The notes under the pieces: generated by a model | Database searches by the model: none | What the model was told of the DNA's origin: nothing | Seen by the model: the letters and a program-made list of their open reading frames with translations, nothing else | Shown here: piece after piece, positions 1 through 64,000 of the stretch | Layout of the letters: every line of letters begins with the position of its first letter | Numbering within the stretch: position 1 is the stretch's first letter | DNA from: Crocinitomicaceae bacterium | GTDB lineage: Bacteria; Bacteroidota; Bacteroidia; Flavobacteriales_G; Salibacteraceae | NCBI GenBank assembly: GCA_002713215.1 | Contig: PAVO01000020.1 | Span: 1 to 64,000, forward strand | Length of the DNA: 64,000 nucleotides | Direction: 5' to 3' | Position numbers and translations under genes: made by a program

Positions 1-157
1 AGACGAAAATCAAAATGTAAAAGTCTAAAGAATAAATGTAAAAAAAACCTTATCAAATGCTCGCTAAAATTTTAGAATAGCATTCAATTCCTCTTTTACA
101 TTTCCCTCTTTACATTTTACATTTCTCCCTTAACATTTTACATTTCCTTCTTTACAT
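1..157. repeat. Degenerate TTTACATTT repeat tract
   Basis: This non-coding stretch lies downstream of the aldolase gene. Between about 95 and 160 the unit TTTACATTT or a close variant recurs about five to six times with short CT-rich spacers. The reverse-complement word AAATGTAAA appears near 12-20 and 33-41, so the two parts could pair. No open reading frame or clear terminator was seen. It looks like a low-complexity repeat of unknown role. Confidence 0.45.
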
Positions 158-814
158 TTAAGAATTGCCTTTCGCATAGTCGGCCAAAAATTGAGCAAGA
201 CCATTATCCGTAAGCGGATGTTTTAGTAAACCAACGATGGAAGAAAGCGGACCGGTCATTACATCTGCTCCAACTTCCGCACATTTAATTACATGCATGG
301 TATGCCTAACGGAAGCAGCTAATATTTGAGTGTCAAACATGTAGTTGTCATAAATCAATCGAATCTGTTCAATCAACTCAATTCCATCGTAAGAAACGTC
401 GTCCAGTCGTCCAATAAATGGAGAAACATAAGTAGCACCTGCTTTAGCAGCTAATAAGGCTTGTCCAGCAGAAAATACTAGCGTACAGTTGGTTTTTATT
501 CCCTTGTTAGAAAAGTACTTTAAAGCCTTTATTCCGTCTTTTATCATTGGAATTTTAACCACAATATTTTTGTGAAGTTTTGCCAATTCTTCACCTTCCC
601 GAATCATACCTTCTAAATCAGTAGCAATAACTTCTGCACTTACATCACCGTTAACTATGTTGCAGATATCTACGTAGTGTTGAATGATGTTTTCCTTTCC
701 GGTAATTCCTTCTTTCGCCATCAACGACGGATTTGTAGTAACTCCATCCAGGATTCCCAATTCTTCCGCTTCTTTTATTTGATCCAGGTTTGCAGTATCG
801 ATAAAAAACTTCAT
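158..814 (-). CDS. fsa: Transaldolase / fructose-6-phosphate aldolase (TalC/Fsa type)
   Basis: A 218-residue single-domain aldolase of the small transaldolase subfamily, a cytoplasmic TIM barrel that transfers or cleaves three-carbon units through a Schiff base. The N-terminus [16 protein letters not shown] and the TTNPSL motif near residue 26 are typical. Lys87 in NIVVKIPM is the expected Schiff-base lysine. Length matches the family (about 215-220). A likely -7 box TACATTTG lies on the minus strand at 843-850, about 28 bp before the ATG. Family members differ in whether they act as transaldolase or fructose-6-phosphate aldolase, and the sequence alone does not decide. Confidence 0.9.
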
Positions 815-950
815 GTTTCAACTCTAATTTTCAAGTGAATTGCAAATGTATTTATACCACATTGATGAATTCTCAATGTTGATAAGAAATGAAAGAAATA
901 CCATCGCAGGAACATGCAAATTGAAAGGTGTATGTTATCAGGCTTTTAAG

Positions 951-1571
951 CTAACCAATTTTAGTTCTCAAATGATTGCACAATACCTGTAACCCTTTAG
1001 TATAATGATGATTATTGGTGATAATAATATGAGCGTCATCTCGATAGGGTCTTAAATACCTTTTATAGCTCGGCATTACGTGATGTTCCCATTGGTACTT
1101 CACATCATCTTCCGGATATCCCCGTTCTTTAATGTCCCGCTTGATTCTTCGTTCCAGTTTTATGGAATCGCGTACATCAATATAAACCCGTAAATCAATA
1201 AGTTTTCTAATTTCTTCGTAATGGAAAACAAACAATCCTTCCAAAATTATAATGGAGGCTGGCTTTACCATAATTGATTTAGCGTTTTCAGGACTTACAT
1301 TAAATGTGTATTCTTTTAGCTGGATGGATTTATTGCCCATTAGTTTTAACACATCGGCATGAAAACTCGCCCGGTCAATGGATTCCGGGAGGTCAAAATT
1401 GATTTTCCCGTTTTCGTCGATCAACTGCTTTTCTTTGGGGTGATAATAGTTGTCTTGCGAAACAATTGTTACTTTCCCCAAAGGGAATTCATTTTTTAAG
1501 TCGTTAATGAAAGACGTTTTTCCCGATGCACTTCCACCTGCAATTCCAACAATGTATGGTTTGCTATTCAT
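951..1571 (-). CDS. udk: Uridine kinase
   Basis: A 206-residue cytoplasmic P-loop kinase that phosphorylates uridine and cytidine in pyrimidine salvage. The Walker A motif GGSASGKTS is at residues 12-20, and the family features SQDNYY (about 38-43), a DRPxSxD-like acceptor region and IILEGLFVF (about 107-115) follow. Length is typical. It is divergent from nothing close by and lies downstream of the SRP RNA on the same strand, separated by that RNA's terminator and a short inverted repeat. ATG start at 1571. Confidence 0.92.
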   Translation of the reverse strand: MNSKPYIVGIAGGSASGKTSFINDLKNEFPLGKVTIVSQDNYYHPKEKQLIDENGKINFDLPESIDRASFHADVLKLMGNKSIQLKEYTFNVSPENAKSIMVKPASIIILEGLFVFHYEEIRKLIDLRVYIDVRDSIKLERRIKRDIKERGYPEDDVKYQWEHHVMPSYKRYLRPYRDDAHIIITNNHHYTKGLQVLCNHLRTKIG

Positions 1572-1602
1572 GGCTGCAAAATAGAGTAAAAAACTGATGT
1601 TG

Positions 1603-1649
1603 GATATTGGATTTTCGATCTAATAATCTAATATCAAATATCCAATATC
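1603..1649. repeat. Inverted repeat GATATTGGAT / ATCCAATATC
   Basis: A perfect 10-bp inverted repeat (1603-1612 and 1640-1649) surrounds an AT-rich loop between the udk start and the SRP RNA terminator. There is no T-run beside it that would make it a terminator. It may be a remnant of a small interspersed repeat. Confidence 0.5.
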
Positions 1650-1661
1650 AGAAAAAGGACA

Positions 1662-1669
1662 CAAAAAAA
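1662..1669 (-). terminator. ffs: T-run terminator of the SRP RNA
   Basis: Seven consecutive A on the plus strand (T on the transcript strand) follow directly after the base of the long SRP RNA hairpin, which itself acts as the terminator stem. Confidence 0.7.
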
Positions 1670-1766
1670 GGGTAAGCTACTTTTATCGCACCGCTACAAC
1701 CGCCTACCCTTGCTACCTTCCGGTCCTGGGGGAATTCAGCAGGAGCTGGTCGTAAAAGACTTACCC
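1670..1766 (-). ncRNA. ffs: Signal recognition particle RNA, small bacterial type (4.5S)
   Basis: Read on the minus strand, the 97-nt region begins GGGTAAGTC and ends GTAGCTTACCC, so its ends pair. The centre holds the conserved SRP domain IV sequence CCAGGACCGGAAGGTAGCA, which includes the GGAA tetraloop and the asymmetric loop that bind Ffh. A run of seven T follows directly as terminator. The RNA scaffolds the Ffh particle for co-translational membrane targeting. Ends are assigned from the terminal pairing and the upstream promoter. Confidence 0.93.
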
Positions 1767-1771
1767 GGCTG

Positions 1772-1801
1772 CAAATGTACGCTGCTCTTTTTAAACCACA
1801 A
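1772..1801 (-). promoter_or_regulatory. Bacteroidota sigma-A promoter of the SRP RNA
   Basis: On the minus strand TTG (1799-1801), a 19-bp spacer and TACATTTG (1772-1779) match the Bacteroidota housekeeping promoter TTG-N19-TAnnTTTG exactly. The predicted start site falls about 6-7 nt later, at the base of the SRP RNA stem near 1766. Confidence 0.8.
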
Positions 1802-1893
1802 GCATAAAATGTCATAATTCGAATTTTTTAATAAACCCGGTAATATGAGGCATGTTAATTAAATTACATTTGCCCAAATAATAATTACAAAGC

Positions 1894-2448
1894 ATGAGGT
1901 TTAATAAGGATTTTGTATTGCAATTTGGTCTTCTGTACGGTCTGATAATGTCGGCGTATACACTGATTTCTTACCTGCTGGGTGTCGATTTTATGCTCAA
2001 CTGGTTTAACATTGGTTTTTCCCTGCTTTTACCTTTTGGAATTACCTATTACATCGGGGTGAAATCACGAGAAAAAAATGGAGGATTTATTACCTGGAAA
2101 GAATCCTTTATGGAGTTGTTTATGGTGTTGGCTGCGGGAATGTTTATTACCGTTGCCTTTAATTTTGTTTTAAACACAATAATAGACCCTGAATTATCAT
2201 TGAAGGTATATGACCAAACCGTAGAGAAAACCATGACCATGCTTCAAGATATGGGAAGCGATGAGGCTACGCTTGACGAAACTTACAAGCGATTTGAAGA
2301 AGGTAGAGAAGAGGTGTTGAATACCTATACCCCGATTGGGGTGATCAAAACATACTTCAGTGGTCTTTTGTTTGCCGCAATTGTGGCTGCTCTTATTGCC
2401 CTTTTTGTAAAAAGAGGAAACCCAAACCCATTCGCCGGTACCGAGTAG
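1894..2448 (+). CDS. DUF4199 domain-containing membrane protein
   Basis: A 184-residue integral membrane protein with N-terminal hydrophobic segments at about 8-28 and 35-53, another at about 72-95, and a final one near 152-170. The layout and the GxKSREKNGG loop fit DUF4199, a Bacteroidota family of unknown function. It sits 9 bp upstream of a family 2 glycosyltransferase, so the two are probably one operon. A -7 box TACATTTG lies at 1865-1872, 21 bp before the ATG. No function can be assigned from the sequence. Confidence 0.75.
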   Translation: MRFNKDFVLQFGLLYGLIMSAYTLISYLLGVDFMLNWFNIGFSLLLPFGITYYIGVKSREKNGGFITWKESFMELFMVLAAGMFITVAFNFVLNTIIDPELSLKVYDQTVEKTMTMLQDMGSDEATLDETYKRFEEGREEVLNTYTPIGVIKTYFSGLLFAAIVAALIALFVKRGNPNPFAGTE

Positions 2449-2457
2449 TTAATAATT

Positions 2458-3411
2458 ATGGATATTTCACTGGTAATTCCAGCTTATAACGAAGACGAGT
2501 CGCTGCCCGAATTAAGCGAGTGGATAGCTCGTGTTATGTTGGCCAACAACTTTTCGTATGAAGTACTTTTTATTGACGATGGAAGTACCGACAATACCTG
2601 GAGGGTTATAGAAGACTTGTCTGTGGCAAATTCATCTATTAAGGGGATTAGGTTTAGAAGAAATTACGGCAAATCGGGAGCATTAAATGTAGGGTTCGCT
2701 CAAGCCGAAGGCGATGTGGTTATTACCATGGATGCTGATCTCCAGGATAGCCCTGACGAAATCCCTGAATTGTACAAGCTGATCATGAAGGAAGGTTATG
2801 ACCTTGTTTCCGGCTGGAAAAAAGAAAGACATGATCCTTTGTCAAAAACAATTCCCACCAAGCTTTATAATTGGGCTACCCGAAAAATGAGTGGAATTTA
2901 TCTCCATGATTTTAATTGTGGATTAAAAGCCTATCGGTACGATGTAATTAAGTCGATTGAGGTATATGGTGAAATGCACCGCTATATTCCTGTACTGGCA
3001 AAACGGGCTGGATTTCCAAAAATTGGGGAGAAAGTAGTTAAACACCAGGCTCGAAAATTTGGAGAATCAAAATTTGGATTAAACCGGTTTATTAATGGAC
3101 CACTCGATTTGCTTTCCATTATGTTTGTTTCCAAATTTGGTACAAAACCCATGCATATTTTTGGTTTGCTTGGAGCACTTTTGTTTGCAGTTGGTTTTGG
3201 TGCCGCGTTTTATGTTGGAGCCGAAAAGGTTTATTATCTGTCTCAGGGCATCCCAGCAAGGTTGGTAACAACAAACCCTTTCTTTTATATTGGTTTAACA
3301 TCAATGATTTTGGGAACTCAATTATTTCTGGCAGGATTTTTAGGTGAGTTGGTGTCTAGAAATAACCCGGAACGAAACGTGTATTTGGAGAGTTCCAGGG
3401 TAGGTTGTTAA
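2458..3411 (+). CDS. Glycosyltransferase family 2 (polyprenyl-phosphate sugar synthase-like)
   Basis: A 317-residue GT-A glycosyltransferase resembling dolichyl-phosphate mannose synthases and the ArnC/GtrB group. The N-terminus DISLVIPAYNEDESL, DDGSTDNTW (about 42-50) and the catalytic DADLQDSPDE (about 92-101) are standard. Two C-terminal transmembrane segments (about 230-250 and 270-300) anchor it in the inner membrane. It probably moves a sugar from a nucleotide donor to undecaprenyl phosphate, but donor and acceptor cannot be told. It follows the DUF4199 gene by 9 bp, a common Bacteroidota pairing. Confidence 0.88.
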   Translation: MDISLVIPAYNEDESLPELSEWIARVMLANNFSYEVLFIDDGSTDNTWRVIEDLSVANSSIKGIRFRRNYGKSGALNVGFAQAEGDVVITMDADLQDSPDEIPELYKLIMKEGYDLVSGWKKERHDPLSKTIPTKLYNWATRKMSGIYLHDFNCGLKAYRYDVIKSIEVYGEMHRYIPVLAKRAGFPKIGEKVVKHQARKFGESKFGLNRFINGPLDLLSIMFVSKFGTKPMHIFGLLGALLFAVGFGAAFYVGAEKVYYLSQGIPARLVTTNPFFYIGLTSMILGTQLFLAGFLGELVSRNNPERNVYLESSRVGC

Positions 3412-3753
3412 CCACTTTAATTCTTATAGTTTCCTCAATAGTAGTCAATAATTATATTTTGTTACCTGGTTCTAGGTATCAATTTTTTATGCTAACTCCT
3501 AAACTTATTTGGGGCAGAAACATCTCCAATCGATTAGTTATTTAGATTCATTCTAAATTATTGTTTACACGAACTTAATTGTTATTTGATTACTGTCGTA
3601 AGTGATTGTTATACAGGTGTATATAAAGAGTCCGTTGTTATGTTTTCATCTCCATAAAAAAAATGGCCTAAACTTCCTTTTAACAAGAATTTAAAAATGA
3701 TTTTAAAGACTAAATTTGCGCGAAATTTTTTGAGAGGTATTAAAATATCTTAA
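3412..3753. other. Intergenic region upstream of nqrA
   Basis: This 342-bp AT-rich gap has no convincing open reading frame or RNA. No strong terminator hairpin was seen after the glycosyltransferase gene. The only recognisable signal is the -7 box of the nqr promoter near its right end. Confidence 0.6.
3711..3718 (+). promoter_or_regulatory. Putative -7 box of the nqr operon
   Basis: TAAATTTG fits the Bacteroidota -7 consensus TAnnTTTG and lies 35 bp before the nqrA ATG. No clear TTG -33 element is seen at the usual distance, so the promoter may be weak or helped by an activator. Confidence 0.5.
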
Positions 3754-5091
3754 ATGGGACAAAACATCAAGATACGCAGAGGTGTTGATATCAAATTGAA
3801 TGGGGCCGCTGATCAAAAAAGTAGCCCGACCTCAACATCGACTGTTGCCATTAAACCCACAGATTTTCACAATTTAATCCCCAAGTTGGTTGTAAAACAA
3901 GGTGACACCGTTAAAGCTGGTTCTCCAATTTTTTACGATAAGCTACACCCGGAAATGCAGTTTGTTTCTCCAGTTTCAGGAGAAATTGCTGAGGTTATTC
4001 GTGGAGAAAAGAGGCGGATTTTGGAAGTCAGGGTATTGGCGGATAAAGAAACAGTATTCGAAACACACGATGTTAGCAATGCATCCAATTCAGATGCAAC
4101 TGCTATTAAAGAATTGCTTTTGAAAAGTGGTAATTGGCCGCTAATCAAACAAAGGCCATTTGACATCGTTGCTGATCCGGGTAAATCGCCAAAGGCTATT
4201 TTTGTGTCAGCGTTCGACTCTGCTCCACTAGCACCGGATTATAACTTCATCCTTAAAGATAGAGGAGAAGATCTCCAAACGGGAATAGACGCTTTAGCTA
4301 AATTAACAGCTGGTAAAGTTCAGGTTGTTACAGCTACCAATGCCGGGGTTTTTGGAAGTTTAAAAAACTGCGAAAGGCATGTTGTAAACGGTCCTCACCC
4401 TGCGGGAAATGTTGGAGTTCAAATCCACAACATAGATCCTGTAAATAAAGGTGAGCAGGTATGGGTGGTCAACCCACAAGATCTGGCTGCTATGGGTTCT
4501 TTCTTAAGAACCGGTAAAATTGATATTAATCGTACTGTTGCATTAACAGGGAGTGAAGTAAAAGCTCCTCAATACTTTAACGTAACCTTAGGAACGGCGG
4601 TAGAGGCTTTAACTAAAGGAAACCTAAATGATGGGGGTCTTCGTGTTATTTCTGGTAATGTATTAACCGGCGATAACGTTGGAGGAAAAGGTTACTTAGG
4701 GTTTTATCATCACCAGGTAACTGTAATTCCGGAAGACGACGAACCTGAATTTTTTGGTTGGATTGCTCCCGGATTGAATAAATTCTCACTTTCCAGAACG
4801 TTTTTCTCCTGGTTAACTCCTAATAAAAAGTATAACCTTGGTACAAGTCAACATGGTGAAGAGAGAGCCTTTGTAATGAGCGGGGAATATGAAAAAGTAT
4901 TTCCATTTGATATTTATCCGGTTCAATTGCTTAAATCCATGTTGGTGAAGGATATTGATGCCATGGAGAGTCTGGGAGTATATGAGGTTGCGCCTGAAGA
5001 TTTCGCTTTGTGCGAATTTGGATGTACTTCAAAAATTGATGTTCAGGAAATTGTAAGAGAAGGACTAGATCTTATTCAAAAAGAATGCTGA
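3754..5091 (+). CDS. nqrA: Na+-translocating NADH:quinone reductase subunit A
   Basis: A 445-residue soluble peripheral subunit of the Na+-pumping NADH:quinone reductase on the cytoplasmic face. The N-terminal region IKIRRGVDIKLNGAA and the barrel-sandwich segment around residues 45-85 (VKQGDTVKAGSPIF, SPVSGEIAEV) are typical. The C-terminal half carries the conserved Cys-containing segment ALCEFGCTSKIDVQEIVREG. Length matches the family. It is the first gene of nqrABCDEF and its TGA is followed after 1 bp by the nqrB ATG, which implies translational coupling. Confidence 0.97.
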   Translation: MGQNIKIRRGVDIKLNGAADQKSSPTSTSTVAIKPTDFHNLIPKLVVKQGDTVKAGSPIFYDKLHPEMQFVSPVSGEIAEVIRGEKRRILEVRVLADKETVFETHDVSNASNSDATAIKELLLKSGNWPLIKQRPFDIVADPGKSPKAIFVSAFDSAPLAPDYNFILKDRGEDLQTGIDALAKLTAGKVQVVTATNAGVFGSLKNCERHVVNGPHPAGNVGVQIHNIDPVNKGEQVWVVNPQDLAAMGSFLRTGKIDINRTVALTGSEVKAPQYFNVTLGTAVEALTKGNLNDGGLRVISGNVLTGDNVGGKGYLGFYHHQVTVIPEDDEPEFFGWIAPGLNKFSLSRTFFSWLTPNKKYNLGTSQHGEERAFVMSGEYEKVFPFDIYPVQLLKSMLVKDIDAMESLGVYEVAPEDFALCEFGCTSKIDVQEIVREGLDLIQKEC

Positions 5092-5092
5092 T

Positions 5093-6247
5093 ATGAAATT
5101 GTTTAAGAATTTATTTGACAGCTTGAGACCTCCCTTCGAAAAAGGTGGGAAGTTTGAAAAACTATGGCCGCTACTTGATGGGTTTGAAACTTTCATGTTT
5201 GTCCCCGGTCATTCAACCAAGAAAGGGGCTCATATTCGTGATGGTATCGACCTTAAAAGAACCATGATTACCGTTGTAATTGCTCTTGTACCATGTTTAC
5301 TATTTGGTATGTGGAATGTTGGCCATCAGCATTTTTTGGCCGTGGGTCAGGATGCCGAACTCATGGAAAAATTCATTTATGGAGCTATAAAAGTTCTTCC
5401 CCTGGTAATTGTTTCCTATGGAGTTGGTTTAGGTGTAGAGTTTATTTTCTGTATTAAAAACGGACATTCAATTCAAGAAGGGTTTTTGGTTTCAGGAATG
5501 CTTATTCCATTGATCATGCCTGTAGAGGTTCCTCTTTGGATGGTTGCTATAGCCACTGCTTTTGCCGTAGTATTTGGTAAAGAAGTATTTGGTGGAACAG
5601 GAATGAACATACTAAATCCGGCGCTTACAGCAAGGGCCTTTTTGTTTTTTGCCTATCCTACTAAAATGAGTGGTAACTCTGTTTGGGTAGCTACTGATGG
5701 AATGGCGACGGTTGATGGATTTACCGGTGCAACCGCTTTGGGTAATGCAGTTGAAAAAGGAATGGCAGGTGTTCCACCTTACATGGATTCAATTATGGGT
5801 TGGATTCCCGGATCAATTGGAGAAACTTCGGTTATCGCAATTTTAATTGGTGCCGGCGTCCTTATTTATTCCGGAATTGGAAGCTGGAGAATTATGTTGT
5901 CCATGCTAATAGGTGGGTATGTAATGGGAATGATTTTCAATGCTTGGGAAGCCAATGCATACATGCAAATTCCTGCACATCACCAGTTAATGCTTGGTGG
6001 ATTTTTCTTTGGTATGGTGTTTATGGCCACCGACCCTGTTAGTGCATCACAAACGGCTACAGGTAAATGGATCTACGGGTTTTTCTGTGGACTCCTGGGT
6101 ATCCTGATTCGGGTGGTTAATCCAGCCTATCCTGAGGGAATTATGATGGCTATCTTATTCATGAATGTAATGGCGCCATTAATTGATCACTATGTGATTC
6201 AGGCAAATATTAATAAACGTCTAAAACGTGCTAAAGTAGCAGCTTAA
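5093..6247 (+). CDS. nqrB: Na+-translocating NADH:quinone reductase subunit B
   Basis: A 384-residue polytopic membrane subunit with about ten hydrophobic segments. It holds a covalent FMN and riboflavin and forms part of the Na+ path. The flavinylation motif DGFTGAT is at residues 208-214, so Thr214 is the predicted FMN attachment site, to be modified by the ApbE encoded downstream. KEVFGGTGMNILNPAL near 163-178 is typical. The first approximately 50 residues are a cytoplasmic extension as in other NqrB proteins. Confidence 0.97.
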   Translation: MKLFKNLFDSLRPPFEKGGKFEKLWPLLDGFETFMFVPGHSTKKGAHIRDGIDLKRTMITVVIALVPCLLFGMWNVGHQHFLAVGQDAELMEKFIYGAIKVLPLVIVSYGVGLGVEFIFCIKNGHSIQEGFLVSGMLIPLIMPVEVPLWMVAIATAFAVVFGKEVFGGTGMNILNPALTARAFLFFAYPTKMSGNSVWVATDGMATVDGFTGATALGNAVEKGMAGVPPYMDSIMGWIPGSIGETSVIAILIGAGVLIYSGIGSWRIMLSMLIGGYVMGMIFNAWEANAYMQIPAHHQLMLGGFFFGMVFMATDPVSASQTATGKWIYGFFCGLLGILIRVVNPAYPEGIMMAILFMNVMAPLIDHYVIQANINKRLKRAKVAA

Positions 6248-6257
6248 ATTAAAGACT

Positions 6258-6974
6258 ATGGCATTAGATAAAAATAGCAATGGTTATACGTTTGGCTTTG
6301 CGATCGTTATGGTTATCGTAGTAGGGGCAGTATTATCAATTGCCGCTATTCAGTTAAAACCATTTCAGGATAAAAACATAAGTCAGGAAAAAATGCAAAA
6401 CATTCTGTATTCTATTAGTGTGGAGTGCAGCAGGGATGAAGCTCCTGATTTGTTCGAAAAATACGTTACCGAACAAGTGGTCATTAATAGCAAAGGTGAA
6501 CCAATTGAAGGTGTAAAAGCTTTTGACGTTGATGTACAGAAGCAATACAAGGAATTAAAAGCAAAGGCAATAAGTCCTGAAGCTGTTGAATACCCGCTTT
6601 TTGTGTGTAACAAAGACGGTGAAACAATTTACGTGGTTCCAATGGTTGGAACTGGTCTTTGGGGGCCGGTTTGGGGGTTTATTTCACTTAAAAGCGATTT
6701 AAATACCATTTTTGGAGCCACCTTCGATCACAAGACCGAAACTCCTGGCCTGGGTGCTGAGATTAAAGAAAACTCCTTTGGAAATCAGTTTAAGGATGAC
6801 GTAGTATACACTGATGGTAAAGTAACCATCAAGGTAATAAAAGGTGGCGGTGGAGCAGATGACCCTTCCGGTGTTGATGGAATTACTGGTGGAACAATTA
6901 CTTCCGTTGGAGTCGAAGAAATGATTCAAAGAACTTTTGAAGTTTACAAACCTTATTTCGAAACAATTAAATAA
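6258..6974 (+). CDS. nqrC: Na+-translocating NADH:quinone reductase subunit C
   Basis: A 238-residue subunit with one N-terminal transmembrane segment (about 11-31) and a periplasmic FMN-binding domain. The attachment motif reads DGITGGT at residues 207-213, making Thr213 the likely FMN site. A Gly stands where many NqrC proteins have Ala (SGAT), a mild variant of the D-x-x-[ST]-G-A-T consensus. It lies 10 bp after nqrB and 5 bp before nqrD. Confidence 0.96.
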   Translation: MALDKNSNGYTFGFAIVMVIVVGAVLSIAAIQLKPFQDKNISQEKMQNILYSISVECSRDEAPDLFEKYVTEQVVINSKGEPIEGVKAFDVDVQKQYKELKAKAISPEAVEYPLFVCNKDGETIYVVPMVGTGLWGPVWGFISLKSDLNTIFGATFDHKTETPGLGAEIKENSFGNQFKDDVVYTDGKVTIKVIKGGGGADDPSGVDGITGGTITSVGVEEMIQRTFEVYKPYFETIK

Positions 6975-6979
6975 AAATT

Positions 6980-7654
6980 ATGGCTGAAGTTGCAACAGTG
7001 GAAAAAGAGCCGCTTTTCTCAAAGAAAAATCGTCAGCTCTTAAAAGATCCTCTTGACGATCAAAACCCAATTACCGTTCAGGTACTAGGGATTTGTTCAG
7101 CATTAGCAATTACTACTCAGGTTAAGAATGCGGTGGTAATGACCCTGTCGGTAATGTTTGTGATGATGGCAGGTAACGTAATTATTTCGATCTTAAGGAA
7201 TCGAATTCCGGATAGAATTCGAATCATTGTTCAGTTGGTTGTTGTTGCTGCCTTGGTAATTCTGGTTGATCAGGTATTGAAGGCATTTGTTTATGATGTC
7301 AGTAAGCAGCTTTCTGTATTTGTTGGGCTAATCATTACCAACTGTATCATCATGGGACGATTAGAAGCATTTGCTTTGGCTAATAAGCCCTGGCCTTCGT
7401 TGCTCGATGGATTTGGTAATGCCATTGGATATGGCTGGGTATTGGTAATTGTAGCCGTTGTTCGGGAATTATTCGGATCAGGTAAACTATTCGGGATCGA
7501 ATTATTGGGTAATGCTACCGCTAAAACGGGGCTGTATTCAATTGGCTACATGAATAACAATATGATTATTCTACCACCGATGGCTTTGATTCTGGTTGGA
7601 ATTATTATCTGGATTCAACGCGCGAGAAATACACAATTAATTGAATCTCACTAA
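6980..7654 (+). CDS. nqrD: Na+-translocating NADH:quinone reductase subunit D
   Basis: A 224-residue integral membrane subunit with about six hydrophobic segments, homologous to NqrE and to RnfE. NqrD and NqrE together carry an iron centre between half-membrane helices. The segment NPITVQVLGICSALAITTQVK and the conserved cytoplasmic region IIMGRLEAFA fit the family. It has a soluble N-terminal tail of about 25 residues. Confidence 0.95.
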   Translation: MAEVATVEKEPLFSKKNRQLLKDPLDDQNPITVQVLGICSALAITTQVKNAVVMTLSVMFVMMAGNVIISILRNRIPDRIRIIVQLVVVAALVILVDQVLKAFVYDVSKQLSVFVGLIITNCIIMGRLEAFALANKPWPSLLDGFGNAIGYGWVLVIVAVVRELFGSGKLFGIELLGNATAKTGLYSIGYMNNNMIILPPMALILVGIIIWIQRARNTQLIESH

Positions 7655-7673
7655 TTCATAAAGAAGAGAAATT

Positions 7674-8318
7674 ATGCAAGAATTAGTAAACATATTTGTA
7701 AAAGGCATCTTCATAGAGAATATGATTTTTGCCTACTTCCTGGGTATGTGTTCATACCTGGCGGTATCAAAAACGGTGAAAACTGGTGTAGGTCTTGGGG
7801 CAGCGGTAATCTTTGTTTTAGGAATTACAGTTCCAATTAATTATTTGCTGGAAAACTTTGTTCTTAAAGAGAATGCACTTATATGGGTTGATGGACATAC
7901 GCGGGAAACAGCCGAACAAAGTATGTTTTATGGCACGGATTTAAGCTTCCTTAGCTTTATCATGTTTATTGCCGTAATTGCATCCATGGTACAATTGGTT
8001 GAGATGATTGTAGAAAAATTTGCTCCTGCACTGTATGGAGCTTTGGGGATTTTCCTTCCACTTATTGCTGTAAACTGTTCCATTCTTGGAGGAGCTTTGT
8101 TTATGCAAGAGCGTCAGTATGCAACAATTGTAGAGGCTACTTCATTTGGGCTTGGATCCGGAGTTGGCTGGTTTTTAGCGATTGTGGCTATTGCAGCAAT
8201 CCGGGAAAAAATTAAATATTCTCATGTACCCGCACCATTACGTGGGTTGGGAATCACCTTTATCATTACAGGATTAATGGGGATTGCGTTCATGAGTTTC
8301 ATGGGAATCAAATTATAA
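7674..8318 (+). CDS. nqrE: Na+-translocating NADH:quinone reductase subunit E
   Basis: A 214-residue polytopic subunit paired with NqrD. Conserved segments include [20 protein letters not shown] (about 14-33), with the Cys near residue 26 expected to ligate iron, and [14 protein letters not shown] near 142-155, which holds the second conserved Cys. Length is close to the usual 200. Spacing to neighbours is about 20 bp each side. Confidence 0.95.
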
Positions 8319-8339
8319 CAAAACGATAAATACATTACA

Positions 8340-9632
8340 ATGGTAATTACGCTTACAGCCGCTATAGTAGTTTTCTTAATCGTTACACTATTACTTGTTG
8401 CATTGTTGCTTTTCGCTAAAGCAAAGTTGTCTTCTTCCGGTCCGGTTAAGATCAAGATTAACGGAGAAAAAGAGATAGAAGTTGACGGTGGAGGATCACT
8501 TCTTTCAACCCTAGGAAATGCTGGTATATTTTTACCTTCTGCCTGTGGTGGAGGTGGAACTTGTATCCAGTGTACATGCCAGGTGCACAGTGGTGGGGGA
8601 TCTATTCTTCCTACTGAAGAGCCTAACTTTTCAAGAAAGGAAATTGCCGATGACTTCCGACTGGGATGTCAGGTTAAGGTAAAAGAGGATATGGAAATCT
8701 CCATTCCTGAGGAAATCTTCGGTATTAAGAAATGGGAAGCTACAGTGGTTTCCAATTACAGTGTTGCCTCGTTCATTAAGGAGTTTATTGTAGAAATTCC
8801 TGAGGATATGGATTACAAAGCTGGAGGTTATATTCAGATTGAAATCCCTAAATGTGTAGTAAACTTCAATGATATTGATATTGAAGCTCATCCGGAAGAA
8901 CATCCGGGAGAGCCTAAGAAATTCCAACAAGAATGGGATAAATTCAACCTTTGGCCACTTACAATGAAAAACGATGAAGTTGTTGAAAGAGCTTATTCAA
9001 TGGCTTCTTATCCGGCCGAAGGGCGTAGAATTATGCTGAATGTACGTATTGCTACTCCACCTTGGGATAGAGCTAAGAATGGATGGATGGATGTTAATCC
9101 TGGTGTGGCTTCTTCCTACATTTTTTCAAGAAAAGTTGGAGATAAGGTAACAGTTTCAGGACCTTACGGAGAATTCTTCATTAAGGAAAATGATTCGGAA
9201 ATGCTTTATATAGGCGGTGGTGCAGGTATGGCGCCAATGCGTTCGCATTTGTATCATTTGTTCCGTACCGTTAAAACAGGCCGTAAAGTATCATACTGGT
9301 ACGGAGGTCGTTCTAAAAGAGAACTCTTTTATTTGGAACATTTTTATGCACTGGAAAAAGATTTTCCAAACTTCAAATTCTATCTGGTGCTTTCCGAACC
9401 GTTGGATGAAGATAATTGGAAGGTGAAAGAAGATATGGAAGCAGAAGGTGATGGATTTGTAGGGTTTGTTCACCAGTCGGTAATTGACAATTATTTGAGT
9501 AAGCATGATGCTCCAGAAGATATTGAATTTTATTTCTGTGGACCTCCAATGATGAATCAAGCGGTCATTAAGATGTGCGACGATTGGGGAGTACCTCCCG
9601 AAAATGTTTCCTTTGACGATTTTGGAGGATAA
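8340..9632 (+). CDS. nqrF: Na+-translocating NADH:quinone reductase subunit F
   Basis: A 430-residue electron-input subunit. Order of parts: one transmembrane helix (about 4-26), a [2Fe-2S] ferredoxin domain with Cys69, Cys75, Cys78 and Cys110, an FAD domain with RAYSMASYP, and an NADH domain with GGGAGMAPMRS and the C-terminal CGPPMMNQAV. NADH reduces FAD, then the cluster, and electrons pass to the rest of NQR. It is the last subunit gene and is followed at once by an intrinsic terminator, so apbE expression needs readthrough or its own promoter. Confidence 0.97.
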   Translation: MVITLTAAIVVFLIVTLLLVALLLFAKAKLSSSGPVKIKINGEKEIEVDGGGSLLSTLGNAGIFLPSACGGGGTCIQCTCQVHSGGGSILPTEEPNFSRKEIADDFRLGCQVKVKEDMEISIPEEIFGIKKWEATVVSNYSVASFIKEFIVEIPEDMDYKAGGYIQIEIPKCVVNFNDIDIEAHPEEHPGEPKKFQQEWDKFNLWPLTMKNDEVVERAYSMASYPAEGRRIMLNVRIATPPWDRAKNGWMDVNPGVASSYIFSRKVGDKVTVSGPYGEFFIKENDSEMLYIGGGAGMAPMRSHLYHLFRTVKTGRKVSYWYGGRSKRELFYLEHFYALEKDFPNFKFYLVLSEPLDEDNWKVKEDMEAEGDGFVGFVHQSVIDNYLSKHDAPEDIEFYFCGPPMMNQAVIKMCDDWGVPPENVSFDDFGG

Positions 9633-9638
9633 GATTTT

Positions 9639-9670
9639 AAACCCTCTTCGATTTTCGGAGGGGGTTTTTT
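9639..9670 (+). terminator. Intrinsic terminator after nqrF
   Basis: AACCCTC and GAGGG(G)GTT pair across a loop of about 11 nt, followed by six T. It lies 7 bp after the nqrF stop and separates nqrF from apbE. Confidence 0.75.
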
Positions 9671-9691
9671 GTTAATGGTTAAGCTTTATTT

Positions 9692-10783
9692 ATGAAAACA
9701 TTACTCATTTATTTGTTGATCCCTGTATCAGTTTTTTTTGGCTCGTGCGATAACAATACTAGACAAGGCCAGGAAGATTCGAATCAACCTAAGGAAATAA
9801 CGGGGGAAGCACAGGGGACCACTTATTCCATAAAATATTACGGGAATAATACGGTTGAAAAACAGGGGGTTGATTCGGTTCTGAAAGCAATAGATGCTTC
9901 CATGTCTTTATGGGATGAAAACAGTATAATCAGCCGTTTTAATTCTTCTGAAGAACCTGTAATCATTGATCACCACTTTTTTAGGAATTTAATTGCTTCT
10001 TTTTTTCATTGGAAGAATTCCGAGGGAGCCTTCAACCCACTGGTAAAACCCTTGGTTGATTATTGGGGTTTCGGAGTAAATGCAAGGAAGGTTACGGAAG
10101 TGGATAGTGCTAAAATTGAAGTGCTGCTGGGGCTAATGAATATGGATTCCCTCAGGGTAATTTATGGATCTGAAGCATTAAAGATAGAAGATGTAATGCT
10201 TAAATCTACAATTCCGGACACGATAAAGATTATGAAATTGGTACCGGGAATGCAGTTGGATTTCAACGCGATTGCACAAGGTTATAGTGCCGATATGCTT
10301 GGAAGGTATATGCTTTCGCAGCAAATTGAAAACTACTTAATTGAAATAGGCGGTGAAATGACATCAAGAGGTCAGAAGAGCGATGGGTCTAAATGGTTAG
10401 TGGGAATAGATCGGCCAGAGGAAAATGCTGGAGCAAGAAAACTGGAGGCAACAATAGAACTGGACTTTAAATCAATTGCTACTTCAGGAAACTATAGAAA
10501 ATTCTATGAAGTTGATGGTAAGAAATACCACCATACCATTGATGCATTAACCGGTTATCCCGCCAAAAAGGAAATACTAAGCGCTACGGTTATCTCCACT
10601 TCCTGTGCCGAGTCAGATGCGTTTGCAACAACTTTTATGGTAACAGGTTTAGAAAAAAGCATTGATTATGTAGAGAAAAATGGGACTAACCTGGATGCCT
10701 TTTTTATTTATTCCAATGAAAAAGGAGGATACGAATATTATATTTCGAAGGGACTCGAAAAGAAGTTGAAATTAAAGAATTAG
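9692..10783 (+). CDS. apbE: FAD:protein FMN transferase (lipoprotein)
   Basis: A 363-residue ApbE-family enzyme that transfers FMN from FAD onto Thr in D-x-x-[ST]-G-A-T motifs, here most likely NqrB Thr214 and NqrC Thr213. The N-terminus MKTLLIYLLIPVSVFFGSC is a lipoprotein signal with lipobox Cys19, placing it in the periplasm. Family motifs include GEAQGTTYSIKYYG, FNAIAQGYSAD, YLIEIGGEM and KYHHTIDALTGYPA. The position directly after the nqr genes supports its role. Its stop codon overlaps the convergent nqrM stop by 4 bp. Confidence 0.94.
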   Translation: MKTLLIYLLIPVSVFFGSCDNNTRQGQEDSNQPKEITGEAQGTTYSIKYYGNNTVEKQGVDSVLKAIDASMSLWDENSIISRFNSSEEPVIIDHHFFRNLIASFFHWKNSEGAFNPLVKPLVDYWGFGVNARKVTEVDSAKIEVLLGLMNMDSLRVIYGSEALKIEDVMLKSTIPDTIKIMKLVPGMQLDFNAIAQGYSADMLGRYMLSQQIENYLIEIGGEMTSRGQKSDGSKWLVGIDRPEENAGARKLEATIELDFKSIATSGNYRKFYEVDGKKYHHTIDALTGYPAKKEILSATVISTSCAESDAFATTFMVTGLEKSIDYVEKNGTNLDAFFIYSNEKGGYEYYISKGLEKKLKLKN

Positions 10784-10971
10784 TCTTCTTTTTGGCATTG
10801 TTCATCAGGCAATGCCCCACAAAAACTGCAAGGAGCTCCTTCTTCGTTAAGCAATGGACTATTTGAAGCGCATGTACCTGCAAATTTACCATTCTTCTTT
10901 AGGAGAATCTTGATTGCGATACCAGCAAATGCAAGGGCTAAAAGACCGATTGACAATAGGATTAATTTCAT
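10780..10971 (-). CDS. nqrM: NQR maturation protein NqrM
   Basis: A 63-residue membrane-anchored protein (DUF539/NqrM). An N-terminal helix (about 1-24) is followed by a short tail with four cysteines at 34, 48, 51 and 59, in the order C-x13-C-x2-C-x7-C. NqrM is needed to assemble functional NQR and is thought to deliver iron to the NqrD/NqrE site. ATG at 10971 was chosen because the longer reading (to 10995) adds MTLNYLCS before the helix. The gene is on the opposite strand and converges on apbE, unlike the co-directional order known from Vibrio. Confidence 0.85.
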   Translation of the reverse strand: MKLILLSIGLLALAFAGIAIKILLKKNGKFAGTCASNSPLLNEEGAPCSFCGALPDEQCQKED

Positions 10972-11058
10972 GCTACAAAGGTAGTTCAAAGTCAAGTGAA
11001 AGAATAAAACGACGAACTATTTATTAGAAAAAAATCTAAATTTTTTAGCTGAAAAAAG

Positions 11059-11088
11059 TTGTTTGTTTTAAAAACCCTGTTACTTTTG
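11059..11088 (+). promoter_or_regulatory. Sigma-A promoter of tRNA-Glu and rpsT
   Basis: TTG (11059-11061), a 19-bp spacer and TACTTTTG (11081-11088) match the Bacteroidota housekeeping promoter exactly. It lies 73 bp upstream of the tRNA. Since rpsT starts 21 bp after the tRNA, one transcript probably covers both. Confidence 0.75.
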
Positions 11089-11161
11089 CACACGCTTTTG
11101 AAAAAAGCTGAAAAAATTCATTGAAATAAGGAATAGGTTTAGCAATAAATCGATTCAAAAT

Positions 11162-11233
11162 GGCCCATTCGTCTAGTGGTTAGGACCTCAGGTTTTCATC
11201 CTGGTAACAGGAGTTCGATTCTCCTATGGGCTA
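11162..11233 (+). tRNA. tRNA-Glu (TTC anticodon)
   Basis: A 72-nt cloverleaf. GGCCCAT pairs with ATGGGCT (one G:U at the end), the D arm follows, the anticodon arm is TCAGG-TTTTCAT-CCTGG with anticodon TTC, and the T arm contains GTTCGATTC. The discriminator is A at 11233 and CCA is not encoded (CAA follows). It is immediately upstream of rpsT. Confidence 0.96.
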
Positions 11234-11254
11234 CAATTTTTATTAAGTGTAAGT

Positions 11255-11506
11255 ATGGCAACTCATAAGTCAGCGAAAAAAAGAATTAGACAAATTAAGG
11301 TTCGAAGAATGCGTAACCGCTATGTTCAAAAAACAGCTCGTAATGCAATTCGAGGGCTGCGTTCAGAAACCAATAAAAAGGTTGCTGAAGAACAATTGCC
11401 TAAGGTTATTTCTATTGTCGATAAATTGGCGAAGAATAATCTTATTCATAAGAATAAGGCAGCAAACCTTAAATCAAAGCTTACACGAAAGGTTTCAACT
11501 CTGTGA
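11255..11506 (+). CDS. rpsT: 30S ribosomal protein S20
   Basis: An 83-residue very basic protein that binds 16S rRNA in the small subunit. [22 protein letters not shown] and the C-terminal [17 protein letters not shown] are characteristic of S20. Length matches. It follows tRNA-Glu by 21 bp and is closed by an intrinsic terminator. Confidence 0.97.
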
Positions 11507-11525
11507 ATAGAGAGATAGAAGAATT

Positions 11526-11563
11526 TAAAAAAAGCCCTTACAATTGTGCGGGCTTTTTTTTGC
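11526..11563 (+). terminator. Intrinsic terminator after rpsT
   Basis: AAAAAAGCCC pairs with CGGGCTTTTTT across an approximately 11-nt loop and ends in a run of eight T. Confidence 0.85.
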
Positions 11564-11633
11564 TTCGTACTTTCCGAATGTCTGGTCTAATTCGAATAAA
11601 ATTTTACATTTGGTAAACGTAAAATCTAAAGAG

Positions 11634-11906
11634 ATGAAAAAGGTATTGTTATTTGCATTATTATCTGGCTTTATTTTCGCTTGTTCCTCAGGTGAAAAAC
11701 CTGCTTCTGACGAAGCAGCTCCCGAAGCTACACAAGTAGAAGAAGCTGCTCCAGCAGCAACTGATGCTGCGGAAGAAGCTCAGCCTGAAGAGGCGGCTCC
11801 TGAAGCTATGGAAGAAGGAGAAGCTGCTGAAGGAGAAGCTATGGAAGCTGAAGCTACCGATGGTGAAGCTGCCGAAGCAACAGAAGAAGCTGCTAAAGAA
11901 GAATAG
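11634..11906 (+). CDS. Small Ala/Glu-rich acidic lipoprotein
   Basis: A 90-residue predicted lipoprotein. MKKVLLFALLSGFIFAC gives a clean signal with lipobox Cys17. The mature part is almost only Ala, Glu, Pro, Thr, Met, Gly and Asp and strongly acidic, with irregular EAAPEA / EGEA / EATE units. The start at 11634 is preferred over an upstream in-frame ATG at 11544, which lies inside the rpsT terminator; a -7 box TACATTTG (11605-11612) is also between the two. No fold is recognised. It may be disordered at the cell envelope. A strong terminator follows. Confidence 0.75.
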   Translation: MKKVLLFALLSGFIFACSSGEKPASDEAAPEATQVEEAAPAATDAAEEAQPEEAAPEAMEEGEAAEGEAMEAEATDGEAAEATEEAAKEE

Positions 11907-11930
11907 TATTTGGTATACTTACTTTAAAAG

Positions 11931-11970
11931 AAGCTCTCCAACTTGTCTCAAGTTTTGAGAGCTTTTTTTT
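11931..11970 (+). terminator. Strong intrinsic terminator after the acidic lipoprotein gene
   Basis: A long hairpin: AAGCTCTC (11931-11938) pairs with GAGAGCTT (11957-11964), and inside it AACTTG pairs with CAAGTT, followed by a T-run. Confidence 0.88.
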
Positions 11971-11990
11971 TCAACATAAACTAACATCCA

Positions 11991-12689
11991 ATGAAAAAAT
12001 CAATAGAACGAAAACCGATATACCTATGGGCCAACGATGATCGCCCTCGTGAAAAATTAATCGAAAAAGGAAGAACTGCATTAAGTGATGCAGAATTATT
12101 AGCCATTCTTATTGGAACCGGCTCCAAGGAAGAGAGTGCCTTTGACTTGTGCAAGAGAATTCTAGGTGAAAGTGAAAACAATCTGTATCAGCTAGGCAAG
12201 CAGAGTATTCACGATTTAATGAAGTTCAATGGCATCGGTGAGGCCAAGGCTATATCGATAATTGCTGCTATGGAATTGGGTAGAAGGCGAAAGCAGAATG
12301 GTGCAATAAAGCGAAATAAAATCAGTTCTAGTCAGGCTGTATATGAATTGTTTCATGGGCTTTTGAGTGATATTAGTTACGAAGAATTTTGGATTCTACT
12401 TTTAAATCGAGGCAATAAGGTGATCAAACTCGAAAAAATCAGTACGGGAGGCATTACCGGAACGGTTGCTGATACCAAAATAATTTTAAAGTCTGCCGTA
12501 GACCACATGGCCTCTTCCATAATTTTGGTTCACAATCATCCTTCGGGCAATTGCCAGCCAAGCCAAAGCGATATTTCCATTACCAAAAAGATTAAGGAAG
12601 CAGGAAAACTATTGGATGTCTCAGTAATCGATCATATTATTATTGCCGAAAATAACTACTACAGTTTTGCCGATGAACGATTAATTTAG
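11991..12689 (+). CDS. radC: RadC family JAB/MPN-domain protein
   Basis: A 232-residue RadC protein. The N-terminal part has helix-hairpin-helix-like sequence (LMKFNGIGEAKAISIIAAMELG, quoted in part: FNGIGEAKA). The C-terminal JAB metalloprotease-like domain carries VHNHPSGNCQPSQSD, with the H-x-H ... D metal-binding pattern. The name comes from a supposed DNA-repair role that is not well supported in the family, so the true function is uncertain. Length is typical. Confidence 0.92.
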   Translation: MKKSIERKPIYLWANDDRPREKLIEKGRTALSDAELLAILIGTGSKEESAFDLCKRILGESENNLYQLGKQSIHDLMKFNGIGEAKAISIIAAMELGRRRKQNGAIKRNKISSSQAVYELFHGLLSDISYEEFWILLLNRGNKVIKLEKISTGGITGTVADTKIILKSAVDHMASSIILVHNHPSGNCQPSQSDISITKKIKEAGKLLDVSVIDHIIIAENNYYSFADERLI

Positions 12690-12707
12690 AGTCATCAAAA
12701 ATTAGGC

Positions 12708-14009
12708 TTGAAGATTTTAGTTTACACTCCTCAAATTACACCTAGAATTCAATTTTCGGTTCATCTTATATTTAGAGATGTACTGAAACAACAAGTGGAA
12801 TTAACTTCCGATGAAAAGAAGTTCAAGGAGTCTGATGCTCCAAAAATTGCCTATTCGTATAAAAGAATTTCCGATGAACTTTTGATAGTACCTTCCGATC
12901 TTTTGCACCAATCCGGAATAGATCAGTTTTCAATCCTTGTAGAGCAGGGAGCTGATTACCCTTATTTTTTTAAAACAAAAAATGGAGATTTTGAATTCGA
13001 CCTGTTTTCGGCGGCTTTCTTTTTGGTAACACGGTATGAAGAGTATTGGCCCCACAAGCGTGACAAGCACAATCGGTTTTCGGCTCGTGAATCGGTGGCT
13101 TATAAAAACAACTTTTTGCAATTGCCGGTGGTAGACCTGTGGGCTAACCATCTATTGGATGAATTGACAGCACGACATAAGGATAGGTTAATTGATAACA
13201 GGGAGTACACGTTTTCACCAACCATTGATGTAGATAGTGCATATGCCTATCGCGAAAAAGGTCTTATTAGAACGGCAGGAGCCTATGCGAGATCATTGTT
13301 TCAAGGCAAAATTTCCGAAATAAAGCAAAGGACTCAATGTATTTTGGGAATATCAAAAGATCCATATGATGTATTTGATCAGCTTGTTGATCTGCAGAAG
13401 CAATACAGAATCAAGTTCCTCTATTTCTTTTTAGTTGCAGATTATGGCCTTAACGATAAAAATGTTCCGCATTATTCCAGAAAATTCCAGTCTCTGATTA
13501 AACATGTAAATGATTATTCCTTTGTTGGGTTACATCCAAGCTTTGCGTCCAATGAGAACCATGAAAAGGTAAAAGTTGAAAAGGAAAGATTGCAACAGAT
13601 GGTTCATTTGAAAATAACCAATAGTCGCCAGCACTTTTTAATCTTTCATCTTCCATCAACTTATAGAAACTTGATTGAGTCCGGAATTAGAGACGATCAT
13701 AGTATGGGTTATCCAGACGAGTCGGGGTTTAGAGCATCCATTTGCAACAGTTATCAATTTTATGATTTGGAAATGGAGCAGGAATCTCCATTACGAATCC
13801 ATCCTTTTTGCTTTATGGAGGCCACCTATAAGTATTACAAGGAAGAAAATTTTGATGAGTTGATCGGTCAGGTCAAGAAGTTATCCGGTGAAGTGAGAAG
13901 GGTAAAAGGAGAGTTTAGTGTGTTATGGCACAATGATTCTTTAAGCGAAATTCATGGCTGGGAAGGGTGGAGTCCTTTGTTTGAGAAGATGATTCAAATT
14001 GCGAAGTAA
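12708..14009 (+). CDS. Polysaccharide deacetylase-like protein (DUF7033 type)
   Basis: A 433-residue protein resembling Bacteroidota polysaccharide deacetylase family members with an N-terminal DUF7033-like region. The segment FSPTIDVDSAYAY (about 168-180) is like the DVD motif where deacetylases bind metal. GLHPSFASN (about 275) and the late LWHNDSLSE fit the remaining barrel motifs. No signal peptide is seen. It begins with TTG at 12708, and its TAA overlaps the next gene's ATG (TAATG), so the two are probably translated together. Substrate unknown. Confidence 0.65.
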   Translation: MKILVYTPQITPRIQFSVHLIFRDVLKQQVELTSDEKKFKESDAPKIAYSYKRISDELLIVPSDLLHQSGIDQFSILVEQGADYPYFFKTKNGDFEFDLFSAAFFLVTRYEEYWPHKRDKHNRFSARESVAYKNNFLQLPVVDLWANHLLDELTARHKDRLIDNREYTFSPTIDVDSAYAYREKGLIRTAGAYARSLFQGKISEIKQRTQCILGISKDPYDVFDQLVDLQKQYRIKFLYFFLVADYGLNDKNVPHYSRKFQSLIKHVNDYSFVGLHPSFASNENHEKVKVEKERLQQMVHLKITNSRQHFLIFHLPSTYRNLIESGIRDDHSMGYPDESGFRASICNSYQFYDLEMEQESPLRIHPFCFMEATYKYYKEENFDELIGQVKKLSGEVRRVKGEFSVLWHNDSLSEIHGWEGWSPLFEKMIQIAK

Positions 14010-14899
14010 TGTTGGGGTGGAGAATTGTAGCTAAAAAGCAATTGGACATTGGCGCATGGAACGCTTGCGTTAGAAACTCAACCAACGAGCATATCTATGG
14101 ATATTCCTGGTATTTAGATGCCGTGGCTCCCAAGTGGGTAGCGATGGGTTTTGGAAAGTATGAGCAAGTCATTCCAGTTCCGGTAAAACAAAAGTTGGGT
14201 ATCAGCTACATCTTTCAACCTGAGTTTTACCAGCGCACTTCCATATTTTCAAGTGAATTGGCCAAAAATGTACAGGAACTTCGGCAGCTGATTTCAAGCG
14301 AGTTTATTAAAATCGACTTAACATCAACCAATGAAATGTTTGATGCTTCTCATAGCCTAAATAACATAGTGCTTAAGTATAACAAGGCTCCTTTTAAATG
14401 GAGCACTAATACCGAACGAAACATAAAGAAGGCATTAAAAAAGGGACTTGTTTACTCTCGCGGTGGGAAGCAGGATGTTGAATCGGTAATTGAAATGTTC
14501 GTTGAGAATACCCGCTTTAAACTATCGTCCGAATTTTCTACGAACCTGCTCCAACTTACCGGAATACTAAAGGCAAACGATTGCCTGGAAGTAAGGAAGA
14601 TTGAATTGGATCAGTCAAATTTTGCCTATGCACTTTTTGCGAAAAGCGTGAAAAGGATTACGCTCTTACTATTAGCAAGTACAGATGAAGGGAAAAAGAA
14701 CGGCGCATCGCATCTCTTAATTTCCAATGCAATAAAGGAATTCTCAAATCAGGTAGAAATATTTGATTTTGAAGGATCTCAAAATCCGGGAATTTCTCGT
14801 TTTTATCTGGGTTTTGGCGGAGAAGTTGAACACTATTATCACTATAGCCAAAAAATGCAAAAAGCGGTGATTCGCAGAATAATCGGAAGTGGTAAATAG
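14009..14899 (+). CDS. GNAT/FemAB-like acyltransferase, function unknown
   Basis: A 296-residue soluble protein. The segment IYGYSWYLDAVAPKWVAM near residues 26-43 and the C-terminal GNAT-like stretch ASHLLISNAIKEF ... FDFEGSQNPGISRFYLGFG resemble Bacteroidota proteins annotated as GNAT or FemAB-type transferases. Its ATG overlaps the stop of the deacetylase-like gene, so a shared role in modifying an envelope sugar or peptide is possible, but this is inference. The assignment rests on overall pattern, not on catalytic residues. Confidence 0.5.
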   Translation: MLGWRIVAKKQLDIGAWNACVRNSTNEHIYGYSWYLDAVAPKWVAMGFGKYEQVIPVPVKQKLGISYIFQPEFYQRTSIFSSELAKNVQELRQLISSEFIKIDLTSTNEMFDASHSLNNIVLKYNKAPFKWSTNTERNIKKALKKGLVYSRGGKQDVESVIEMFVENTRFKLSSEFSTNLLQLTGILKANDCLEVRKIELDQSNFAYALFAKSVKRITLLLLASTDEGKKNGASHLLISNAIKEFSNQVEIFDFEGSQNPGISRFYLGFGGEVEHYYHYSQKMQKAVIRRIIGSGK

Positions 14900-14948
14900 T
14901 TTCCCAATTAGTGGGTTTGACTAAATTTGCCCACCAAATAATAAGCAC

Positions 14949-15422
14949 ATGAAATTGATTAAATTAAGCCTGTACCTGATTCTTGCTGCCACTTTTGTAG
15001 CATGTCAAAATGATGATTCAAAAACCGTAGATACCAATGTTGTCAATAACCCTCAAACTGCTTCCGAAGATGGTGGGGTTACTGCCATGCCAGTAATGAA
15101 ATTTGAGCAGGAGCTTTTTGATTTTGGAACCATAACTCAGGGAGAAAAGGTGAACCTGACATATAAATTTACGAATACTGGAAATGCTGATTTAATCATA
15201 AGCACAGCTAAAGGAAGTTGTGGATGTACAGTTCCTGATTGGCCAAAGGAACCAATTAAGCCAGGAGAGTCTGGTGAAATTAAGGTCATATTCAATAGTG
15301 ACGGCAGAAATGGCAATCAGCACAAAACAGTATCGATTAATGCGAATACGCAGCCGGCTTTGAACGAAGTTGCGTTTAAGGGGATTGTTGTTGCACCTGA
15401 GGTAGAAACAACGGAGGGATAA
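14949..15422 (+). CDS. DUF1573 domain lipoprotein
   Basis: A 157-residue lipoprotein with signal MKLIKLSLYLILAATFVAC (lipobox Cys19). Residues about 50-152 form a DUF1573 immunoglobulin-like domain with DFGTITQGEKVNLTYKFTNTG and the hallmark SCGCTVPDWP. These domains are abundant in Bacteroidota envelopes and their role is unknown. A -7 box TAAATTTG is at 14922-14929, 19 bp before the ATG. yajC follows after 51 bp. Confidence 0.88.
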   Translation: MKLIKLSLYLILAATFVACQNDDSKTVDTNVVNNPQTASEDGGVTAMPVMKFEQELFDFGTITQGEKVNLTYKFTNTGNADLIISTAKGSCGCTVPDWPKEPIKPGESGEIKVIFNSDGRNGNQHKTVSINANTQPALNEVAFKGIVVAPEVETTEG

Positions 15423-15473
15423 TTTGACTTTGCTATAAGGTAAAGTCCTACACAGATATTTAATACGATAAGA

Positions 15474-15806
15474 ATGACATTAAGCGTTTTATTACAAGCA
15501 CAGGGAGGAGGATACAGCACATTGATCATGTTTGGAGCTATTGCTATAGTTTTCTATTTTTTCATGATCCGACCTCAAATGAAAAAGCAAAAAGATCAAA
15601 AGAAATTTAGATCTTCAATTTCCAAAGGGGACAAGGTGGTTACCATTGGAGGAATACATGGTAAAGTAAAGGATGTAAACGAAAACACGATCATGCTTGA
15701 AGCCGATGGCGGAGCAAAAATGAGAATAGAAAAATCTGCTATTTCTATGGAATTCAGTACTGGAAAAGCGGAGAGTGCAACTGCAGAAATTGAAGCGAAT
15801 AGTTAA
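15474..15806 (+). CDS. yajC: Preprotein translocase subunit YajC
   Basis: A 110-residue SecDF-associated protein. One transmembrane helix (about 16-35) ends in the signature [14 protein letters not shown], and a cytoplasmic KOW-like region [14 protein letters not shown] follows. It associates with SecDF in the inner membrane and assists protein export. A YbbR-like gene follows after 15 bp. Confidence 0.95.
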
Positions 15807-15821
15807 ACTTTAAATAAATAG

Positions 15822-16796
15822 GTGGGTGTAGAGCGGATTTCCGAAGAACTTAAGGGAGTGAAACCGGGTAAAGATTTCTCGGTTTTCCTGGTTTGTCTGC
15901 TCATTGCCTTTTTATTTTGGTTGCTAAACGCTTTTACCAAAGCATATTCTACGGTTATAGAAATTCCAATAGAGTATGTAAATATTCCCAACGATAAGAT
16001 TTTATCCAAAGCACTTCCTGATAAAACTTCAGCTGAAATTTCCGGTACCGGATTTAGGTTGCTTTCGGTCTCTTTCTTAGATACTCCTGAACCCATTGAA
16101 ATTGATTTTCATCAAGGCAATAAACAAGCAGGTTTTAAAAAAGTTGTGAGCTCTTTTGGGCCAGAAGCCCTCCGTGCCCAGGTGTTGGATGAAATTCCGT
16201 CGGAATTGTCCCTGGGTTCATTATCTATTGATTCACTAAAGGTAGTGGTGGAGGATAAATCCGAAAGAGAGGTCTATGTGGCTTCCGAAATCGATTTCAA
16301 GGTCGAATATCCATTTTTTTTGAATGGTGAGGTTAGTATCACTCCATCCTCGGTAACCATTTTGGGAGCAAATTCCGTTGTTCAGGGAATTGATAGCATT
16401 CGCACCCAGGAGTTGGAATTGGGCAACGTTCAAAAACGAATTACCAAGGATATTGAACTGCAATTTCCAATGGGGGTTGAGTCCGAAATGAAGAAGGTTT
16501 CGATTTCTATTCCGGTTGATGAATTTACTGAAGGGGTATTGGAAGTCCCTATCACGATTAACAACCTACCCGTCGATCAGGAACTCATTCTTCTGCCGTC
16601 TGCAATAACTGTTACATACCTGGTTGGTTTAAGTGAATATGACAAAGTCAACGCAGGTAGTTTCGAATTTTCCGTTGATGCTTCTTCCATTGTTAAAGGC
16701 AAGACAACATTGATCGTTAAACAAAATAAAGTTCCTTCCTTTGTTGAAGTTCAGGATTTTTCACCCCATAAGCTGGAGTTTATTCTTAAAAAATAG
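15822..16796 (+). CDS. YbbR-like domain protein (CdaR-like)
   Basis: A 324-residue membrane-anchored protein with an N-terminal transmembrane segment (about 22-42, FLVCLLIAFLFWLLNAF) and repeated YbbR-type beta domains, recognisable in IPIEYVNIPNDKIL and VPITINNLPVDQELILLPS. In Firmicutes the YbbR protein CdaR regulates diadenylate cyclase CdaA, but no cdaA is present here. The GTG start at 15822 leaves 15 bp after yajC. The order yajC, ybbR, coaE is common in this phylum. Confidence 0.82.
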   Translation: MGVERISEELKGVKPGKDFSVFLVCLLIAFLFWLLNAFTKAYSTVIEIPIEYVNIPNDKILSKALPDKTSAEISGTGFRLLSVSFLDTPEPIEIDFHQGNKQAGFKKVVSSFGPEALRAQVLDEIPSELSLGSLSIDSLKVVVEDKSEREVYVASEIDFKVEYPFFLNGEVSITPSSVTILGANSVVQGIDSIRTQELELGNVQKRITKDIELQFPMGVESEMKKVSISIPVDEFTEGVLEVPITINNLPVDQELILLPSAITVTYLVGLSEYDKVNAGSFEFSVDASSIVKGKTTLIVKQNKVPSFVEVQDFSPHKLEFILKK

Positions 16797-16842
16797 AATT
16801 AATACCTGCTTAATCGTAAATTCGTTTATACGATAGTAAGAC

Positions 16843-17427
16843 ATGCTTCAAGTAGGGGTTACAGGTGGAATTGGAAGTGGAAAATCATTGGTTTGCAGAA
16901 TATTTCAATCCATGGGAGTTCCTATCTACGAAGCAGATGCAAGGGCCAGGGAATTGACCAATTGTGACCCGGAAATCAGGAGAAACATAACCGAAGTTTT
17001 CGGTGTTCACAGTTATACTCAAGATGGTCTGAATCGGCAATTGATGGCTCAGGAGGTATTCAATAATCAGGAAAAACTCGACCGGCTCAATGGAATAATT
17101 CATCCAGTGGTTGGAAAAGACTATAAAGATTGGTGTCATTTGCATGCAACTAACAAAGTGGTAATTAAAGAAGCTGCTATTCTGTTTGAAAGTGGTTCCT
17201 ATAAATCGTGCGATAAAGTTATTTTGGTTAATGCGCCGGAAAGCATTCGACTAAGCAGGGTAGTGGAGCGAGACGGTGTTTCCGAAGAGGAGGTAAAACA
17301 ACGTATGGCTAATCAGTGGAGTTCTGAAAAGAAAATGGAACTGGCCGATTTTTTAATTATGAATGATGGAAGCCAGGCATTAATTCCCCAGGTTATTAAG
17401 GTATATAAAACACTTTTGGAGTTGTGA
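16843..17427 (+). CDS. coaE: Dephospho-CoA kinase
   Basis: A 194-residue P-loop kinase for the last step of coenzyme A synthesis. Walker A GGIGSGKS is near residues 8-15, followed by the family segment GVPIYEADARARELT (about 25-39) and VVKEAAILFESG-like sequence near 106-115. Its TGA overlaps the GTG start of nnr by 4 bp, so the two are coupled. Confidence 0.95.
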   Translation: MLQVGVTGGIGSGKSLVCRIFQSMGVPIYEADARARELTNCDPEIRRNITEVFGVHSYTQDGLNRQLMAQEVFNNQEKLDRLNGIIHPVVGKDYKDWCHLHATNKVVIKEAAILFESGSYKSCDKVILVNAPESIRLSRVVERDGVSEEEVKQRMANQWSSEKKMELADFLIMNDGSQALIPQVIKVYKTLLEL

Positions 17428-18926
17428 TAATTCTCGATGCAAATCAGATTAGGGCTGCTGATCAATTTACAATTGAAAATGAACCAATCCCCTCAATTGA
17501 CCTCATGGAAAGGGCTTCAGCCCGATGCGTAGAATGGATAGTTGGTCATTACGATAAATCCAATTCATTCCATGTGGTTAGTGGTATGGGAAATAACGGG
17601 GGAGATGGACTGGTGATTGCCCGATTGTTATTGTCTTCCGGTTACACTTGTAGAATTTCAATTTTTAAGTATACCCAAACAGGGAGTAAAGACTTTGAAG
17701 AAAATCTAAAGCGATTAAAGCAAAAGCAAGCCAACATTCAAGAATTGGAAAATGGTGAAGAACTGGACTTAAAACCAAATGAAATTATTGTTGATGCCAT
17801 TTTTGGTTCAGGATTGACTCGTCCCATCGAAAACTGGTTAGCCTCACAGGTTAACAGTATCAATAAAATAAACGAAGAAATTGTTTCCGTGGATATGCCT
17901 TCCGGGCTCTACATGGTAGACAACTTTGGTAATAACGGGGCCATTGTAAAAGCAGATTACACCCTAACGTTTGAAACACCAAAACTTAGTTTTTTATTTC
18001 CTGATACCGGCACGTATTCAGGTAAATGGATAATTCTAGATATTGGGCTCAACAAGGAGTTTTTAGCAAAGCAAGAGTCCAGGTATCATTACCTGATGGA
18101 AGAGGATTTTGAACCGGTGTTGGTCCAGCGCAAGAAGTTTGATCACAAGGGAAATTATGGACATGCACTTATAATTGCAGGTAGTAAAGGGAAAATAGGA
18201 GCAGCAATTTTAGCTTCACGGGCTTGTTTAAAGGCGGGTGTAGGATTGCTAACTGGGTATGTTCCTGAATGTGGTTACACCAGTTTTCAAAGCAAGGTTT
18301 CGGAAGCCATGTGTATTACATCAGAAGATGAAAATGAAATTTTAGGCCTTCCTTCTCTGTCTCCTTATTCTGCCTGTGCATTTGGCCCGGGAATAGGGGC
18401 TTCACCGGTAAGTTCTCAGGCTTTAAAAATGTTGATTCAGGAATCTAACAACCCTTTGGTAATTGATGCCGATGGCTTGAACATTTTAGCAAACAATAAG
18501 ACCTGGTTGCAATACTTGCCACCCCATTCAATTCTTACTCCACATCCTGGGGAATTTAAACGATTGGTTGGAGAATATGAATCCGATATGGATCGAATTG
18601 ATGCTCTATCAGCATTTTCGGAAAAATACCGCTGCATTGTTGTACTAAAAGGAGCATATTCGGCAATTGCGGTGCCCGATGGTCAGGTGTTTTTTAATTC
18701 CACAGGAAATCCGGGAATGGCAACCGCAGGAAGCGGAGATGTGCTTACGGGAATAATTACTTCCTTTTTGGCACAAGGATACCACCCGGTTCATGCGGCT
18801 TGTTTGGGCGTCTATTATCATGGAAAGGCAGGTGATATAGCCGCAGAGAAACAAGGAGAGCAATCAATGATTGCCGGAGATATTGTAAACGAACTTGGCG
18901 AAAGCTTGAAAGTACTCCGGTCTTAA
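17424..18926 (+). CDS. nnr: Bifunctional NAD(P)HX epimerase / ADP-dependent NAD(P)HX dehydratase
   Basis: A 500-residue fusion that repairs damaged (hydrated) NADH and NADPH. The N-terminal YjeF/NnrE epimerase domain (about 1-210) has SGMGNNGGDGLVIARLL. The C-terminal ribokinase-like NnrD dehydratase domain (about 225-500) has ILTPHPGEFKRL and the anion-hole motif GSGDVLTGII. Length fits the bifunctional form. Start GTG at 17424 overlaps the coaE stop. Confidence 0.95.
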   Translation: MIILDANQIRAADQFTIENEPIPSIDLMERASARCVEWIVGHYDKSNSFHVVSGMGNNGGDGLVIARLLLSSGYTCRISIFKYTQTGSKDFEENLKRLKQKQANIQELENGEELDLKPNEIIVDAIFGSGLTRPIENWLASQVNSINKINEEIVSVDMPSGLYMVDNFGNNGAIVKADYTLTFETPKLSFLFPDTGTYSGKWIILDIGLNKEFLAKQESRYHYLMEEDFEPVLVQRKKFDHKGNYGHALIIAGSKGKIGAAILASRACLKAGVGLLTGYVPECGYTSFQSKVSEAMCITSEDENEILGLPSLSPYSACAFGPGIGASPVSSQALKMLIQESNNPLVIDADGLNILANNKTWLQYLPPHSILTPHPGEFKRLVGEYESDMDRIDALSAFSEKYRCIVVLKGAYSAIAVPDGQVFFNSTGNPGMATAGSGDVLTGIITSFLAQGYHPVHAACLGVYYHGKAGDIAAEKQGEQSMIAGDIVNELGESLKVLRS

Positions 18927-19033
18927 TCCCGGTTTTTCTTATACAGATGCCCGTGCAATTGACATTTGGATTTTGAGAGTGAATGGATATTAAACCAACG
19001 TTTCTCATCTCTTTATTCAATTCGTAAAAATAA

Positions 19034-19056
19034 AAAAGCCTTCACGCAGTTAGCAT
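19034..19056. terminator. Bidirectional terminator between nnr and the FKBP genes
   Basis: AAAAGCCTTCA and TGAAGGCTTTT form an 11-bp perfect stem with an A-run on one side and T-rich sequence on the other, so it can serve both the rightward nnr transcript and the leftward FKBP transcript. Confidence 0.78.
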
Positions 19057-19090
19057 GAAGGCTTTTCAATATCTATTAGAGTATACTTTG

Positions 19091-19795
19091 TTACTCTCCG
19101 ATCTTTAGCAATTCAATTTCGAAGATTAGCGTAGCGTAAGGACCAATCTTTGGACCAGCACCTCTGTCACCATAAGCTAATTCTTGAGGAATGTAAAGGG
19201 TCCATTTAGAGCCAACTGGCATAAGAACCAATGCTTCCTGCCATCCTTTAATTACGCCACCTACCGGGAAACTGGCAGGTTGACCACGTTCCACCGAACT
19301 ATCGAATACTGATCCGTCAATGGTAGTACCGTGATAATGAGTGGTAACTTTATCCGAAGCAGTTGGCTTAGGGCCATCTCCCATTTTAATCACTTTGTAC
19401 TGCAATCCGCTTGGAAGTGTAATTACACCTTCTTTTTTAGCATTTGCAGCCAGGAATTCAATTCCCGCTTTCTTATCAGCAGCGGCCTTTCTTTCCATGG
19501 CACCCTGAAAATATTTATTGATAATTTCGTTAGCTGCATTGATATCAATAAGGGTGTCATTTCCCTTATAAACATCACTCATGGCAGCTTCCATAGCAGC
19601 AGAATTGATACTATCTACGCCTTGAGCTTTTAAATTATTTGCAATGCTTATTCCTAGGGAATAGGACAAAGAGTCTAGTTCAGTTTTTAATTCCATCTTT
19701 TTTGATTCTGTTTTTGTGCCTTTTTTCTTACCCTTAGCAACAGCAAGTCCGCTTACAAATACCAGGCAAATAAGTAGTGATCCAAATTTTTTCAT
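19091..19795 (-). CDS. FKBP-type peptidyl-prolyl cis-trans isomerase, secreted
   Basis: A 234-residue envelope isomerase. A signal peptide (MKKFGSLLICLVFVSGLAVA) precedes an FKBP N-terminal dimerisation region (about 40-115, LDSLSYSLGISIANNLK) and an FKBP C-terminal catalytic domain with TTHYHGTTIDGSVFDSS and YIPQELAYGDRG. It is the second of two tandem homologues. ATG 19795 was chosen because it begins the signal peptide; an in-frame ATG at 19813 would overlap the upstream gene. The bidirectional terminator follows. Confidence 0.9.
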   Translation of the reverse strand: MKKFGSLLICLVFVSGLAVAKGKKKGTKTESKKMELKTELDSLSYSLGISIANNLKAQGVDSINSAAMEAAMSDVYKGNDTLIDINAANEIINKYFQGAMERKAAADKKAGIEFLAANAKKEGVITLPSGLQYKVIKMGDGPKPTASDKVTTHYHGTTIDGSVFDSSVERGQPASFPVGGVIKGWQEALVLMPVGSKWTLYIPQELAYGDRGAGPKIGPYATLIFEIELLKIGE

Positions 19796-19802
19796 AATTA
19801 TT

Positions 19803-20510
19803 TTATTGTGCATCCGAAGGTAAAATGCTAATTAGCTCAACGTCGAAAATCAACGTAGCTCCAGGTCCAATGGCTCCGCCAGCTCCACGATCACCATAAG
19901 CTAAATCACTTGGAATATATAATTGCCATTTAGAACCAACTGGCATCATAACCAATGCCTCTGTCCAACCTTTAATGACACCACCAACTGGAAATTCTGC
20001 AGGCTCGCCACGATCGACCGAACTATCAAAGACAGTTCCGTCGATTAAAGTTCCGTGATAGTGAACCCTAACTTTATCTTCAAATTTTGGCTTTTCACCG
20101 GTTCCTTCCGTAATGATCTTATATTGTAATCCGGAAGCGGTAGTAACTACTCCTTCCTTTGCTCCATTTTCATCTAAGAACTGTGCTGCTTCGTTTTTTG
20201 CCGAAGCATTTTTTTCGTCGGCTTTTTTCGCAAAATACGTTTGAATAATTTGAGTTGCCTCTTCAGCAGTCATTAATCCAGCATCCGGGTTTTGGTTGTC
20301 GTCCATTCCCTGAGCAAGCGCTTTAGTATTAATGCCGCTTACTTCACTTCTTTGAAGGTTATTTCCTATATCTACTCCAAGGGCATAGCTGAGGCTATCC
20401 ATTTCATTGTTGAGCGTTACAGTTCCGCTGTTGTCGTTGTTTTCGGCGCAGGCTACAAACAAAACCCCACCAACTGCAATGGTTGCCCATTTCTTAAAAG
20501 ATACTATCAT
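19803..20510 (-). CDS. FKBP-type peptidyl-prolyl cis-trans isomerase, lipoprotein
   Basis: A 235-residue homologue of the next gene, with the same FKBP_N (LDSLSYALGVDIGNNLQ, about 37-55, quoted from memory of the translation as DSLSYALGVDIGNN) plus FKBP_C layout (VRVHYHGTLIDGTVFDSS; YIPSDLAYGDRGAGG). The signal ends at lipobox Cys21 (GVLFVAC), so this copy is lipid-anchored while the neighbour appears soluble. The pair is a tandem duplication. Both probably help fold periplasmic or outer-membrane proteins. Confidence 0.9.
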   Translation of the reverse strand: MIVSFKKWATIAVGGVLFVACAENNDNSGTVTLNNEMDSLSYALGVDIGNNLQRSEVSGINTKALAQGMDDNQNPDAGLMTAEEATQIIQTYFAKKADEKNASAKNEAAQFLDENGAKEGVVTTASGLQYKIITEGTGEKPKFEDKVRVHYHGTLIDGTVFDSSVDRGEPAEFPVGGVIKGWTEALVMMPVGSKWQLYIPSDLAYGDRGAGGAIGPGATLIFDVELISILPSDAQ

Positions 20511-20602
20511 AATATATGTTTCACGTAAAATTGAGGCGCGAAGTTAGTTTTTCTGTCGAATGAGCCAATACCTATGGACATCAAAATGTTAAAGAAGAAA
20601 AA

Positions 20603-21340
20603 CTACTTAAGCCCTCTTTCCTTTTTAATGTTCTCGTAGGCTTCCTGTATTTTTTGGAACTTGGTAAGTGCTGCTTTTTGATGATCTTCACCCAGGTTAG
20701 CCACTTTGTCCGGGTGGTACTCAACAGCTAGCTTTCGATAGGCCTTTTTTACTTCTGCATCGCTGGCTGTTTTATCCACATTTAAAATATCGTAGTAGGT
20801 TGCAGAATCCGTATAGAACATGGCTTTAAGCGAGTTAAATTCGGTTTGGCCAATTCTTAATCCCTGCGCAATTCTTTGCAGGAGATTAAATTCATTGCCG
20901 TCTACAATGCCATCTGCTTTTGCTATTCCAAATAGATACTGCATGAGCTGAAGCCGCATGGGTTCATTCATGTTGAGGGATATTTGTTGAGTTACATCTC
21001 TTACAGGTATTTCTTTATCAATGATATCCCTTAAAGTCAACAACAACTGTTTTGCTTTTGCTGGACCGTATTGATGGCGCAAGAACTGCTTTACATATTC
21101 GAGCTCACTTTTCTTTACCTTACCGTTGGCCTTCATTACAGCCGCACTCAAAATGAGGAGGCTAATGTTGAAATCGCCCTGGTGAGTTTGGTTTATCCTG
21201 TGGCTGCCCCCGGAGTAGGTTTGGTGGTTTCCATCAACATTGTCGAACATGGAACCCAAAAAGTATCCAATTATTCCTCCAATTGGACCTCCCAGTGCCC
21301 AACCTAATCCTCCGGCAACCCATTTGCCATATTTACCCAT
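20603..21340 (-). CDS. TerB/DnaJ domain protein (DjlA-like)
   Basis: A 245-residue protein. A glycine-zipper-like hydrophobic N-terminus ([20 protein letters not shown]) may insert in the membrane. A TerB-like helical domain follows (about 55-165, [21 protein letters not shown] and [14 protein letters not shown]). The C-terminal J domain (about 178-245) has the HPD motif in [10 protein letters not shown], for stimulating a DnaK ATPase. The order matches DjlA-type co-chaperones. Confidence 0.88.
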
Positions 21341-21397
21341 AATTTTTTTTTGAATCAGCTATTTTCAGCATTACAGCCGCGAAACATGACTAGAATC

Positions 21398-21445
21398 AAA
21401 AAAAATCCAGCATCCGGTGGCACCAGGCACCGGATTTTTCTTTTC
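21398..21445 (-). terminator. Terminator downstream of htpG
   Basis: On the minus strand ATCCGGTG (complement of 21428-21435) pairs with CACCGGAT (complement of 21412-21419), followed a few bases later by a run of T. It lies just after the htpG stop. Confidence 0.7.
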
Positions 21446-21448
21446 TAG

Positions 21449-23341
21449 TTAATCTATCAACTCAACGCTTCTTTTTACAAAGGCGGTAAGTTCGCTACCT
21501 ACTAACAGGCCTTGGGAAAGCTTGGCCAGATCAGCTGCCTGTTTGGCCAGTTTCGTTTTCTTCTCAGCATCTGTTTCTATCAGAATTTTGCTGGTAAGCG
21601 GGTGATTGGCATTCACTACCAAATTGTACATGTCAGGAAGGTTACCCATTCCCATCATTCCACCACCCACGGCACTTTGTTCTTTCATTCTACGCATAAA
21701 CTCCGATTGCGTGATCATCATTGGGCTATCGTTTTCGCTCAGGTTCTCAAGTTGAACGGAGTATTTTTCTTTTTCAACTACGCTTTCAATGATTTCTTTT
21801 AACTCTTTTTCCTGATCTTCAGTAAGGTTGTGTTTTTCAACATCCTCCTTTAGAATCAGTTTGTCAATGGTGTCTGCATCCACCCGAGTAAAGGTTACGT
21901 TGTCCAATTTGGATTCCAGTTGTTGAACCAAATGAGCGGTGAGCGGACTTGCCATTTCTACCACATTATATCCTTTGTTTGTTGCCGCATCGATATAGGC
22001 ATGCTGCTCGTCGAGGTTAGAAGTATATAGAACCACAATTTTGTCGTCTTTGTTGGTTTGTCCTTCTTTTACTTTTTCCTTGTACTCGTCAAATGTGTAG
22101 TAGTTGCCTTCGGTATCTTTTAGTAAGAAGGACTTAATGGCCCGGTCAAAGAATTTCTCATCGGTAAGCATTCCATACTCCATAAAGATCTTAATGTCAT
22201 CCCATTTTTCTTCAAAATCTTTTCGATCTTTTTTAAACATGGAAGCCAGTTTATCTGCGACCTTTTTGGTTATGTGGCTACTTATTTTCTTTACGTTTCC
22301 ATCACTTTGCAGGTAGGATCGGGAAACATTTAAAGGTATGTCTGGTGAGTCGATAACACCGTGCAATAAAGTCAAGAACTCGGGTACAATTTCTTCCACT
22401 GAATCTGTAATAAATACCTGATTGGAATACAATTGGATTTTATTTTTCTGCAACTGTAGATTATGTGCGTTGCTCAACTTGGGGAAATATAAAATTCCCG
22501 TAAGATTGAACGGATAGTCAACGTTTAGGTGAATATTGAATAACGGTTTTTCAAAGGTCATAGGGTACAACTCATTGTAAAACCCATCATAATCCTCAGT
22601 CTTCAAGTCACTTGGCTTTTTGTTCCAGGCCGGAGAAGGGTTATTAATGATATTATCTACCGTATTCTCTACTTTTTTAACTTCACCTTTATCGTCCTTC
22701 TCCCCCTTAGGGTCGTCAATCATTTCGGTTTTGGTTCCAAACTTGATTTCAACCGGTAAAAACTTACAGTATTTGTCAAGAATTCCAGAAATGCGCTGAT
22801 CTTCCAAAAACTCAAGGCTATCATCGGCAATATGAAGGGTAATGATACTTCCGTGGTTTTCCTTTTTCGATTTTCTGATTTTAAATTCCGGGTCTCCATT
22901 ACATTCCCAAATAACAGCTGGTTCATCTTTATAAGATTTGGTTTCAACGGTTACGTGTTGCGATACCATAAATGCAGAATAGAAACCAAGCCCAAAATGA
23001 CCAATGATTTGCTCGGCCTGGCCTTCATGCTTTTTTACAAATTCTTCGGCTCCGGAAAATGCCACCTGGTTGAGGTATTTCTTAACCTCGGCTTCTGACA
23101 TTCCAATTCCTTTATCGATAATCTTAATGGTTTTATCTTCTTTGTTTACTTCTACTTCAATGGTTGTGTCTTCCAACTCTCCCTTAAACTCACCTATTTT
23201 GCTAAGCGTTTTTAACTTTTGAGTTGCATCAACTGCATTGGATACCAACTCCCGCAAAAAGATTTCGTGATCGGAGTAAAGAAACTTCTTGATTATTGGA
23301 AAAATGTTTTCCGACTGCACATTTATCTTACCTGTTGCCAT
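21449..23341 (-). CDS. htpG: Molecular chaperone HtpG (Hsp90)
   Basis: A 630-residue Hsp90. The GHKL ATPase domain has FLRELVSNAVDAT, DKGIGMS and GHFGLGFYSAFMV. The middle domain contains the catalytic-loop region SRSYLQSDGNVKKI, and a C-terminal dimerisation domain follows. Two charged stretches (about 205-230 and around 510-530) are linkers. Length is typical of bacterial HtpG. No obvious heat-shock element is seen in the 248-bp gap upstream. Confidence 0.96.
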   Translation of the reverse strand: MATGKINVQSENIFPIIKKFLYSDHEIFLRELVSNAVDATQKLKTLSKIGEFKGELEDTTIEVEVNKEDKTIKIIDKGIGMSEAEVKKYLNQVAFSGAEEFVKKHEGQAEQIIGHFGLGFYSAFMVSQHVTVETKSYKDEPAVIWECNGDPEFKIRKSKKENHGSIITLHIADDSLEFLEDQRISGILDKYCKFLPVEIKFGTKTEMIDDPKGEKDDKGEVKKVENTVDNIINNPSPAWNKKPSDLKTEDYDGFYNELYPMTFEKPLFNIHLNVDYPFNLTGILYFPKLSNAHNLQLQKNKIQLYSNQVFITDSVEEIVPEFLTLLHGVIDSPDIPLNVSRSYLQSDGNVKKISSHITKKVADKLASMFKKDRKDFEEKWDDIKIFMEYGMLTDEKFFDRAIKSFLLKDTEGNYYTFDEYKEKVKEGQTNKDDKIVVLYTSNLDEQHAYIDAATNKGYNVVEMASPLTAHLVQQLESKLDNVTFTRVDADTIDKLILKEDVEKHNLTEDQEKELKEIIESVVEKEKYSVQLENLSENDSPMMITQSEFMRRMKEQSAVGGGMMGMGNLPDMYNLVVNANHPLTSKILIETDAEKKTKLAKQAADLAKLSQGLLVGSELTAFVKRSVELID

Positions 23342-23589
23342 TTTTTCAGTATTTGTGGATTAATTGTTTTCAATTTATTAGACTTAGCCCTATTTCAATA
23401 GATATGCCAGAGGGATGCAGGTGACAGAATGTCAACTTTATGTCTAATGATATGGAATATTACTATGGAGGTATAGAATATTAGTCCTTCACGGGGTGGT
23501 TAAGTGAATCTTATGAACTGATGATAGATTCTTGAAAAATGATTTACTTCAGTTGATAATGTGCAATAGGTTAATGTGTCTACTGAGTT

Positions 23590-25089
23590 TTATCTAACCA
23601 TTATTTTCTGAGAGTATTTACTGCTTTTGCCAATTGCAATAATAAAATGCAAGCCGGTTGATATTGAATGAGGAAGAACTATTTGGTTCTGTTCCGGGTT
23701 TTCATACTCCCAAACAACCTGACCGGATAAAGTAACAATTTGAAGTCGTTGCAAGTCATCTCCCTCAAGTTCAAAGGTTAGTGGTTGCTCTCTAGAGGTT
23801 AGTGTAGGGTATACTTTAAAACGACCTCCTATATCAATAGAATGTTTTCTGGCTGGTATATGAACAATATCGGAGAAATCTTTTTTACCATCGAAATCAA
23901 TATTTTTTAATCTATAGTACAGGTCAATATTTTCATTTGGTTGAAAATCTTTAAACCCATATTCGATAAGTTCATTTGAATTACCTGCACCTTTTATACT
24001 ACCAATGTATTCAAAGTATTCTCCATTGTAGGAGCGCTCAATTTCAAATCGCGCATTATTTATTTCACTAAGCGTTATCCAATATAGGTGGATATAACTT
24101 CCTATTCTGCTTGCTTCGAAAATACCAATTTCAATGGGGAGTGGGCCATTGCAATTTGTATTATAGGTGATAGATCCCTGAGATGTACTTCCATTATTAT
24201 AATTGTTATCATTATTTGCATTGCACATGCATAAGGTGCCAGATCCTGACAAGGTAACATCACTATCGACGTCAAAATCGTTGTCGCCTTCGGTACCATC
24301 ATCATCACATAAATTTAACACACCCGTAATTGAAATTACAGCGTCATCCTCGAATTCAATATCGTCCTCCACATTGAATGTGCCTACATTGGAGAAATTT
24401 GCATCATCCTTTACTTTTAAATCATTTCTAACGGTAAAATCTGCTCCGAGTGCATTGGTCAATGATGCATCATCTTTAACTTCAACATTTTCCGTTGCAG
24501 TAAAAGTACCACTGTTGGTAAGGATGCCATCATCTTCTACTTTTACCTCCTTCACCGAAGTAACTGCGCCGGAATTAGCGGTTACTTGCCCGTCATCTTT
24601 GATTTTTAATTCATCGGATAAGGTTAGTTCTCCATTAATGGTAAGAACTCCGTCATCTTTGATTTCAATTTTTTTACCTGAGAAAGAAGAACCACTGCCA
24701 ATTGTAAGATTGCCGTTATCTTCAACCTTCAAATCGTCAGTAACCGTTGTTGACCCGTTTAGTACAGCGGTACCTTTTATCTTATCAATTTTTTTGATTG
24801 ATATTGTCCCATTATTAGTAAGTGTTCCACCAGATTTAACTTCCTTTATTTCCTTGCTTCCCGTTAGACTTGCACCAGAATTTATTATTAAGGTTCCCTC
24901 TATTTCAATATCATCATCTAATGTAATCGTTCCGGTAATGGTTATCTGGTCAGAGGAGCCTATTGTGGTTCCTGGGTAGGAAGGAGACCATGTTCCACTT
25001 GTATAATTACCACTTCCCGAAAGCGTATAGTTTGTTGCCCATAGACTGGAATTAAATACCAGCAATAGTATTAAGTGAAGGGGTTTCAT
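23590..25089 (-). CDS. Repeat-rich secreted protein with T9SS sorting domain
   Basis: A 499-residue secreted protein. After the signal peptide (about 1-19), residues about 57-262 hold at least six repeats of 20-22 residues of the pattern [IV]-[EK]-D-D-G-x-L-T-x-x-G-x-[FL]-x-[VA]-x-[DEN]-x-[IVL]-[EK]. Such Thr/Gly/Asp-rich ladders suggest a beta-solenoid. An Asp/Asn-rich, Cys-bearing stretch follows (about 272-320), then a beta-sandwich region and a T9SS type A C-terminal domain ending KIMVR. It is probably exported to the cell surface. Binding partner unknown. The repeats remain visible at DNA level, which suggests recent expansion. Confidence 0.75.
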   Translation of the reverse strand: MKPLHLILLLVFNSSLWATNYTLSGSGNYTSGTWSPSYPGTTIGSSDQITITGTITLDDDIEIEGTLIINSGASLTGSKEIKEVKSGGTLTNNGTISIKKIDKIKGTAVLNGSTTVTDDLKVEDNGNLTIGSGSSFSGKKIEIKDDGVLTINGELTLSDELKIKDDGQVTANSGAVTSVKEVKVEDDGILTNSGTFTATENVEVKDDASLTNALGADFTVRNDLKVKDDANFSNVGTFNVEDDIEFEDDAVISITGVLNLCDDDGTEGDNDFDVDSDVTLSGSGTLCMCNANNDNNYNNGSTSQGSITYNTNCNGPLPIEIGIFEASRIGSYIHLYWITLSEINNARFEIERSYNGEYFEYIGSIKGAGNSNELIEYGFKDFQPNENIDLYYRLKNIDFDGKKDFSDIVHIPARKHSIDIGGRFKVYPTLTSREQPLTFELEGDDLQRLQIVTLSGQVVWEYENPEQNQIVLPHSISTGLHFIIAIGKSSKYSQKIMVR

Positions 25090-25310
25090 TTTGCAATTTT
25101 AGAAAACGAAAACTTTCTTGCTAACGAAATGAGATAAAGGCTCATTTTTTTAGATGAAAGAGCGATCAAAACTTGATTTGTTAAAAAATTAAAGCCAAAT
25201 GTGCTTAAGCATAACACAAAGGATAAGTTACCTTCATTTTAAAAAATGGATAGTCATAGTCAAAAAAAACACCCCTTTAAAGATGCTTTAGCCACTGCTT
25301 ACTTTTCCAA

Positions 25311-26365
25311 TTAATTCTGAAAAGCCATCCAGTTTCGGTTTACAACAGAATCGGCTTCCATTAGACGTATTACTTCGTCAGCAACATCGTCCGAAAGTTC
25401 CAAATGAGTTGTAAACCCAACACAGGAAGCATTTATTTCACCTAATACATAGGTATCCTTATCCGTATCCAGAATAAAATCTGCAGTCCAGATTAAAGGG
25501 ATATCATAGTTCCCCAGCTTTTCGCGAATTAATGGAATACTGCCCTGAACAATATTTATTAGATCGGGCCATTTATCGGGTGATTCATACCGGTATTTGG
25601 CTCCTGAAAAAAGAGTTGCCGAGAAGGCGTCAGGACCAGATGCTGGCTTTTTATGCACCACATTCATGGTCTTATCTCTAAGCATAAAAACCCGTATTTC
25701 ACCTTCGGTAATTCGTTCCAGAAAAGGCATGTCTAATAGCATCCCATTTTCACCATCGAGGTATTGTACACAGAAATCAATGAATTCGCCAAGTTCCCAT
25801 TCTTCTACATGGTTGTCCTTGGCTTCAGTACATTTTACCTTGGTTTTAAGCGGGATTTCTTTTTTATTCCCAATTTCACCTATGGTTTCAACCCTCCAAA
25901 TACCTTCGCCAGTAGATCCTCTGTTTTGTTTTAATACCCGAACTCCTTTAGCCAGTGTTTTAGGAAAGTTGAATTTAAAGGTTTCAAAATCATAGTAGGT
26001 ATAGACATCTCTAGGCACCAGCGATGTTCCCCTAAGTTTCTCAACGGCATTTTTAGCACCGTAGTTAACCATGGCATCAGGGTGTGGTAACCCTTCAAGG
26101 CCATTTTTGCATAGTTCTCTGAGCATTTGGAAGTAGCCCACTTCAGAAGGTAAATTATCCGGATTTACCCGGCTAATATAAGCTCCAGCATTTTTTACAC
26201 AATGGCGATAAATTTCACCACGATCTTCATCGGAATAAAAAATAATTTCAGAAGTCCAACCCTTTTTTTCAAGGAATCAATAATCGGTTTAGAATCTTTA
26301 CGATAGCCATACGGACCTTTATCAGAGCCGCCACGAACCTCGAAAATAACAACGTGCGTTTTCAT
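25311..26365 (-). pseudogene. ATP-grasp-like protein (Cj0069-type family) split by a frameshift
   Basis: Two reading frames make one protein. The first starts at ATG 26365 (MKTHVVIFEVRGGSDKGPY...) and loses frame after PIIDSLKK at a run of seven T on the plus strand (26263-26269). Adding one base restores KGWTSEIIFYSDEDRGEIYR, then ...SEVGYFQMLREL, joining the long frame that ends at 25311. The restored product would be about 351 residues. Features such as RVLKQNRGSTGEG, EIRVFML and YVLGEINASCVGF resemble ATP-grasp carboxylate-amine ligases, with the ENxxSC-like metal site. It may be a real mutation, a slippage site or a sequencing error. The downstream part alone reads as a 276-residue frame from 26141. 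Confidence 0.8.
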
Positions 26366-26544
26366 TTTTAAATTAATGTTTAACAATATCTTTTTTCTAA
26401 TTCCTTACTAAGTAACAGACTAAAAACTAGAAATGAAATAACATTACAAACATCTGATTATGACATCAATTCACTTTAAAAACTAATGGCTGTCAGTTCA
26501 CGGATTCCACTACTTTTGATCACTTGTCTAAAGACCTCTTAACG

Positions 26545-27258
26545 ATGAAAAAATTGCTTCTGCTTAGTAACTCTTCCATACCTTCAGAATCTTATTTTAA
26601 CTGGGGAAAACCCTTTCTGAAGGATTTCCTTGGCGAAGAAAGGAAAACCGTATTATTTGTGCCTTATGCGGGTGTTACGATGTCATTTAGTGAATATACT
26701 GAAACGGTTAAGAAAGTATACAACGAAATGGGGCATGACCTGGTTGGAATTCATGAATTTGATGATCCGCAAAAGGCCATCGAAGAATGCGAGGCATTGG
26801 CAGTTGGTGGTGGAAATACCTTTAGATTGTTTCAATTACTCCACGAAAACGAATTAATAGAAACCATTAATTCCAGAATTGAAGCAGGTATGCCCTATAT
26901 GGGTTGGAGTGCTGGTAGCAACACAGCTTGCCCGTTTTTATTTACAACCAATGATATGCCTATAGTACAACCTAAAAGCTTTAATGGATTGGGGCAAATT
27001 CCATTTCAGTTAAATGTTCATTATACAAATGCATCAATACCAGGTCATGGCGGAGAAACCAGGGACATGCGTTTGACCGAATACCTGGTACTTCAGGAGA
27101 CTCCATTAGTTGGGTTGAGAGAGTGTTCTCTTATAGAAATTCAAGGGGATCAATATTATTTGAAGGGTAGGGGTAACACTATGAAACTATTTAGGTCCAA
27201 CGGCAATCACCAGGAAATCCCGGAAGGTAGGTTTGATCCTGCCGAATGGGCTGAATAA
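26545..27258 (+). CDS. pepE: Dipeptidase E (peptidase family S51)
   Basis: A 237-residue cytoplasmic serine peptidase that cleaves Asp-Xaa dipeptides. GWSAGSN places the nucleophile at Ser122, close to the Ser120 of E. coli PepE. VGGGNTFRLFQLL and the region FNGLGQIPFQLNVHYTN with its His fit the family. ATG 26545 is preferred; an upstream in-frame TTG (26524) adds seven residues not typical of PepE. A -7 box TACTTTTG lies at 26511-26518. Confidence 0.93.
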   Translation: MKKLLLLSNSSIPSESYFNWGKPFLKDFLGEERKTVLFVPYAGVTMSFSEYTETVKKVYNEMGHDLVGIHEFDDPQKAIEECEALAVGGGNTFRLFQLLHENELIETINSRIEAGMPYMGWSAGSNTACPFLFTTNDMPIVQPKSFNGLGQIPFQLNVHYTNASIPGHGGETRDMRLTEYLVLQETPLVGLRECSLIEIQGDQYYLKGRGNTMKLFRSNGNHQEIPEGRFDPAEWAE

Positions 27259-27267
27259 TAGATCTAA

Positions 27268-30200
27268 TCAGGGGTTGCTCCTTTGGTCCGGACTTCGGGT
27301 TTCGTATTGCCACTTGTAGGAGTCAATTGATTTGCCATCGTTGAAGTAGTAGATTCCTCCCCAGTCGTGATGAACTTTGAAATATTCTGAGCCAACGCCT
27401 TCAGTCACAACAACTCTTCTGGTAATATCCTTCCTTTTCTCCTTTCTTTTTTCTTCGGTTACACCTTCAGGGTATGACTTGCCCAATTCATTTTGAAATT
27501 TGGTTTTATCCTTCCTTTCAGCCACATTGTCAATTTTTTCAGTTGTAAAACCCTTGGGCTTTGGACGTGGTAAATTGTGAAGTCTGGCAATCCGATATTG
27601 TTCTTGCCGTTCAATAGCTTGCTTTGTACTTCTAATTGAGGCTTTCACTTCATGGTTGAGTGGGTCTACCTCAAGCCCTTCTTTGAATTTGGCCAGTGCT
27701 TCCTTGTATTGTCCTCCTGCGTATAAATCAGAGCCAGCATCCAATATAGCTTCCACTTTTCTGAAAATCTCGTCACGCTCTTTTTGCCTGGCTTCTTCAG
27801 CTGCATTTTTTCGTTCCAGTTCATCAATGTATTTTTGAATAGAAGCCAGTCCATCCAGTGCACGTTGATTTCCGGGCTCGTATTTTAAAACCTGATCGTA
27901 TTTTTCCTTGGATTCCAAGTATTGCCTCTTTATACCGAGTAGTTTGGCTTCAGATAACAACACATTTATCTCCTGCTGCCTCTCAGAAGCCTCAAGCTGT
28001 GCAATTCTCTTATCCTCATCTGCTTTTAATTCTTTGGCCCGACTTATTTTAGACTTTATCTGAAGGTTGTCGCCATCAAGTTCTTCTGCCTTCTCATAAT
28101 TTTCAATAGCCTTTTGGTATTGTTTTTCGGCCAGTATTTTATCTCCAATTTCTAGGTAGCTTGCAATTAGGTTTCTTCTTTCTTTTTCAGATTGTTGTTT
28201 TGCCGCTTCTTCGTCCCTTTTTCGTTGTGCTTCTTCAGCTGCCAATTTATCGGCCTCCATCTTTTGCTTTCTCCCTTCTAATCGTGAAATATTGGTTGAA
28301 GCAACAGTCACAGAAGCATCAATTGCCAGAATTTCCTTCCATTTATTAATTGCGCCATTAATATTACCTGAAGATTCGGCTTGTTGAGCTTCGGTTGTAA
28401 GTAATTCAATTTTTGCTTTTTTGGTTTCATTGGCTTGTTTTTTGGCCTCTTCTTCTTGTTTGCGTTTTTCGGCTGCCTGGCTTGCCGCAAGAGCTGATGC
28501 AGCTTCTTTCTTTTTGTTCTTAATTCTGGTAATGCTGCTGGATGCCGAAGAATTTGAAGCATCAAGAGCAATCACCTGGTTCCACTTTTCAATGGCTTCA
28601 TCATAGTTTTTAGCCGATTCCGCGGATTTTGCCTCGGCACTTAAGGCATCAATTTTTGCCTGTTTTTCCTGAGCCGATTTTTCGGCTTCGAGCGCAGCCA
28701 ATTTTTTGGCTTCTTCTTCCTGCCTGCGTTTTTCTTCTGCATCGGCAGCAGCTAATGCCGCAGCAACTTCCTTCTTTTTGTTTTCAAGCCGCGTAATGTT
28801 GCTTGAGGCTGAGGAATTAGAAGCATCAAGAGCAATCACCTGATTCCATCTTTCAATGGCTCCATCGTAATTTTCAGCTGATTCAGCTGCATTGGCATCA
28901 GCTATTAACCCGTCCACTTTTGCTTGTTTTTCCTGGGCTGATTTTTCGGCTTCAAGCGCCGCTAGTTTTTTTGCTTCTTCTTCCTGTTTCCGTTTTTCTT
29001 CTGCATCCGCAGCAGCTAGTGCAGCGGCTATTTCTTTCTTTTTATCTTCCAGTCGTGTAATGTTGTTTGAAGCGCTGGTACTTGAGGCGTCAATGGCCAG
29101 TACCTCTTTCCATTTACTAATGGCTTGGTCATAGTTTTCAGCCGATTCGGCCGATTGTGCTTCAGCACTTAAGCCATTAATTTTATCCTGCTTGGCTTTT
29201 TCGGCCTTTTCCCTTTCTTCAGCGGCCATTTGTTCCTGTTCCTTTGTTTCTTTGGCCTTTTGGGCTTCTCCTTTTTTACTCAAAGCAGTTGAATTGTTGT
29301 CATCCAAGGCTAATGCTTCATCGTACTTTGTAATGGCTTCTGCAAACGAACCAGAGGATAGCAGTACATTCCCTTGTTTAATCAGGTCATCGACTTTTGC
29401 CTTTTTCTCAGCTTCTGCTTTTTCCGCAGCTTCTTTAGCCGCCTTCTCCTCAGCCAGCTTTTTTTCATAATCTGAAATGGCTACATCAATATCCTTCATT
29501 GCTGCAGTTGCACCAGGATCGTTTGGAATGACTGCCAATGCGGAAGCAATTAGGCTTTTTGCACCCGTTAGGTCACCACTTGATTTTTTTGTCTCTGCCT
29601 GGCTTAAAAAGTCCTTTACTTCTGACTCCTTTTTTGCCTGGGCTGCTGCAGCCGCTTCAGCTGCTAGCTGTTCTTGTTTTTCCTTTTCGGCCTGAGCAAT
29701 TAAGCCATCTATTTCAGATTGTTTGCTTTTTGCCGCCTGATTATCCGGGAATAATAATAATGCCTTGGCAATTTTCTGTTTGGCTCCTTCATAATCCTTG
29801 GATGATACCAGACCATTGGCTTCAGCAACCAGCTTATCAAATTGCTCCTGCTTGGCTTTTTGTTCAGCCTCCGCCTTTTCTGCATCCAGTTTTTCTTTTT
29901 CCTTTATGTCAACTTTTGATAACCGGGCGTCAACTGTACTCTGACCTTCGGCATATGCAGCTAAAGCTCCTTTGTAGCTACCGCGGGCTTCGTCAAATTT
30001 CCCTTCCTCCAATTGCTTGTCACCTGCAGCGAGAAGTTCATCGTACTCCGCTTTGGCAATCTCATTTTCCTTGGCTTTTCTAAGGTCATTTGCCTGGGTA
30101 ATTAGTGTAGCAGGTTTGTGATCATTGGGTAAGATCCGTTGTGCAGCTTCAAAAGCTGCTATAGCTTCATCGAACCGATCATCCTTTAAGAAATCCTCAC

Positions 30201-31695
30201 CAGCCTTTATTTGCGCATTAAAATCGATCTGTAATGCTGCTTGTTTTTTGTTTGCTTTTAAACTGTTTGCCTGATCGATTAAGCTTTGAGCCCTGTGGTC
30301 AGAAGGAAGAACTTTTTTGGCACCTTCGAAAACGATTATTGCCTCGTCAAATTTTTCAGCATTCATCAATTCTTCACCTTCTTTTATTTTAGACTCATAA
30401 TCCTGTTTAATGGCATCTGCGGCCTTTTGTTCTTTCAATCGGTTTGCTTCTGCAATTAGTTCTTTGGTTTTGGTTTCGTGGGGCATAACATTATGCGCTT
30501 CGCCTAATTTAGCAATTCCCTCATCAAACTTTTCGGCTGCAATTAAAGCCTCAGCCTCTTTTAGTACTTTTTCAAAATTGGCTAGCTGCTCATTATCGGC
30601 CTTCTGCTTTTTTAATGCCTGAGCCTGTGTAATCATGTCTTTGGGATGTGTTTCATGAGGTAGAACCTTTGCGGCTGCCTCATATTTGGTAATTGCATCA
30701 TCAAATTGTTCTGACTTAACTAAGGCATCCGCTTCTTTTACCAAAGCATCATACTCCGCCCGAAGTTTTGCTTGTGCTGCCGCCAGTTTGGAATCATCGC
30801 ATTCCTTCATTTTGGTCTTTGGATAGGTTTCATGAGGTAATACTTTCGAGGCTTCTTCATACTTGGCCTTAGCCTGATCGAACTGGCTTGAACCTAACAG
30901 ACCGTCAGCGGTTTTAATCAAGTCATCGTATTTTTTCTGTTGGGCTTCTTGTTCCAGTTTCTTCGCTTCATCGGCTTTCATTTTTTCGGCTGTCGCCTTT
31001 CTTGATTTGGGCTCAGGATCACTGGGCTTTATCTTGGTAGCACTTTCATAGGCCAGTATGGCTGCGTCAAAATCTTTGGATTTCATTGCCGCATCACCTT
31101 TTGACATGGCCGCAGTGTATTCCTTTTCAATTCTGGCAGTTTCCTCAGCTTTTTTGGCCTCATCCTCTTTCTTCGCTTTCAGTTTTTTTGCTTCCGCAAT
31201 TTGGTCCTTGGGGTACACTTCATCAGACTTTATGGACGAAGCTTCTTGATATTTGGCAATTGCCTCAGCATATTTCTGGCTTTTAAAATAAGCGTCTGCT
31301 TTAACAATAACTGCGTTGTACTTTTCCTTGAGTACTTCTTCCTTAGCTTTATCTTCAGCCCTCTTTTTTTCCTGCTTTGCTAATGCAATTTGATTGTCCG
31401 GATAGGTCTCGGAAGGGCCCCAGGTTTTGGCTTCTGTATATGCTGCAATTGCTTCGTCAAACTTTTTGGCACGAAGCAGTGCATCGCCCTTATTAACACT
31501 TACCTGGTAATTTTTTGTGTATTTCTCTTTGTTTTTATCGGCTTTTTCCTGGGCTTTTTTCTGCTCTTGTTCTTTCTTAAGCTCAGCCTCAATTTCATCC
31601 AATATATCGTCTTGAGCATAGACAGGCTGGGCACTCAGAACCAGAAGAACCGGTAACGAAAACAGAATCCAACGCCACATTTTATCAATACTCAT
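27268..31695 (-). CDS. Very large TPR/coiled-coil repeat protein with internal duplications
   Basis: A 1475-residue secreted or periplasmic protein. A signal peptide ends near AQPVYAQ (about 28). It is made of TPR-like helical units joined by long charged Lys/Glu/Ala coiled-coil linkers. The N-terminal half has about ten units of the form FDEAIAKYEAASKVLPHETYP. In the middle, three nearly identical 88-residue units (AESAENYDxAIxxW...LDAS...EEKRxQEEEAKKL) are repeated at a 264-bp period. A short C-terminal region ends with VHHDWGGIYYFNDGKSI and is not TPR-like. The function is unknown; TPR scaffolds often hold envelope complexes together. ATG at 31695, with an alternative at 31680. Confidence 0.8.
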   Translation of the reverse strand: MSIDKMWRWILFSLPVLLVLSAQPVYAQDDILDEIEAELKKEQEQKKAQEKADKNKEKYTKNYQVSVNKGDALLRAKKFDEAIAAYTEAKTWGPSETYPDNQIALAKQEKKRAEDKAKEEVLKEKYNAVIVKADAYFKSQKYAEAIAKYQEASSIKSDEVYPKDQIAEAKKLKAKKEDEAKKAEETARIEKEYTAAMSKGDAAMKSKDFDAAILAYESATKIKPSDPEPKSRKATAEKMKADEAKKLEQEAQQKKYDDLIKTADGLLGSSQFDQAKAKYEEASKVLPHETYPKTKMKECDDSKLAAAQAKLRAEYDALVKEADALVKSEQFDDAITKYEAAAKVLPHETHPKDMITQAQALKKQKADNEQLANFEKVLKEAEALIAAEKFDEGIAKLGEAHNVMPHETKTKELIAEANRLKEQKAADAIKQDYESKIKEGEELMNAEKFDEAIIVFEGAKKVLPSDHRAQSLIDQANSLKANKKQAALQIDFNAQIKAGEDFLKDDRFDEAIAAFEAAQRILPNDHKPATLITQANDLRKAKENEIAKAEYDELLAAGDKQLEEGKFDEARGSYKGALAAYAEGQSTVDARLSKVDIKEKEKLDAEKAEAEQKAKQEQFDKLVAEANGLVSSKDYEGAKQKIAKALLLFPDNQAAKSKQSEIDGLIAQAEKEKQEQLAAEAAAAAQAKKESEVKDFLSQAETKKSSGDLTGAKSLIASALAVIPNDPGATAAMKDIDVAISDYEKKLAEEKAAKEAAEKAEAEKKAKVDDLIKQGNVLLSSGSFAEAITKYDEALALDDNNSTALSKKGEAQKAKETKEQEQMAAEEREKAEKAKQDKINGLSAEAQSAESAENYDQAISKWKEVLAIDASSTSASNNITRLEDKKKEIAAALAAADAEEKRKQEEEAKKLAALEAEKSAQEKQAKVDGLIADANAAESAENYDGAIERWNQVIALDASNSSASSNITRLENKKKEVAAALAAADAEEKRRQEEEAKKLAALEAEKSAQEKQAKIDALSAEAKSAESAKNYDEAIEKWNQVIALDASNSSASSSITRIKNKKKEAASALAASQAAEKRKQEEEAKKQANETKKAKIELLTTEAQQAESSGNINGAINKWKEILAIDASVTVASTNISRLEGRKQKMEADKLAAEEAQRKRDEEAAKQQSEKERRNLIASYLEIGDKILAEKQYQKAIENYEKAEELDGDNLQIKSKISRAKELKADEDKRIAQLEASERQQEINVLLSEAKLLGIKRQYLESKEKYDQVLKYEPGNQRALDGLASIQKYIDELERKNAAEEARQKERDEIFRKVEAILDAGSDLYAGGQYKEALAKFKEGLEVDPLNHEVKASIRSTKQAIERQEQYRIARLHNLPRPKPKGFTTEKIDNVAERKDKTKFQNELGKSYPEGVTEEKRKEKRKDITRRVVVTEGVGSEYFKVHHDWGGIYYFNDGKSIDSYKWQYETRSPDQRSNP
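28430..29190 (-). repeat. 264-bp tandem duplications inside the TPR gene
   Basis: Equivalent points recur at 28510, 28774 and 29038, an exact 264-bp (88-codon) period. The copies are highly similar at DNA level, including the codons for the KKE-A-ALAAADAEEKR linker. This points to recent in-frame unit duplication. Confidence 0.8.
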
Positions 31696-31877
31696 TTGCT
31701 AAAAAGATTGGTGATTTTAACGCAACGCGAATATACAAATTATTAATACTGGCTTTTTTGTGACAAACGGTACTTTTTTGGTGCTTTGTTTTGTCCCTTA
31801 GAGGGTTATAAATATCTTGGATTATTGTTGCAACAAAATAGAAGTAACCGCAAATCCATTTAATTTTACGGTTGAAA

Positions 31878-32447
31878 ATGCATGCATTAGAACCTTTTTA
31901 TAATTGGCGGAATTTATATACCGCAGAGGATGATGAATATTCTCCGTTTTACGGTAAGGAATATTCCGAATTCTACTTTACCGATAGGATTTATGATCAT
32001 GTCATTCACCCTCAATGGGACAATATTGGATCTACCACCTTATTTGTTAAACTGCTTTTTGTAGAATACAGCGAAGGATTTGCTGTTATTGAATTAATAG
32101 GGGAGTGGAACGACACGTTATACAATGATATAATGACTTTTAAACGTGATATTATTGATCATTTGATTGAAAATGGAATCAATAAGTTCATATTGATTGG
32201 TGAAAACGTGCTGAACTTCCATTCGTCAGATGATTGTTATTATGAGGAGTGGTTTGAAGATGTTGAGGATGGTTGGATAGCTTTGGTCAATTTTAGGGAA
32301 CATGTAATCAGAGAGTTTGTCGCAGTTAATGTGGATCAGTTTTTTCTGTTGGGTGGTAATTTGAATGATTTAGCCTGGCGAACCCGGTTACCCGAAGAAC
32401 TTTATAGAATAATTGATAGTCTGGTAATGAAAAGAATAGGAGTGTAG
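31878..32447 (+). CDS. Conserved hypothetical protein
   Basis: A 189-residue soluble, acidic and aromatic-rich protein that I do not recognise by fold. It starts MHALEPFYNWRNLYTAEDDEYSP, has a central LIGEWNDTLYNDIMTFKRDI and IKFILIGENVLNFH-like strand-turn pattern, and ends RIGV. ATG 31878 is preferred over an in-frame TTG two codons upstream. Its TAG is directly followed by the ATG of the sialidase-like gene with no gap, so the two are likely co-translated. Confidence 0.7.
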   Translation: MHALEPFYNWRNLYTAEDDEYSPFYGKEYSEFYFTDRIYDHVIHPQWDNIGSTTLFVKLLFVEYSEGFAVIELIGEWNDTLYNDIMTFKRDIIDHLIENGINKFILIGENVLNFHSSDDCYYEEWFEDVEDGWIALVNFREHVIREFVAVNVDQFFLLGGNLNDLAWRTRLPEELYRIIDSLVMKRIGV

Positions 32448-34010
32448 ATGAAATTGCAAGTTAGAAGTATCAGTGTATTTTGTTTTTTAGTCACCTTTTC
32501 CATACCGGTTTTTTCCCAGTTAAAGAATGTTCAAATTGACGCCGTACCTGGAAAGAACGAACCCAGTATATGTATTAACCCAAACAACCCCAATCAGATT
32601 ATTGCAGGTACCAATCGGGATTTTTATTTCGTAAGTAATGATGGTGGGAAAACCTGGAAGACCCGAAAACTAACTTCCAGTTTCGGAGTTTGGGGAGACC
32701 CGGTAATTGCTTGTGATACTTCCGGAGATTTCTATTTTTTTCATTTATCGAATCCGCCACGGGGCAATTGGATTGATAGGATTGTTTGTCAAAAAACTAC
32801 TGATGGCGGAAAAACATGGAACGATGGGAGTTTTGTTGGGCTGGATGGAACAAAAGCTCAGGATAAGGAATGGGTTTCTATTGATCGGCGAACCAATACC
32901 ATATACATGACCTGGACCCAATTTGATGCGTATGGAAAACGCGATTCTAATCTATTTTCCAATATTATGTTTTCTAAATCAGAGGATGGGGGAGATACCT
33001 GGAAGCAGGCAGTTCAAATCAATGAAGTTAGCGGAGATTGTATTGATAGTTCAAATACAACAGAAGGTGCGGTTCCAGCGGTTGGGCCAAATGGAGAAGT
33101 TTATGTGAGCTGGGCAGGACCTGCTGGCTTGGTTTTCGATAAGAGCTTGGATGGTGGAAAAACCTGGATGGCAAAGGACAAGCTAATTGATTCACTAAAG
33201 GCCGGTTGGAATTATGATGTTCCCGGAATTATGAGATGCAATGGTCTGCCGGTTACGGTTTGTGATTTAAGCTCGGGTAAACACAGGGGAACCATTTATG
33301 TTAACTGGAGTGACCAAAGAAATGGGAAGGACAATACGGATATTTGGTTAAAGAAGTCAACCGATGGTGGTAAAACCTGGTCGGCCTTAAAAAGAATCAA
33401 CGATGATAGCACTAAAAATCATCAATTTCTAACCTGGATGACGGTTGACCAGAGTACGGGTTTTTTGTACTTTATCTGGTATGATAGGAGGAACTATTCG
33501 GATAATAAGACCGATGTTTATATGGCGGTTTCGTATGATGGAGGAGAGACCTTCGAGAATAAGATATTGAGTGAACAACCCTTTGATCCTGACGAATCGG
33601 TCTTTTTTGGAGATTACACAAACATAAGTGCGGTTGGAGGTAATGTTCGACCAATATGGACCATCATGAATAATGGTAAAACTGAAATTTGGACGGCTCT
33701 TTACACCGAGCAGAAAATAGGTTTGGCCGAAGAAAAGGAGACAAACTGGGCTGTAGATTCTTATCCCAATCCTTTTAATACCGAGGCAACTATTGCATTT
33801 ACTTTAAAATCTGCCCAAAAGGTAAAGATTAGCCTTTATGACCTGGACGGTAAAAAGCTGGTAACCATTCAAAAGAAAAAAAAATTCAAAGAAGGAGAGA
33901 ACCAGGTGACATTTAAAGCGGTTGATTATAACCTGGCTTCAGGTTCTTATGTTTACGTGCTCGAATGCAATGAAATGGTGGTTCGAAAAAGGTTGGTTTT
34001 TGCTCCTTAG
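32448..34010 (+). CDS. Sialidase-like BNR/Asp-box protein with T9SS sorting domain
   Basis: A 520-residue secreted protein with a signal peptide (MKLQVRSISVFCFLVTFSIPVFSQ). Six Asp-box motifs of the form S-x-D-G-G-x-T-[WF] are seen (SNDGGKTW, TTDGGKTW, SEDGGDTW, SLDGGKTW, STDGGKTW, SYDGGETF), as expected for a six-bladed sialidase-type propeller. The C-terminal region begins SYPNPFNTEATIAF and is a T9SS type A sorting domain. Asp boxes also occur in non-sialidase glycosidases and photosystem factors, and the arginine triad was not located, so enzymatic activity is unproven. Confidence 0.85.
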   Translation: MKLQVRSISVFCFLVTFSIPVFSQLKNVQIDAVPGKNEPSICINPNNPNQIIAGTNRDFYFVSNDGGKTWKTRKLTSSFGVWGDPVIACDTSGDFYFFHLSNPPRGNWIDRIVCQKTTDGGKTWNDGSFVGLDGTKAQDKEWVSIDRRTNTIYMTWTQFDAYGKRDSNLFSNIMFSKSEDGGDTWKQAVQINEVSGDCIDSSNTTEGAVPAVGPNGEVYVSWAGPAGLVFDKSLDGGKTWMAKDKLIDSLKAGWNYDVPGIMRCNGLPVTVCDLSSGKHRGTIYVNWSDQRNGKDNTDIWLKKSTDGGKTWSALKRINDDSTKNHQFLTWMTVDQSTGFLYFIWYDRRNYSDNKTDVYMAVSYDGGETFENKILSEQPFDPDESVFFGDYTNISAVGGNVRPIWTIMNNGKTEIWTALYTEQKIGLAEEKETNWAVDSYPNPFNTEATIAFTLKSAQKVKISLYDLDGKKLVTIQKKKKFKEGENQVTFKAVDYNLASGSYVYVLECNEMVVRKRLVFAP

Positions 34011-35113
34011 AAAGCCTCGTTTAGCGTGATGTAAAACTCTTCGTAGTGATCGCCTCTTGCATAATCCAGGCGAATGTGAATACGTTCTTTTTTATTGAAT
34101 GCAAGACGTAGCCCCGCTCCATAGCTTGGGCGCAAATATTCAGTTGAAAAATTGCTGAATTTATCAGCCACACCACCGGTACCGACAAAGGCAGTAAACC
34201 CAAAAAAGTGCCAGATTGGCGTTCGGTATTCAAGCTGAACTGCTGTCATTAGTTGATCCCTGTAGGTTCCTTTTTTGTAACCCCTCATAATTTTACTTCC
34301 TCCCAGTTGAGCCATTCGGTTAAAAGGTGTATTTCCAAAATTGAATTCGGAATAACTCTGAGCAGCAAGTACGTGATTTTTACCCAGGTTGTAATACAGC
34401 CTCGCGTCAATATCAAAATGGTTGAAGTCGAAATCGCTGCCTACAATTTTGTCAAATGCCAAAAGACCGGTTCTCAGGTAGTATCCCTTTCTGGGGGCAT
34501 AGACATTGTCTCGTCCATCGATTCTGACTTCCCAGCCAATTGCATTGGCTAATCCTCCCTGGCTTCCGGGAACAATTCCCGAATCAAGAAGTCCTCCCTG
34601 AGCTACCTCTTCCATGGTTGTATTCTGTAAAAAGACCCTGGGCCCCGTGTACCAGTTTTTCCAGACTTTTTGCATAGCGGCTAATTGAATTCTTGGGAAA
34701 CTTGCCACGTAATCTTCACTGTACCTCAATGGAAACTCATTTCCTACTCCTGAAAAGAAATAGGGGTAATTGTAGTAAGCAACTTCACCCAGAATTCGAA
34801 ACTTATCCTTTTTGAAGTAGAGATTAAAGGGTGCCTGAAACAGAATTTGGTCGTTCATGGTATAAGCAAATGACATGCTGGCATTCGACATTGGGGAAAT
34901 GGTGTCCTCATTGTTGAATCTAAAAAAACCTATTGCCACAGCCCCAAATGCCCACCGTGTTTCCGGTGTGTAATAGATGCTGGGTAAAACCACAAATTTT
35001 CGCTCTTTTTCAAGATCGATCAAGGGTTTTTTCTTTTGAGAATATGAATTGAGGGGAATAAATGCTCCCAGTAAAAGCCCTATAATCAATAAGTATGTGC
35101 TTATATATTTCAA
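34007..35113 (-). CDS. BamA/TamA-family outer membrane beta-barrel protein
   Basis: A 368-residue outer-membrane protein with a signal peptide (about 1-26, ending NSYSQ). The rest alternates as amphipathic strands and ends in FYITLNEAF, with the C-terminal Phe favoured for barrel insertion. GGSKIMRGYKKGTYRDQ near residues 279-296 is like the VRGF/Y loop motif of Omp85 barrels. There are no POTRA domains, so it is a short Omp85-like or surface-antigen form. Its stop overlaps the sialidase-like gene's stop by 4 bp, and its ATG overlaps the Nudix gene by 4 bp. Confidence 0.82.
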   Translation of the reverse strand: MKYISTYLLIIGLLLGAFIPLNSYSQKKKPLIDLEKERKFVVLPSIYYTPETRWAFGAVAIGFFRFNNEDTISPMSNASMSFAYTMNDQILFQAPFNLYFKKDKFRILGEVAYYNYPYFFSGVGNEFPLRYSEDYVASFPRIQLAAMQKVWKNWYTGPRVFLQNTTMEEVAQGGLLDSGIVPGSQGGLANAIGWEVRIDGRDNVYAPRKGYYLRTGLLAFDKIVGSDFDFNHFDIDARLYYNLGKNHVLAAQSYSEFNFGNTPFNRMAQLGGSKIMRGYKKGTYRDQLMTAVQLEYRTPIWHFFGFTAFVGTGGVADKFSNFSTEYLRPSYGAGLRLAFNKKERIHIRLDYARGDHYEEFYITLNEAF

Positions 35114-35583
35114 GACAAATACTTCTTTTTGATTAGTTCAACCACGTGCGCATCAATCAAGAAAGAAAAATCATCTGGATTCAGTTCCGCTAAGGAAGTC
35201 CATCTAAACGATTCCTGATCTCCAACAATGGTCGGGTCAAAGTCAAACTTCAAACCCGATGTTTTAAAATTGATATCACCTATTGGTTTAATGATGTGGT
35301 AGATACTAATAACCTGTTCGTTTGGGCGGAATGCCGACCGTACCATCTGTTCTGTCGTATAAAAATGATCTTGAACCTCGATGGGTTGATTCATTTCTTC
35401 CATACATTCCCTGACCAAACAATCAATGGGCGATTCATGGAATTCTAAGCCACCTCCAGGAAATTTGGTAAAATGCTGCCCCCTAATCACCTCGTCGGAA
35501 ACTAGAATTTGATTTTCGTCATTGAACATCAATCCATATACCCGAACATTAAACTTGCTTATTGGAGGTAAACCCGTTGTCAT
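35110..35583 (-). CDS. Nudix hydrolase
   Basis: A 157-residue cytoplasmic hydrolase. The Nudix box reads GGGLEFHESPIDCLVRECMEEM (given here as G-x5-E-x7-R-E-x-x-E-E, about residues 43-64). Substrate cannot be told. It is co-directional with the outer-membrane barrel gene and overlaps it by 4 bp, so they are translationally coupled, although no functional link is known. Confidence 0.9.
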   Translation of the reverse strand: MTTGLPPISKFNVRVYGLMFNDENQILVSDEVIRGQHFTKFPGGGLEFHESPIDCLVRECMEEMNQPIEVQDHFYTTEQMVRSAFRPNEQVISIYHIIKPIGDINFKTSGLKFDFDPTIVGDQESFRWTSLAELNPDDFSFLIDAHVVELIKKKYLS

Positions 35584-35643
35584 GGAGCAAATATCTTTAA
35601 ATATTGTAACGGAATTTAAGACAATGTCCCAAGAAATGCACAG

Positions 35644-36303
35644 CTACATTTTCCAGGCGCGTAACATTTCCCGTTTTCCGGGAGGGCCAGGAATCTTTTC
35701 AACTTCAAAACCAACGGATTGCATGGTCCGCCTTACATCACCTTTTGAAGAATAAGTAACTAATACTCCATTAATATTTAATACATTGTACATGGATTTG
35801 AATATTTTTTCGGTCCACATTTTTGGTTGTTTATTAGGGCCAAAGGCATCGAAATAGATCAAATCAATTTGATCCGGAATGGTATCCGTTTCTATATCGC
35901 ATTGCAATTTGTGTAATTGGAAATTAGGAGTTAGTTGGCAGGGAGCATTCCACTTAGCCTCGTGAATTTTTGAGAATACTTCCTCGTTTGTTTCTAACTT
36001 ACCGGTATAGTTTAAATTTTTCCAAATTGATTCACCTAGTGGATACTTTTCTAATCCGTAATACGAGATCATCGGACCACTTTTTTGCGATTCCAGGTAA
36101 GTAATATAGGTGTTGAGCCCGGTACCGAATCCAACCTCCAGTATTGAGATTTGATTTTTACTTTGCTTCAAGGCCAAACCACTTTTAATAAAGACATGGT
36201 ATGCCTCTTGAATTGCACCGTGGGTTGAATGGTAAGTTTCATTCAATTCTTCAAGAAGAAGGGTGTGAGAACCGTCTTTTGTAAGGGTTAATTTTAATGA
36301 CAT
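35644..36303 (-). CDS. mnmD: tRNA (mnm5s2U34)-methyltransferase MnmD
   Basis: A 219-residue SAM-dependent methyltransferase, matching the stand-alone MnmD domain that in E. coli is the N-terminal half of MnmC. It adds the final methyl group in mnm5s2U at the tRNA wobble position. ILEVGFGTGLNTYITYLES (about 55-73) is the SAM site and IYFDAFGPNKQPKMWT (about 148-163) is characteristic. No FAD oxidase half is fused, as is usual in Bacteroidota. Confidence 0.92.
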   Translation of the reverse strand: MSLKLTLTKDGSHTLLLEELNETYHSTHGAIQEAYHVFIKSGLALKQSKNQISILEVGFGTGLNTYITYLESQKSGPMISYYGLEKYPLGESIWKNLNYTGKLETNEEVFSKIHEAKWNAPCQLTPNFQLHKLQCDIETDTIPDQIDLIYFDAFGPNKQPKMWTEKIFKSMYNVLNINGVLVTYSSKGDVRRTMQSVGFEVEKIPGPPGKREMLRAWKM

Positions 36304-36321
36304 AATATTAGTGCAGTTGAA

Positions 36322-36894
36322 CTACCAATTTGCAAATTCAGTTTTCAATTCATTAAAAAACTCGCTGAAATTTTGTTCCAAAACCTCATGATTTGCCAGG
36401 AGTGCCTCAACACCTCGGTGCAATTCCGATTTAAATTTTGTTCGGGTAGACATTCCAAAGAAGACCCGTTCCAATCGGTCCTGAAACTGATAGTTGAAGA
36501 GAATGTTGTTCCTTATCATGTAGTGGTAAAAATGCTGAGAGTTTGTTGGTAGGGTATCATAATTTGATTCCAGCAATTTATACCTGTTGTTGGAGAACTC
36601 TTGTAGGTTTTGGTTGGAATATTGATTCCAATTGTTGGCTAGAAAGTAATCGTAGATTACATCCAGGGCAATGGAAGAGTACCTTCCTAAAATGGGTTTA
36701 ATATGACCAACATTTTCCCTTACCAACGGATGCGTATCGGTATAGTGATCTATGCTTCGATGCATTTCAATTCCACGTTTTATTTCCGGGGAATAATTGT
36801 CTTTCTTGTTCCCTTTTACGTGATCGGCAATATAGTTGCCAATAGAAAGGTTGGGATCTTCTCCGGCCAGGTAAAAATGTGCGAGGTGATTCAC
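36322..36894 (-). CDS. ACP phosphodiesterase-like protein (DUF479/AcpH)
   Basis: A 190-residue protein of the AcpH family, which removes 4'-phosphopantetheine from acyl carrier protein. VNHLAHFYLAGEDP at the N-terminus, GIEMHRSIDHYTDTHPLV (about 45-62) and DVIYDYFLANNW are family motifs. GTG 36894 is chosen because the homology begins at NHLAH; the longer frame from ATG 36951 adds 19 unconserved residues. A TACTTTTA sequence lies just before this GTG and could be a -7 box giving a very short leader. It is 18 bp upstream of mnmD. Confidence 0.85.
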   Translation of the reverse strand: MNHLAHFYLAGEDPNLSIGNYIADHVKGNKKDNYSPEIKRGIEMHRSIDHYTDTHPLVRENVGHIKPILGRYSSIALDVIYDYFLANNWNQYSNQNLQEFSNNRYKLLESNYDTLPTNSQHFYHYMIRNNILFNYQFQDRLERVFFGMSTRTKFKSELHRGVEALLANHEVLEQNFSEFFNELKTEFANW

Positions 36895-37024
36895 ATTGTA
36901 AAAGTAGGTCGATTTTAGATGAAAGTTCGTGCATTCGACATTGCATTCCATGATTGAACGATTATCCGGATCAAAATAATATTCAATAGTTTACTAAATT
37001 TTACTTTTGGGTAAAACCCAATTT

Positions 37025-37534
37025 ATGGACAAGGAAGAATTTTTGTTTTTGATCCCAGGTGTGCTCTACGGTATTGCGGTATTTGATTTGTTAAGTTTAG
37101 TACGCAATAAGAAAACATACTGGGAGAGCATTCTCTGGGCAATGTTGCTCTTTTTTGCATTGATAGCCATCATGTTCAACTTGTATGAAGATTTAGTAAC
37201 AATTACTTCCAATATTTATTACTACACCCTGTTTATATTTTCTCCCATATTGTTTGTGCAGTGTTGTTATCTCATTTCTCCAACCGATGTGGAGGATGAT
37301 ATGAAGGAGGTGTTTACAACAAACAGAAAGACATTCTTTATGAGTTTGACAGGTGTAATTGCCGTGAACCTGCTTATTCATGTATTGGTAACCAATAAAA
37401 CCAATTACGTTCAGAGTTTATTCTTTATTCTGATTTTTGGCCTGAGTGCATTTTACGACAAGGTGTACTTAAGATTAGTAGCGGCGGCGGCAATAGGGTT
37501 TGTAATTGTAGCAACTTACATAAAGCTGGGTTAA
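37025..37534 (+). CDS. Hypothetical membrane protein with five or six helices
   Basis: A 169-residue integral membrane protein that I do not recognise. Hydrophobic segments lie at about 5-23, 36-56, 68-85, 105-124, 129-147 and 150-166. ATG 37025 is chosen because a -7 box TACTTTTG (37002-37009) overlaps the longer reading, which begins at TTG 37007. It is divergent from the ACP phosphodiesterase-like gene. Confidence 0.7.
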   Translation: MDKEEFLFLIPGVLYGIAVFDLLSLVRNKKTYWESILWAMLLFFALIAIMFNLYEDLVTITSNIYYYTLFIFSPILFVQCCYLISPTDVEDDMKEVFTTNRKTFFMSLTGVIAVNLLIHVLVTNKTNYVQSLFFILIFGLSAFYDKVYLRLVAAAAIGFVIVATYIKLG

Positions 37535-37585
37535 TACTTATTGATTAATGGTTGGAAACGATCTGATTGCAGCAGGGAGGAAGAA

Positions 37586-38092
37586 CTAAAGTTTTATTGA
37601 AACCGATGACCGCATTATGGAATGATGTTGAAAATCATCTTCACGACTATAAGCTATAAGCATGGTGTAATCTAACCCTTTGTCCAGATCTTTATGGTAT
37701 TTGTACAAAGCACGAACAGGTACAGAGAATTTAATACTTGTCTTCCCCTCAATTTCACTTCCGTTTACGTTATCAACTCTATTTTTATCTCCATATGAAC
37801 TAATGGGCGAATAGTTACCCGGACTTTCCGTGTAGTGTTCCACCACGCTGGTTTCACCTTTAACTACATTACCCATAATTAAGTAGGTTCTGGTGAGGCC
37901 GCTTGATTGGTTAAATCCAATAGCCAGCCAGCCTGTGGTAGGTGCTGACAATTCAAAAAAGACTCGATCCTTTTGATGATACCAATTGATGATCATTTGG
38001 TTTTTGGTGATGGTTTTTGTTTCTAATGGCTGCAAAGGATCAGTGAAACAGAAGATAGAATTTAGAAATACAATGCTTAAAACCAGTTTCAT
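37586..38092 (-). CDS. DOMON domain protein, secreted
   Basis: A 168-residue protein with a short signal peptide (about 1-16) and one DOMON domain, a beta-sandwich that often binds haem or sugars. TGWLAIGFNQSSGL (about 52-65) and the C-terminal YTMLIAYSREDDFQHH are typical. There is no fused cytochrome. Its ATG overlaps the RidA stop by 4 bp, so the two genes are co-translated. Confidence 0.83.
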   Translation of the reverse strand: MKLVLSIVFLNSIFCFTDPLQPLETKTITKNQMIINWYHQKDRVFFELSAPTTGWLAIGFNQSSGLTRTYLIMGNVVKGETSVVEHYTESPGNYSPISSYGDKNRVDNVNGSEIEGKTSIKFSVPVRALYKYHKDLDKGLDYTMLIAYSREDDFQHHSIMRSSVSIKL

Positions 38093-38475
38093 GTTATTTT
38101 GGCTATCATTTCAATTTCTACTAACAATTCTTTTCTGGCTAGGCTTTCAACTCCCAGTAGGGTGGTTGCTGGTTTGTGTTTGTTGGGGAAGTACTTTTTT
38201 AAGAACAGGCCGATAATACTTCTTTTGGTTTCGTTAAGGTCAACCACATAAAATCGAAGATGAATTATTGACTCCATATCGTGGTTTTCCGACTTCAGGA
38301 TTTGGTTCAGGTTAAAAAAACTTTGGTTAACCTGATCGGTAAATCCTTTGTTGTCAATCAATTCGTGGTGGATATCCCAACCTACCATGCCTGAAGAGAA
38401 TAATAGGTCACCATGTACAATCGCCTGAGAATATCCCAAAGCCGTAGTCTGATACACAGCATTAGGATTGATCAT
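38089..38475 (-). CDS. RidA family protein
   Basis: A 128-residue YjgF/YER057c/UK114 fold protein. Canonical RidA deaminates reactive enamines. GYSQAIVHGDLLFSSGMVGWD at the N-terminus and the late KPATTLLGVESLARKELLVEIEMIA are typical, although the catalytic Arg of true RidA (usually in an RxxxxV strand) is not clearly in place here, so it may be a RidA-like subgroup. ATG 38475 has an AAGGA ribosome site; the longer frame begins with TTG at 38544. Confidence 0.85.
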   Translation of the reverse strand: MINPNAVYQTTALGYSQAIVHGDLLFSSGMVGWDIHHELIDNKGFTDQVNQSFFNLNQILKSENHDMESIIHLRFYVVDLNETKRSIIGLFLKKYFPNKHKPATTLLGVESLARKELLVEIEMIAKIT

Positions 38476-38602
38476 TTTTGGATTTTCCTTCTTTACAGGT
38501 TCGCTATTTTCAATTAAGTTCACTATCAATAATTGATATATCAATCAAATATATAAAATACTTGAATTACTTACATTTAGGATATAAAAAATGTACCGTT
38601 AC

Positions 38603-38740
38603 AGAATAATGTGGTCTCGTCATTCCCGAGTAGCAAAGCGGATTCGGGAATCTCACACTTTCATAAAGATTCCTGAATCGTCGTTCCTCCTCTCAGGAAT
38701 GACGTATGGAGTAGAGTCGTTGCTTATCCCACATTATTCT
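38603..38740. mobile_element. MITE-like element with 12-bp terminal inverted repeats
   Basis: AGAATAATGTGG (38603-38614) and CCACATTATTCT (38729-38740) are perfect inverted repeats bounding 138 bp of non-coding DNA. Inside, CGTCATTCCCGAG and CTCAGGAATGACG pair with one mismatch, and two smaller hairpins are present (ATTCCCGA/TCGGGAAT and ATTCCTGA/TCAGGAAT). No open reading frame is inside and no clear target-site duplication is seen. It resembles a miniature inverted-repeat transposable element or a REP-like repeat. It lies between ridA and the dnaN terminator. Confidence 0.6.
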
Positions 38741-38752
38741 TAAATAAGGAAT

Positions 38753-38783
38753 AAAAAAAACTCCTGCCTTTTAACAGCAGGAG
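38753..38783 (-). terminator. Intrinsic terminator of dnaN
   Basis: On the minus strand CTCCTGC and GCAGGAG pair (38777-38783 with 38761-38767) across a 9-nt loop, followed by a run of eight T. It lies about 36 bp after the dnaN stop. Confidence 0.88.
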
Positions 38784-38819
38784 CTTCAATACTTTTATTA
38801 AAATATAAATCGTTAAAGG

Positions 38820-39944
38820 CTAGTTATTGAGCATCACAGGCATAACCAGCATTAGCAACTCTTCATCGCCATCATTTCCTTCACTCGGGGTAAGAATTCC
38901 CGCCCGATTTGATGCTGACATTTCTAAAATTACATTTTCGCTTTCAATATTGGTAAGCATTTCAATTATAAACCGGGAATTGAATCCGATTTCAATGTCC
39001 TCTCCATCATGATTGCACGATAATCGCTCATTAGCCTCATTTGAAAAGTCTAAATCCTCAGCGCTAACGTGCATTTCGTTGCCGGCAAACTTTAACCGGA
39101 CCTGATGGGTGGTTTTGTTAGAGAATATAGAAACCCTTTTTATTGAAGCCAACATTGAGTTTCGGTCAATAGTTACCTTATTGGGGTTTTCCTTAGGAAT
39201 AACCGCATCGTAGTTTGGATACTTACCATCTACCAATCGGCTAACCAATGTTACATTGTTGTATGAAAAGTGGGCGTTAGTATCTGTATATTCAACCTTT
39301 ACATCGCCATCTTTGCCCGATAACAATCCTTTAAGAATTGTAGCCGGTTTCTTGGGAAGAATAAAGGAAGCAGCTTTGGCCCCTTTTGCGTCACTTCTTC
39401 TATATCGAACCAGTTTATGAGCATCTGTAGCAACAAAAGTTAGATTGTCTTTACCGATTTCAAAAAATATCCCCGACATAACCGGACGTAAATCGTCATT
39501 ACCGGTTGCAAACAATGTTTTATTTACAGCATTTGACAATACGTCAGCTCCCAGGTCCACCTTTGCTGGTGATTCAAGGTCCGGAGATTTTGGAAATTCA
39601 TCCCCATTTTGTCCTGCTAGCTTATATTTACCATTGTCAGTAACCAGTTCAATTCCAAAATTGTCTCCGTTAACCACAAAGGTTAATGGTTGTTCAGGAA
39701 AGGTTTTAAGCGTATCCAATAGCAATTTTGCAGGGATCGCAATTTTCCCATCCTTGTCAGACTTATCCAGGGTAATAGTAGTTGACATGGTGCTTTCCAA
39801 GTCCGAAGCGGAAACCACGAGCTCTTTTTTGGTTATGCTAAATAAAAAGTTCTCAAGAATTGGAAGCGTGTTACTCGCATTTAATACTCCAGCAATACTG
39901 TTCAGTTCTTTAAGCAATACCGAACTTGAAACAATGAATTTCAT
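38820..39944 (-). CDS. dnaN: DNA polymerase III beta subunit (sliding clamp)
   Basis: A 374-residue ring-forming clamp that tethers DNA polymerase III to DNA. MKFIVSSSVLLKELNSIAGVL at the start and three topologically equal domains of about 120 residues fit, with GILTPSEGNDGDEELLMLVMPVML-type C-terminus (last residues MPVMLNN) forming part of the peptide-binding cleft. A -7 box TAACTTTG is on the minus strand at 39974-39981. It follows gldF-gldG-DUF4340, not dnaA, which is a usual Bacteroidota setting. Confidence 0.96.
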   Translation of the reverse strand: MKFIVSSSVLLKELNSIAGVLNASNTLPILENFLFSITKKELVVSASDLESTMSTTITLDKSDKDGKIAIPAKLLLDTLKTFPEQPLTFVVNGDNFGIELVTDNGKYKLAGQNGDEFPKSPDLESPAKVDLGADVLSNAVNKTLFATGNDDLRPVMSGIFFEIGKDNLTFVATDAHKLVRYRRSDAKGAKAASFILPKKPATILKGLLSGKDGDVKVEYTDTNAHFSYNNVTLVSRLVDGKYPNYDAVIPKENPNKVTIDRNSMLASIKRVSIFSNKTTHQVRLKFAGNEMHVSAEDLDFSNEANERLSCNHDGEDIEIGFNSRFIIEMLTNIESENVILEMSASNRAGILTPSEGNDGDEELLMLVMPVMLNN

Positions 39945-40041
39945 GAATGTAATTTTACCGTTTTGTAAGCTAACAAAGTTATTTTTTTGACTTAAGTGGC
40001 TTTACTATTTCTCCCAACCAGCCTTGGGACTTTTCAACAAA

Positions 40042-41061
40042 TTAGTTCGGTTGATTAAACTGGCTAGCCTTTGGAGTTAGCTGATCAAAGGTGAAGTACT
40101 GTGCAATCACCATATTTTTATTGTTAATAAGCGCATAAAAGCGATTAACATCATAGAGTATTGGTTCGCCTGTAACCAGATCTGTTGCTGCTTCCGTCAT
40201 CGGTTTATTCCAGGTGGTTATTGAAGTTGCTTCACCGTCTTTTGTTTTTAATTCCAGGGTAAAAATTCGGGGTGTATTGTAAATGATTGAATCGAGGTAT
40301 GCTTTTGATTTTACTTCTTCGAATCCTTCATAAGCGACACTTTGGTAGTTTTTTATGTATCCCAGTAGCATTGCCCGATCTACCTGTAACGCTCTACCAT
40401 CATAATTATAGAATTCATATTGTCCATCGCCAACCTGTTTAATGCTAAAAGATTCTTTAGCTTCTAAATGATTGGTAATTGTTATGGATTCAATTCGTTT
40501 GATCGATTCTCCCGGAAATTTCCATATATAATTATCCCTCCACGTCAAAGCATCCGTGGAATACCGGGTATCCAAAAATCCATAATGTCCTTCGAGATGC
40601 ATAACAAAAGGAACCGACGAATTTTCAAGCAACATATAGGTTCCGGTATGGTCGGCATTGGGTCCTCCAACGTAATACACCTTACTGGGACTGTTCTCGT
40701 TGTTCTGATAAATTTCAATTTTTACAGAGTGTCCGGATAGCCTTTTTACCACGTTGTTGTGCATGGATTTGGGAACCGGGGTCCGTATTTTCAACGAGTG
40801 AATTGTGTTCAATAGAATATCAACCATTTCCGGTTTGGCTTTAAACTCGTTGTTTACCATCCAGTCATTTCCTTGTTTTTCAAGGAGCACTGTTTTGTTG
40901 GATTTATCGGCAAGGAAAATCTTGTTGATACTGGCTGTGTCTTCAATGGCAAAATCGGTTAATTGCTTTTTAATGGTGGATTTCGACTGCCTGTCAAGCA
41001 GGAAAAAAAGCGTGGTCGCTAAAATCATGATTAGCAATACATAGATTAGAGCTTTCTTCAT
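40042..41061 (-). CDS. DUF4340 domain-containing protein
   Basis: A 339-residue protein with an N-terminal membrane anchor (about 4-22) and an extracytoplasmic beta-rich DUF4340 region with repeated strands such as VKIEIYQNNE and YYVGGPNADHTGTYMLLEN. Its start overlaps the gldG stop by 1 bp. DUF4340 proteins often sit beside GldG-like ABC substrate proteins, so it is probably an accessory part of that transporter. The exact role is unknown. Confidence 0.85.
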   Translation of the reverse strand: MKKALIYVLLIMILATTLFFLLDRQSKSTIKKQLTDFAIEDTASINKIFLADKSNKTVLLEKQGNDWMVNNEFKAKPEMVDILLNTIHSLKIRTPVPKSMHNNVVKRLSGHSVKIEIYQNNENSPSKVYYVGGPNADHTGTYMLLENSSVPFVMHLEGHYGFLDTRYSTDALTWRDNYIWKFPGESIKRIESITITNHLEAKESFSIKQVGDGQYEFYNYDGRALQVDRAMLLGYIKNYQSVAYEGFEEVKSKAYLDSIIYNTPRIFTLELKTKDGEATSITTWNKPMTEAATDLVTGEPILYDVNRFYALINNKNMVIAQYFTFDQLTPKASQFNQPN

Positions 41062-42767
41062 TATTCAGTGTATTTCTTTTTTCGTATGTAATAGCTTAAG
41101 CCACCGTACAACATGATAAGGAGGATAGGAAGCAGAACATTAATAACCTGCCATTTTGTTTTTTCTTTTTCAATTCTGGGTCGGTCTAATAGCCTTATTT
41201 TAAACTCCTTGGATCGTACTTCCAACAATCCGGAATCATCCAACAGATAATTCACACAGTTTAGGATAAAATCTTTATTGGCGTATATTCTACGGGTATA
41301 TCGGTCATGTCCGAGTGCATAATATTCTCCTCTTTCCACATTCACCCGGTTTCGAATTATGTCTGCATCCGAGATAATGATTTGAGCCGTAGGATAACTT
41401 TTTTCTCTAAAAGCAATTTTTGAATCATCGGCAATTTGAGCCGTAATGCGATTCTTAAAATTGGATTGAAACTCTCCCTCGAGTAAAATCGCAATGGCTT
41501 CGGGTCCAATGTTATATTGCCTTTTGTCCGGTTTTTGCCGCAGAATATTAAAACTAACCCGATTGGGAGCATTAACCAATTTGGTGTAGTCACTCGAGCT
41601 AAGTAGTACGGTCTTCTTTATCGAAGTGTCCTTACCAACACGGTCTATGGTAGAAACAAATTCGGTTTTAATGGCATCGAGGTTTTTTACAATGGGATGC
41701 TTGGATTTTGGAATAACCATTGGAAAATAATACCAGGGCCGTAGCTCTTGCCGAGGTGTATTACCAACCTGTCCGGTTACAATGGGGAGTGGCAGGCATT
41801 GTAAGTCCATAATCAAATTTCGATTTACCCTTACGCCATACCTGAAGAGTTGATCATCGATATTTATGTCTTTGGGAAGTGACATGGTTGTAGGTGTTTT
41901 TCGCAGACTGTCCAGCGAAATGTCCACCGGTTCATAAAACCACATAACCTTGCCTCCTTTCATTATATACTGGTCGATAATGAACTTATCCTTTTCGCTA
42001 AAAGCAGAGTCGGGCCCGGCTATAATAATCAGATTAAAGGTTCTAAGGGCAGTTAACGTCTCGTTGATTTCAATCCGTTCAACGGCATACTGATCGCTTA
42101 GGTGTTTCGATATGTCTGAAACCTCTAGTTTAGAGTATTCTCCATGTCCTTCTACAAAGGCAATTCTTTTCTTGTTAACGGTAGAGACTTTGCGGATAAC
42201 ACTTGCCAATTCGTATTCCAATTGTTGAATGGAATTATTGATCATGATGGGTTCAGGCACTCCCATTTGTGTTTTTAGAATCTGCCAGGCTGCCGACTTC
42301 GACCCATACGAAATAATAGCTCCGGCGAAAATTACTTTCTCCTGAGTTTCTTCCAGGCTTGAGTTAGTTATGGTTGTGGGTGAGATCCCTTCTTTAACTA
42401 ATTTTCGATATACGCTTTCCCTTTCTTTTTGGTCTGGATTTTCGGAAGGATCAATGAATTCGTATTGCAGGTTATCTCCGGCGTATACCCGGTATTCGTC
42501 AAGTAATTCTTTGGTTGCATCGTGCAAACGTTTGTAATCCGCAGGAAGATCTCCTTCCAGGTACACACGAACAAAAACAATATCCTCTAATTCTTCAGCC
42601 TGAGTTTTGGTGATAGTAGAAAGCGAGTATCGATTGTCTTCGGTTAAATCAATTCGGGTGAATAAAAAAGACCCAACTACGTTGATTAAAATCAGGGTAG
42701 TTATACCCAACAACATCATGGTGATGTCGTTCCACTTTCTTGATTTGAGGCCAGCGATCTTTACCAT
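41061..42767 (-). CDS. gldG: Gliding motility-associated ABC transporter substrate-binding protein GldG
   Basis: A 568-residue membrane protein with one N-terminal transmembrane segment (about 16-37) and one near the C-terminus (about 541-560), enclosing a large periplasmic region. RIDLTEDNRYSLS (about 38-50) is the standard start of GldG/ABC-type uncharacterised transport domains. FVEGHGEYS and LIIAGPDSAFSEKD further support it. In Flavobacterium johnsoniae, GldA, GldF and GldG are linked to gliding. gldF overlaps its start by 7 bp. Confidence 0.93.
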   Translation of the reverse strand: MVKIAGLKSRKWNDITMMLLGITTLILINVVGSFLFTRIDLTEDNRYSLSTITKTQAEELEDIVFVRVYLEGDLPADYKRLHDATKELLDEYRVYAGDNLQYEFIDPSENPDQKERESVYRKLVKEGISPTTITNSSLEETQEKVIFAGAIISYGSKSAAWQILKTQMGVPEPIMINNSIQQLEYELASVIRKVSTVNKKRIAFVEGHGEYSKLEVSDISKHLSDQYAVERIEINETLTALRTFNLIIIAGPDSAFSEKDKFIIDQYIMKGGKVMWFYEPVDISLDSLRKTPTTMSLPKDINIDDQLFRYGVRVNRNLIMDLQCLPLPIVTGQVGNTPRQELRPWYYFPMVIPKSKHPIVKNLDAIKTEFVSTIDRVGKDTSIKKTVLLSSSDYTKLVNAPNRVSFNILRQKPDKRQYNIGPEAIAILLEGEFQSNFKNRITAQIADDSKIAFREKSYPTAQIIISDADIIRNRVNVERGEYYALGHDRYTRRIYANKDFILNCVNYLLDDSGLLEVRSKEFKIRLLDRPRIEKEKTKWQVINVLLPILLIMLYGGLSYYIRKKKYTE

Positions 42768-43492
42768 TTCCTACTGTCCAGTTTTAGCTTGGTAAACCAA
42801 AGAAAGATGCCAATCAGGCATACAAAATAGAGTATGTCCCGTGTATCAATAACCCCCCTGCTCAGGGAAATATAATGTTCGTTAATGCCGAGTTTTAGTA
42901 TCACGTGATCGGCAATTCCAAAAAGTTCTAAGCTACTCAATGACTCCAGTCCTACAAAGCAGATAAAGGAGAGAAAAACACCTAGTATAAACGAAACAAT
43001 TTGGTTGCTGGATATGGATGAAGCAAATAATCCAATGGAAGTAAATGCCGCCGATAGAAAAAACAACCCAACGTATGATCCCCACATAGCACCCATATCA
43101 ACATTCCATTTTGGAGCACCAAGCGTACTGACCGTGTAAAAATAGAATAGGGTTGGAATTAAGGTAAACAGGATGAGAACAATCCCAGCGAAATATTTAC
43201 TGAAAATAATTTGCCATTCACTTACCGGTTTAGTCAGTAACAGCTCTATAGTTCCGGTACGCTGTTCTTCAGAAAACATACGCATAGTTACCGCAGGAGC
43301 CAGAAACATAAAAATCCACGGGGCAAGTGTAAAAAGGGTATCGATGTTAGCGTAGCCTGCATCCAGGGTATTGAATTCACCTGGAAACACCCACATAAAC
43401 AGACCAATTGCGGTTAGAAAAATGATCATAACCACATAGCCAATGAGGCTATTTAAGAAACCGCTTATTTCTTTAAGTAAAAGTGTACCCAA
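42761..43492 (-). CDS. gldF: Gliding motility-associated ABC transporter permease GldF
   Basis: A 243-residue ABC-2 type permease with about six transmembrane helices. LLKEISGFLNSLIGYVV at the start and the cytoplasmic MRMFSEEQRTGTIELLLTKPV (given in part: SEEQRTGTIELLLTKPV) are hallmarks of this permease group. It is the first gene of gldF-gldG-DUF4340. The ATPase partner gldA is not in the window. Confidence 0.94.
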   Translation of the reverse strand: MGTLLLKEISGFLNSLIGYVVMIIFLTAIGLFMWVFPGEFNTLDAGYANIDTLFTLAPWIFMFLAPAVTMRMFSEEQRTGTIELLLTKPVSEWQIIFSKYFAGIVLILFTLIPTLFYFYTVSTLGAPKWNVDMGAMWGSYVGLFFLSAAFTSIGLFASSISSNQIVSFILGVFLSFICFVGLESLSSLELFGIADHVILKLGINEHYISLSRGVIDTRDILYFVCLIGIFLWFTKLKLDSRKW

Positions 43493-43718
43493 GCTCGCCC
43501 AATTTGGCGCTCAAAATTAGAATAAATTAAGGGGGAATCACAAGGGGGGCGTTGGTTTGAATAAAAGGTTGTTAACGAGTGAATATAGGTATGGATTAAT
43601 TATTTCAAGAATTCGCATATTTTAGATTTCTTGAATTGCAAATTGATTTTACTTCAGTAAGTTAAACGCAATTTAAGACAAATTAAATAAACCTTTTGGG
43701 CATAGGCCTGTTATAAGC

Positions 43719-46151
43719 ATGATGAAAAGAATAAGACTTATCGACTTCCTTATTGTAACCGTAGTGACGTTGTTTTTAGTGGTCAGGGTGCATGCCCAAA
43801 CAGGTTCGGTGTCAGGTACAATCGTTGATGAAATTAGTAATGAACCCATTCCATTTGCCAATATTATAGTACAGGGAACAACGTCCGGAGCAGTAACTGA
43901 TTTTGAAGGGAAGTATAAAATTGATAACCTGAAACCAGGATTTATTCGCCTGGAAATTTCTGTTCTTGGTTATGCGAAAAGACTAAGTGAACAAATTCAA
44001 ATTATTTCAAACCGAACATCAAATTTTGATGTGAAGCTGGAAAAATCCATGCAGCAAATGGAAGAGGTGGTTATAGAATCGAGCCCATTTACGCGTAGGG
44101 ATGAAAGTCCTCTTTCCATGCAAACCATTGGTGTGGCTGAGATAGAACGAGCTGCAGGTGCCAACCGTGATATTTCTAAAGTAATTCAGTCTTTACCGGG
44201 CGTTGCAAGCACCCCGGCATTTAGAAATGATATTATTATTCGAGGTGGATCACCAAATGAAAATCGATTTTACCTGGATGAAATTGAGGTTCCAAATATT
44301 AACCATTTCCAAACCCAGGGAGCCAGCGGAGGCCCCGTTGGTTTGATAAACGTTAACCTTATCAGGGAAGTTGATTTTCAATCCGGAGCTTTCCCTGCAA
44401 ATCGAGGAAATATGCTGAGTTCGTTACTTTCCTTCAAGCAGCTCGATGGAAATAAGAATAAATTAAAAGGAAAATTTACACTGGGAAGTTCCGATTTAGG
44501 TCTCACGTTGGACGGCCCTCTTGGAAAGAAAACAACCTTCGTGTTTTCTGTCAGGCAGTCTTATTTACAATTTCTTTTTGGGGCTTTGGGTTTGCCTTTT
44601 TTGCCTACTTACTGGGATTATCAAACTAAGATTAAATACAAAATCAATAAAAAGAATGAAATTTCGCTAATAAGTATTGGGGCACTCGATAAATTCAAAC
44701 TCAATACCGAAGCTAATGAGACCAAACAGCAGCGATACATTTTGGCCAACCTTCCGGTAAATGGGCAGTGGAACTATACTATTGGTGCGGTGTACAAACA
44801 TTTTTCGGAGAATAGTTTTCAAACGTTTGTTGTAAGCAGAAACATGCTGAACAATCAAGCTTATAAATACGAGAATAATGATGAGAGTGATCCAAATGGC
44901 CTGGTACAAGATTACAAATCGCAAGAAATTGAAAACAAATTTCGGTTTGAAGATAACATTCGGTTGGGGGATTGGAAGTTAATTGTTGGTGTAAATTACG
45001 AATATGCGAAATACAACAATTCCACTTACAATCGAATTGTGATTCCGGCTTCTTCTCTCGGACCAGCAAGAATCGATACCATTGACTATAAATCCGAATT
45101 AAACCTCAATAAGTATGGAGCTTTTGTACAACTGAATCGTCGCTTTTTTGGAAGTCGCTTAAAGACTTCATTAGGGGTACGCTTTGATGGAAACGACTAC
45201 AACGAGTCCATGGCCAATCTGCTGAATCAATTCGCCCCCCGTCTGGGTATTTCCTATGGACTAAGCGATAAATGGTCGATCAATTTTGCAACTGGTAGGT
45301 TTACCCAATTACCGGCTTATACAGTAATGGGCTATCAACGAAATGGTGAATTTGTAAACCAAAAAAATGGCTTGAAGTACATTACTGCAGATCACATAAA
45401 TGGAGGAGTCGAATGGCGACCACTAGCCAGTTCAAAAATCACACTTGAAGGGTTTTATAAATTCTATCAGAATTATCCATTAAGCACCGAAAAGGGAATC
45501 AGTTTAGCCAACCTGGGTGCGGACTTTGGAATAGTTGGAAACGAGCCGGTAATTTCTGCTTCCGAGGGCAGGGCTTACGGGTTGGAATTGCTTGCACAGC
45601 AAAAGCTAACCAAGGGGTTTTATGGAATATTAAGTTATACATGGGTTAGAAGTGAATTTACCAATGCCGATGGAGCTTATGCACCATCGAGTTGGGATTC
45701 GGAGCATTTGCTCACGCTTACCGCTGGAAAAAAGTTTAAAAAGAACTGGGAGTTTGGGGCCCGTTGGCGTTATGTGAAAGGGAGGCCTTATACACCCTAT
45801 CTCGTACCTGAATCTTATTACAGAGCATCTTACGATATTAATCCAAGAGGGGTACCCGATTATACTCAGGTCAATTCTCAACGTCTGGCAGCCTTCCATC
45901 AATTGGATGTACGTGTTGATAAGACCTATAATTTTAAGAAATGGGGTTTAAACCTGTATTTGGATATCCAAAATCTGTACAATTTTCAATCGGAAGATCA
46001 GCCTATTTTATATCCGGTGGAAGATGCACAAGGAAATTTTGTTGTGAGCAATCCAAATGCACCTTACGAACAACAGATTTATGAAATGGAAGAAATTCCT
46101 AATACAACAGGTACGGTATTACCAACCATTGGGGTGATCATAGATTTTTAG
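43719..46151 (+). CDS. TonB-dependent receptor with carboxypeptidase-like regulatory domain
   Basis: An 810-residue outer-membrane receptor. After a signal peptide (about 1-26, ending VRVHAQ), residues 28-110 form a CarboxypepD_reg-like domain (SVSGTIVDEISNEPIPFANI). The plug follows (about 125-235, VIQSLPGVASTPAFRNDIIIRGG), then a 22-strand-type barrel ending PTIGVIIDF. No SusD gene is beside it, so a substrate cannot be proposed. Its 3' end overlaps the convergent lycopene cyclase gene by 14 bp. Confidence 0.92.
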   Translation: MMKRIRLIDFLIVTVVTLFLVVRVHAQTGSVSGTIVDEISNEPIPFANIIVQGTTSGAVTDFEGKYKIDNLKPGFIRLEISVLGYAKRLSEQIQIISNRTSNFDVKLEKSMQQMEEVVIESSPFTRRDESPLSMQTIGVAEIERAAGANRDISKVIQSLPGVASTPAFRNDIIIRGGSPNENRFYLDEIEVPNINHFQTQGASGGPVGLINVNLIREVDFQSGAFPANRGNMLSSLLSFKQLDGNKNKLKGKFTLGSSDLGLTLDGPLGKKTTFVFSVRQSYLQFLFGALGLPFLPTYWDYQTKIKYKINKKNEISLISIGALDKFKLNTEANETKQQRYILANLPVNGQWNYTIGAVYKHFSENSFQTFVVSRNMLNNQAYKYENNDESDPNGLVQDYKSQEIENKFRFEDNIRLGDWKLIVGVNYEYAKYNNSTYNRIVIPASSLGPARIDTIDYKSELNLNKYGAFVQLNRRFFGSRLKTSLGVRFDGNDYNESMANLLNQFAPRLGISYGLSDKWSINFATGRFTQLPAYTVMGYQRNGEFVNQKNGLKYITADHINGGVEWRPLASSKITLEGFYKFYQNYPLSTEKGISLANLGADFGIVGNEPVISASEGRAYGLELLAQQKLTKGFYGILSYTWVRSEFTNADGAYAPSSWDSEHLLTLTAGKKFKKNWEFGARWRYVKGRPYTPYLVPESYYRASYDINPRGVPDYTQVNSQRLAAFHQLDVRVDKTYNFKKWGLNLYLDIQNLYNFQSEDQPILYPVEDAQGNFVVSNPNAPYEQQIYEMEEIPNTTGTVLPTIGVIIDF

Positions 46152-46836
46152 AAAAATCGACCTTTCTGAATTTTTCGAAGAAGAAGCAGTTCCAAAGGAG
46201 TAGGTTAAATCCATAAAAGAAATCTTCTACCGGAATGGTTCCAATTCTGATATTAAGGTTTTCAGAATTGTTGTACCATACGATTTCCTGCTCAATCGCT
46301 GAGCCTGTTAGTATGCCATTTAGAATGAAAAACGGAATAAGAATAAGCAGAAATGCAATTGCGAAATGGCCAAACCATTTTGGTCGTTTTACAAAGAAGA
46401 ATAATAGGGTAGAAACGCTTAAAACACCAATTGATCCCGTATACCATAATTTAGCTCCATTGAGTAGTAAAACAAGTGCCAATAACATGAATACGATCAA
46501 AAACGGATAACTGAAACGTGTAATCCACTCCTGGTGAAAATAAGCCCGGCAAACTTCATAAGTAAACAGAGAAGCGTAAGGGATGGTGATAAAGAACAGG
46601 AGCTCTTCCAGTGGCAGGTTGATTATTGAAATGCCCAGAAGGTATTTGTTATTGAACCCCCAAATTCCCATGTAGGTGAAGGTAATGTCCCAAAGAATAA
46701 ACAGAGTTCCTACTACCACAATACTTTTAAAAAGTGCCCTTCGCTTTTTCCAAAAGGCTACTTTTTTGTCAAAGCTTAGCAATAAAACAGGAACAAATAC
46801 CACCAGGTTTATGAGTATGTAATAATAGTTTTCCAA
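46138..46836 (-). CDS. crtY: Fused lycopene cyclase (CrtYc-CrtYd type)
   Basis: A 232-residue membrane protein with about seven helices. It carries two copies of the cyclase motif: LPLEELLFF in the first half (about 75-83) and IPVEDFFYG in the second (about 198-206). The heterodimeric cyclases CrtYc and CrtYd have one each, so this is the fused form. It cyclises lycopene ends to beta-rings. As last gene of the carotenoid operon it lies 22 bp after cruF and converges on the TonB receptor with a 14-bp overlap. Confidence 0.88.
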   Translation of the reverse strand: MENYYYILINLVVFVPVLLLSFDKKVAFWKKRRALFKSIVVVGTLFILWDITFTYMGIWGFNNKYLLGISIINLPLEELLFFITIPYASLFTYEVCRAYFHQEWITRFSYPFLIVFMLLALVLLLNGAKLWYTGSIGVLSVSTLLFFFVKRPKWFGHFAIAFLLILIPFFILNGILTGSAIEQEIVWYNNSENLNIRIGTIPVEDFFYGFNLLLWNCFFFEKFRKVDFSKNL

Positions 46837-46858
46837 CTGGATTAAGATTTTATTGCCA

Positions 46859-47491
46859 TTAGAGTAATACCATCAGGATTAAGAAAAAGACGGCTTGAAT
46901 GGCAAATAAGCGTTCTGCCAAACGATTCTTTTGTTGAGGTTTATAAAACTTTTGGATTAATGAGTTGAAAATCAACGAAACCAGAAACCAACCAATAAAA
47001 TTTTGAATGGGAATGGCCTCGTGTTCCCAGTGCCAAAAGTCCAGTTTGGGTGCGACCTGTTCGAGTATAAGATCGAATGATGTCATGATTACCGATGCAA
47101 AAAGGGGTTGGATAAACCGATTGCGCGAAAAGCGAGATGCCAATTCGGTTGATCCAAAGGCAAGTATCCACCAATTAAGACCAATAATTATGGGAACTTC
47201 CATTAAAAGTGGGGTTAGTGAAGAACCGTAATGGTAATGTCCGAATGGAATTCCTGTACGGATACCGAGTAGTTCAACAAAATAGCCCAGAATGAAGATG
47301 GCAATCAAATGAAACCACTGAGATTTAACTTGCTGCATTGGAAAAATAATGATGGCTGATAAGAACAGGTTTATAGGACTAAGTACAATAAAATAACCAT
47401 GAAAAGGCGATAGGATTCCAATCAACCCAACCAGGTACAAAACCAAAAGAATAATGGTTTTTATTTTGACTGATCGGGATAAACTATCCAT
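46859..47491 (-). CDS. cruF: Carotenoid 1',2'-hydratase CruF-like
   Basis: A 210-residue integral membrane protein of the DUF422/CruF family with about six helices. FVELLGIRTGIPFGHYHYG (about 70-88) is the characteristic segment, followed by IIGLNWWILAFGS and DLILEQVAPKLDFWHW. CruF hydrates the open psi-end of carotenoids such as gamma-carotene. Together with a CrtD-like desaturase it gives the end group of myxol or saproxanthin. It overlaps crtD by 8 bp. Confidence 0.83.
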   Translation of the reverse strand: MDSLSRSVKIKTIILLVLYLVGLIGILSPFHGYFIVLSPINLFLSAIIIFPMQQVKSQWFHLIAIFILGYFVELLGIRTGIPFGHYHYGSSLTPLLMEVPIIIGLNWWILAFGSTELASRFSRNRFIQPLFASVIMTSFDLILEQVAPKLDFWHWEHEAIPIQNFIGWFLVSLIFNSLIQKFYKPQQKNRLAERLFAIQAVFFLILMVLL

Positions 47492-48950
47492 AAGAATCTG
47501 GTATTAATGAAGCGACAATTTTTGCCGAATTAAGGCAAAGGGGAATTCCACCTCCGGGATGGACACTTCCACCACAATGAAAGAGGTTTTTGACATTACC
47601 GGTGAAATTAGGATAACGCAGAAACGCAGAGAACCTGGTGTTGGAGTTGGGGCCATACAAAGCTCCCTGGTAGGCACCGGTTCTTCTTTCAATGTCGGTT
47701 GGAGTAAGCAGGTGTTCCTCGATAATGTTTTTAGAAATGGATTCATTCAGCATACGTTCAATCTTATCGATAATGGCTTTCCTTATATCAGAGATTACAT
47801 CTTGATTTTCGGATTGAGAGCTGGCAGGTGCGTTGATCATTACAAACCAATTTTCAAATCCTTCCGGAGCGTCCTGTTGGTTTATTTTGCTGCTCACATG
47901 AATGTATATAGTCGGATCGGTACTCAGTTCCTTTTTGTTAAAAATGGCTTCGAATTCAGTTTGATAATTCTCTGAGAAGAATACATTATGAATATCCAGT
48001 TGGTCAAACTTTCGATTCATTCCCCAATAAAAAATATAGGCTGAAGAAGATGGGCTTCGTTTGGTTTTTACGGGTCGTTTGTATTTGGGTTGGAGTAAAG
48101 CAGATTGAGTAAAATGTATGTCCGAGTTGCTTACAACTACATCACTTCGAACTACCTTTTTATCCAATTCAATTCCTTTGGCAATTCCATTGCAGATAAT
48201 GATTCTTTTCACTTTCTGATTGAAGTGAAAATTGATTCCTACTTCGTTAGAAAGGTCTACCAATGAGTCGATAACGCTACGCATTCCGTTGGACGGGAAA
48301 TAGGCGCCAAGATTATACTCCAAATGGGGAATAACCTGCATTAGACCAGGAGTTAGAAAGGGCGAAGAACCATTGTAAGTTGCGTACCTGTTGAACAACT
48401 GCCTTAAATGTGGGTCCTGAAAACGGCTGGAATTGGTTTCATTTAGTGTATTGAATAAGTGAAACTTTCCGATGCTAAGTAATGGTTTAAAAATATCAGC
48501 AGACAACCAGGTAGAAGCTTTGTGAAGTGATTTTTCTACAAAGGTCGGTGCCGTTAGTTCATAGAGCTGTTTACTTTCCTTCAAATATTCAAGCACTTGC
48601 TCACCGCCGTCTCCAAACTCCTGATTTACATTCTTGTTGAATTGAACTCGGTCGGCGTGGGCCCTTAACCGGTGGCCATCCTCCCAAAAATAGTTGCAGA
48701 TGTTTTTCAATCTGGTGTAGCGAAAACCGGACCTGTGATTTGGAAAAAGGTCAAACAATTCATCTACCAAATTGGGCAGAGTGAATAGGGAAGGTCCCAT
48801 ATCAAACCGAAAATCTCCTAGGGTGAGTTCAGCTATTTTTCCTCCGGGAAATGAATTGCCTTCGTAAATATCAACTTCGTACCCCTTGCTCCTGAGTCGT
48901 AAGGCACTTGCAATACCTGCTATTCCGCTCCCAATAACTATTGCTTTCAT
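47484..48950 (-). CDS. crtD: CrtI-family desaturase, probably carotenoid 3,4-desaturase CrtD
   Basis: A 488-residue FAD-dependent phytoene-desaturase family enzyme. The dinucleotide motif VIGSGIAGIASALRLRSKG is at residues 4-22 and the C-terminal HPGGGIPLCLNSAKIVA closes the FAD site. It is a paralogue of the CrtI encoded further upstream. The assignment to CrtD rests on position beside cruF and on the presence of a second desaturase paired with crtB, so it is inference. It overlaps the SRPBCC gene by 4 bp. Confidence 0.78.
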   Translation of the reverse strand: MKAIVIGSGIAGIASALRLRSKGYEVDIYEGNSFPGGKIAELTLGDFRFDMGPSLFTLPNLVDELFDLFPNHRSGFRYTRLKNICNYFWEDGHRLRAHADRVQFNKNVNQEFGDGGEQVLEYLKESKQLYELTAPTFVEKSLHKASTWLSADIFKPLLSIGKFHLFNTLNETNSSRFQDPHLRQLFNRYATYNGSSPFLTPGLMQVIPHLEYNLGAYFPSNGMRSVIDSLVDLSNEVGINFHFNQKVKRIIICNGIAKGIELDKKVVRSDVVVSNSDIHFTQSALLQPKYKRPVKTKRSPSSSAYIFYWGMNRKFDQLDIHNVFFSENYQTEFEAIFNKKELSTDPTIYIHVSSKINQQDAPEGFENWFVMINAPASSQSENQDVISDIRKAIIDKIERMLNESISKNIIEEHLLTPTDIERRTGAYQGALYGPNSNTRFSAFLRYPNFTGNVKNLFHCGGSVHPGGGIPLCLNSAKIVASLIPDSYG

Positions 48951-49417
48951 GGTTTATTATTAGGAAATAGCTTGGATAGCTTTTGGTATCGGAAGTCAAA
49001 AATTTCTTTGATTCTTTTACCGACAAAGAGTTTGTGAGCCAGTTCTCCAATTATGCCCAATGGAAGTACATAAAGAAGCTTGTCAATCATTTTAACACCC
49101 TGTTCATGTATTTCGAAATGATGTTCATGGTGCCAGATGGCGTATGGTCCAATGCGTTGTTCATCAATAAAATAGTGATTCGTTTTAACGTTGGTGATCT
49201 CTGTAAGCCAGGTTACTGGAATGTTTAAAATCGGCTTAATTTGATATTCGATCATCATACCTTCGTACATCCCATCCCTTGGTACATTCGAGCGAATTTT
49301 AAACAACAGGTTATCCGGGGTAATGGAATTTAAATTGGCTGGATTCGAGAAGAATTTCCAGGCTTCTTCAAGTTCAATTGGAAGGATTTGTTCCTTATAA
49401 AGGGAGTACACTTTCAT
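48947..49417 (-). CDS. SRPBCC family protein in the carotenoid operon
   Basis: A 156-residue START/SRPBCC-fold protein, a fold that binds hydrophobic ligands in a deep pocket. YSLYKEQILPIELEEAWKFFSNPANLNSITP at the start (key part EEAWKFFSNPANLNSITP) and WHHEHHFEIHEQGVKMIDKL are typical of the group once called cell division inhibitor-like. There is no catalytic assignment. It sits inside the crt operon with 4-bp overlap to crtD, which suggests a role in handling carotenoids or their intermediates; this is inference. Confidence 0.8.
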   Translation of the reverse strand: MKVYSLYKEQILPIELEEAWKFFSNPANLNSITPDNLLFKIRSNVPRDGMYEGMMIEYQIKPILNIPVTWLTEITNVKTNHYFIDEQRIGPYAIWHHEHHFEIHEQGVKMIDKLLYVLPLGIIGELAHKLFVGKRIKEIFDFRYQKLSKLFPNNKP

Positions 49418-49491
49418 GCCTTAGGGACAACTTAAAGCACTTAAGGTTCATTGGTGCAGGTGAATTAGTAGTTCTAAAGAATCGGAACAGG

Positions 49492-50022
49492 TCAGGCAGC
49501 ATTTCTTTTTATCTCCAAATGCTCAACAACCAAGGGAAATGCGATTTTAAACCAGGGTGTGTATGTATCAGGATGAAGTTTTAGATCGGATTTTAGTGCT
49601 TCGACGTTTGCGAATTTCCACGCTTTAATTTCATTGGGATTAGCGTCAACAGGGCCATTATAATTGCCGATAAATACATGATCAAATTCATGTTCAACCA
49701 GCCCCTCACCAACTTCTGATTTATAAACAAAATCAAAAACTTTGCGGATGTTGCACGTGAAACCAAGTTCTTCGTGCAATCGACGTTTAGCTCCAACTAC
49801 GGTGCTTTCGTTTAGACGAGGATGGCTGCAGCAGGCATTGGTCCACAATCCACCGCAGTGATATTTAGATAAGGCTCTTTGGTGAATAAGCATTTCGCCT
49901 TTGGAATTGAAAATGAAAACAGAAAAGGCACGATGTAAGAAGCCAAATTGGTGTGCTTCTATTTTATCCATGGTCGCAATTGGGCGGTCGTTTTGATCAA
50001 CAAGTACTACGCTATTATCCAT
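49492..50022 (-). CDS. idi: Isopentenyl-diphosphate delta-isomerase, type I
   Basis: A 176-residue Nudix-fold isomerase interconverting IPP and DMAPP. Active-site Cys is in WTNACCSHPRLNES (about 61-74) and the catalytic Glu region is KRRLHEELGF (about 80-89). ALSKYHCGGLWTN before it is typical. It lies 15 bp after crtB and probably increases DMAPP supply for carotenoid synthesis. Confidence 0.95.
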   Translation of the reverse strand: MDNSVVLVDQNDRPIATMDKIEAHQFGFLHRAFSVFIFNSKGEMLIHQRALSKYHCGGLWTNACCSHPRLNESTVVGAKRRLHEELGFTCNIRKVFDFVYKSEVGEGLVEHEFDHVFIGNYNGPVDANPNEIKAWKFANVEALKSDLKLHPDTYTPWFKIAFPLVVEHLEIKRNAA

Positions 50023-50037
50023 GTTGTTAAATTTAAA

Positions 50038-50874
50038 TTAGAGAATTCCAATATTGTGTCTTATGTATGATTGCATAAAAAGAAAATACTTACCCGTGTT
50101 TGGGATTCTAATTCTCTCCTTCATGATTCTTTTGCTGGGAATCGATTGAATTTTTTTGAAAAGGCCGTAATAATAAACGTACGCCAGGTAAACGCCGAAT
50201 CGAGCCCGTTTGGGTAGCCCCAGAATCCCCTTGAAACCTTCTTTAAAATCGGATTTAATATCCATTTCAATGTCAATTTTATTCTGTTCGGTTAGTGTAG
50301 AAATATCTATGTCGGGAAAGTAATTTCTTCCCAGGGTATTGTAGTCTTCCTTTATGTCTCTTAAGAAATTAATCTTTTGAAATGCAGACCCCAGTTTCAT
50401 GGCATTCGGTTTAAGTTTCAGGAATAAATCCTGATCACCTAGTGTAAAAATATTTAAACACATTAGACCAACAACTTCAGCAGAACCAAGGATATATTTC
50501 TCGTATTCTTTTTGGTCGTATTCCCGATCATCCAAATCCATTTCCATGCTATTTAAAAAGGTGTCAATAAATTCCAGGTCAATCTGATATTCAGTAACCG
50601 TAGCCTGAAATGAGTTTAGGATGGGGTTGAGGCTTATTCCTTGTTCAATGGCTTTGTAGGTGTCTTGTCGAAGTTCTTCAAGCAGTCTTCTTTTATCGTA
50701 GCCATGGAAAGAGTCTACGATTTCATCGGCAAGCCGAACGAAACCATATACCGAATGAACCGCATTTCGAATTTCTGAATCAAGGAATCGAATGCCCAAT
50801 GAAAAAGAAGTAGAATAGGTGTTGGTGGTGAGCTGGCTGCATTGATAGGATACGGAATCAAATAGTGCTTTCAT
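50038..50874 (-). CDS. crtB: Phytoene synthase
   Basis: A 278-residue squalene/phytoene synthase that condenses two GGPP. The first Asp-rich motif is DEIVDS (about 48-53) and the second is RDIKEDYNTLGRNYFP (about 171-186), both of the required D-x-x-x-D form. The start overlaps crtI by 17 bp. A geranylgeranyl diphosphate synthase gene is not in the window. Confidence 0.94.
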   Translation of the reverse strand: MKALFDSVSYQCSQLTTNTYSTSFSLGIRFLDSEIRNAVHSVYGFVRLADEIVDSFHGYDKRRLLEELRQDTYKAIEQGISLNPILNSFQATVTEYQIDLEFIDTFLNSMEMDLDDREYDQKEYEKYILGSAEVVGLMCLNIFTLGDQDLFLKLKPNAMKLGSAFQKINFLRDIKEDYNTLGRNYFPDIDISTLTEQNKIDIEMDIKSDFKEGFKGILGLPKRARFGVYLAYVYYYGLFKKIQSIPSKRIMKERIRIPNTGKYFLFMQSYIRHNIGIL

Positions 50875-52354
50875 AAACTTGGGTTTTTTCCTGATTAATA
50901 ATGAGTGATGAAACTACTTTACCAGATATGAGTGCCGGGGGAACTCCAGGTCCCGGAATAGTTAATTGACCGGTATAAAAAAGATTGTTTAGTTTTTGGT
51001 TTCGCATTTTGGGCTTAAGAAATGCCGTCTGCTTTAGAGTGTTTGCAAGGCCGTAAGCATTGCCGCGATAGGCGTTGTATTCGTTTTTAAAATCATTGAC
51101 AGCAAAACTTCGCTTGTAAATGATGTGTTCCTTAATGTTACTCTTGGTATGCGTTTCAAGCCGGTTGATTAAGAGTTCGAAATATTTTTCCCGGGTTTGG
51201 TTATCGTCTTTCAAATCAGGTGCAATAGGCATAAGAACAAATAGGTTTTCGCATCCCTTCGGTGCAACCGTTGAATCTGTTTTAGAAGGTGCACACACGT
51301 AAAAGAGTGGGTCACTGGGCCATTTTTCATCGTTGTAGATTTCGTGGGCATGATTTTCGAAATCAGCATCAAAAAAGAGGTTGTGATGGTCGAGGTTTTC
51401 CACCTTCTTGTCAATTCCTAAGTAAAACAGAAGGCTTGAAGGTGCCATGGTTCTCTTGCTCCAGTAGTTGAGGGAGTAGTTTCGGTTTTCGGTTTGAAGC
51501 AGTTGTGTTTCTACATGATGATAATCGGCTCCCGCCACAACCACGTCAGCATGAAATAATCCCTTTGGGGTTTCAACTCCTAACGCACTTTTACCCATGC
51601 TGGGAATAAAGTTTACCGGTGAATTTAAATGAAACGTTACACCATGTTTCTTTGCAATGAAGGTCATGGCATCAATAATTTTTGACATTCCACCTTTTGG
51701 GTACCAGGTGCCCAATTCCATGTCGGCATAATTCATTAAGCTATAAAGTGCCGGAGTGTTTTTTGGTTTCGCTCCTAAGAACAATACCGGGAATTCCAGG
51801 AGTTGATGAATTTTAGGATGCTTGAAATACTTTCTTATTAGTGAGCTTATGGACCCGAATAGTTGAAGTTTAATGCTCCCAAGTAGTATTTCGTTCTCTA
51901 AAAACTCACTTATTCGTTCCGAGGGTTTGTATACCAACTTATTTATTCCTACCTGATATTTGTACTCCGCATCCTTTAAGAATGCTTCCAGTTGTTGACC
52001 GGAATTGGGTTCAATGGAATCGAAAAGCTCCATTAGTTCATTCTTATCGGAGGGGAGATCTATGTGGTCGTTTTCTTCGAAAAAGACGCGGTAAGAAGGG
52101 GATAGTCTTACAAGCTCGTAGAAGTCTTTGCTTTGAAATCCGAAGTCGCTGAAAAACCTTTCAAACACGTCAGGCATCCAATACCAGCTTGGTCCCATGT
52201 CGAATGTAAATCCATCTGATTCAAATTTTCTTGCCCGACCACCAATGGATTCATTTTTTTCAAATACATGAACGTTAAACCCTTCCTTCGCTAAGTAGCA
52301 AGCTGCCGATAAACCAGCAAAACCAGAACCGATAACTGCAACTGTTTTATGCAT
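50858..52354 (-). CDS. crtI: Phytoene desaturase
   Basis: A 498-residue FAD-dependent desaturase converting phytoene to lycopene. The N-terminal dinucleotide motif VIGSGFAGLSAACYLAKEG is at 6-24, followed by FDMGPSWYWMPDVF. The C-terminal GPGVPPALISGKVVS is typical of CrtI. Adjacent to crtB with a 17-bp overlap, and overlapping the sigma factor gene by 8 bp, so expression of all three is coupled. Confidence 0.92.
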   Translation of the reverse strand: MHKTVAVIGSGFAGLSAACYLAKEGFNVHVFEKNESIGGRARKFESDGFTFDMGPSWYWMPDVFERFFSDFGFQSKDFYELVRLSPSYRVFFEENDHIDLPSDKNELMELFDSIEPNSGQQLEAFLKDAEYKYQVGINKLVYKPSERISEFLENEILLGSIKLQLFGSISSLIRKYFKHPKIHQLLEFPVLFLGAKPKNTPALYSLMNYADMELGTWYPKGGMSKIIDAMTFIAKKHGVTFHLNSPVNFIPSMGKSALGVETPKGLFHADVVVAGADYHHVETQLLQTENRNYSLNYWSKRTMAPSSLLFYLGIDKKVENLDHHNLFFDADFENHAHEIYNDEKWPSDPLFYVCAPSKTDSTVAPKGCENLFVLMPIAPDLKDDNQTREKYFELLINRLETHTKSNIKEHIIYKRSFAVNDFKNEYNAYRGNAYGLANTLKQTAFLKPKMRNQKLNNLFYTGQLTIPGPGVPPALISGKVVSSLIINQEKTQVYESTI

Positions 52355-52859
52355 TGGGTCTGAAGTCTTGAAGTTTAGAAGTCAATTCTTTCCGGGCCAG
52401 AAATATTCTTGATTTTACGGTACCGAGTGGAATTCCCATATGATCTCCAATTTCGTGATACTTAAAGCCATTGAGCTTCATTTGAAAGGGTATCCTCAGT
52501 TCATCATTGAGTTTCTCTATTTGAAACTCCATGTCTGAAACATTCAAGTTTCGGTCGGGAGTGATAGACAGGTTGGACGAAGAGCTTGATAGGTAGTTTT
52601 TGGATTCCAACGTCTGCATGATCTCGCCCAATTTGCGAGACCTTCTATACTGATTAATAAAGGTGTTTTTCATGATGGTATAGAGCCAGGATTTAACCGA
52701 TGTACTGGCTTCAACCTTTTCCTTGTATTGCAAAGCCTTCATCATGGTTTCCTGCAACAAGTCCTGCGCGTCATCATCATTTGAAGTGAGCTTGAGCGCA
52801 AAAAAATGAAGCGGATTTTGGTACTTAACGAGTAGCTTGTTTAATTCCATGGTAGACAT
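52347..52859 (-). CDS. ECF-type RNA polymerase sigma factor
   Basis: A 170-residue sigma-70 family factor with region 2 (about 10-75, DAQDLLQETMMKAL, SVKSWLYTIMKNTFINQYRR) and region 4 (about 118-165, KYHEIGDHMGIPLGTVKSRIF). No regions 1 or 3 are present, as in ECF factors, and no anti-sigma gene is adjacent. It is the first gene of the crt run and overlaps crtI by 8 bp. It may direct polymerase to carotenoid or light-response promoters, but its targets are unknown. Two palindromes lie just upstream. Confidence 0.9.
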   Translation of the reverse strand: MSTMELNKLLVKYQNPLHFFALKLTSNDDDAQDLLQETMMKALQYKEKVEASTSVKSWLYTIMKNTFINQYRRSRKLGEIMQTLESKNYLSSSSSNLSITPDRNLNVSDMEFQIEKLNDELRIPFQMKLNGFKYHEIGDHMGIPLGTVKSRIFLARKELTSKLQDFRPNA

Positions 52860-52861
52860 AA

Positions 52862-52891
52862 TGTTTAACTATTAATTAAAAAGATTAAACA
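52862..52891. promoter_or_regulatory. Candidate operator 1, TGTTTAA-N16-TTAAACA
   Basis: Inverted half-sites at 52862-52868 and 52885-52891 are separated by exactly 16 bp. The site covers the 5' leader of the sigma gene and overlaps its predicted -7 box, the usual place for a repressor. It is in very AT-rich sequence. Confidence 0.6.
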
Positions 52892-52897
52892 AAAGTA
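52890..52897 (-). promoter_or_regulatory. -7 box of the sigma factor-crt operon
   Basis: Read on the minus strand this is TACTTTTG, a match to TAnnTTTG, 31 bp before the sigma gene ATG. No good TTG -33 element is seen at 19 bp. It overlaps the right half-site of operator 1. Confidence 0.6.
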
Positions 52898-52924
52898 GAT
52901 ATATTTTTACTCGAAACGTAGTAT

Positions 52925-52954
52925 TGTTTAATAAAAAGTTAAAATAATTAAACA
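52925..52954. promoter_or_regulatory. Candidate operator 2, TGTTTAA-N16-TTAAACA
   Basis: Half-sites at 52925-52931 and 52948-52954 with the same 16-bp spacing as operator 1. The two sites start 63 bp apart, about six helical turns, so they face the same side of the DNA. Confidence 0.6.
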
Positions 52955-53044
52955 AAAATTAAAAACACCTTAAGGCGCACTGGTAATACTAGAGATAAAA
53001 GCCCAGTTAGCCTCGCTTAGAGGGAAGGAATGAAGTAATTGAAA

Positions 53045-53929
53045 TTAGTTTAGGTAATTAATGAAATCGTCTACTCCACTAATACTTAATGTAGTTGAGG
53101 TAATTTTTAGTTGCGCCTCGCGTCCCTTTATTCCAGCAATAAGAAACTTGCAATGGGGGAAAGAATTGGTATTTTGTTTAATGATTTTCTGAATTTGTTC
53201 ATCAGTTCTGCTGGCGGTAAGTATTGTAAGAAGATGACTTGGACTTGTATAGTCTACAACCGCCTGTAGGTCAACATGTGGAACATTCTGTCCCAGGTAG
53301 TATACCTGATAACCTCTCACCTTTAATATATAATAGGCCATTAACAGACCAATTTCATGATGTTCATCCTGTGGTAAAAAAAGCACATACGAATCAGTTT
53401 GACTAACCTGGTCGTTCAAATTGTCAATGGCAGCCAGCATTTTTTGTCGAATCAGGTTCGAAACAAAATGTTCCTGCGCAGGGTTAATTTCATTTACCCC
53501 CCACATTATACCGATCTTGGCGAGGAAGGGGTAAATCAGTTTAACTATGGTATGTTCGAAGCCTTTTTGATGAAGTGACTTGGCATAGATTTGATTGAAT
53601 TTCTTTTCATCTAACTCCACCATTGCTATACACAGACCGGTAAGGAAAGGTTCCAGTTCTTTATCTATCTCGACTGCAGCGTTTAACGAATCCTGTACTT
53701 CATGATTCAGTTGGTCGTCGTTTAATTGGCTAACCTTGGAAATCTTTGATCCTTTCTGAAGGAGTAAGGTTACGTTCAACAATTTTCTTAAATCGTTATC
53801 GCTGTAATACCTGATATTGGTATCGGTGCGTTCCGGATTCAGGATATTGTAACGTTTTTCCCATATACGAATCGTATGAGCTTTTATTCCGGTAAGCCTT
53901 TCCAGGTCTTTAATTTGATATTTACGCAC
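53045..53929 (-). CDS. MerR-family regulator with cobalamin-binding domain (CarH/LitR-like photoreceptor)
   Basis: A 294-residue regulator. The N-terminal MerR DNA-binding domain is at 1-70 (YQIKDLERLTGIKAHTIRIWEKRY, given in part: TGIKAHTIRIWEKRY). The middle four-helix bundle has Trp143-x9-Glu153-His154, the light-sensing W-x9-EH signature of CarH. The B12-binding Rossmann domain has E189-x-H191-x-x-G194 (EHHEIG), with His191 as the predicted lower cobalt ligand. CarH represses carotenoid genes in the dark when bound to adenosylcobalamin and releases DNA in light. GTG start at 53929 with GGGAGG upstream. It lies 185 bp upstream of the sigma gene on the same strand. Confidence 0.9.
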   Translation of the reverse strand: MRKYQIKDLERLTGIKAHTIRIWEKRYNILNPERTDTNIRYYSDNDLRKLLNVTLLLQKGSKISKVSQLNDDQLNHEVQDSLNAAVEIDKELEPFLTGLCIAMVELDEKKFNQIYAKSLHQKGFEHTIVKLIYPFLAKIGIMWGVNEINPAQEHFVSNLIRQKMLAAIDNLNDQVSQTDSYVLFLPQDEHHEIGLLMAYYILKVRGYQVYYLGQNVPHVDLQAVVDYTSPSHLLTILTASRTDEQIQKIIKQNTNSFPHCKFLIAGIKGREAQLKITSTTLSISGVDDFINYLN

Positions 53930-54054
53930 GGTAATTACCTCCCATTCCTTGTAGAAACAAATATTTAAAGAAATTGTTTACCAGCGGCTGGAAACGGTTT
54001 GATTTTCCAACAATCCTATTAGGGCCCAGGTCAAGGTTAAGCTAACAAAATCAA

Positions 54055-54074
54055 TACTTTTGCGGACCGCAAAA
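54055..54074 (+). promoter_or_regulatory. Promoter and palindrome upstream of aspartokinase
   Basis: A -7 box TACTTTTG (54055-54062) overlaps a perfect 8-bp inverted repeat, TTTTGCGG-A-CCGCAAAA (54058-54074), that would cover the predicted transcription start. It could be an operator. No clear -33 element is seen. Confidence 0.5.
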
Positions 54075-54095
54075 ATGCGGGGTAAAAAGCTTGGA

Positions 54096-55412
54096 ATGAA
54101 AATTTTAAAATTTGGTGGAACTTCAGTTGGTACTCCAGAGCGAATGCGCGGCGTGGCCCAATTGATTCGTAAGGACGAAAATCAAATAATTGTCCTGAGT
54201 GCTGTGAGTGGGACAACAAACTCATTAGTAGAAATTTGTACGGCCCTTCAAAAGAAGGATCAGGAAGAAGCCATCAAGGTTGTCCAGCAACTCGAAAAAA
54301 AGTATGACAAGTTTGTTAAGGAACTTATTGATACCGGGAATCACCAGGATGAAGCCCTGGAAATGGTAGGTGCTTACCTCAATGGAGTTAAATCTTATGC
54401 AAAACGGGAAATGACTCTTTTTGTGGAGCGATCTATCCTGGCTCAAGGCGAGCTTATTTCGACCAACATATTTCTTCAATATCTGAAGAGCATTGGACAG
54501 AAACCTGTGATGCTGTCTGCTTTGGATTTTATGAGGACCACGGATAAAGGGGAGCCAGATCAACGGTTTATAGCAGAAAACTTAACTTTTGAATTGTCCA
54601 AGTATCCCAATAAAAATACGTTTATAACCCAGGGGTATATATGCAGAAATGCCTTTGGTGAAATAGATAATTTAAAACGTGGAGGAAGTGATTATTCTGC
54701 TTCCCTAATTGGATCGGCTATCAATGCTCAGGAAATTCAGATTTGGACCGATATAGACGGAATGCACAACAACGACCCAAGGGTCGTTGACAAAACGGAA
54801 CCCATCAAACATTTATCTTTTAAGGAAGCCGCTGAGCTTGCATATTTTGGTGCCAAAATTCTACATCCTGCCAGTATTCGTCCTGCCGAAGAAAGCAGCA
54901 TTCCGGTTTGGTTAAAAAATACCATGAAGCCGGAATCTTATGGTACCTTAATCCATGGAGACAAAAGCGATGCAGGTTTTAAAGCTGTTGCAGCAAAAGA
55001 TGGGATTACGGCAATTAAAATACGGTCGGGAAGGATGTTGATGGCCTACGGTTTTTTAAGAAGTGTATTTGAGGTTTTCGAACGTTACAAAACGCCCATT
55101 GATATGATTACGACTTCCGAAGTAGCGGTTTCAGTAACTGTTGATGATACTTCTAACCTGGAAGGTATCGTTCAGGAATTGGAACAATATGCTACGGTTG
55201 AGGTGGATAAAGATCAAACAATAATCTGTGTGGTGGGTGATTTTATTGAAAATGGCAAGGGTTACGCTTCTACGGTTTTCAATGCACTTAAAAACATTCC
55301 TATTCGAATGATTAGTCATGGAGGAAGCCACAATAATATTTCAGTTCTAATTTCAAGTTCTGCAAAAAAGCAAGCTCTGCAAGACCTTAATAAGGGAGTG
55401 TTTAATCTGTAG
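54096..55412 (+). CDS. lysC: Aspartate kinase
   Basis: A 438-residue enzyme for the first step of the aspartate pathway to lysine, threonine and methionine. MKILKFGGTSVGTPER begins the kinase domain, RGGSDYSASLIGSAI (about 192-206, preceded by LK) is the catalytic region, and two ACT regulatory domains occupy about residues 300-438. ATG 54096 is preferred because the promoter -7 box (54055-54062) overlaps the longer reading and homology begins at MKILKFGG. It is monofunctional, with lysA 2 bp downstream. Confidence 0.93.
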   Translation: MKILKFGGTSVGTPERMRGVAQLIRKDENQIIVLSAVSGTTNSLVEICTALQKKDQEEAIKVVQQLEKKYDKFVKELIDTGNHQDEALEMVGAYLNGVKSYAKREMTLFVERSILAQGELISTNIFLQYLKSIGQKPVMLSALDFMRTTDKGEPDQRFIAENLTFELSKYPNKNTFITQGYICRNAFGEIDNLKRGGSDYSASLIGSAINAQEIQIWTDIDGMHNNDPRVVDKTEPIKHLSFKEAAELAYFGAKILHPASIRPAEESSIPVWLKNTMKPESYGTLIHGDKSDAGFKAVAAKDGITAIKIRSGRMLMAYGFLRSVFEVFERYKTPIDMITTSEVAVSVTVDDTSNLEGIVQELEQYATVEVDKDQTIICVVGDFIENGKGYASTVFNALKNIPIRMISHGGSHNNISVLISSSAKKQALQDLNKGVFNL

Positions 55413-55414
55413 CC

Positions 55415-56569
55415 ATGAGATCTAAGTTGATTGAAAAATTTGGGGAGTTAGAAACCCCATTTTACTACTACGATTTGGATGCGCTGGAGGAGAATCTGAA
55501 AGCCTTACATGCCGCTTATTCCAAAAGAGGATATGAGGTTCACTATGCCATGAAGGCGAATGTGAATGATGGAGTGTTGAGCGCTATTCAGAAAAAAGGA
55601 TTAGGTGCCGATTGCGTTAGCGGAAACGAAGTCAAAAAGGCCATTGAGATTGGGTTTTCGAAAAACGATATTGTGTTTGCCGGAGTGGGCAAAACGGATA
55701 AGGAAATCAATTATGCTTTAAATGAGGATATTTTTTGCTTTAACGTGGAAAGTACGGCCGAACTTAACGTGATAAATGATTTGGCCTATGCACAAGGCAA
55801 AGAGGCTCGCGTAGCTTTACGGTTAAACCCGAACATCAGTGCCAATACCCATGCCTACATTACTACTGGGCTTGAGGATAATAAGTTTGGGATAAATTTT
55901 TGGGAATTGGAGCAAGCGATTGAATTATTGAATGATTCCAGTAACCTAAAGTTGGAGGGAATTCATTTTCACATTGGCTCTCAGATCACCGACCTGTCCA
56001 GTTTCAAGAATCTATGCAACAAGGTGAATGAAATTCAACAATGGTTTTTCGATCACAATATTGAAGTCGATCATGTGAACGTTGGTGGTGGATTGGGAAT
56101 TGATTACCATCAACCTGATGAACAGGCCATTCCCGATTATGAATCTTACTTTGGTTTGTTCGAGGAGTTTATTGAGTTAAGACCAAATCAAAAATTGCAT
56201 TTTGAACTGGGTAGAAGCATAGTAGGACAAATGGGTTCTCTCATTACCCGGGTAACCTATATCAAAAAAGGAATCTCTACGAATTTTGCAATTTTGGATG
56301 CTGGTATGACTGAATTAATTCGACCTGCCCTGTATCAAAGTCATCACGTTATTCAGAATATTTCTAAGGCACATAGAGATGATTTGCCGCTGGAAAAGTA
56401 TGATGTAGTGGGTCCTATTTGTGAGAGTTCCGACAGTTTTGGAAAGGCTATATTGTTGCCGGAAACAGAAAGAGGAGATTTAATTGCAATACGTTCTGCA
56501 GGTGCTTACGCTGAAGTTATGGCAAGCTCCTATAATTTGAGAGAAAAAGCTCAAGTGTTCTTTGGATAA
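55415..56569 (+). CDS. lysA: Diaminopimelate decarboxylase
   Basis: A 384-residue PLP enzyme making lysine from meso-diaminopimelate. The PLP lysine is in VHYAMKANVN (about 42-51). HFHIGSQI (about 185-192), NVGGGLGIDY and the active-site Cys in GPICESSDSFGKA (about 334-346) are standard. It starts 2 bp after the aspartokinase stop, linking first and last steps of the lysine branch in one operon. Confidence 0.94.
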   Translation: MRSKLIEKFGELETPFYYYDLDALEENLKALHAAYSKRGYEVHYAMKANVNDGVLSAIQKKGLGADCVSGNEVKKAIEIGFSKNDIVFAGVGKTDKEINYALNEDIFCFNVESTAELNVINDLAYAQGKEARVALRLNPNISANTHAYITTGLEDNKFGINFWELEQAIELLNDSSNLKLEGIHFHIGSQITDLSSFKNLCNKVNEIQQWFFDHNIEVDHVNVGGGLGIDYHQPDEQAIPDYESYFGLFEEFIELRPNQKLHFELGRSIVGQMGSLITRVTYIKKGISTNFAILDAGMTELIRPALYQSHHVIQNISKAHRDDLPLEKYDVVGPICESSDSFGKAILLPETERGDLIAIRSAGAYAEVMASSYNLREKAQVFFG

Positions 56570-56616
56570 CACTTTCCAAAAAAGTCCACATGTATTCTTG
56601 CACAAATTTGAATTGA

Positions 56617-57588
56617 ATGAGTCATTACCTTGACGAAACCGTTAATGTTTATACCGAGGCGGCACTATCTCCCGATATTGGGTTATGTTGTACTACAACT
56701 CCCGTTTGGGTTCTTCCTGAATTAGCCATTCCGACAAAAATGCTGGAAATGAATTATGGATGTGGAAGCACAGTGAATCCAAGGGACTTGGCAAATGACC
56801 CTACCATACTTTACGTTGGAGTAGGAGGGGGAATGGAACTGTTACAATTTTCTTATTTCAGCAGGAAGAAACATGGAGTTATCGGATTGGATGTTGTTCC
56901 TGAAATGGTTGAAGCCAGTAGGGAAAACTTTCAGGAAGCAGAAAAGTTGAATCCCTGGTTTAAATCAGAGTTTGTTGATTTACGATTTGGAGATGCTTTG
57001 AACCTTCCAATTGAAGACCAATCAATCGATGTTGCAGCTCAAAATTGTCTGTTCAATATTTTTACAAAAGTGGACTTAGAAAAGGCTCTCGAAGAGATGT
57101 ATCGCGTACTTAAACCAAATGGACGATTGATACTTTCCGATCCGGTTACGGAAAATGCAATGCCAGAGTCCTTGAGAAGCGATGATCGTCTAAGAGCACT
57201 TTGCCTAAGTGGTGCTTTAAGCCTGACTGAATATATAGAGACCATTACCTCAGTGGGTTTTGGTACAGTCGAAGTTCGTGCGAAACGTCCTTATCGAATA
57301 TTAGACCCAAAGCAATACAATACTCCCGAAACTATTTTTATCGAAAGTGTTGAGGTGTGTGCTATAAAAGATCCAATACCCGAAGATGGTCCCTGTGTAT
57401 TCACGGGAAAAACAGCTATATACTTTGGTGAGGAATCTTATTTCGATGATCATAAAGGGCATGTATTGGTTCCGAATCAACCATTGGCCGTATGCGATAA
57501 AACTGCTAATGATCTTAGTTCACTCAACAGGAAGGATATTTTTATTTCTGAGAGTACCTATTTCTACGATGGGGGAGGGTGTTGTTGA
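56617..57588 (+). CDS. arsM: Arsenite S-adenosylmethyltransferase of the arsenosugar-pathway type
   Basis: A 323-residue SAM-dependent methyltransferase. ILYVGVGGGMELLQF (about 66-80) is the SAM site. Cys24, Cys25 (GLCCTTTPVW), Cys49 (MNYGCG) and a C-terminal GGGCC offer thiols for As(III). The overall pattern, including MLEMNYGCGSTVNPRDL and DGPCVFTGKTAIY, matches the ArsM group associated with arsenosugar synthesis. The usual radical SAM partner ArsS is not nearby. It is 47 bp after lysA and convergent with a rhodanese gene. Confidence 0.85.
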   Translation: MSHYLDETVNVYTEAALSPDIGLCCTTTPVWVLPELAIPTKMLEMNYGCGSTVNPRDLANDPTILYVGVGGGMELLQFSYFSRKKHGVIGLDVVPEMVEASRENFQEAEKLNPWFKSEFVDLRFGDALNLPIEDQSIDVAAQNCLFNIFTKVDLEKALEEMYRVLKPNGRLILSDPVTENAMPESLRSDDRLRALCLSGALSLTEYIETITSVGFGTVEVRAKRPYRILDPKQYNTPETIFIESVEVCAIKDPIPEDGPCVFTGKTAIYFGEESYFDDHKGHVLVPNQPLAVCDKTANDLSSLNRKDIFISESTYFYDGGGCC

Positions 57589-57616
57589 ATCTTGTGTAAA
57601 AGTAGATTTATAGCAA

Positions 57617-58120
57617 TTATTCATAAACCTTCTCTCCATAAGTAATCCATTGACCCCAGAGCGCATTATAGGGATGGATTTTTATAGTAGGTTTATTTGA
57701 GTCACCACAAACCAAAGGCAATTTTTGATTAGACCATTCGAATAAACCACCGTACAGGTTGGCTACATCGGTATATCCCATTTTGATCAGTTTTTCTGCG
57801 ATCTTTTCGCTGCGGTAACCTACTGAACAATACACCACTATTTTTTGATCTTTATTGATTGATTTTAGCGAGTCCTTTTGAAAGTGATCGTAGCCTACCC
57901 AAATGGCACCCTCGATATGAGATACTTTATATTCATTTTGTTCACGAGCATCAAGGTATATAGTCCCGTCTTTCTGGTCTATATCTATAACGCTTACTTC
58001 AACAACACTATGATCCAATAATCCATTTAGCATAAAAGAATATTCACGATTTTCAACAGTTTGGGAACAAACCGGCCATCGCAGAAGAAAACACGACAGA
58101 ATTATTAAAACCAACTTCAT
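57617..58120 (-). CDS. Secreted rhodanese-like protein
   Basis: A 167-residue protein with a signal peptide (about 1-19, ending WPVCSQ) and one rhodanese domain. The active loop is VVYCSVGYRSEKIAEKL, with the catalytic Cys in CSVGYRS. FDGTIYLDAREQNEYKVSHI-like sequence precedes it (LDAREQNEYKVSHI). It is probably periplasmic and transfers sulfur. It converges on arsM with a 28-bp gap. Confidence 0.88.
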   Translation of the reverse strand: MKLVLIILSCFLLRWPVCSQTVENREYSFMLNGLLDHSVVEVSVIDIDQKDGTIYLDAREQNEYKVSHIEGAIWVGYDHFQKDSLKSINKDQKIVVYCSVGYRSEKIAEKLIKMGYTDVANLYGGLFEWSNQKLPLVCGDSNKPTIKIHPYNALWGQWITYGEKVYE

Positions 58121-58160
58121 AGTATAACAATGATCAAAATTAAAACTCTAATGGAAAATG

Positions 58161-59063
58161 TCATTTTGCTCGAGGATGATAGGTCAGAATGGTTTCCCTT
58201 AGATACTCTCTGTCCAAATGTGTATATATTTCTGTAGTGGTAATGGATTCGTGTCCCAGCATTTCCTGAACCGCCCTTAAGTCCGCTCCACCCTCAACAA
58301 GGTGTGTAGCAAAGCTGTGTCTAAAACTATGCGGACTAACCACCTTTTTTATTCCGGCCTTTTCAACCAGGTTTTTTACAATGGTAAATATCATCACCCG
58401 GGTCAATTGCTTTCCTCTACGATTGAGAAAAACAATGTCCTCGCTTCCCGGTTGAATGTTCAAGTGATTTCTTACCTCATTGGTATATATCGAAATGTAT
58501 TTCATGGCGGAACTACCAATCGGAATCAGTCGTTCCTTGTTTCCTTTTCCAATGACCCGAACAAATTTCTCATTAAAATAGAGGTTGCTTAGTTTTAGAT
58601 TAACCAATTCTGATACCCGCAAACCACAACTATACAGCGTTTCGATTATTGCTTTATTTCTTGTCCCTTCCGGTGTACTATGATCAATGGAATCTTCAAT
58701 TTTATCAATTTCCTCAATGCTTAGTGTAACCGGAAGTTTTCTACCCAGTTTTGGCGATTCCAGCAATTCGCTTGGGTCGGCTGAAATTAAATCCTCAAGC
58801 AGCAAGTACTTGTAAAAGGTTTTTAGTCCACTTATGATACGAGCTTGGGTACGAGCCCCTATTCCCATTTCGTTTAAGTAAACCAGAAAATTTCGGAGAT
58901 CGTCTAAGTTAACGTTTAAAAGACTTTTTCCATTGCAACTATCCTGTAGATAAACAATTAGTTTTTCCACATCACCGATATAAGCTTCAATCGAATTCTT
59001 AGCCAGGGATCGCTCCAGTTGCAAATAGGTGGTAAATCCTTTTAAAAATGAGTTCGTTGCCAT
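58161..59063 (-). CDS. xerD: Site-specific tyrosine recombinase XerD
   Basis: A 300-residue chromosome-dimer resolvase. An N-terminal SAM-like core-binding domain (about 6-90) precedes the catalytic domain with Arg in YSCGLRVSELVNL, Lys in VIGKGNKERLIP, HSFRHSFATHL, LGHESITTTEIYTH and the C-terminal Tyr in IYTHLD. Length is typical of XerC/XerD. There is no sign of a mobile element, so it is the housekeeping recombinase. Confidence 0.93.
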   Translation of the reverse strand: MATNSFLKGFTTYLQLERSLAKNSIEAYIGDVEKLIVYLQDSCNGKSLLNVNLDDLRNFLVYLNEMGIGARTQARIISGLKTFYKYLLLEDLISADPSELLESPKLGRKLPVTLSIEEIDKIEDSIDHSTPEGTRNKAIIETLYSCGLRVSELVNLKLSNLYFNEKFVRVIGKGNKERLIPIGSSAMKYISIYTNEVRNHLNIQPGSEDIVFLNRRGKQLTRVMIFTIVKNLVEKAGIKKVVSPHSFRHSFATHLVEGGADLRAVQEMLGHESITTTEIYTHLDREYLRETILTYHPRAK

Positions 59064-59134
59064 TCTTCTTCCAAAGGAATAGCATGTGCTCTTTAATTCT
59101 ACTTTTGGTTTTCTTTTTTAATAAACGATTGACT

Positions 59135-59557
59135 ATGAATATCCTTATTGTAAATGGGCCGAATCTTAATCTTTTGGGGACAAGAGAGCCGAAGATTTAT
59201 GGTTCGCAGACCTTTGAGGAATATTTGCACGATCTTCAAAAAAGTTTCCCCGAAGTAAACCTGATTTATTACCAAAGTAACGTGGAAGGTGAGTTAATCA
59301 ATAAGCTACATGAATGCGATGGAGAAGTGAACGGGGTTATTTTTAACGCCGGAGGATATACCCATACTTCGGTGGCGATTGCCGACGCAGTTGCAGCCAT
59401 AAAAACTCCGGTAATCGAAGTTCATATATCCAACGTATATGCCAGGGATGAGGAGATTCGTCATCAAAGTTTAATGGCGAAAAATTGCGTGGGTGTTATT
59501 ACTGGATTTGGTTTAAAGGGATACGAGCTGGCCCTACGAAGTATACTTGAATCCTAA
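59135..59557 (+). CDS. aroQ: 3-Dehydroquinate dehydratase, type II
   Basis: A 140-residue enzyme of the shikimate pathway. MNILIVNGPNLNLLGTREP, the catalytic Tyr in KIYGSQTFEEY, NAGGYTHTSVAIADAV and EVHISNVYARDEEIRH are all standard. ATG 59135 is chosen because the longer reading from 59048 overlaps xerD and contains the -7 box TACTTTTG (59100-59107). It is convergent with the M48 protease gene after 4 bp. Confidence 0.96.
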   Translation: MNILIVNGPNLNLLGTREPKIYGSQTFEEYLHDLQKSFPEVNLIYYQSNVEGELINKLHECDGEVNGVIFNAGGYTHTSVAIADAVAAIKTPVIEVHISNVYARDEEIRHQSLMAKNCVGVITGFGLKGYELALRSILES

Positions 59558-59561
59558 AACG

Positions 59562-60992
59562 TTATTTATAAGCCTTCTTCTTAATCACCTTTACCCAGCT
59601 GTTTTTCTCCAGAACCTCGGCTTCTTTTGAGTCGTTAATTGCTTCTAACAAATTCATAGGAAGTTGGTTGTCGGTGCGCGAGGAAACTTGTTTTAAAGAT
59701 TCACCATCGGTAGTCTGAACGGCGGTCATGTACCTCGAATAGATGGAGCTTTTTTCTTTGGCATTTAGGGTTCGCATATTATCTACTATTCCCTTTAATG
59801 TAGTTAGTTGTTCTTTCGTGCTTATCGCAACTATTTTTAGCAGCTTGTTTTGATGGGGTAACCACAATACATGCGCAAATACCAGTCCTTCTTTTGTGCT
59901 TTCCTTCATAGCAATCAGTGAACCTGTTGCCGATCCATCCGGTTTTTTGTAAACGTCCTTCATTACGTTTTGCTGTTGGTTTGGAGGTATGTTTTTTATG
60001 AATGTATTCGCAGCGGTTTCTGCATCTTTAAATTCAACTTCTTCTGCAAAAACAATAGCGGCATCCTGAGCGCTACTAACTCCGGCCATTCTTCCGGGTT
60101 CAATGGCAATGCTCCAGTCCTTAGGGAAATTTAAATAAAGGTTTAAGGTTGGGTTCATGATGATTTGACCATCTATTACACCATATTTTGGGTCGTTTCC
60201 AAACAAAATCCCATTAAACTGTTTGGCAAATTGTTCCTGGATTGGGGGAGTGGTTTTTATTTCGACCTCGGCAATTTCCTTATCAATTTTGGTTACCCTG
60301 TCTGGTGTGTAAGGGTGATCGCTGAAATAGCTTTTCTCCTCTTCGCTACCTGTATACACTTCAATGGCTTTTGTCATTCGGGTCAATGCAGCTTTTAATG
60401 CATTGGGATCATAACCGGCTGCACTGGCCAAAGCAACCCCTTCAACATCTGCTTCTGTTTCATACTTTCTGCTATAACCAGCAACCATTAGATGGCTGGG
60501 TGCTTGAAATATCGAACCCAAATTATCATTGACTATGCCTAAAATGGCACCTGGAATAGCTAGTAAACCGGGAAGAATTCCTTTGCGCATTTGTTTTACA
60601 CTGTGACGATTGTTGGAGTGAATGATCTCGTGAGCTATAATGCAGGCCAGTTCATCTTCCGATTGCAGTATTGGAATCAATCCAGTTGTTACAAATATGT
60701 ATCCACCTGGTAATGCAAAGGCGTTGGGTTCAGCTGATGGCACCAGGTTAAATTCGTAATCAAACAATTTGTTGTCCAGGTGATTTAACAATCGGTTGCC
60801 AATGGAGCGGACATACGCCGTCATCGCCGGGTTGTTGTATATACCCATTTGCTCTTTGACGGTTTGCGCATTTTCCTTGCCTAATTTCTTATCGTATTCA
60901 ATGTTTTGAGAAGAGGCTTCACCAACATAAAGGCAAAATACAAGAAGAAAAGCCAGCAACTTGAATCCACCTAATTTTTTGCATAAAATCAT
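59562..60992 (-). CDS. M48 family metalloprotease, secreted
   Basis: A 476-residue zinc protease of the BepA/LoiP type. After a signal peptide (about 1-29, ending EASSQ), the zinc motif HEIIH is in ACIIAHEIIHSNNRHS and the third ligand Glu in YETEADVEGVALASAAG. Such proteases clear misfolded outer-membrane proteins in the periplasm. A C-terminal extension (about 300-476) is unassigned. ATG 60992 is preferred over TTG 61016. Confidence 0.9.
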   Translation of the reverse strand: MILCKKLGGFKLLAFLLVFCLYVGEASSQNIEYDKKLGKENAQTVKEQMGIYNNPAMTAYVRSIGNRLLNHLDNKLFDYEFNLVPSAEPNAFALPGGYIFVTTGLIPILQSEDELACIIAHEIIHSNNRHSVKQMRKGILPGLLAIPGAILGIVNDNLGSIFQAPSHLMVAGYSRKYETEADVEGVALASAAGYDPNALKAALTRMTKAIEVYTGSEEEKSYFSDHPYTPDRVTKIDKEIAEVEIKTTPPIQEQFAKQFNGILFGNDPKYGVIDGQIIMNPTLNLYLNFPKDWSIAIEPGRMAGVSSAQDAAIVFAEEVEFKDAETAANTFIKNIPPNQQQNVMKDVYKKPDGSATGSLIAMKESTKEGLVFAHVLWLPHQNKLLKIVAISTKEQLTTLKGIVDNMRTLNAKEKSSIYSRYMTAVQTTDGESLKQVSSRTDNQLPMNLLEAINDSKEAEVLEKNSWVKVIKKKAYK

Positions 60993-61043
60993 AACGGCAA
61001 AGTAATGAAATTGCAAGATTTGGTTTTAATCGAATTGGAAATT

Positions 61044-62432
61044 TTATGGGCTTACAATAAATCGCTTGGTTATCGCAAAACCATTTTTGGATATTGTCAA
61101 AAAGTACGTACCCGGATATTCCAAAAACTCGCCTTCAATTTCCAGTACGTTTTCCCCCAAAGGTATTTTAGCGATATCCTTTTTAAATACCAGTGAGCCA
61201 CTTACTGTAGTTATGTGTAATTCAATTGAAGTTTCTTCATCGCCTTCAAGTTCAATAAACAGCTTATTCTGTGTTGGATTGGGGTAAAGGCGAATGGGAG
61301 AATCAGTTTCAGAAGTAGAGTACACTCCAACGGTTGAAGAGGTTTCCGGATTATACTCCCAGAAATCACTCCCACTTTTTACGATTTTGTAGCCGTCGTC
61401 ATAACCAGTGCCGATGTATCCTTTTCCATCGATGGAAAACCCAATCGCATTTCTTCTTGCCACAGTCGGTAAGTTAGCCTTTTGATTCCAGGCTCCTTTG
61501 GGATTTCCTTTCGCATCCATTCCATTGCTTGGATCAAATGGGTCGAACTCCCAAAAGTCGTCTCGAAAAACAAGGTGTCCAAACTCTCCCGTACCAACAT
61601 ATCCTTTTTTTTGGATTGAAAATGCTACGGCGAAACTCCTGGAAACCGGCCCATCCATTTTTCTGGTCCATTTACCCTTTGGGTTTCCATTGGCATCCAT
61701 TCCGTTACTTTTATCCAATGGGTCATATTCCCAGATGTCACGGAACCATCCTCCTGAGTATTCTCCAGTTCCAAGAAATGCATGCCCCGATATAGTAAAA
61801 GCGACCGCTCCAGCTCTTGGGCTTCCAGCAAAGTTTGCTTTTCGTGTCCATTTCCCCATTGGGTTTCCACGCGAATCGAGGCCATTACTCATGTCATTTG
61901 GGTCATATTCCCAAATGTCGTTTAGCGCAATTTTGTTTGGTCCACCATCGTAACCTGTTCCAACATATCCCTTATTGCCAATGGTGAATCCCGTTGCATA
62001 AATTCTTGCATCTCCGCCAAAATCCTGTTTTCGTGTCCACCAGTTATTTACAGGATCATATTCGTAGCATTGTTTAGTTGATTTGGAATTAAAATCTCCA
62101 CCGGTTATGATATAACCTTTTCCATTTATAGATAATCCAACTGCGGCCCATTTTCCGTTGCCAGGAAAAAAAGCTTTTTGACTCCAATTTCCTACAGGAT
62201 TTCCTTTCGAATCAACTCCATTGGTTTTGTCTTCCGGATCGAATTCCCAAAAATCCGATTGTGCACTACCTTGTGCATTGATTCCGGTGCCGGTATAAGC
62301 TTTTTTACCAATTACAAAGGCAATGCCTGCGGCTCGATTAGTATTGTCAATGCTATCCTTTTGAATCCAATTTTGAGCAAGAACGGTAATCGATAAAAGA
62401 ATGGAAAACAAGGAGAGAAAGGTGATTTTCAT
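61044..62432 (-). CDS. Kelch-type beta-propeller protein with T9SS sorting domain
   Basis: A 462-residue secreted protein. A signal peptide (about 1-19, ending TVLAQ) precedes about six kelch-like blades with GYxGTG-like strands. Several blades share an inserted loop of the form D-F-W-E-[FY]-[DN]-P-x-D-x-[ST]-N-G-x-D-x-x-G-N-P-x-G-x-W, seen five times. The end is a T9SS type A domain (SPIRLYPNPTQNKLFIE ... TKRFIVSP). It is likely a surface or secreted protein with unknown ligand. Confidence 0.85.
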   Translation of the reverse strand: MKITFLSLFSILLSITVLAQNWIQKDSIDNTNRAAGIAFVIGKKAYTGTGINAQGSAQSDFWEFDPEDKTNGVDSKGNPVGNWSQKAFFPGNGKWAAVGLSINGKGYIITGGDFNSKSTKQCYEYDPVNNWWTRKQDFGGDARIYATGFTIGNKGYVGTGYDGGPNKIALNDIWEYDPNDMSNGLDSRGNPMGKWTRKANFAGSPRAGAVAFTISGHAFLGTGEYSGGWFRDIWEYDPLDKSNGMDANGNPKGKWTRKMDGPVSRSFAVAFSIQKKGYVGTGEFGHLVFRDDFWEFDPFDPSNGMDAKGNPKGAWNQKANLPTVARRNAIGFSIDGKGYIGTGYDDGYKIVKSGSDFWEYNPETSSTVGVYSTSETDSPIRLYPNPTQNKLFIELEGDEETSIELHITTVSGSLVFKKDIAKIPLGENVLEIEGEFLEYPGTYFLTISKNGFAITKRFIVSP

Positions 62433-62640
62433 TTTAAGTAGTGTTTAATCAAACCATCGAAATTAGCTGGTGGAGAGGGCTTAATTACTTTAACTAAATT
62501 CATTTATTAAATGAGTTAAAAAAGTGGGTGAACGGCATATGAAAAGCTATATAACATATCGTAAGGTAGTTTTGTAAACCTAACTATTATTCGATATTCT
62601 TAAATTGATAGCTGATACAGCCTCATGATTTTAGATCATA

Positions 62641-62669
62641 TTTGTTTTTGTCCTAAAATCCTATATTTG
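62641..62669 (+). promoter_or_regulatory. Sigma-A type promoter of the terminal TPR gene
   Basis: TTG within TTTG (62642-62644), a 17-bp spacer and TATATTTG (62662-62669) fit the Bacteroidota promoter form. It lies 27 bp before the proposed TTG start. Confidence 0.55.
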
Positions 62670-62695
62670 AGTTTTAGGTAAAAACGTATAAAGTA

Positions 62696-64000
62696 TTGAT
62701 TAGCAATAGAATATATTTTATTTTCTTCGTAATATGGGGCTTGCTATCTGCTGAATTCGCCTTTGCTCAGGAAATTCCGGCAAAGGAAACCCCCTATTCA
62801 AGAGCTCGTCGACTTGCTTTTAATAAGGAATACAGCGCATCGCTTCAGATTTGTGATTCTTTCTTAACCCAGGTTCCGGACAATTATGATTTTGAAATGC
62901 TCAATGCCCGCGTATTATCCTGGGACGGGCAGTTGGTTGAATCAGAAAAGAAGTGTCAATCTTTAAACGGCAAGTATCCGGATTCAAAGGAGGTGTATGT
63001 GCACTGGATTACCGTAAACCGTTGGTTGGAAGATCATACCAGTGCTGCGGATATTGGTAAAAAGGCACTTGCAAAATTTCCTTCTGACCCTGAATTAATG
63101 TATCAACTTGGAAAGGAATATGGAGCCTTAAGCAAGTTTGACGAAGGTTTTGAACTTTGCGATTCACTGCTCCAAATGAATAAAAAGGTTGATGATGCCT
63201 TTAAATTGAAGATAGACCTATTGCTTCAAACCGAACAATACGATTCTGCCATTACCATTTGCGATAGTTTAATTCAGGTTAAGCCCGGCGACAATGGCTT
63301 ACGATTATTAAGAGCTAAAGGAAAGGCATGGGATAAACAATACGATGCTTCAAGATTGGACATTGATACCATTTTCGACTCCGAAGTAGAGCATTTGGGA
63401 GCTCATCATTTAAAAACGAACACCTATTTGTGGCAACCCCAAAATGATAGTGCCATATGGAGCGCTGATTCAGGGTTGCAATTTCACAAAGAAGATTTGG
63501 TTTTGAAGGTAATGATGGCCAAGGCTTATTTACGGTTAGATTCTTTTCCTCCATGCGATTCAGTAATTGGGATTGTATTAAATGAAGATACGGTACACTA
63601 TGGAGCCTGGGCGGTTAATTTAAATTCTCGATTGGCCCAGGAGGATTTCGATTCAGTAATAGCTGCTACTGATAAATTGGGCACTATTTATCCCGGAGAT
63701 GAAGAATTCAAAAGGCTTCGGGTTATTGCCCTGGCTGGAAAAGAAAAGTATAAGGATGCCATAGAAACCATGGCAAACGATGTCAGTGAAGTTGATAGCA
63801 TGGACGAGAGTTCAAAGGTGCTATACACCAAATTGCATTATTGGGACGGTCAAAATACCAGAGCATTGGACTTGTGTGATCGGTTTCTGGAACAAGAGCC
63901 CGAGAGCGTTGGCTTACTTACCATAAAAGCCATTATTCAAAAAAGCAGGTACGAAAAAGAACCTGCACTTGCTACCATTGATGAAGGGCTGGCCATAGAT
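62696..64000 (+). CDS. Secreted TPR-repeat protein, 3' end outside the window
   Basis: An open frame of 435 codons that runs off the right edge without a stop. The only plausible start is TTG 62696, giving MISNRIYFIFFVIWGLLSAE, a signal peptide cleaved near FAFA-QE. After it, repeats of the form x-C-D-S-[LF]-[LI] (ICDSFL, LCDSLL, ICDSLI, LCDRFL) mark TPR-like helical hairpins. In Bacteroidota such N-terminal TPR regions often precede a YaiO-type outer-membrane barrel, which cannot be checked here. Confidence 0.75.
   Translation, partial: MISNRIYFIFFVIWGLLSAEFAFAQEIPAKETPYSRARRLAFNKEYSASLQICDSFLTQVPDNYDFEMLNARVLSWDGQLVESEKKCQSLNGKYPDSKEVYVHWITVNRWLEDHTSAADIGKKALAKFPSDPELMYQLGKEYGALSKFDEGFELCDSLLQMNKKVDDAFKLKIDLLLQTEQYDSAITICDSLIQVKPGDNGLRLLRAKGKAWDKQYDASRLDIDTIFDSEVEHLGAHHLKTNTYLWQPQNDSAIWSADSGLQFHKEDLVLKVMMAKAYLRLDSFPPCDSVIGIVLNEDTVHYGAWAVNLNSRLAQEDFDSVIAATDKLGTIYPGDEEFKRLRVIALAGKEKYKDAIETMANDVSEVDSMDESSKVLYTKLHYWDGQNTRALDLCDRFLEQEPESVGLLTIKAIIQKSRYEKEPALATIDEGLAID

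Follow-up and report, generated by a model that had tools for sequence, protein, structure and literature searches.

A one-base frame break near the start of a Cj0069-family gene in a draft Crocinitomicaceae genome, consistent with recent loss of function

We analysed a window of 64,000 nucleotides (positions 1 to 64,000 of contig PAVO01000020.1, assembly GCA_002713215.1, Crocinitomicaceae bacterium) and identified on its minus strand a gene of the Cj0069 family that is divided between two reading frames by a deficit of one base. This frame break is real in the sequence as given. We consider it moderately probable that it represents a recent loss-of-function mutation by one lost base. The case is that of an ordinary broken gene, or of a rare reading error, and involves no new mechanism. 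The features that we assigned are listed below.

26264..26365, minus strand: N-terminal 34 codons of the Cj0069-family gene, read from the ATG at 26365 (NF033816 positions 1–31, E 8.6e-4; identity to homologues 50–85%)
26195..26263, minus strand: out-of-frame tail, closed by a stop at codon 57
26260..26269, minus strand: tract of CCC plus seven T (on the coding strand seven A, then GGG) with a one-base deficit (spacing 8 nt, against 9 nt in 13/13 homologues)
25311..26276, minus strand: remaining part of the gene, read in the second frame through its stop codon and free of internal stops; Cj0069 family with DUF6815 domain
25311..26141, minus strand: possible shortened product from an internal GTG (26141), 276 amino acids, without about the first 79 residues

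The frame opened by the ATG at 26365 runs into a stop at codon 57. Its first 34 codons (26365–26264) resemble the N terminus of Cj0069-family proteins, with 50–85% identity to the same region of 13 homologues and a profile-search match to positions 1–31 of the NCBIfam model NF033816 (E 8.6e-4). The second minus-strand frame extends from 26276 down to a stop at 25311, spanning 321 codons without an internal stop, and, when scanned as a whole with NF033816, it matches positions 30–333 of the 334 in the model (E 1e-120, 403.4 bits). The window gene exceeds the curated NF033816 cut-off (150 bits), and the product from the internal GTG scores 358.4 bits. By these matches the two pieces cover the model from head to tail, far beyond chance. 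Both pieces match the Cj0069 family in order, and the window differs from that family in the break of the reading frame between them: an uninterrupted full-length frame of about 350 residues is absent, and frames of 56 and 321 codons stand unjoined.

The site of the break contains a run of seven T at 26263–26269 on the plus strand, with CCC (26260–26262) immediately before it. The distance from a conserved leucine (or equivalent) codon to the Gly-Trp codons is 9 nt in all 13 homologues measured and 8 nt in the window; the gene start was located in 13 of the 14 homologue loci, and L074, in which the start pattern did not match, stands outside this count. The original prediction had described two frames of one protein, between 25311 and 26365, broken by the loss of one base; both coordinates are correct, and the loss is borne out by the homologues, each one base longer at this point. 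The same prediction assigned the loss to the T homopolymer, which we find unsupported. By the spacing, the missing base lies in the T run or in the adjoining CCC, so that the deficit is placed to within ten bases, and the residue preceding Gly-Trp leans towards the CCC side because it is arginine in all nine close homologues (L003–L005 and L007–L012), which loss from the C run fits better. This placement is not proof because arginine and lysine both occur in the family: four distant homologues (L006 and L071–L073) have lysine at this position, and the distant homologue L074 has arginine. A run of seven at the site was found in none of 13 homologues. Placing a lost base in the longest run nearby can therefore mislead, as conserved residues here lean to the adjacent one.

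The remainder of the gene appears uneroded. Over alignment columns 36–330, the window departs from the other rows at 1 of the 114 columns that are invariant in them, whereas the 12 intact homologues show 0 to 10 departures (L012, whose record stops inside the gene, was omitted from this count and from the tree below). Together with the second frame free of internal stops, this bears out the earlier claim that the downstream sequence is intact. In the 34-codon start, a nearly invariant alanine is replaced by valine. Because the rest of the gene is uneroded, the loss looks recent; this state fits a recent mutation and an error alike. In the 4171-base locus around the gene we identified no match to the Bacteroidota-type promoter consensus.

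The downstream frame contains a full-length match to DUF6815 (Pfam PF20668, E 3.2e-34), and the window shows no difference from the family within this domain. Weak matches to Pfam GSH-S_ATP, the ATP-grasp domain of glutathione synthetase, were found in 4 of 14 family members (best E 5.6e-5). The gene had originally been called ATP-grasp-like: the weak matches in other members speak for that description, but the window protein itself matches DUF6815 alone and not GSH-S_ATP. By this distant resemblance the window gene plausibly encodes an ATP-grasp-type ligase. Sequence searches of the PDB returned no solved structure, and a structure model of an intact homologue (mean pLDDT 50.3) was too poor for a fold search. 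The family is widespread but little studied. A literature search for DUF6815 returned no papers; the literature text available describes Cj0069 in one place as a hypothetical protein and in another as an antigen, and it is reportedly named as a secretory antigen in the title of one paper.

Matches were found in 5 of 60 genomes in the protein search (the window's own genome counted), and the family is present in 4 of 59 relatives when that genome is excluded. Across the phylum, 5 of 395 genomes lie above the family cut-off, again counting the genome itself. This patchy distribution makes the family probably dispensable. Neither DNA nor protein searches identified a second copy of the gene in the genome. 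Six further loci, from Planctomycetota, came from a scan of genome contigs. In a tree of 14 rows the window copy falls within a supported group of nine that mixes Planctomycetota with rows from the same taxonomic family; branching inside this group was unresolved, and for that reason we make no claim of horizontal transfer for the window copy. Another genome of that taxonomic family (G003) carries a Cj0069-family copy from a distant branch.

A consensus or assembly error, in which the organism has an intact gene and the assembled sequence lost a base at two adjoining runs that together span ten bases, is a reasonable possibility, although short of probable. The absence of visible decay in the rest of the gene agrees with it. 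The genome comprises 56 contigs, has no 16S match and carries an estimated contamination of 4.39%; the last two are common in metagenome-assembled genomes, and all three suggest a metagenome assembly, in which one consensus base may reflect a mixture of strains. In the available text of the GeneTack survey, unique homology-validated frameshifts are expected to be mainly sequencing errors and not genuine indels; the present site resembles its singleton frameshift genes in having a unique frame change bridged by homologues, but the survey covered the complete genomes of the year 2010, whereas the window belongs to a draft assembly (PMC3711429). Against an error stands the rest of the assembly. 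We ran a home-made coding model that allows frame changes over the window and 38 other stretches of this genome, 791,651 bases in all, and, for comparison, over 400,000 bases from G001, a one-contig relative, which gave 130 and 36 raw calls, respectively. All but three of the 130 had a gene-junction explanation; the exceptions were the present site, one call by masked sequence and one where an intact ORF of 314 amino acids ends. Nine of the 130 lay close to an A/T run at least seven long (0/36 in G001), and eight of these nine fit gene junctions, lying at most 75 bases from both an upstream-frame stop and a downstream-frame start. The one of the eight that was checked singly, a high-scoring call by a run of seven T in stretch L023, reflected the overlap of two long ORFs. 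Another high-scoring call, at window position 34023, marked the end of an intact 368-amino-acid ORF. Calls outside junctions with a gain of at least 8 numbered two in 792 kb here, neither of them a broken run, against one in 400 kb of G001. Within 604,185 coding bases (ORFs of at least 100 codons) A/T runs of at least seven number 217 (184 of exactly seven), yet a further clear break at a run of this kind did not emerge from the 792-kb scan under a strict filter that recovers about 37% of planted lesions. When single-base deletions were planted in runs in the middle of genes, 207 of 216 were noticed within 75 bases before filtering (208 on repeat), and 79 of 216 passed the junction filter; for deletions planted 30–40 codons from the gene start, as here, the figures were 170 and 71 of 297. 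The present site has a gain of 4.9, against a median of 3.2 for planted early lesions. Breakage at runs is thus not widespread in this assembly, and the scan leaves room for a handful more.

Three other explanations were considered. Phase variation, in which the run would switch length reversibly and turn the gene on and off, had been offered originally beside a recent lesion and an assembly error; the choice between the latter two stands, and phase variation we judge extremely unlikely. A change of one base in the run would suffice to switch the frame, but the length is ordinary, coding sequence holding 184 A/T runs of exactly seven; in the homologues such a run is absent from the site; and the lost base possibly lies outside the T run. 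The run is likewise not the hypermutable tract, long for its genome, that characterises contingency genes, seven being common here. Programmed ribosomal frameshifting at the A run appears just as improbable. The canonical motif for such shifts is A AAA AAG; the seven A would accompany a minus-one change of frame, but the incoming frame reads AAA AAA AGG, and 13 homologues are read in a single frame with no shift. The sole rescue worth naming is slippage of RNA polymerase on the seven coding-strand A, by which part of the mRNA would encode the full-length protein, and even this we regard as quite unlikely. The one-base deficit adjoins a run of A, as in disrupted genes for which slippage has been proposed where they contain slippage-prone runs (PMC1088944, in its available text) and in the rescue described from insect endosymbionts (the portion available of PMC3017870). 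The window differs from these systems, as far as the accessible text of both papers describes them, in that its run is of seven and not of nine or more and in that the placement of the deficit within the run is uncertain. In many genomes selection against slippage is evident at length nine (PMC1088944, available text). Moreover, seven-base runs are common inside intact genes here, and the run is not conserved at the site (0/13 homologues). That the short run is real and fixed, with slippage at only seven A yielding full-length protein in amounts that keep the gene under selection, is very improbable; if true, it would lower the run length thought to be needed for rescue in a large-genome bacterium.

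The reading that we prefer remains recent loss of function. One base would have been lost about 34 codons into an ordinary Cj0069-family gene, translation would end at codon 57, and the full-length protein would be missing from the lineage that was sequenced or, if a population was assembled, from its majority strain. Re-initiation at the internal GTG (26141) could yield 276 residues, a product unlikely to work because the missing stretch of about 79 residues holds many of the conserved positions of the family. We infer a genuine mutation, in preference to a consensus error, and a gene that no longer functions. Counting against this reading is the recovery of the strict filter (79/216), with which a modest number of other errors may be present in the assembly. 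If real, the break would be a further recent loss of a gene that is patchy in distribution and probably dispensable. Its main lesson is one of caution in annotation, where gene prediction will either miss the gene or report a shortened protein that starts internally.

Several observations concern other parts of the sequences analysed. A divergent neighbour at 26524–27258 on the plus strand, beginning some 160 bases away from the start codon of the broken gene, encodes a putative peptidase E-type (S51) protein. On the minus strand at 23590–25089 lies an ORF of 499 amino acids that contains short repeats enriched in D, G, T and S and has a C-terminal tail resembling a secretion sorting domain. 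Stretch L023 contains, at 349–5468 on its minus strand, ORFs of 1262 and 456 amino acids that overlap by 40 bases; the 456-amino-acid protein is AAA ATPase-like, and the pair is reminiscent of part of a contractile injection cluster. The window also carries, at 1666–1773 on the minus strand, a small SRP RNA of Bacteroidales type (RF04183, 109.6 bits).

Follow-up and report, generated by a model that had tools for sequence, protein, structure and literature searches.

Paired inverted repeats as a probable operator of a CarH-like regulator in Bacteroidia

Among B12 photoreceptors, CarH serves as the model, and the few operators that have been characterised for it all consist of direct repeats and come from other phyla. 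These operators are built from half-sites with the core TnnACA, arranged as tandem direct repeats at 11-bp steps (PMC9304148). The LitR/CarH family is nevertheless able to use other arrangements, as the class II LitR sites of Pseudomonas (TGTACA-N12-TGTACA) indicate. No CarH operator of Bacteroidota was found in the searchable literature, with most subscription papers lying out of reach. In the wider MerR family, classical sites consist of one dyad located between −35 and −10. A general statement on classical MerR operators is available (PMC8156234).

Here, we analysed a 64,000-nucleotide stretch of Crocinitomicaceae DNA (the window), in which two palindromes lie between a carH-like gene and a sigma factor gene followed by carotenoid genes. 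Judging from the DNA and its comparison across relatives, we put the probability at about 0.85 that the paired palindromes represent an operator of new architecture for the dark-state CarH repressor.

The locus and its CarH-like regulator

On the minus strand, the gene order is carH (53929-53045), a gap of 185 bp, the sigma gene (52859-52347), crtI, crtB and more carotenoid genes. The features referred to below are as follows.

53045-53929, minus strand: CarH-like regulator with MerR DNA-binding, four-helix and Rossmann B12-binding domains and the motifs Wx9EH and ExHxxG
52965-52978, minus strand: weak terminator-like hairpin between carH and the putative operator (pattern scan, 1 versus 0.1 in shuffles)
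52925-52954, minus strand: distal palindrome TGTTTAA-N16-TTAAACA, exact match, just upstream of the promoter
52890-52897, minus strand: predicted −7 box TACTTTTG (consensus TAnnTTTG), its last bases shared with the proximal palindrome
52862-52891, minus strand: proximal palindrome TGTTTAA-N16-TTAAACA, exact match, conserved in relatives
52347-52859, minus strand: ECF-type sigma factor, whose gene is the first to follow the putative operator (Pfam Sigma70_r2 and r4_2)
50858-52354, minus strand: crtI-like phytoene desaturase, sharing 8 bp with the sigma gene (Pfam amino oxidase family; ORF coordinates)
50038-50874, minus strand: crtB-like phytoene synthase (Pfam SQS_PSY)
46138-50022, minus strand: remaining co-directional carotenoid cluster, comprising NUDIX (idi-like), SRPBCC-like, second desaturase-like, Caroten_synth and lycopene cyclase genes (Pfam, ORF list)

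By sequence, the regulator of the window belongs with CarH. Its N-terminus matched Pfam MerR_1 (2.7e-17) and its C-terminus B12-binding_2 (8.8e-10), the B12-binding family scoring just 19.9 bits, under its cut-off. The closest solved relatives were 5c8d and 3whp (E about 4e-20), which are Thermus CarH/LitR, and the alignment with CarH 5c8d (E 4.6e-20) spanned both cobalamin-binding domains. The motif Wx9EH is present as WGVNEINPAQEH at residue 143 and the lower axial His motif (ExHxxG) as EHHEIG at 189; in the alignment of 85 homologues, Wx9EH was intact in 82 and the lower axial His in 84. Three CarH homologues (at L011, L012 and L084) carry an altered Wx9EH, with W replaced by F or H by R, and direct light sensing may be changed or lost in them. 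The recognition helix RIWEKRY, whose R, W, E and R residues were invariant in the 85 homologues, fits the RxWERRY-like helix of the LitR/CarH family. Within the DNA-binding domain, the recognition helix of Bacteroidia CarH proteins begins with a near-invariant KAHT (SAEV in Thermus), and their wing carries a near-invariant TNIR (GGHR in Thermus).

Two palindromes at a predicted sigma-A promoter

The earlier note had described the two palindromes as identical and as starting 63 bp apart. The coordinates confirmed the distance, and the arms are indeed the same and exact in both copies, whereas the 16-bp spacers differ (CTATTAATTAAAAAGA versus TAAAAAGTTAAAATAA). The end of the proximal palindrome is separated by 2 bp from the ATG of the sigma gene (52859). 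Two exact matches were present in the window versus 0.00 expected from 100 dinucleotide shuffles, and the 5.03-Mb genome contains no further exact copy; the four other matches with one mismatch genome-wide are at background level (three for the reversed control). With up to three mismatches, the window yielded 11 matches versus 12.8 by chance, so that the significance is carried by the exact matches and by conservation.

The −7 box of Bacteroidota sigma-A promoters has the consensus TAnnTTTG and is placed at −12 to −5 (PMC9723704). As the earlier note had proposed, one palindrome overlaps such a box: TACTTTTG (52897-52890, minus strand) fits the consensus and ends in a G that forms position 2 of the TGTTTAA arm. 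With the box set at this position (PMC9723704), transcription is predicted to start at about 52885, and the proximal palindrome would extend from about −6 to +24. A clear −33 TTG was looked for in the window promoter and no good one was seen. Among the 29 regions with palindromes 62-65 bp apart, 22 have an exact TAnnTTTG and 22 a TTG located 17-22 bp upstream, mostly 19-20 bp. The column frequencies across relatives likewise displayed T-A-n-n-T-T-T-G in the proximal arm and TTG after the distal site; the distal palindrome lies just upstream of the −33 element.

One scan of genome contigs gave a single close relative, and whole genomes were hence searched. Homologues of carH were found in 47 of 60 relatives (a few of them weak matches to the DNA-binding domain alone) and in 253 of 395 genomes of the class (E <= 1e-20), about two thirds. 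The palindrome recurs in the carH-sigma intergenic regions of most relatives examined, usually as a pair. At a threshold of at least 13 of 14 arm positions, the 56 carH-sigma regions contained 83 palindromes with N16 versus 0.07 in shuffles, 15 with N17, and none with N11 to N15 or N18. Tabulated by column, 41 distal and 41 proximal sites gave a symmetric extended consensus, TTTGTTTAAcnTTT...AAAngTTAAACA, and the spacing of 62-65 bp between palindromes was kept within the family. According to the earlier note, its reading would be refuted if relatives did not conserve half-sites and spacing; half-site, N16 and pairing turned out to be kept in both family and class. At one locus (L019, genome G030), an insertion element with a transposase-like ORF between carH and sigma apparently breaks the distal palindrome and leaves the proximal copy.

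We give practically no credence to a reading in which the palindromes arise by chance or as structural AT-rich repeats, such as RNA hairpins. The region is AT-rich and the count at three mismatches is at chance level, but the two exact copies and the fixed spacing conserved throughout the class speak against chance, and the distal copy, being upstream of the predicted start, would be outside the transcript.

Every arm contains the known CarH core, as TAAACA inside TTAAACA. In the 56 regions, facing TGTnnA/TnnACA pairs formed a sharp single peak at a distance of 24, with 89 occurrences. The usual CarH operator of 11-bp direct repeats, with the palindrome as an AT-rich by-product, could find support in the 11-bp-spaced TTAA words to which the earlier note had pointed (52928/52939 and 52948/52959) and in 16 same-strand TnnACA pairs 11 bp apart in the 56 regions. 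The TTAA words are present in the window but were not kept as CarH-type repeats in relatives, and the TnnACA pairs apparently come mostly from the proximal half-site together with the Thr codon in MST, the N-terminus of sigma; at the distal sites, which are non-coding, an 11-bp partner was not seen. Moreover, the 56 regions contained no TnnACA triple at 11-bp steps, and at the position 11 bp into the palindrome, where a C would be expected, only 5% of distal and 15% of proximal sites have one. These results make the direct-repeat alternative, which the earlier note had kept in view, quite unlikely. On the spacing counts in the same regions, both direct-repeat and variable-spacer arrangements were rejected, N17 excepted.

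In a search for twin palindromes that ignored carH, the distances between the two copies fell at 41-45, 51-55 and 62-67 bp, with two cases at 58 and one at 60. A spacing of 107 bp at L050 proved to be an artefact of the pair-picking rule, the same region having a 44-bp pair, and the 109-bp spacing at L049 is probably the same artefact. Family-level values fitted a helical period of 10.4-10.5 bp (R = 0.54 at 10.5 bp; P = 0.0005 for the fixed period and 0.03 when periods of 9-12 were scanned). This is suggestive of both palindromes lying on the same side of the DNA, as if CarH molecules touched each other or one tetramer bridged the sites.

The spacing also bears on the possibility that CarH acts as an activator, with the distal palindrome as a MerR-type activator site and repression exerted by the proximal one alone. 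Classical MerR proteins are able to activate, and the distal site does lie upstream of −33. However, both the −7 box and the start site fall within the proximal palindrome, the distal one shifts by roughly whole helical turns, and the CarH proteins of the cited papers are repressors. The layout also departs from classical MerR promoters, where one dyad lies between −35 and −10: here the proximal dyad is approximately at the start site and the distal one upstream of −33, neither falling between −33 and −7. We therefore regard an activator role as very unlikely.

Association with carH and other genes carrying the site

Two patterns blind to carH, the twin palindrome and a promoter-embedded single palindrome, were run against the 395 class genomes. 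The twin pattern matched in 48 genomes and the promoter-embedded pattern in 76, which together made 99 genomes; the reversed control pattern had no match in the 395. Homologues of carH were present in 96 of the 99 pattern-positive genomes versus 253 of 395 overall (P about 2e-18, shared ancestry ignored), and the sites track CarH even when carH sits elsewhere in the genome. Exact matches to these strict patterns are absent from over half of the genomes with carH. The three pattern-positive genomes in which carH was not detected are G193, G320 and G408; the match in G408 is likely due to chance, the carotenoid genes of the window all being absent nearby.

Such an association is not binding, and the palindromes might be read by another transcription factor that travels together with carotenoid and light genes; G193 and G320 (77% completeness) have a promoter-embedded site, yet the search for CarH found none there. 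In these two genomes the repressor may be lost, absent from the assembly, or replaced. Against another factor, the pattern occurred in 85 of 209 crtI-bearing genomes with carH versus 1 of 25 without (P about 1e-4, shared ancestry ignored), sites are found at carH-crtI loci without a sigma gene and upstream of carH itself, and the TnnACA core agrees with known CarH sites. We consider a factor other than CarH unlikely.

The sites are located upstream of the sigma gene, both beside carH and far from it, and upstream of crtI or carH at carH-crtI loci without a nearby sigma gene. Further targets confirmed by Pfam encode bacteriorhodopsin-like proteins, photolyases, fasciclin proteins and DUF4397 proteins; carotene-hydroxylase-like (crtZ-like) and SRPBCC-like targets were assigned by sequence resemblance alone, with no Pfam match. 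That a blind DNA pattern returned light and pigment genes strongly supports a light-linked regulator. The palindrome adjoins bacteriorhodopsin-like genes at L116/L146, L165, L172, L180 and L188, in L116 between the rhodopsin gene and a beta-carotene dioxygenase gene, and CarH control of rhodopsin is predicted from it. DUF4397-type proteins are a recurrent target (L121, L153, L194 and L198, of which L121 and L194 were run against Pfam). The SRPBCC-like protein of the window (48947-49417) has no Pfam match, and similar proteins adjoin the palindrome in L161 and L179.

Fasciclin-domain (FAS1) proteins were found at seven loci in six genomes (L036, L117/L147, L123/L148, L181, L182, L185 and L196); they recur in several families of the bacteria, mostly carry secretion signals, and have the palindrome at their promoters. 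The algal FAS1 protein AstaP binds carotenoids, whereas the cyanobacterial homologue tested in the same study did not (PMC10147662). In view of AstaP, the fasciclin targets may be carotenoid-binding or photoprotective, and they offer a testable link to carotenoid-binding FAS1 proteins.

Proposed mechanism and comparison with known operators

The earlier note had proposed an operator for the adjoining CarH-like protein that is unlike the Thermus arrangement. Conservation and co-occurrence with CarH support this probable assignment. The observed sites, their conservation, their overlap with the promoter and the association seen with CarH, with light genes and with carotenoid genes are consistent with the following scheme, in which CarH binding, repression, dependence on B12 and light, and cooperation of the palindromes are predicted, binding and the response to B12 and light being carried over from the CarH family. 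In the dark, AdoCbl-bound CarH would occupy both palindromes and repress the sigma-carotenoid operon. Occupation of the proximal palindrome would cover the −7 box and start site, and occupation of the distal one the stretch immediately before −33, which would keep sigma-A RNA polymerase from starting the sigma-crtI-crtB operon. Light would cleave the Co-C bond of AdoCbl and release CarH, upon which the sigma factor and carotenoid enzymes would be produced.

A more speculative extension, which we consider possible but doubtful, is that Bacteroidia CarH, on same-face palindromes 4, 5 or 6 turns apart, clamps the sigma-A promoter in a nucleoprotein loop opened by light, and that it governs a class-wide B12 light regulon including rhodopsin, photolyase and also secreted fasciclins, of which some may bind carotenoids. 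With a fixed site that can be searched for, light-controlled genes can be predicted at once, rhodopsin and photolyase among them.

Compared with known systems, the putative operator shares with classical MerR operators a MerR-type domain in the regulator and a palindromic site, and differs in having two palindromes of 30 bp that both flank the promoter and cover it. Class II LitR of Pseudomonas (PmlR2/PplR1), with the sites T(G/A)TACA-N12-TGTA(C/T)A, also belongs to the LitR/CarH family and uses paired symmetric elements at two sites (−35 and after the start); its core is another one, its spacer is N12, and light is sensed by a LOV protein with no direct B12 sensing (PMC9758184). At Pcrt of Myxococcus xanthus, an operator of about 55 bp for CarA/CarH lies across the promoter and was once read as two inverted repeats for two dimers (PMC9304148). 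There, the inverted repeats lack conservation and a direct-repeat reading is now favoured (PMC9304148), whereas the present putative operator has strictly conserved inverted repeats and no direct repeats. The CarH operators of Thermus thermophilus and Bacillus megaterium (PMC9304148, PMC8156234) resemble the present one in the CarH-family regulator, the TnnACA core, the overlap with a primary-sigma promoter and the control of carotenoid genes. They consist of three to four tandem 11-bp direct repeats, in contrast to the facing half-sites with N16 in two separate palindromes found here, which raises the question of one protein family reading both direct and inverted half-sites.
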